Assembly: GCF_039822205.1 (NCBI RefSeq)
Contig: NZ_JBAGBW010000029.1
Location: 1-17,992 of the forward strand
Source of the DNA: Thermodesulfobium sp. 4217-1
GTDB lineage: Bacteria; Thermodesulfobiota; Thermodesulfobiia; Thermodesulfobiales; Thermodesulfobiaceae
Length of the DNA stretch: 17,992 nucleotides
Direction: 5' to 3'
Numbering within the stretch: the stretch's first letter is position 1; every line of letters starts with the position of its first letter. The notes below the pieces were generated by a model that was given only the letters and a program-made list of their open reading frames with translations, was not told where the DNA came from and made no database searches. This document shows positions 1 through 17,992 of this stretch, in pieces. Made by a program: the position numbers and the translations under genes.

Positions 1-1
1 T

Positions 2-3000
2 GTCGCAATCCCTTATTCATCAGGGAATCTTTCCAACCCAACTTGAGGTGAAAACAAAGTTTTTTGGAGTGTTTTTAAAAGAGTCGCAATCCCTTATTCA
101 TCAGGGAATCTTTCCAACCGTTATCAAAAAATTTGAAAAGGAGGTCTAAAAAAAGTCGCAATCCCTTATTCATCAGGGAATCTTTCCAACCAAAAAAAAA
201 AGAGGAGAGTGTGTGAAATGTCAGTCGCAATCCCTTATTCATCAGGGAATCTTTCCAACGATCTCCAAGATTGTTTGGCAAATACGCCACGCGATCGTCG
301 CAATCCCTTATTCATCAGGGAATCTTTCCAACAAGAGGTGCTGTCTTTGCCGTATAGCGGCAAGGAAAGCTCCACGTCGCAATCCCTTATTCATCAGGGA
401 ATCTTTCCAACAAGAACCAAATTCTGTTTACTACAGGCGGCAATGTGCCTGTAGTCGCAATCCCTTATTCATCAGGGAATCTTTCCAACTAGTAAGGGTG
501 GGAGCCAAGTGGGTCACCACTTGGTTTAAAGTCGCAATCCCTTATTCATCAGGGAATCTTTCCAACCGTAGGCGAAGAGGTGGCAGCATTTCAAAGTGGC
601 CCCATAGTCGCAATCCCTTATTCATCAGGGAATCTTTCCAACAGTACCGTGTTGATTTAAATAACGGTCCCACTGATAAGTCGCAATCCCTTATTCATCA
701 GGGAATCTTTCCAACTGATGCTGTATTCAGTCTTTGAGGGAAGGGACGGCCTTATTGTCGCAATCCCTTATTCATCAGGGAATCTTTCCAACCAGCAGTA
801 CAGGAAAAAACTTGATCCTCTTTAGCACAGGGGGTCGCAATCCCTTATTCATCAGGGAATCTTTCCAACCAAAGAAAAAAAGGATGGCCTGGTGTATGTC
901 AGGCCAGTGGTAAGTCGCAATCCCTTATTCATCAGGGAATCTTTCCAACTAGAAGGTAAAAATCTTATTCGTTTTAGAGGGGGGGTGTATAGTCGCAATC
1001 CCTTATTCATCAGGGAATCTTTCCAACCAAAAAAATGGTTGCAGTTTTTGAAGGGAAGGACGGCCTAAGACATAGTCGCAATCCCTTATTCATCAGGGAA
1101 TCTTTCCAACATTAGAGTAGGGGATACGTGGGTGACCACGTGGTTTGTAGAGTCGCAATCCCTTATTCATCAGGGAATCTTTCCAACCCCCCGTGATATT
1201 GATTTGGTTGAGGACTACACCCCCGTATAGTCGCAATCCCTTATTCATCAGGGAATCTTTCCAACTCATGGTGGACGGCCAGAAAATATTGAGCCTGCCA
1301 TTTGATGGGTCGCAATCCCTTATTCATCAGGGAATCTTTCCAACTAAACTTGGAACCAGGTGGATCACTTGGTTCCAGGACCCAGACAGTCGCAATCCCT
1401 TATTCATCAGGGAATCTTTCCAACTTTGTTTTTTGAAATTTAAAAAATTTTTGGGAGGTCTAAAGTCGCAATCCCTTATTCATCAGGGAATCTTTCCAAC
1501 ACTGCAATACAATGTATTGATGAGGTCAACCCTGTCGCAATCCCTTATTCATCAGGGAATCTTTCCAACAAAACAATTTTTGCAGTATTTTTGAAGGACG
1601 GGGAGTTTAGGTCGCAATCCCTTATTCATCAGGGAATCTTTCCAACAATGAGATCGTTAATGAGTTTAGAGGCCCCATCGTGGGCCTGTCGCAATCCCTT
1701 ATTCATCAGGGAATCTTTCCAACGAGTATGATTTCGAATAAGGGTTTAAAGCCCTGCAGCAATGGTCGCAATCCCTTATTCATCAGGGAATCTTTCCAAC
1801 TGGTTCAGTGAGGATAACCTTGCAAGTGTAGTGCCCTTTATGTCGCAATCCCTTATTCATCAGGGAATCTTTCCAACGCTCTACACTGATACTGTTCGCG
1901 TATATTATCCGAACAGATTGTCGCAATCCCTTATTCATCAGGGAATCTTTCCAACCTGGCAGGTTCAAAAATTTGAAAAAAGGGAGGTGCAAAAAGTCGC
2001 AATCCCTTATTCATCAGGGAATCTTTCCAACTTAAAACAAAAAACGGGAGGTTTACGATGAAAGAGTTTAAGTCGCAATCCCTTATTCATCAGGGAATCT
2101 TTCCAACTGCCTGGCAAATACTCCAGGCGTCATCAATTGACGATCTGTCGCAATCCCTTATTCATCAGGGAATCTTTCCAACAGATGTATCACGTTTTCA
2201 AAGTGGCCCCATAAGGGGCCAGTCGCAATCCCTTATTCATCAGGGAATCTTTCCAACAGTAGCAGAAGATGTATCACGTTTTCAAAGTGGCCCCCCCAGT
2301 CGCAATCCCTTATTCATCAGGGAATCTTTCCAACTCGTCAATAGCTTTAGAGGCCCCATCGTGGGCCTGGGTGTCTAGTCGCAATCCCTTATTCATCAGG
2401 GAATCTTTCCAACTATTGCGGGTGGTTGATGAGGATCCAGGTCTAATTAAGCTAGTCGCAATCCCTTATTCATCAGGGAATCTTTCCAACATTCACTATT
2501 CTTGTGTCAGAAGGGAGATGATGATGAGTTAAGTGTCGCAATCCCTTATTCATCAGGGAATCTTTCCAACTATATGCGCCCCGTAGTCAGAGTAGGAACA
2601 AAGGTTGTAATAAGTCGCAATCCCTTATTCATCAGGGAATCTTTCCAACCGTACTATAAAACTCATAGGGCTATTGGGAGAAGAAACAATGTCGCAATCC
2701 CTTATTCATCAGGGAATCTTTCCAACCGTTAAAGATGAAAAATTTTAAAAAGCTTACTGTTAATATTGTCGCAATCCCTTATTCATCAGGGAATCTTTCC
2801 AACATAGTACACCCCAGGTAGAGGGGGTTGGGGTATACGAAGTATTGTCGCAATCCCTTATTCATCAGGGAATCTTTCCAACCCCTTATAGAGTTACAAT
2901 AGAGTTACAGGCCCTGCAGTAAGTCGCAATCCCTTATTCATCAGGGAATCTTTCCAACTACCAGGATCAAATATTGAAGGTAGGGTTGAACGTTTATACT

Positions 3001-6000
3001 GTCGCAATCCCTTATTCATCAGGGAATCTTTCCAACATATACTTCCCCCAGTTCTGGAAAGACTACATCAAAAAGTCGCAATCCCTTATTCATCAGGGAA
3101 TCTTTCCAACAGAAATGAAGGCCTGAAGATGTATGGGAGGCGTAGTCCAGTCGCAATCCCTTATTCATCAGGGAATCTTTCCAACGGTTCATGGACAAGG
3201 ATCCGATGCAATATGATGTGTTGCTGAGTCGCAATCCCTTATTCATCAGGGAATCTTTCCAACAAGATGTTGTATGCAGTTTTTACAAGCAACAAGGGCC
3301 TGATACAGTCGCAATCCCTTATTCATCAGGGAATCTTTCCAACAGGGATATACCTAAGGATAAGTAAAAGGCATTGCACTTATTGTCGCAATCCCTTATT
3401 CATCAGGGAATCTTTCCAACATTCAAAGAATTAACCGTCCTTTTGGACGGCCAAAAAGTATTATGTCGCAATCCCTTATTCATCAGGGAATCTTTCCAAC
3501 AGGGAATGTCCCTGTTGTTGTAAACAATGAGATCGTCGCAATCCCTTATTCATCAGGGAATCTTTCCAACGTTGAAAGGTATGAAATGTTTTGCTGTGTA
3601 TCAAGTTGCAAGGTCGCAATCCCTTATTCATCAGGGAATCTTTCCAACATGAGCAACAGGTGTTTAAGGCTGCTAAACTTGAAATCCTGTCGCAATCCCT
3701 TATTCATCAGGGAATCTTTCCAACGGATCTGCTCCCTGATTGGAACCAGCCTGATTGGCTGAATGAAAGGTCGCAATCCCTTATTCATCAGGGAATCTTT
3801 CCAACAGGGAGGTAATAAAATGCTGTATGGAGTTTTTCAAGAAGGCAGGTCGCAATCCCTTATTCATCAGGGAATCTTTCCAACAGGGCCGTTTTAAAAA
3901 AAAAAATTTTAATCGGAGGCCTAAAATGAGTCGCAATCCCTTATTCATCAGGGAATCTTTCCAACTCTAATGGCAGGGCTTTTTGTTTTAAGTTAAAAAA
4001 AGTCGCAATCCCTTATTCATCAGGGAATCTTTCCAACTTGGTTGCTCATTGATGGTAGAAGAAGCAGCATATAAAGGTCGCAATCCCTTATTCATCAGGG
4101 AATCTTTCCAACATGCAGTTAAGTCTGAAAATGGAGAGTCTGCACATGCTGGTCGCAATCCCTTATTCATCAGGGAATCTTTCCAACGAAACAGGTGAGC
4201 CCTTAATAAAAGCTGAAGGGAGAATAGTCGCAATCCCTTATTCATCAGGGAATCTTTCCAACTTGAGGGAGGTTAAACATGAGCAAGTTTTTCGGAGTAT
4301 TTGTCGCAATCCCTTATTCATCAGGGAATCTTTCCAACACCACCTGGTTTATGGACCATAACCCCTTAGAGTATATGGTCGCAATCCCTTATTCATCAGG
4401 GAATCTTTCCAACTAGGGTGGTGGATGAAGGTTTAGCTCTGATAAGACTGTCGCAATCCCTTATTCATCAGGGAATCTTTCCAACGTCTCTGTCATGTGT
4501 TGACAAAGACAGTAGTAGTGGTAAAGTCGCAATCCCTTATTCATCAGGGAATCTTTCCAACACGATGAAGTTATCCTGGCAGATCTAGATTGTTATATAG
4601 TCGCAATCCCTTATTCATCAGGGAATCTTTCCAACGGCAGCTAACAGTCTTAATTGATGGTCAAAAAATCTTGTCGCAATCCCTTATTCATCAGGGAATC
4701 TTTCCAACACAAGTAGAGCAGCTTTTAGCAATCTTTTAAAGATCTGTCGCAATCCCTTATTCATCAGGGAATCTTTCCAACAAGGATGTGTGTGATCAGG
4801 AAGTTTTCAAGGCTTTAAAAAAGTCGCAATCCCTTATTCATCAGGGAATCTTTCCAACATAGACGGCCAAGAGGTTCTATCTCTACCGTTCATCGGTAGG
4901 TCGCAATCCCTTATTCATCAGGGAATCTTTCCAACATGGCGCCCCCAGGTTTATCATAGTAAAGAAAACAGAAAAGTCGCAATCCCTTATTCATCAGGGA
5001 ATCTTTCCAACTGGCAGATACCCTGCTAGGGTTTTGCAAGAAGAATAATTTGTCGCAATCCCTTATTCATCAGGGAATCTTTCCAACTATACCTTCCATG
5101 CATCAAGTGTTAATGATCTGAATCAGATGTCGCAATCCCTTATTCATCAGGGAATCTTTCCAACTAAGAATTGGTAAAGATATGTATTTAAAAGTGAGTA
5201 ATAAGTCGCAATCCCTTATTCATCAGGGAATCTTTCCAACCCACGTGGGTTACCACGTGGTTCATGGAAGATGCACCTGAAATGTCGCAATCCCTTATTC
5301 ATCAGGGAATCTTTCCAACTGCAATGAAAAAGTTAGTTGTAACAATAGATGGCCAGTCGCAATCCCTTATTCATCAGGGAATCTTTCCAACTGGTGGAAG
5401 GCCTGGGTGTATATGAGTTACTCAATAGTCGCAATCCCTTATTCATCAGGGAATCTTTCCAACCCTGGACAGTCTAGTCCAGGACTACCGTACGCCCCAG
5501 GTAAGTCGCAATCCCTTATTCATCAGGGAATCTTTCCAACATCGATGCCAGGTGGGTTACCATCTGGTTCGATGAGCAAAAGTCGCAATCCCTTATTCAT
5601 CAGGGAATCTTTCCAACCAGATATAGTTATATTTGTGTACAGAAACAATTATGTCGCAATCCCTTATTCATCAGGGAATCTTTCCAACGGGTTGAACGTT
5701 TACACTTCTAAGAAGTAACGTTCAATCACTAGTCGCAATCCCTTATTCATCAGGGAATCTTTCCAACCACGTGGGTTACCACGTGGTTTAAGGATGAAGA
5801 TCCAGTAAGTCGCAATCCCTTATTCATCAGGGAATCTTTCCAACAGTTAAAAATTGTTTTAGATGGCACTGAAATTTTAAGCCTGTCGCAATCCCTTATT
5901 CATCAGGGAATCTTTCCAACGTGAAGTACTGTGATGTGTGGGGCTATGCCCCATACGTCAAGTCGCAATCCCTTATTCATCAGGGAATCTTTCCAACTAG

Positions 6001-6987
6001 ATTTTATGGACTTGGTCCCCGTATAGGGGGCCAGGTCAAGTCGCAATCCCTTATTCATCAGGGAATCTTTCCAACTTGATTGAAGGAGTTGGGAGTAATG
6101 ATGTATGCAATTTTTGTCGCAATCCCTTATTCATCAGGGAATCTTTCCAACTTTGCACTGGTCCTGGTCTATGGGGGGCCACAAGCCCCCATGAGTCGCA
6201 ATCCCTTATTCATCAGGGAATCTTTCCAACTTACAAAAATGAAAGAGTTCAAAAAGCTATCAATCAGTATGTCGCAATCCCTTATTCATCAGGGAATCTT
6301 TCCAACTTTATGGGGGGCCACAAGCCCCCCGAACCATAGATTTGATGGTCGCAATCCCTTATTCATCAGGGAATCTTTCCAACTAACTGACTTCCCTGTG
6401 CTACTATCTCTGCCATCAGTCGCAATCCCTTATTCATCAGGGAATCTTTCCAACAACAAGTTCTTAATTTTGCCAACTTAGTTGCAAAGCTTGAAGTCGC
6501 AATCCCTTATTCATCAGGGAATCTTTCCAACAAAAACTGGTCTGATGCATTTAAGACCAGTTATCAAAATGTCGCAATCCCTTATTCATCAGGGAATCTT
6601 TCCAACACACCCATGGTACAGGGCCTAGGGGTGTATGAAGTAGTGTCGCAATCCCTTATTCATCAGGGAATCTTTCCAACTGCTCCTAAATGCTCTAAAA
6701 TTGAACGCAGTGAAAAAAAAAGTCGCAATCCCTTATTCATCAGGGAATCTTTCCAACTTTATCCCATACGATAAAGACTTTGTAGAAAGAATGGGAAAAG
6801 TCGCAATCCCTTATTCATCAGGGAATCTTTCCAACTATAGATTTGCTTGATTATGACTTTGAGTAAAGTTAGTCGCAATCCCTTATTCATCAGGGAATCT
6901 TTCCAACAGGCTTTAAAAATTGAAATCCTTGATAGTTTAGTCAAGGATTTCGTCGCAATCCCTTATTCATCAGGGAATCTTTCCAAC
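2..6987 (-). CRISPR. CRISPR array, 92 repeats of 36 bp and 91 complete spacers
   Basis: The 36-bp unit on the plus strand starts GTCGCAATCCCT and ends ATCTTTCCAAC. I located 92 copies by eye; all look identical. Starts run 2, 83, 155, 224, 297 ... 6722, 6800, 6872, 6952. Spacers are 33-47 bp, mostly 39-43. Position 1 is the end of another spacer, so the array continues beyond the left edge. Transcription is assigned to the minus strand because a strong promoter abuts the right end and because the transcribed repeat then ends in ATTGCGAC, resembling the ATTGAAA(C/G)-type 8-nt 5' handle of many type I and III crRNAs. In that orientation the repeat holds a 5-bp stem, TCCCT/AGGGA, around an 8-nt loop. 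There are no cas genes in the window, so the subtype is not fixed by context. Neither visible end shows repeat decay, suggesting an active or recently active array. The spacers are highly redundant; see findings. Confidence 0.99.
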
Positions 6988-7818
6988 TGTACCCATTATA
7001 AACCTTGATTTATCAATAGTCAAATAGATAAGATCCTCGGAAGGGGTGGGTATGATTTTCTATCATAATTCTAAGCAGTGCCCAATCCCAATTTTCGGCT
7101 ATATTAAGCTAAAAAATTTTCCTCGGATGAAAACGAATTTAAGCCATTTTTTGGACTTCGTTGGGATACCAGTATACAGTTGAAAAAATAACTTTATTTG
7201 ATTGTCAAAGAACAAAAATTTATTCATATGATTACTCAAACTTCCAAATTATATCATATATTTTTGTTAACTGACGAAAATTTTATCCCTTAAGAAAATT
7301 TTAATTTTGCCACCAAATTAAAGAATTCTTTAGGAATTGGGTGGATAAGAGAACATAAGCTGGATATAGCTAAAAAATTATCAAGCGCCTTTGCATAAAT
7401 TGCAGATTAGATTAACAATTCATTAACAGATGTCAGATATATTTATCATTTAAGAATTTTAATCAGCTAATAAATTTTGCCAGGCTATATGTAGAGGCAA
7501 TATATTTAATTCTTAAAAGTACGATAAAATTTCTTATTCATATATTGAACAAATGTCCAAATAAGTTTAAAATTGAGTGTAAAAAGCTTAGAGGGGAATC
7601 CTAAAATCGATACAAAGTTAAATTTTGCTATAAATGAATTTGATCGAAGGTTATTCGCCAGCCTTAGAGCTTTAGAAAAAGGTCTAAAATTTTACTTGCT
7701 ATTTGACAATATCATGCGATTGGTGAATTTGGAAATTGGCGCTCTATATTAAATTCATATTTCTATACTTTCTGGTCAGCCTTCAATCTTTCTTGAAATT
7801 TGAAAGAGAGCTTTAAAT
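6988..7818. other. AT-rich non-coding region: CRISPR leader and divergent operon upstream region
   Basis: These 831 bp hold no convincing gene. The left part is the array leader with the promoter described separately. A short inverted repeat, TATGAT (7051-7056) and ATCATA (7062-7067) with a 5-nt loop, lies about 65-80 bp from the first repeat and could be a leader anchor site for adaptation, but it is weak evidence. The string GCTAAAAAATT occurs near 7109 and 7368, probably chance in AT-rich DNA. The right part should carry the promoter for the helicase operon. A TTGACA at 7703-7708 has no good -10 box at 16-18 bp, so I do not call that promoter. The start codon at 7819 is preceded by AAAGAGAG at 7803-7810, a plausible ribosome-binding site. 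Confidence 0.7.
6995..7023 (-). promoter_or_regulatory. Array promoter in the CRISPR leader
   Basis: Read on the minus strand, TTGACT (7023 to 7018) is followed by exactly 17 bp and then TATAAT (7000 to 6995). Seven bases, GGGTACA, then separate the -10 box from the first repeat at 6987, so the predicted transcription start lies at or just before the repeat edge. This near-consensus sigma-70-type promoter fixes the array direction as right to left and marks the right end as the leader-proximal, spacer-acquiring end. It is inferred from sequence only. Confidence 0.8.
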
Positions 7819-10800
7819 ATGGAACTTATCGATAATGTAAATAGTCTTTTGGGCGACGATCTAAAATCTACTATAAATGCTAATTCAAAATTAAAAATTG
7901 CAGCCTCTTGTTTTTCTATGTATGCCTATGAAACGTTAAAAAGAGAGCTATCAAGGATAGATTCGCTTGAATTTATCTTTACCTCACCCTCTTTTGTCCC
8001 GTTGGATATGCTTGATAACACGAAAAAGCAGCACAGGGAATTTTTTATATCGAAAACTGAGAGAGAGAAAAGTTTTTATGGCAGCGAATTTGAGATTCAG
8101 CTAAAGAATAAGCTTACCCAAAGGGCTATTGCAAAAGAGTGTGCTGAATGGATTAAGAAAAAGGCTAAGTTCAGGTCCAATATTACAAATGCCCCAATGC
8201 AGCAGTTTATCTGTGTTTCACAGGCTGAGAAAAGTTATATTTACAGTCCTATTCAGGGATTTACAGCAGTAGATCTGGGCTATCAAAAGGGGAATGCTAT
8301 CTCAAATTTTGTAAACAAGTTTAATGAAATTCCTATGACTCAGACTTATCTAAATCTTTTCGATCAACTTTGGGCCGATAATGAGAAGCTAAAGGATGTT
8401 ACGGATATCTTGATCAATCACATTTCTACCGTCTATAAAGAGAACCCACCAGAATTGATCTATTTTTTGATGATATACAATATATTTAACGAATTTTTGG
8501 AAGACATAAACGACGACGTCCTGCCAAATGACAGGACTGGATTTAAAGATACTGTTGTCTGGAACAAGCTATACAACTTCCAAAAAGATGCAGCATCAGG
8601 AATTATAAACAAGCTTGAGACTTTCAATGGCTGCATTTTAGCAGATAGCGTAGGTCTGGGTAAAACCTTTACTGCGCTCGCAGTTGTAAAATACTATGAG
8701 CTTAGAAATAAATCTGTTTTGGTTCTGTGTCCAAAAAAACTTGCAGATTACTGGCTGAATTTCAATAAAAACCTTAAAACAAATACCTTTGTAAAGGATA
8801 GGTTTAACTACGACGTCCTAAATCATACTGATTTGCTTAGGAAAATGGGATATTCTTACGGCATCCCATTGGATAGGGTAAATTGGGGAAATTATGACTT
8901 GCTTGTGATTGATGAGTCTCACAATTTTAGAAATAATATCGCCTTCAAAGATAGAGAGACGCGATATCAAAGGCTGATGAACGAGGTTATCAGATCAGGC
9001 GTGAAGACAAAGGTTCTTATGCTCACTGCTACTCCTGTGAACAATAGATTTAACGATCTAAAAAATCAATTAGCCTTTGCCTATGAGGGTAACCCCGATG
9101 TTCTTGCCAGCAAGCTAAACGTTTCAAAAAATATTGAAGAGATATTTAGAAGGGCACAGGTAGCTTTTAACGCATGGTCAAAACTGCCTTCTGAAAAGAG
9201 AACGCCAGAGGCTATATTAAATTCTCTTGACTTTGACTTTTTCGAGCTTTTGGATAGCGTTACTATAGCGAGATCAAGAAAGCATATCCAAACTTTCTAT
9301 GATACGGCCGATATCGGTCAATTTCCTCAAAGAAACAAACCTATATCATACCGTTCGAAGCTTACCGATATGCCAAATATTCCAGGCTTTAACGATATTT
9401 ATAAGGAGCTATCATTGTTGAAAATGGCTATATACGCCCCAATCGGGTATATTTTGCCAAGTAGGATTGGAAAATATGAAGAGTTATACGATACAGAAGT
9501 TCACGGCGGCAAAAGTAAATTTCGCCAGGTAGACAGGGAACGTAGCCTCCAGGCTCTAATGACCATCAATCTTCTAAAAAGATTGGAGAGCTCTGTTTCT
9601 TCATTTAGACTATCCCTTGAAAGGCTAAAGGATAGTATCTCTGTGGCAGTGGGCAAAATAGATGACTTTTATCAAGGGAAAACTGCTACTTTTATAGAGC
9701 CAAATCTTGTAGACGAAGATGCCTTGGATGATGAAGATATTGAAAATATAGATAACTTTTTTGCCAGCAAAAGTATCCAGATAAGCCTAAAGGATATGGA
9801 TACAAAGTCTTTTATATACGACCTAAAATCAGATTTGGCGATTATTGAAAATCTTTTAGGCTATATGAATAAAATTACACCCCAGCACGACTACAAGCTG
9901 CAGCATCTGAAGAGTCTGCTTACAACTAAAATTCAAAATCCTATAAACGAAGGCAACAGAAAAGTGCTAATCTTTACCGCTTTTGCAGATACCGCGAAAT
10001 ATCTGTATGAAAATATATCTAAGGACTTTCTTCGAAAATTCAATATTCATTCAGGACTCATCACTGGTTCAGATACCCCACGATCGACTCTGGGCAAGGG
10101 GTATGACTTTCAATCCCTTCTTACTCTCTTTTCTCCCATCTCAAAAGAAAAGTCAGTAGTTATTCCAGAGGAAACAAGAGAAATAGACTTTATAATCGCC
10201 ACAGATTGCGTTAGCGAGGGCCAAAACCTTCAAGATTGCGACTATGTGATAAATTATGATATCCATTGGAATCCCGTTATCATCATCCAAAGATTTGGCA
10301 GAATTGACAGGATAGGCTCAAAAAATAAAGTTATTCAGATGATCAACTACTGGCCTGATATCTCGCTTGATGAGTATATCAATCTAAAAGAGAGAGTAGA
10401 AAATAGAATGATAATCGCAGATGTGTCTGCGACAGGCGATGACAACGTCCTAAGCGCCAAGGCAAACGACATTTCATTTAGAAAAGAGCAGCTAAAGAAA
10501 CTTCAGGAAGAGGTCATCGACTTAGAGGACATAAAAACAGGTGTAAATATTACAGATTTGGGTTTGAATGACTTTCGAATGGACCTGATAAACTACCTGA
10601 AAACTCACAAAGATTTAGAAAAACTTCCAAATGGACTTCATAGCGTAGTTTCATCTGATATCACGAAAAATCTGCCTCCTGGAGTAATATTTGTCTTGCG
10701 CAACAAAAATCATAGCATCAACACAAATCAACAAAATAGGCTTCACCCATACTATCTGATCTACATCTCAAAAAATGGAGAAATTGTAGTAAACCATACT

Positions 10801-11088
10801 GAACCAAAGAAAATTTTGGATATTACAAGAAGCCTATGTAAAGGTAAGGGTGAGCCCATAGAAAAAGTATATACGACTTTTAACAATGCCACAAGAGACG
10901 GCAAAGATATGAATACATATTCCAAACTTTTGGAAAGGGCTATATCGTCTATAGTAGAAGTTCAGGAGGAAAAGGATATAGATTCTCTTTTTAGCGGTGG
11001 TGGTACGACCTCTCTGGCAAATAAGATAAGGGGTTTGGATGATTTTGAGCTCATTAATTTCATAGTCGTTCAGGAAGAAGACCGATGA
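7819..11088 (+). CDS. SNF2-family helicase with degenerate PLD-like N-terminus, first gene of extended type III R-M operon
   Basis: This 1089-residue protein is a superfamily 2 ATPase of the SNF2/Rad54 type. Visible motifs are YNFQKDA (about 252-258), Walker A ADSVGLGKT (275-283), the Walker B/DEXH box VIDESH with D365-H368, motif III MLTATP (401-406), then a long insertion with an acidic stretch (about 632-650). The second lobe has VLIFTAF (from about 716), TDCVSEGQNL (795-804) and motif VI QRFGRIDRIG (824-833). The first 165 residues, with the pattern KIAASCFSMYAYETL then a hydrophobic strand, resemble a phospholipase D-like fold, but I see no HxK(x)4D motif, so that domain is probably not catalytic. 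The start is supported by AAAGAGAG eight bases upstream. The stop overlaps the next gene by ATGA, implying translational coupling. Likely role: DNA translocase or remodeller working with the Mod/Res pair downstream. The helicase assignment is firm; the role in defence is inferred from context. Confidence 0.92.
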   Translation: MELIDNVNSLLGDDLKSTINANSKLKIAASCFSMYAYETLKRELSRIDSLEFIFTSPSFVPLDMLDNTKKQHREFFISKTEREKSFYGSEFEIQLKNKLTQRAIAKECAEWIKKKAKFRSNITNAPMQQFICVSQAEKSYIYSPIQGFTAVDLGYQKGNAISNFVNKFNEIPMTQTYLNLFDQLWADNEKLKDVTDILINHISTVYKENPPELIYFLMIYNIFNEFLEDINDDVLPNDRTGFKDTVVWNKLYNFQKDAASGIINKLETFNGCILADSVGLGKTFTALAVVKYYELRNKSVLVLCPKKLADYWLNFNKNLKTNTFVKDRFNYDVLNHTDLLRKMGYSYGIPLDRVNWGNYDLLVIDESHNFRNNIAFKDRETRYQRLMNEVIRSGVKTKVLMLTATPVNNRFNDLKNQLAFAYEGNPDVLASKLNVSKNIEEIFRRAQVAFNAWSKLPSEKRTPEAILNSLDFDFFELLDSVTIARSRKHIQTFYDTADIGQFPQRNKPISYRSKLTDMPNIPGFNDIYKELSLLKMAIYAPIGYILPSRIGKYEELYDTEVHGGKSKFRQVDRERSLQALMTINLLKRLESSVSSFRLSLERLKDSISVAVGKIDDFYQGKTATFIEPNLVDEDALDDEDIENIDNFFASKSIQISLKDMDTKSFIYDLKSDLAIIENLLGYMNKITPQHDYKLQHLKSLLTTKIQNPINEGNRKVLIFTAFADTAKYLYENISKDFLRKFNIHSGLITGSDTPRSTLGKGYDFQSLLTLFSPISKEKSVVIPEETREIDFIIATDCVSEGQNLQDCDYVINYDIHWNPVIIIQRFGRIDRIGSKNKVIQMINYWPDISLDEYINLKERVENRMIIADVSATGDDNVLSAKANDISFRKEQLKKLQEEVIDLEDIKTGVNITDLGLNDFRMDLINYLKTHKDLEKLPNGLHSVVSSDITKNLPPGVIFVLRNKNHSINTNQQNRLHPYYLIYISKNGEIVVNHTEPKKILDITRSLCKGKGEPIEKVYTTFNNATRDGKDMNTYSKLLERAISSIVEVQEEKDIDSLFSGGGTTSLANKIRGLDDFELINFIVVQEEDR

Positions 11089-11753
11089 ACGGATATTTTT
11101 CTTATCCTGCCTATACATACAAGGGGAAAAACATACCAAAAACAAAATTTTATGAAAATGCCAAAATAGACAATCGTTTGAAAGAGAAGTTTGTAAAAGA
11201 AATTGACAAAATTATATGGCAGCACAACCTCTCAAAGGATACTGTCAATGTAGATAGCGCTCAAGAAGTCACAGAGATTCAGATTTTCGATATTCACTTA
11301 AAGGGAGAAAATATTAGCCAGGACGTGTTAATGGCTATTGATAAGGCTATAGCCTATCCTGTAATTTTTCAGATTGTAAAGGGAAGCAAGATGAAAATCA
11401 AAGCTGCCTACAAAAAGCTCAGCAAGAATATCAGCCAAAAATCCCTTTCATCGCAATATCTGGAAACCGATTGGTTCGACATTAGCCTGGAAAGAAAGCC
11501 TCTTCCTGTGAGCCTTAGCCTCTCAAAGCTATATGAGGCAATCCTGGATGATCTAATGTCTATTCAGCTAAATATACCTGATAACCTCAATGTGGAAGAA
11601 AAACTTGATGAATATTCCAAAGTAGTAGGCCTAAAGAGAAAATATGATGAGCTAAGGTTAAAAAGAGATAGAGAAAAGCAATTTAACAAGAGAGTAGAGC
11701 TAAATTATAAATTGAAAAAATTATATTCACAGATAGAGGGAAGGATAAAATGA
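11085..11753 (+). CDS. DUF4391-like protein between the helicase and Mod
   Basis: This 222-residue protein is recognised by overall pattern as DUF4391. It has IPKTKFY near residues 17-23, a helix ending in KIIWQHNL (about 42-49), an acidic strand VTEIQIFDIHL (about 62-72), a later PVIFQI strand followed by a helix, and WFDISL near the middle. The last 45 residues are highly charged and look like a coiled coil (EKLDEYSKVV through LNYKLKKLY). No enzymatic motif is visible. Start and stop both sit in ATGA overlaps with its neighbours, so it is co-translated with the helicase and the methyltransferase. From memory, proteins of this family occur next to SNF2 helicases and type III-like Mod/Res genes; a structural or adaptor role in that complex is a guess. 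I cannot confirm the family without a profile search. Confidence 0.75.
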   Translation: MNGYFSYPAYTYKGKNIPKTKFYENAKIDNRLKEKFVKEIDKIIWQHNLSKDTVNVDSAQEVTEIQIFDIHLKGENISQDVLMAIDKAIAYPVIFQIVKGSKMKIKAAYKKLSKNISQKSLSSQYLETDWFDISLERKPLPVSLSLSKLYEAILDDLMSIQLNIPDNLNVEEKLDEYSKVVGLKRKYDELRLKRDREKQFNKRVELNYKLKKLYSQIEGRIK

Positions 11754-13699
11754 TAGAAAAACTTGATATGAGGACGCCTGATTTTAGTGACAAGAATATT
11801 GAACTTATTTCAAGGCTATTTCCAAATTGTATAACTGAGCAAAGAGATGAAAAGGGGACGCCAAGAAAGGCTATTGACTTTGACCTTCTCAGGCAAGAGC
11901 TTTCAAAGGATATAGTAGAGGGCACCAAGGAGAGATACCGCCTGGAGTGGCCTGGCAAAAAAGAAGCCCTCCTTTTGGCAAACACCCCAATAAATAAAAC
12001 GCTAAGGCCTATAAAAGATGACAGCGTAAATTTTGATACCACGCAAAATCTTTATATAGAAGGGGACAATTTGGATGCGCTAAAGCTCCTTCAAGAGAGC
12101 TACCTGAACAAGGTAAAGATGATCTATATCGACCCTCCCTATAACACTGGAAAAGATTTTGTATACAAAGATAACTTTACGATCGACAAGGAAGAAGAGC
12201 TAAAAAGCAGCGGACAAATGGATGAATATGGCAACAGGCTTATAAAAAATGTGGAGTCAAACGGCAGATATCATAGCGACTGGCTATCTATGATGTACCC
12301 AAGGCTAAAACTTGCAAGGAATCTTCTAAGAGATGACGGAGTGATATTTATCTCAATAGATGACCATGAAGTGCACAATCTAAGAAAGATTTGTGATGAG
12401 ATTTTTGGAGAGAGGAATTTTGTTTGTGAGTTTGTGTGGGCAGGAAAAAGTGGATCAGAAGACGATAGCCATATTAGAAATAACAAAGAATATATACTAT
12501 GTTTTGCTAAACGAGTTAATCAATTTGAAGTTGGATATGACTTGAAAAAAGAAGAAAAATTTAACTTATTTGATTCTAAAAAAAACGATTTCTACAAGCG
12601 ACAATTATTAAGAAAATGGGGGGATAATAGTAAAAAAGAAGATAGACCAAATCTACATTATGCAATTCAAGATGATGATGGAAAAATTTTTTTTCCAAAG
12701 TTGCCCAATGGTGAAGATGGCTGTTGGAGATGGTCTAAAGAAACGATGCAGTTGGCTATTAAAGAAAGTAGAATTGAATTTGCATTTAATAGTAAAGGTA
12801 TCAAAGAAGCCTACGAAAAAATTTATCAATCAGAAGAAAGAAATAATAACAAAAAATTTCAAAGTTTACTATATGAATTAGGCAGTAGCGCTGAAGGAAC
12901 AAAAGAAGCTAAAAATTTATTTAATGATAATAAAATATTTTCAAACCCTAAACCAACTAAGTTATTAAAAAGATTATGTAAAATTGCAGGTTTAAATTCA
13001 TCAGATATCATCCTCGATTTTTTCAGTGGTTCAGCAACAACTGCTCATGCAGTTATGCAAATAAACTCTGAAGATGGCGGCAATCGTAAGTTTATTATGG
13101 TGCAGATTCCTGAACCGACTGATGAAGACAGTGAGGCATATAAGGCAGGATACAAAAATATATATGAAATTGGCAAGGAAAGGATCAGAAGGGCAGGGGC
13201 TAAGATAATTGAAAATATAGCCCAGGAGTCCTCCAAAAAAAACGATCTTTTTAATGAAACCAAGACTGCGCCATCGCTTGACATTGGGTTTAGAGTCCTA
13301 AGAGTGGATAGCTCAAATATGAAAGACGTATACTATTCCCCTGATGAGACAAAAAAGGAAGATATGCTTAGCTTCGTTAGCGACATAAAAGACGACAGAA
13401 CCGATCTGGACTTGATATATCAGGTGATGCTTGATAGTGGAGTGGAATTAGCCCTTTCTATTGAAGAAAGATATATTTTAGATAAGTTGGTTTATTTCGT
13501 GGGCGAAAATATCCTTGCAGCATGCTTCGCGACTGATCTGAACAAAGAATTCTTCATTGAATTTGCAAAACAATCTAAAGATAACGACTTGCTAAAGGTT
13601 GTATTTAGAGATAGCAGCTTCGATAGCGATGATACAAGAATCAATGTAGAACAGATCTTTAGACAGTATTCTCCAAGCACTCAGATAAGGGTTATCTAA
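11750..13699 (+). CDS. mod: Type III restriction-modification DNA adenine methyltransferase (Mod)
   Basis: This 649-residue protein should transfer a methyl group from S-adenosylmethionine to N6 of adenine and give the system its sequence specificity. The order of motifs is that of the beta class: motif IV IDPPYNTG (D128-P-P-Y131) comes first and the AdoMet-binding motif DFFSGSATTAHA (from D423) comes last, with the target-recognition region between. The N-terminal segment YIEGDNLDALKLLQE just before DPPY is typical of Mod. Length matches known type III Mod subunits (about 600-680). GGGAAGG upstream supports the start, which overlaps the DUF4391 stop. The central part, about 12480-13020 (residues 244-424), has roughly 27% GC by hand count against about 40% on either side, suggesting a swapped recognition domain. 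The stop overlaps the Res start (TAATG), as usual for co-expressed Mod and Res. Confidence 0.95.
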   Translation: MIEKLDMRTPDFSDKNIELISRLFPNCITEQRDEKGTPRKAIDFDLLRQELSKDIVEGTKERYRLEWPGKKEALLLANTPINKTLRPIKDDSVNFDTTQNLYIEGDNLDALKLLQESYLNKVKMIYIDPPYNTGKDFVYKDNFTIDKEEELKSSGQMDEYGNRLIKNVESNGRYHSDWLSMMYPRLKLARNLLRDDGVIFISIDDHEVHNLRKICDEIFGERNFVCEFVWAGKSGSEDDSHIRNNKEYILCFAKRVNQFEVGYDLKKEEKFNLFDSKKNDFYKRQLLRKWGDNSKKEDRPNLHYAIQDDDGKIFFPKLPNGEDGCWRWSKETMQLAIKESRIEFAFNSKGIKEAYEKIYQSEERNNNKKFQSLLYELGSSAEGTKEAKNLFNDNKIFSNPKPTKLLKRLCKIAGLNSSDIILDFFSGSATTAHAVMQINSEDGGNRKFIMVQIPEPTDEDSEAYKAGYKNIYEIGKERIRRAGAKIIENIAQESSKKNDLFNETKTAPSLDIGFRVLRVDSSNMKDVYYSPDETKKEDMLSFVSDIKDDRTDLDLIYQVMLDSGVELALSIEERYILDKLVYFVGENILAACFATDLNKEFFIEFAKQSKDNDLLKVVFRDSSFDSDDTRINVEQIFRQYSPSTQIRVI

Positions 13700-16600
13700 T
13701 GAGAGCCCAAATGAACTTTAGGTTTAAAAAGCAAGCATACCAGCTTGATGCAGTAAAATCAGTTGTAGATTGTTTTAAAGGTCAAAGTAAAATTGAAGGC
13801 ATAAGATATAGAATTGATCCAGGCAAAGAAAGGGCTCAATTTATTCCAAATCTTGAAGAAGAGTTTTTGCCAGGGTTCAAGAATAGCGAATTTACTATCT
13901 CAAAAGATACAATACTTGAAAGTATTCAAAGAGTCCAAAGAGAGAGAAACCTCCCTGTGAGCGATGCGCTGAAGAAAAATATTGTCTGCGATGTGAACCT
14001 TGACGTTGAGATGGAGACGGGAACTGGCAAGACCTATGTATATACCAGAACCTGCTTTGAGCTAAACAAAGAATATGGATGGAACAAATTTATCATCGTA
14101 GTGCCCAGCATTGCTATTCGTGAGGGAGTATATCAGTCAATAGAGCTTACGCGTGAGCATTTCTTAGAAGAATTTGGCAAGCAGGCGAAAGCTTTTATTT
14201 ACAACTCCAAAGAACTTCACAATATAGAGAGCTTTTCCAGCGATGCAGGTATCAATATAATGATCATCAATGTGCAGGCATTTAACGCAACAGGAGCTGA
14301 CAACAGAAGAATCTATGACGAGCTTGATGAGTTTTCTTCCAGAAGGCCAATTGACGTAATAAAGGCAAATAGACCTATACTTATCATAGATGAACCCCAA
14401 AAGATTGAAGGAAATGATAAAAAAGAGAGTAAGAGTTTTATAAGCCTGAAGGAATTTAATCCGCTATTTATCCTTAGATATTCAGCTACTCTTAGAAGAG
14501 TATATAATAAGGTATACAGATTGGACGCGCTGGATGCCTACAACCAAAAACTTGTAAAAAAGATTAGTGTAAAGGGCATCTCTGTAAAAGGGCTGTCGGG
14601 AACGAATGCATATCTTTATCTCCAGAACATTGAGATTAGCTCCACAAAGCCACCTGTAGCCAAGCTGGAAATTGAGATAAAGAAGCAGGGCTCTATCAAG
14701 AGAGACCTCAGAATTCTTGAGGTCGGCGATGACCTATTTATAAAGTCAAATGAACTTGAAGAGTATAGAGGCTATGTGGTAAGCGAAATTGACGCATACA
14801 AGAACAAGATATTTTTTAAAAATGGATTAGAGCTAAGCGTAGGAGATGTGGTGGGGGATATTAGCGAGGATACAGTTAGGAGGATTCAGATAAGGGAGAC
14901 CATCAAGGCTCATCTGGAAAGGGAGAAGGGGCTTTTTAATAAGGGCATAAAGGTACTTAGTTTATTTTTTATTGATGAAGTTGCAAAATATCGAGTATAC
15001 AACGACGAAAATGAAAAAAACGGCGAATATGCCAAAATATTTGAAGAAGAATATGACTCAGCGGTAAAGGACTTGGGGCTAATATTTGACAAGGGTTATG
15101 AAGAATATCTAAATGCTATAAAGCCTTATGAGACCCATAATGGATATTTTGCACGGGATAAAAAGGGCAATCTTACAGACCCAAAGATTAAATTAAGAGG
15201 CGAGGATGCTGGCGAGGCTGATGACGTAGATGCGTATGATTTGATATTGAAGGACAAGAAAAGGCTTCTCTCATTCGAAGAAAAGACGCGTTTTATATTC
15301 TCTCATTCAGCTCTCAGGGAGGGCTGGGACAACCCAAATGTGTTTGTAATCTGTGCGCTCAGGCACAGCGAAAATACTATTTCCAGACGACAAGAAGTGG
15401 GTCGTGGAATGAGAATATGTGTAAATAAATATGGCGAAAGACTTGACGACCCGATCAGTGTTCACGATATCAATGTGCTAACCGTGGTGGCAAATGAAAG
15501 CTACAAAGATTTTGTAAGCTCATTACAAAAAGAGATTAGTGAGACATTGAGCGAGAGGCCCAGGGTGGCCAGTGCTGAATACTTTAGTGGCAAAATCATT
15601 CATTCTGAAGGCGAAAAAATAAAAGTTTCCAAAGAAATGGCTGATAAGCTTGAATACTATCTCATTCGAAACGGTTATGTCGATGAAAATAAAAATATTA
15701 GTGAAAAATATCACGAGGATAAAAAATCAAATACCTTAGCTCCTCTTCCTGAGAGCTTAAAAGAGTATGGGGGAGAGGTATTTAAACTTGTCGACAGCGT
15801 GTTCAGCGAAAGCGCTCTCAAGGATATTGTAGAGGATAGCTCAAGGCTAAAGCCAAATCCTATAAACGATGCAAATTTTGGAAAAAAACAGTTTCAGGAA
15901 TTGTGGCAAAGCATAAACAAAAAAGCTATTTATACGGTTAACTTTGACAGCAGAGAGCTAATCGATAACGCAAAAAATGCTATTGAAAGAGAGCTTCTGG
16001 TAAGCAGTCTGGAATACACCGTTGTCAGCGGGACGCTTGAAGCAATGGATGCTGAGATGCTAAAAGCTAAGCAAAACTTTGAGATAACAGAGACCGAAAA
16101 TATAAAAGAAAAAAACTCTGTAAATTCAGGTGTAAAATACGATTTGGTAGGCAAGATCGCCTCAAATACCAATCTGACAAGAAAGACAGTTGGACAGATT
16201 TTAGCTAAGCTCTCTGATGAGAAGTTCAGTTATTTCCAGAAGAATCCAGAAGAGTTTATCTCAGAAGTATCAAGAATTATCAGCGATCAGAAGGCTTCTA
16301 TGGTCATTCAGAAACTGGTCTATACTCCAATAGAAGATAGATTTGATACGAATATCTTTACTCTGAATCAGGCTACTTATAACTTTGAAAATGCAAAAGA
16401 GGTCAAAAAGAATATTTACAAATACCTTGTTTCAGAATCAAATGTCGAGAGAGATTTTGCAGATAGTCTTGACGCAAGCAATGAAGTGATAGTCTATGCC
16501 AAGCTTCCAAAAGGCTTCGCCATACCTACGCCTGTGGGAGATTATAACCCTGACTGGGCAATAGTCTTTAAGGATGGTAGAGTTCAATATATATATTTTA

Positions 16601-16773
16601 TCGCTGAGACAAAGGGCAGCATGTCCAGCCTGGAGCTTAGAAAGATTGAAGAGATGAAGATAGAGTGCGCTGAGAGATTTTTTGAAGAGTTAAGCTCAGA
16701 CAATGTGAAATTAAAGTACGGCGAGATTGACAATTTTGAAACTTTGTGGAAGATCGTAGCTGGTAGAGGGTAA
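13699..16773 (+). CDS. res: Type III restriction-modification helicase-endonuclease subunit (Res)
   Basis: This 1024-residue protein is the ATP-dependent translocase and nuclease partner of Mod. The N-terminus has QAYQLDAVKSVV (from about 11), Walker A METGTGKT (105-112), IIVVPSIAIREGV, the Res-typical Walker B variant IIDEPQ (D231-Q234) and motif III YSATLRR (from 261). The second lobe contains HSALREGWDNP (from 536) and motif VI RRQEVGRGMRI (563-573). The C-terminal nuclease of the PD-(D/E)xK type is intact: NPDW with D952, then a beta strand, then ETKG with E970 and K972. All catalytic features I can check are present and the length is normal, so the subunit is probably active. The start at 13699 shares one base with the mod stop. 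A second Met four codons later is possible, but the TAATG junction favours the first. Confidence 0.95.
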   Translation: MRAQMNFRFKKQAYQLDAVKSVVDCFKGQSKIEGIRYRIDPGKERAQFIPNLEEEFLPGFKNSEFTISKDTILESIQRVQRERNLPVSDALKKNIVCDVNLDVEMETGTGKTYVYTRTCFELNKEYGWNKFIIVVPSIAIREGVYQSIELTREHFLEEFGKQAKAFIYNSKELHNIESFSSDAGINIMIINVQAFNATGADNRRIYDELDEFSSRRPIDVIKANRPILIIDEPQKIEGNDKKESKSFISLKEFNPLFILRYSATLRRVYNKVYRLDALDAYNQKLVKKISVKGISVKGLSGTNAYLYLQNIEISSTKPPVAKLEIEIKKQGSIKRDLRILEVGDDLFIKSNELEEYRGYVVSEIDAYKNKIFFKNGLELSVGDVVGDISEDTVRRIQIRETIKAHLEREKGLFNKGIKVLSLFFIDEVAKYRVYNDENEKNGEYAKIFEEEYDSAVKDLGLIFDKGYEEYLNAIKPYETHNGYFARDKKGNLTDPKIKLRGEDAGEADDVDAYDLILKDKKRLLSFEEKTRFIFSHSALREGWDNPNVFVICALRHSENTISRRQEVGRGMRICVNKYGERLDDPISVHDINVLTVVANESYKDFVSSLQKEISETLSERPRVASAEYFSGKIIHSEGEKIKVSKEMADKLEYYLIRNGYVDENKNISEKYHEDKKSNTLAPLPESLKEYGGEVFKLVDSVFSESALKDIVEDSSRLKPNPINDANFGKKQFQELWQSINKKAIYTVNFDSRELIDNAKNAIERELLVSSLEYTVVSGTLEAMDAEMLKAKQNFEITETENIKEKNSVNSGVKYDLVGKIASNTNLTRKTVGQILAKLSDEKFSYFQKNPEEFISEVSRIISDQKASMVIQKLVYTPIEDRFDTNIFTLNQATYNFENAKEVKKNIYKYLVSESNVERDFADSLDASNEVIVYAKLPKGFAIPTPVGDYNPDWAIVFKDGRVQYIYFIAETKGSMSSLELRKIEEMKIECAERFFEELSSDNVKLKYGEIDNFETLWKIVAGRG

Positions 16774-16819
16774 AGTTGTTATCAAGAAAGGATATTTCTC
16801 TTATCTATTCAAATTCAGA

Positions 16820-16847
16820 TTGACACTTTTAGTAGAAAGATTATAAT
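16820..16847 (+). promoter_or_regulatory. Promoter of the small three-gene unit
   Basis: TTGACA (16820-16825), 16 bp, TATAAT (16842-16847) lies in the 104-bp gap after res and 30 bp before the next start codon. The match to the sigma-70 consensus is near perfect. It indicates that the three small genes are expressed independently of the restriction operon. No clear terminator hairpin is visible between the res stop and this promoter. Confidence 0.75.
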
Positions 16848-16877
16848 TTTTTCAAGACAATATAAAGGAGAAAGACA

Positions 16878-17144
16878 ATGGATAACGCTATAGAGCTAAA
16901 AAAAATAAATGTAATAGTGCCTCCCGATAAGGTGGGTGTATCTTATGTATTAGATGTTAATATTGTATCAAATCCTATAACTAAAAACACAATATTATCC
17001 CTTATAGGCGGATTACCGCCATTTCAACAAGAACCAGCGGTACAAGGAGTGGTGCTTGGCAATTACCTTTTTGATATTGAACAACTAAAAAAACTCGCAA
17101 AAGATGTTAATGAAATTTTAGAGAAACTGGAGGATAAAAAATGA
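16878..17144 (+). CDS. Unrecognised 88-aa protein, first gene of a toxin-antitoxin-like unit
   Basis: I do not recognise this protein with confidence. It has an excellent ribosome-binding site (AAGGAG at 16865-16870, 7 bp before ATG) and a strong promoter upstream. The N-terminal half alternates hydrophobic residues as beta strands would (INVIVPP, SYVLDVNIV), the middle is Gly/Pro-rich (IGGLPPFQQEP), a further strand VVLGNYLF follows, and the end is an amphipathic charged helix, IEQLKKLAKDVNEILEKL. Strands followed by a C-terminal helix vaguely recall small DUF3467-type proteins, but this is only a resemblance. No signal peptide or membrane segment is seen. Its stop overlaps the next start in ATGA, so it is co-translated with the HicB-like gene and could be an extra antitoxin or regulator; that is inference. 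Confidence 0.75.
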   Translation: MDNAIELKKINVIVPPDKVGVSYVLDVNIVSNPITKNTILSLIGGLPPFQQEPAVQGVVLGNYLFDIEQLKKLAKDVNEILEKLEDKK

Positions 17145-17569
17145 TATCTGCTTTTTTACCCCCTATAACTGTTAACAATTATAACGTTTATTTACCGATA
17201 AAAGGAAATAATTATTATTGTTCTATAAAAAATATAAGTAACTATAAATATTCAATGCTTGATTTTTCAAACCTAATAATATTTAATAGTCTAAAATCTA
17301 ATGATGAAAACAATAGATTTATAACATTTATAAACCCTTTTATCGTTATATCAAAAGAAGTAGATAATCAAATTATGCTTGAATGGATAGAAGATCAAGA
17401 TCTGTTTGGTATGGGTGAAACATTAGAAGAAGCACAAACTGATTTACTTTATAATATAGAGGGTGTACTCTTAATGAAAAATTTCACAGAAGAAGAGTTA
17501 TCTAAGGATGCAAGAATTTTATTAGAAAAATTATTAGCAAATATAAAAGAAACAAACATTGTTGCATAA
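17141..17569 (+). CDS. HicB-like antitoxin
   Basis: This 142-residue protein carries in its C-terminal half the pattern of the HicB antitoxin fold: a strand IMLEWIEDQ, then LFGMGETLEEAQTDLLYNIEGVL, close to the family's G-x-G-x-T-x-E-E-A-x-x-x-(hydrophobic) signature. The N-terminal 75 residues (LPPITVNNYNVYLPIK and onward) are Asn-, Ile- and Tyr-rich and not typical, so this is a divergent member. No DNA-binding helix-turn-helix is obvious. GGAGG at 17129-17133 precedes the start by seven bases. Directly downstream, 15 bp after the stop, is a HicA-like gene, which supports the pairing; here the antitoxin comes first. The gene is about 20-25% GC, lower than the restriction operon, suggesting a separate origin. 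Confidence 0.7.
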   Translation: MISAFLPPITVNNYNVYLPIKGNNYYCSIKNISNYKYSMLDFSNLIIFNSLKSNDENNRFITFINPFIVISKEVDNQIMLEWIEDQDLFGMGETLEEAQTDLLYNIEGVLLMKNFTEEELSKDARILLEKLLANIKETNIVA

Positions 17570-17584
17570 ATATATTGCATAAAT

Positions 17585-17851
17585 ATGGTAATAAAAACAG
17601 AAAAATTAAAAAAAGCATTACTGGCAAAAGGTTTTTTCTCAAGAGAAGGCGATCATACTTACTTTTATCTAAAACACAACTCTAAGATTTATACCAAAAT
17701 TAGCCACGGGGCCAAAGAATATGGGGATGCACTTTTATCCAAAATAAAAAATCAACTTAAATTCAATAGCTTAGATGAATTAAAATCTTTTTCAGAATGC
17801 ACACTAAAAGAAAAAGATTATATTGAAATTTTAAAAGACAAAGAACTTTAA
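17585..17851 (+). CDS. HicA-like mRNA interferase toxin
   Basis: This 88-residue protein fits the small dsRBD-like HicA fold. It has an N-terminal helix KTEKLKKALLAKGF, then REGDHTYFYL in which His24 sits where HicA toxins have their catalytic histidine (the usual G-[ST]-H), then strands YTKISHG and a helix DALLSKIKNQL. HicA proteins cleave mRNA and are neutralised by HicB, matching the gene immediately upstream. The C-terminal 25 residues (SLDELKSFSECTLKEKDYIEIL) extend beyond the shortest HicA proteins. GAC (Asp) replaces the usual Ser/Thr before the His, so it is a divergent member. There is no strong ribosome-binding site in the 15-bp gap, so translation may depend on the upstream gene. 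Confidence 0.72.
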   Translation: MVIKTEKLKKALLAKGFFSREGDHTYFYLKHNSKIYTKISHGAKEYGDALLSKIKNQLKFNSLDELKSFSECTLKEKDYIEILKDKEL

Positions 17852-17992
17852 AACAAAAAACCACTCGTTGAAAAAACAAGCAGGAGTTGCTAATTATTAA
17901 CGTACAGAATTTTCTGTTAAAGGAAAATGATTATCAATAAAGAAATATAAAAGGTCATCGTCCTAAAACGATTCAATTTTACATGAAAATTT
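17852..17992. other. AT-rich non-coding tail
   Basis: No gene is visible in the last 141 bp. TTGAAA (17868-17873), 17 bp, TAATTA (17891-17896) could be a weak plus-strand promoter for a gene beyond the right edge. A small palindrome ACAGAATTTTCTGT lies at 17904-17917 but has no clear U-tract, so I do not call it a terminator. Confidence 0.4.

Follow-up and report, generated by a model that had tools for sequence, protein, structure and literature searches.

Spacers of a probable type III-A CRISPR array in Thermodesulfobium sp. 4217-1 repeatedly sample diverged versions of a handful of small genes, always in one coding orientation, and they are rich in hairpins beyond what the encoded amino acids require. 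We consider it probable that this pattern reflects long-term selection for RNA-targeting III-A spacers directed at those genes of a single phage lineage that are expressed first. The target would then be an early-expressed region of double-stranded DNA, and selection rather than acquisition would make the bias.

Results

Array, leader and CRISPR-Cas context

The window is the whole stretch of 17,992 nucleotides analysed here, contig C29 of a 2.0-Mb genome assembled in 69 contigs. As the initial annotation had stated, repeats and spacers cover positions 38-6951 with 91 spacers (33-47 nt long), and 92 of 92 repeats are perfect; the left end of the contig cuts into the array, which is incomplete there. 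The right flank (6988-7160) aligns well with the flanks of two other arrays, a second one in this genome (contig C1) and one in the relative G001, and this three-way conservation marks it as the leader. With the leader at the right, transcription of the window array would run from right to left and, therefore, each crRNA would be the complement of the peptide-coding sequence read on the plus strand, i.e. antisense to the coding strand. The features referred to in the text are the following (W, C, N, D and B denote spacers of the window, C1, G001, G002 and type I-B arrays, respectively):

CRISPR array, 2..6987, minus strand: 92 identical 36-nt repeats and 91 spacers; crRNA repeat GTTGGAAAGATTCCCTGATGAATAAGGGATTGCGAC
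Leader, 6988..7160, minus strand: conserved in the C1 and G001 arrays (three-way alignment)
Spacer W05, 333..375, plus strand: family A segment EVLSLPYSGKESS with a strong hairpin
Spacer W07, 490..530, plus strand: family B segment VRVGAKWVTTWFK; hairpin CCAAGTGG-GTCA-CCACTTGG
Spacer W10, 716..756, plus strand: family B start MLYSVFEGRDGLI
Spacer W17, 1266..1308, plus strand: family A segment MVDGQKILSLPFD
Spacer W27, 2032..2071, plus strand: Shine-Dalgarno and family A gene start (GGGAGGTTTACG ATG AAA GAG TTT)
Spacer W33, 2491..2534, plus strand: coding segment KGDDDEL in common with type I-B spacer B36
Spacer W53, 4038..4076, plus strand: 17 nt in common with type I-B spacer B13, opposite strand
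Spacer W73, 5541..5581, plus strand: family B variant IDARWVTIWFDEQ; hairpin retained via a G.U pair on the coding strand

Beside the array, the window carries a restriction-modification-like defence locus (7819-16773), an operon with a SNF2-type helicase, a DUF4391 protein, an N6/N4 DNA methylase and a type III Res endonuclease, as well as, at 17141-17851, a small ORF without family assignment followed by what may be a HicA-like toxin, whose Pfam match is weak and does not reach the cut-off.

The array on contig C1 has 50 repeats and is filled with the same spacer families. Next to it lie csm1-5, cas1 and cas2, together with genes for a Cas4-like protein, a Csx1-like CARF protein and a type A1 CRISPR-associated primase-polymerase (CAPP); Csm1, Csm2, Csm3, Csm4 and Csm5 all match NCBIfam models above cut-off, which makes the system type III-A, and the CAPP gene adjoins cas1 and cas2 (NF040561, 281.9 bits, cut-off 200). 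The two arrays lie on separate contigs and have near-identical repeats and a conserved leader, and the III-A operon of contig C1 probably serves the window array as well. Two ORFs that by eye resemble istA/istB of IS21 (contig positions 2070-4267) are located directly beside the C1 array, 98 bases from its first repeat. Sister arrays occur in the relatives G001 (94 repeats) and G002 (52 repeats), both with homologous family A spacers and a CAPP above cut-off; in the relative G003, a single repeat was found and no CAPP match that reached the cut-off. No reverse transcriptase (RVT_1) match was found in four genomes of the genus. The genome encodes in addition a separate type I-B system with its own array of 37 spacers.

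Spacer families encode the same peptides

All spacers were compared in all frames by ungapped BLOSUM62 scoring, with 24 dinucleotide shuffles as the null. Within the window array alone, 46 pairs involving 48 spacers scored at least 30 in the plus-strand frames (shuffle mean, 1.7 pairs and 3.3 spacers), and 31 pairs involving 33 spacers scored at least 35 (0.25 and 0.5 in shuffles). After pooling with the C1 array, a same-orientation partner was found for 58 of the 91 window spacers at a score of at least 30 (opposite-orientation background, 15) and 41 belonged to families at a score of at least 35 (background, 3), counts that vary with the threshold and in which single linkage may chain unrelated spacers. 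The "about 60 of 91" family members claimed in the initial annotation thus hold as a loose count, the safe figure being about 41. The peptide clusters exceed those of shuffled sets, and the statement of the initial annotation that the sampling goes far beyond random acquisition is supported.

Differences between family members were distributed 155/97/385 over first, second and third codon positions, and the codon changes within the window and C1 arrays comprised 253 synonymous and 219 non-synonymous ones. Because the differences pile up at third codon positions, the spacers of a family are independent samples of diverged homologues. This supports the earlier proposal that a small gene cluster was sampled independently in many of its relatives; the alternative wording of that proposal, one viral gene family, is too narrow, since at least two small ORF families and some smaller ones are represented. 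Composites of the two main families, each joined from different variants and not corresponding to one gene, read MKEFKKLTVLIDGQ.ILSLPYSGK.SSTGKN.ILFTTGGNVPVVVN... (A) and MLYAVFEGKDGLIYYIRPVVRVGTKWVTTWFKDEDPVQYDVLL (B). Family members occur along the whole window array, which looks like sustained targeting and not a single burst.

Strand bias

The family peptides are always read on the plus strand, that is, in one coding orientation relative to the leader, and opposite-orientation spacer pairs stay at about background level. Stretches of at least 14 nt were shared in the same versus the opposite orientation at ratios of 20:1 in the two arrays of this genome, 12:1 in G001 and 2:0 in G002, the two exceptions (W38/C41 and N09/N36) resembling hairpin arms. 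Shine-Dalgarno plus ATG motifs numbered 15 on the plus strand and 0 on the minus strand of the III-A arrays, and 1 and 1 in the type I-B array. Type I-B spacers also match III-A spacers, opposite strands among them (B13/W53, 17 nt; B07/N56, protein level), which is what DNA targeting should produce. They speak for DNA genomes in at least part of the targets, the link to the main families depending on the single protein-level match B07/N56. The initial annotation missed this antisense orientation of the predicted crRNAs, together with the second array and the hairpins described below.

Hairpins in the spacers and in yardstick genomes

About one third of the window spacers contain a strong inverted repeat versus 6% after shuffling, the corresponding figures being about 26% for the G001 and G002 arrays and 11% for the type I-B array. 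When synonymous codons were redrawn with the amino acids fixed, 31% of 105 coding spacers (frames hand-assigned from the peptide families) fell at or below the 5% tail. Hairpins in the III-A spacers thus exceed what the amino acids require, a finding that is new here. One stem position of the hairpin in the TWVTTW segment is A-U, C-G or G-C among five variant sequences, a covariation score that 17 of 500 shuffles reached and that gives modest support; the LDSLYSES stem is kept between two species via a double change (two sequences only), and on the coding strand G.U-type exceed A.C-type mismatches 12:4 (p=0.038). The hairpins are found at any position within the spacer and are not centred, and several spacers (C01, C43, W57) cut the TWVTTW hairpin. 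Since their position is arbitrary, the hairpins seem to belong to the target itself, and neither observation supports an acquisition artefact as their origin. The 3' end of the plus strand is A/T-rich and G-poor in all III-A arrays (window plus C1, G001, G002), which may reflect prespacer trimming.

The share of 41-mers with a hairpin score of at least 7 or at least 8 was compared with that in host genes and in the genomes of T7, P23-45, phiFa, MS2 and Qbeta. At a score of at least 7 it was 19% in the III-A spacers, 15.5% in the phiFa long terminal repeat (LTR), 10% in the P23-45 early region, 9.5% in MS2 plus Qbeta, and 0-4% in host genes, T7 and most of P23-45 and phiFa; at a score of at least 8 it was 11.3% in the III-A spacers, 9.3% in the phiFa LTR and 1.1% in MS2 plus Qbeta. 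Hairpin frequency in the III-A spacers was thus indistinguishable from that of the phiFa LTR (p=0.37) and far from that of the rest of phiFa (p=5e-19), of MS2 plus Qbeta (p=0.006 and 6e-6 at the two thresholds), of T7 and of host genes. This likeness concerns one phage, P23-45 being a weaker case whose early region is less hairpin-rich than the III-A spacers (p=0.027). The LTR enrichment persists inside coding sequences (14% in the small early genes). In both early regions (phiFa LTR, 1-6638; P23-45, 37200-42110), strong hairpins are about 3-5 times more frequent than elsewhere in the phage genome concerned, coding sequences included.

Searches for the target

No protospacers were found in phages, plasmids, IMG/VR or genomes; blastn of the whole arrays against phages and plasmids returned nothing, and the composite proteins A and B found no target among phages, plasmids and viral contigs. 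Against genome contigs the composites retrieved a single, weakly related chromosomal ORF from a Latescibacterota MAG, with neighbours that are not phage-like. This small ORF (7947-8171) has SSTGKSTILFTTGG in common with protein family A and no Pfam, PHROGs, NCBIfam or PDB match, and the composite peptides, which are very short, hit no convincing family in PHROGs or Pfam, replicase, coat and maturation genes of ssRNA phages included. A DNA-pattern search of viral contigs for the TWVTTW hairpin and the MLYGVF start yielded 13 contigs with the start motif; among the blastn matches listed, other spacers match these only by short weak stretches, with the exception of W43 in one contig, a spacer that contains the search motif itself. 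Our literature search found no described viruses of the genus Thermodesulfobium.

Discussion

Csm complexes bind complementary transcripts and thereby trigger Cas10 and Csx1/Csm6-type responses, and crRNAs that match the mRNA strand rather than complementing it give no protection. A type III-A system acting on viral transcripts, with the array as its immune memory, could generate the observed pattern as follows. The targets of the crRNAs, which would be antisense to them, would be a few small early-type genes within a single diverse lineage of viruses. These are most likely dsDNA phages with many small hairpin-rich genes in the region that is injected first. Cas1-Cas2(-Cas4) and the accessory CAPP would take spacers from viral DNA, and only those binding the mRNA of first-expressed genes would protect, so that the cells carrying them survive. 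Viral divergence would then force renewed sampling of the same segments over many infections by relatives, until one set of gene segments, in many variants and a single orientation, filled the array. In Thermus thermophilus HB27c challenged with phage phiFa, the surviving type III spacers derive from the LTR and target its transcripts, and the same positional and strand bias arose there by selection (PMC7515739). The simplest reading by analogy is that the arrays record the phiFa-LTR equivalent of another phage lineage, first-injected early genes being suggested as the targets by the hairpin likeness to that LTR. Perhaps the shielding of early transcripts from crRNAs or RNases may explain why such genes are rich in hairpins.

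The initial annotation had offered three causes for the repeated sampling: primed or locus-biased acquisition, acquisition from abundant transcripts, or selection. Selection fits best because of the near-complete strand bias and the Thermus/phiFa precedent, and acquisition from transcripts by reverse transcription loses ground, as no reverse transcriptase was found. A standing array alone is compatible with selection or with acquisition bias, and it is conceivable, if unlikely, that Cas1-Cas2-CAPP prefers one locus, selection being secondary. It would then favour LTRs or free ends of DNA, DNA that is single-stranded or forms hairpins, or DNA under heavy transcription. The association of CAPP with Cas1-Cas2 (PMC8211822) speaks for such a preference, as do the A/T-rich spacer ends (the last plus-strand base is A or T in 110 of the 140 window and C1 spacers) and the somewhat higher frequency of hairpin-bearing spacers in recurrent families. 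However, the hairpins are neither centred nor always left intact, and DNA uptake alone would not give a near-total strand bias, nor did it in Thermus (PMC7515739).

An RNA virus or structured RNA replicon of hot-spring bacteria, copied into spacers by CAPP and not by a reverse transcriptase, was the reading first favoured for the hairpins and was moved down once MS2, Qbeta, phiFa, P23-45 and T7 had been compared; we now hold it to be quite improbable. It would account for the dense hairpins beyond the synonymous-codon null, for some compensatory change and for the excess of G.U-type mismatches on the coding strand, and RNA viruses and Obelisk-like replicons without matching spacers are on record from acidic hot springs (PMC10847044, PMC13096302). 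Nevertheless, the hairpin density fits the dsDNA LTR of phiFa and not MS2 or Qbeta (the III-A spacers do not have a density of this Leviviricetes kind, from which thermophilic RNA viruses could differ), DNA-targeting type I-B spacers match part of these elements as well as a family-B-like segment, the search for a reverse transcriptase found none, and CAPPs prefer DNA templates and use RNA templates poorly (PMC8211822). If true, it would add a second route for RNA-derived CRISPR memory.

That the families arose by spacer duplication and drift inside the array, as 28 nt common to the neighbours W29 and W30 and identical spacers in the G001 and type I-B arrays might suggest, has a negligible probability and was rejected, since the stretches that spacers share begin at different offsets, the 92 repeats do not differ from one another, substitutions favour third codon positions, and a second array and two further species carry the same families; the initial annotation had likewise denied copying within the array, where no two spacers are identical. 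Exact duplicates were seen elsewhere (N16/N18 in the G001 array, B04/B05 and B08/B10 in the type I-B array).

Under selection for targeting early transcripts, the arrays would be the record of one arms race, in which three related host species sampled many diverged versions of a few genes, each time on the mRNA strand. If this reading holds, they provide a natural case of a laboratory result obtained with one phage, and RNA-targeting CRISPR would pay mainly against the first transcripts. They would also point to a trait in common with the phiFa LTR, the packing of early genes with hairpins inside coding sequence, and the family peptide profiles are a ready probe for viruses of Thermodesulfobium.

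Among known systems, Thermus thermophilus HB27c infected by phiFa (PMC7515739) offers the closest parallels: it works without reverse transcriptase, its surviving spacers are antisense to transcripts and concentrate in the early-gene terminal repeat, and this repeat is as hairpin-rich as the spacers described here. It differs in being a laboratory infection with one phage, whereas our arrays are natural, come from three species, sample many diverged homologues and are associated with CAPP. RT-linked type III arrays (PMC5513706) resemble ours in targeting RNA with spacers that have no traceable source, but no RT was found here, and our spacers group into coding families that recur. The CAPP-associated type III systems of PMC8211822 share the type A1 architecture (TPR + AEP) adjoining cas1-cas2 in a III-A locus; that work is biochemical, while the present analysis concerns spacer content.

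What the first reader, a model, noticed from the sequence alone, without database searches (positions are those of the whole stretch)
38..6951. Coding-strand bias: crRNAs predicted to be antisense to viral mRNA
Every spacer I could orient, including about a dozen that contain a Shine-Dalgarno sequence followed by a start codon, has its coding sense on the plus strand. The array promoter at 6995-7023 drives minus-strand transcription. The mature crRNAs would therefore base-pair with mRNA. Type III effectors (and RT-Cas1-linked RNA acquisition) are known to need or produce this polarity; DNA-targeting type I arrays usually show no such bias.
Basis: partly seen in the sequence, partly recalled or inferred. 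Interest (0 to 1): 0.82.

Follow-up and report, generated by a model that had tools for sequence, protein, structure and literature searches.

The report
CRISPR array aimed at phage mRNA
This 91-spacer array belongs to an RNA-targeting (type III-A) CRISPR system and nearly all its guides are complementary to the messenger RNA of its invaders, whereas the DNA-targeting CRISPR arrays of the same species show no such bias; the pattern is real and of a known kind, though the targeted genes turn out to be oddly rich in RNA hairpins.

Summary
The window holds 92 identical repeats and 91 spacers; a leader and promoter conserved in three arrays (6995-7023, minus strand) and the repeat's ATTGCGAC end give minus-strand crRNAs. 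Spacer sense lies on the plus strand by three tests: homologous spacer pairs agree in strand (57:2, both exceptions palindromic), GGAGG motifs occur 24:0 across four arrays, and a codon model gives 89-100% sense (host genes 96%). The type I-B arrays of two of these genomes are unbiased (37-41%). The own genome carries a type III-A csm1-5/csm6 operon with Cas1, Cas2 and a CRISPR-associated primase-polymerase beside an array of the same repeat family, but no reverse transcriptase. So "antisense to mRNA, type III" is supported; "RT-Cas1 RNA acquisition" is not. Best explanation: ordinary type III-A immunity against DNA phages, with the bias kept by selection, as shown in Thermus. A gene rebuilt from the spacers (P1) belongs to a DNA-encoded family and also occurs as a spacer in a type I-B array. 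Unexplained: the spacers are as hairpin-rich at synonymous sites as RNA-phage genomes, with one covarying stem, unlike host genes, DNA phages or Thermus spacers.

The parts
2..6987 (-). CRISPR array A: 92 identical 36-nt repeats, 91 spacers of 33-47 nt; truncated at the contig start; read on the minus strand the repeat is GTTGGAAAGATTCCCTGATGAATAAGGGATTGCGAC (crRNA tag ATTGCGAC)
   Evidence: the same ATTGCGAC repeat end is seen in the Thermus type III arrays
6988..7240 (-). leader, conserved with those of array B (own genome, L014) and of a sister species (L043)
   Evidence: 87% mean column identity over 296 columns (repeat included)
6995..7023 (-). sigma-70-like array promoter TTGACT-N17-TATAAT, conserved in the three leaders
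490..530 (+). spacer A7: sense strand of gene P2 (VRVGAKWVTTWFK); carries the covarying hairpin CCAAGTGG-GTCA-CCACTTGG
1111..1151 (+). spacer A15: variant of the same P2 site (IRVGDTWVTTWFV)
5241..5283 (+). spacer A69: variant of the same P2 site, CCACGTGG-GTTA-CCACGTGG
5541..5581 (+). spacer A73: variant of the same P2 site, CCAGGTGG-GTTA-CCATCTGG (compensated)
412..453 (+). spacer A6: sense strand of gene P1 (KNQILFTTGGNVPV)
   Evidence: DNA-encoded homologues
3421..3464 (+). spacer A45: sense strand of gene P1 (FKELTVLLDGQKVL)
2032..2071 (+). spacer A27: Shine-Dalgarno GGGAGG then ATG of gene P1 (MKEF...)
2491..2534 (+). spacer A33: target shared with type I-B spacer C36, same strand (23 of 24 nt)
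4038..4076 (+). spacer A53: overlaps type I-B spacer C13 on the opposite strand (17 nt exact)
6758..6799 (+). spacer A89: target shared with type I-B spacers C9 (own genome) and F76 (sister species)

Best explanation
The array supplies guides to a type III-A (Csm) complex encoded elsewhere in the genome. Transcription from the leader at 6995-7023 reads the minus strand (shown by leader, promoter and repeat-tag conservation; the RNA itself was not measured). Because spacer sense lies on the plus strand, the crRNAs are complementary to invader mRNA (shown statistically). Csm would bind nascent phage transcripts, cleave them and signal to the Csm6-like CARF protein (inferred from the family). The invaders are most likely DNA phages or mobile elements, sampled repeatedly in a few small genes (P1 and P2). 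The near-complete strand bias is most likely kept by selection: only spacers that pair with transcripts protect, as shown for RT-less type III in Thermus (inferred here).
For: Strand bias by three independent measures. Type I-B arrays of two of these genomes unbiased (0.37, 0.41), so the bias follows the effector type, not the host or its phages in general. csm1-5, csm6-like, csx3-like, cas1, cas2 and PrimPol genes beside array B, whose repeat and leader match the window array. Same bias in two sister species; array D of one of them lies beside its primase-polymerase gene. DNA nature of targets: P1 homologues are encoded in 12 of 386 searched bacterial genomes; spacer F3 of a type I-B array matches P1, and several further I-B spacers overlap type III-A spacers, some on the opposite strand. 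Selection gives the same bias in Thermus (PMC7515739), and natural type III arrays show coding-strand bias generally (PMC8482600). The end-sequence preference of spacers does not explain it (predicted sense/antisense weight 0.96).
Against: No actual protospacer, phage or transcript was found in IMG/VR, the phage or plasmid collections or the genomes searched, so targets are inferred from the spacers. The minority orientation is so rare (under about 2%) that selection alone would have to remove nearly every non-functional spacer; no drift with spacer age is visible. The RNA-phage-like hairpin density of the spacers is not predicted by this explanation.
Confidence: 0.77

Rival explanations
1. 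The bias arises at acquisition: the Cas1-Cas2-PrimPol module takes spacers from transcripts (or RNA:DNA hybrids, or the displaced coding strand) and inserts them in a fixed orientation, so guides are antisense without selection.
For: The bias is near total and equal in old and new spacers; the three species whose III-A arrays are biased carry the primase-polymerase; spacer ends show an asymmetric signature (last base A 55%, next base mostly G/C), compatible with directional processing.
Against: No reverse transcriptase in four genomes; tested primase-polymerases prefer DNA templates (PMC8211822); even RT-Cas1 of Marinomonas orients only slightly more than half of its spacers usefully (PMC5576922); Thermus type III needs only selection (PMC7515739).
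Confidence: 0.15
2. The target is an RNA virus (ssRNA-phage-like), and the array records RNA.
For: Spacer hairpin excess over synonymous permutation (about -1.8 to -2.5 kcal per 40 nt) matches or exceeds MS2 and Qbeta (-1.7, -1.5) and not DNA phages (0 to -0.3) or host genes; a covarying stem in gene P2; no DNA copy found in the collections searched.
Against: Gene P1, rebuilt from spacers, belongs to a small-protein family encoded in bacterial DNA genomes; a type I-B spacer (F3) matches P1, and other I-B spacers overlap type III-A spacers; the I-B arrays, which serve a DNA-targeting system, share the hairpin excess in part; no reverse transcriptase; no polymerase motif recognised in the spacers.
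Confidence: 0.06
3. The bias is an artefact of base composition or of a PAM-like preference.
For: The plus strand of the spacers is purine-rich and spacer ends have a sequence signature.
Against: Homologous spacer pairs agree in strand whatever the composition (57:2 palindromes); the end signature predicts no orientation preference (0.96); I-B arrays of two of these genomes are unbiased.
Confidence: 0.02

Closest known systems
Type III-A/B CRISPR arrays of Thermus thermophilus (PMC7515739)
   Same: RT-less type III; repeat ending ATTGCGAC; spacers almost all complementary to phage transcripts and concentrated in a narrow region
   Different: Thermus bias was shown in laboratory infections and traced to selection; here it is seen in long natural arrays of three species, and the adaptation module includes a primase-polymerase; Thermus spacers show no hairpin excess
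CRISPR-associated primase-polymerase (CAPP) type III systems, e.g. Marinitoga (PMC8211822)
   Same: TPR-AEP primase-polymerase of NCBIfam NF040561 next to Cas1/Cas2 and csm genes
   Different: no reverse transcriptase found in the genome
Coding-strand bias of type III spacers in public genomes (PMC8482600)
   Same: bias towards mRNA-pairing guides
   Different: 88% in the Moraxella III-B example there; here about 98% or more by homologous pairs; type I-B spacers here unbiased, whereas that survey finds a coding-strand preference in I-B
RT-Cas1 type III-B of Marinomonas mediterranea (PMC5576922)
   Same: type III interference requires antisense guides
   Different: it carries RT-Cas1 and orients spacers only weakly; no RT here

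Membership tests
Type III-A CRISPR-Cas | cas10/csm1 with csm2-csm5 | tested here: met
   TIGR02578, TIGR01870, TIGR02582, TIGR01903 and TIGR01899, all above cut-off, on contig C1 (L014)
Type III-A CRISPR-Cas | the window array served by that system (same repeat family, leader and tag) | tested here: met
   repeats closely similar, conserved leader, same ATTGCGAC tag; no cas genes in the window itself
Type III-A CRISPR-Cas | guides complementary to transcripts | tested here: met
   (statistical; no protospacers found)
CAPP-associated adaptation module | primase-polymerase next to cas1/cas2 | tested here: met
   NF040561 281.9 bits against cut-off 200; Cas1 L014:9275-10309, Cas2-like ORF L014:8985-9278 (Cas2 named from position and sequence, no HMM run)
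RT-Cas1 type III | reverse transcriptase fused or next to Cas1 | tested here: not met
   PF00078 absent from four genomes; the control rang in three known genomes
RNA-virus-targeting array | protospacers in an RNA virus genome | tested here: inconclusive
   RNA-phage-like structure but DNA-encoded P1 family and I-B overlap

The most novel reading that the evidence does not exclude
The invaders recorded here carry genes whose mRNAs are densely folded by synonymous choice, at RNA-phage levels and with a covarying stem. Either they are RNA replicons recorded by an RT-less, primase-polymerase adaptation module, or they are DNA phages whose transcripts have evolved to fold, perhaps to hide from RNA-targeting type III immunity.
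Probability: 0.15. Interest if true: 0.8.

Novelty: new member of a known kind. Interest (0 to 1): 0.42.

Why it matters
It is an unusually clean natural example of mRNA-directed spacer polarity: long type III-A arrays in three species, with unbiased type I-B arrays in two of the same genomes as internal controls, in a system that pairs Cas1 with a primase-polymerase and lacks any detected reverse transcriptase. That separates effector-driven polarity from RNA acquisition. The hairpin excess among the spacers, seen more weakly also in the I-B arrays, is a separate and unexpected lead about the phages of these hot-spring bacteria.

Tried and rejected
RNA-virus reading: pursued because of the hairpins and covariation, and largely rejected after P1 homologues were found in bacterial DNA genomes and a P1 spacer in a type I-B array. 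IMG/VR hits to P2 (L058, L059) are leviviruses, but the 11-residue match lies antisense to their RdRp, so it is chance. The GTGGGTNACCACNTGGTTY scan gave 3 hits, none resembling P2 beyond the pattern. phrog_37097 as a name for P1 gave no hits in 241 genomes. Fold-back synthesis during acquisition as the origin of the hairpins: rejected because independently acquired, differently offset spacers of the same gene carry the same stem with compensating changes. Hairpin-centred acquisition: stems are not centred within spacers, and Thermus spacers show no excess. Host-derived spacers: none evident against the array-less congener.

Full report
What is there. The window is contig C29 of a 2.0-Mb genome. 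Its left 7 kb are a CRISPR array of 92 identical 36-nt repeats and 91 spacers, cut at the contig end. The window has no cas genes; to the right lie a SNF2-type helicase and a type III restriction-modification pair.

Which system. The genome has two cas1 genes. On contig C1 (L014) lie csm1-csm5, a Csm6-like CARF protein, a Csx3-like protein, Cas1, a short Cas2-like ORF, a Cas4-like nuclease and a CRISPR-associated primase-polymerase of type A1, beside array B (50 repeats) whose repeat differs from the window repeat at a few positions and whose leader is conserved with the window leader. On contig C4 (L013) lie type I-B genes, Csx11/Cmr genes and array C with another repeat. Sister species carry array D (94 repeats, G001, beside its primase-polymerase) and array E (52 repeats, G002, on another contig than its primase-polymerase), and G001 also has an I-B-type array, F. 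The third congener, G003, has one orphan repeat of this family and no primase-polymerase match above the cut-off.

Direction of transcription. A TTGACT-N17-TATAAT site lies 7 nt beyond the last repeat on the minus strand and is conserved in the B and D leaders. On the minus strand the repeat ends ATTGCGAC, as do the Thermus type III repeats recovered. The crRNAs were not observed directly.

Strand bias. With no protospacers available I used the spacers themselves. Shared-sequence pairs within A+B are same-strand 57 times and opposite-strand twice, both palindromic; D gives 14 same-strand pairs and two opposite-strand palindromic ones, and E 4:0. GGAGG is 24:0. A codon model trained on host genes puts 93, 90, 89 and 100% of the spacers of A, B, D and E in sense, against 96% for held-out host gene fragments, while I-B arrays C and F give 37% (17-59) and 41% (28-56). 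The bias does not change with spacer age, and the base preference at spacer ends cannot produce it.

What is targeted. Overlapping spacers give two recurrent genes. P1 (about 60 aa, MKNFKKLTVxIDGxxVLSLPFxGKDSSTGKNVILFTTGGNVPVVVNNEIVKVGLNVYTSKK, a composite of several spacers) is shared by the arrays of the three species. A profile built from it finds DNA-encoded homologues in 12 of 386 bacterial genomes, e.g. MKNVELNVEGTILTVKIDLSKSFGPSSSGKTIIIASTEGNITIPDRDEKIGLNVYRKKA. P2 begins MLYAVFEGKDGLIYIRPVVKVGARWVTTWF (also a composite) and is sampled by about 20 spacers around one site. Neither was found in IMG/VR, the phage collection or (P1) the plasmid collection. Type I-B spacer F3 of the sister species matches P1, and C13, C36, C9, F76, F46, F53 and F56 overlap type III-A spacers, three of them on the opposite strand. 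The invaders are thus most likely DNA-based.

Why the bias. Type III guides must pair with transcripts. In RT-less Thermus, acquisition is from both strands and selection leaves almost only antisense guides (PMC7515739); public type III arrays show the same tendency (PMC8482600). No reverse transcriptase was found in these genomes, and tested primase-polymerases prefer DNA templates (PMC8211822). I therefore favour selection, and give directional acquisition 15%.

The unexplained part. Spacers of all four type III-A arrays fold far better than dinucleotide shuffles (mean z about -1) and than permutations of synonymous codons (-1.8 to -2.5 kcal per 40 nt, z -7 to -10). The same permutation test gives MS2 -1.7, Qbeta -1.5, phi6 -1.0, and DNA phages and host genes 0 to -0.3. 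P1 homologues in bacterial chromosomes show nothing in that test, and Thermus spacers show nothing against dinucleotide shuffles. The I-B arrays show a weaker excess. One stem in P2 keeps pairing through compensating changes in 10 spacers: 98.6% of cells paired, covariation score reached by 1 of 500 shuffles. Stems are not centred in spacers. This looks like selection on RNA structure in the invaders. It is the signature of an RNA phage, but the P1 evidence points to DNA; I could not reconcile the two and give an RNA-virus target 6%.

Verdict. Observation confirmed; type III antisense reading supported; RNA acquisition not supported; phenomenon known, with a good natural control; the hairpins deserve follow-up.

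Noticed in passing
window 38-6951; L014, L043, L044 arrays: Type III-A spacers have an excess of hairpins over synonymous-codon permutation as large as in ssRNA phages, with a covarying stem in gene P2; weaker in the I-B arrays; absent in host genes and Thermus spacers.
   Followed up: partly
window 38-6951 and arrays B, D, E: Spacer ends are asymmetric: the last plus-strand base is A in 55%, G is rare at position -3, and the next base in the target is G or C in 27 of 37 cases inferred from overlapping spacers.
   Followed up: partly
window 7819-16773: SNF2-type helicase (best PADLOC match HKD+Snf2), a 222-aa protein, and a type III methylase and restriction enzyme, next to the array leader: a defence island.
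   Followed up: partly
L046:5479-5514 (G003): One orphan repeat identical to the array-B repeat in the congener without the arrays, possibly a remnant.
   Followed up: no
L057 (G001, record 812677-815136): The I-B-type array of the sister species is interrupted by about 2.4 kb between its 85th and 86th repeat.
   Followed up: no
L060-L069: P1 homologues (SGK...GN...GLNVY, about 60 aa) occur in diverse bacterial genomes; one, in G208, sits beside genes that look like a type I restriction-modification locus; no function known to me.
   Followed up: partly
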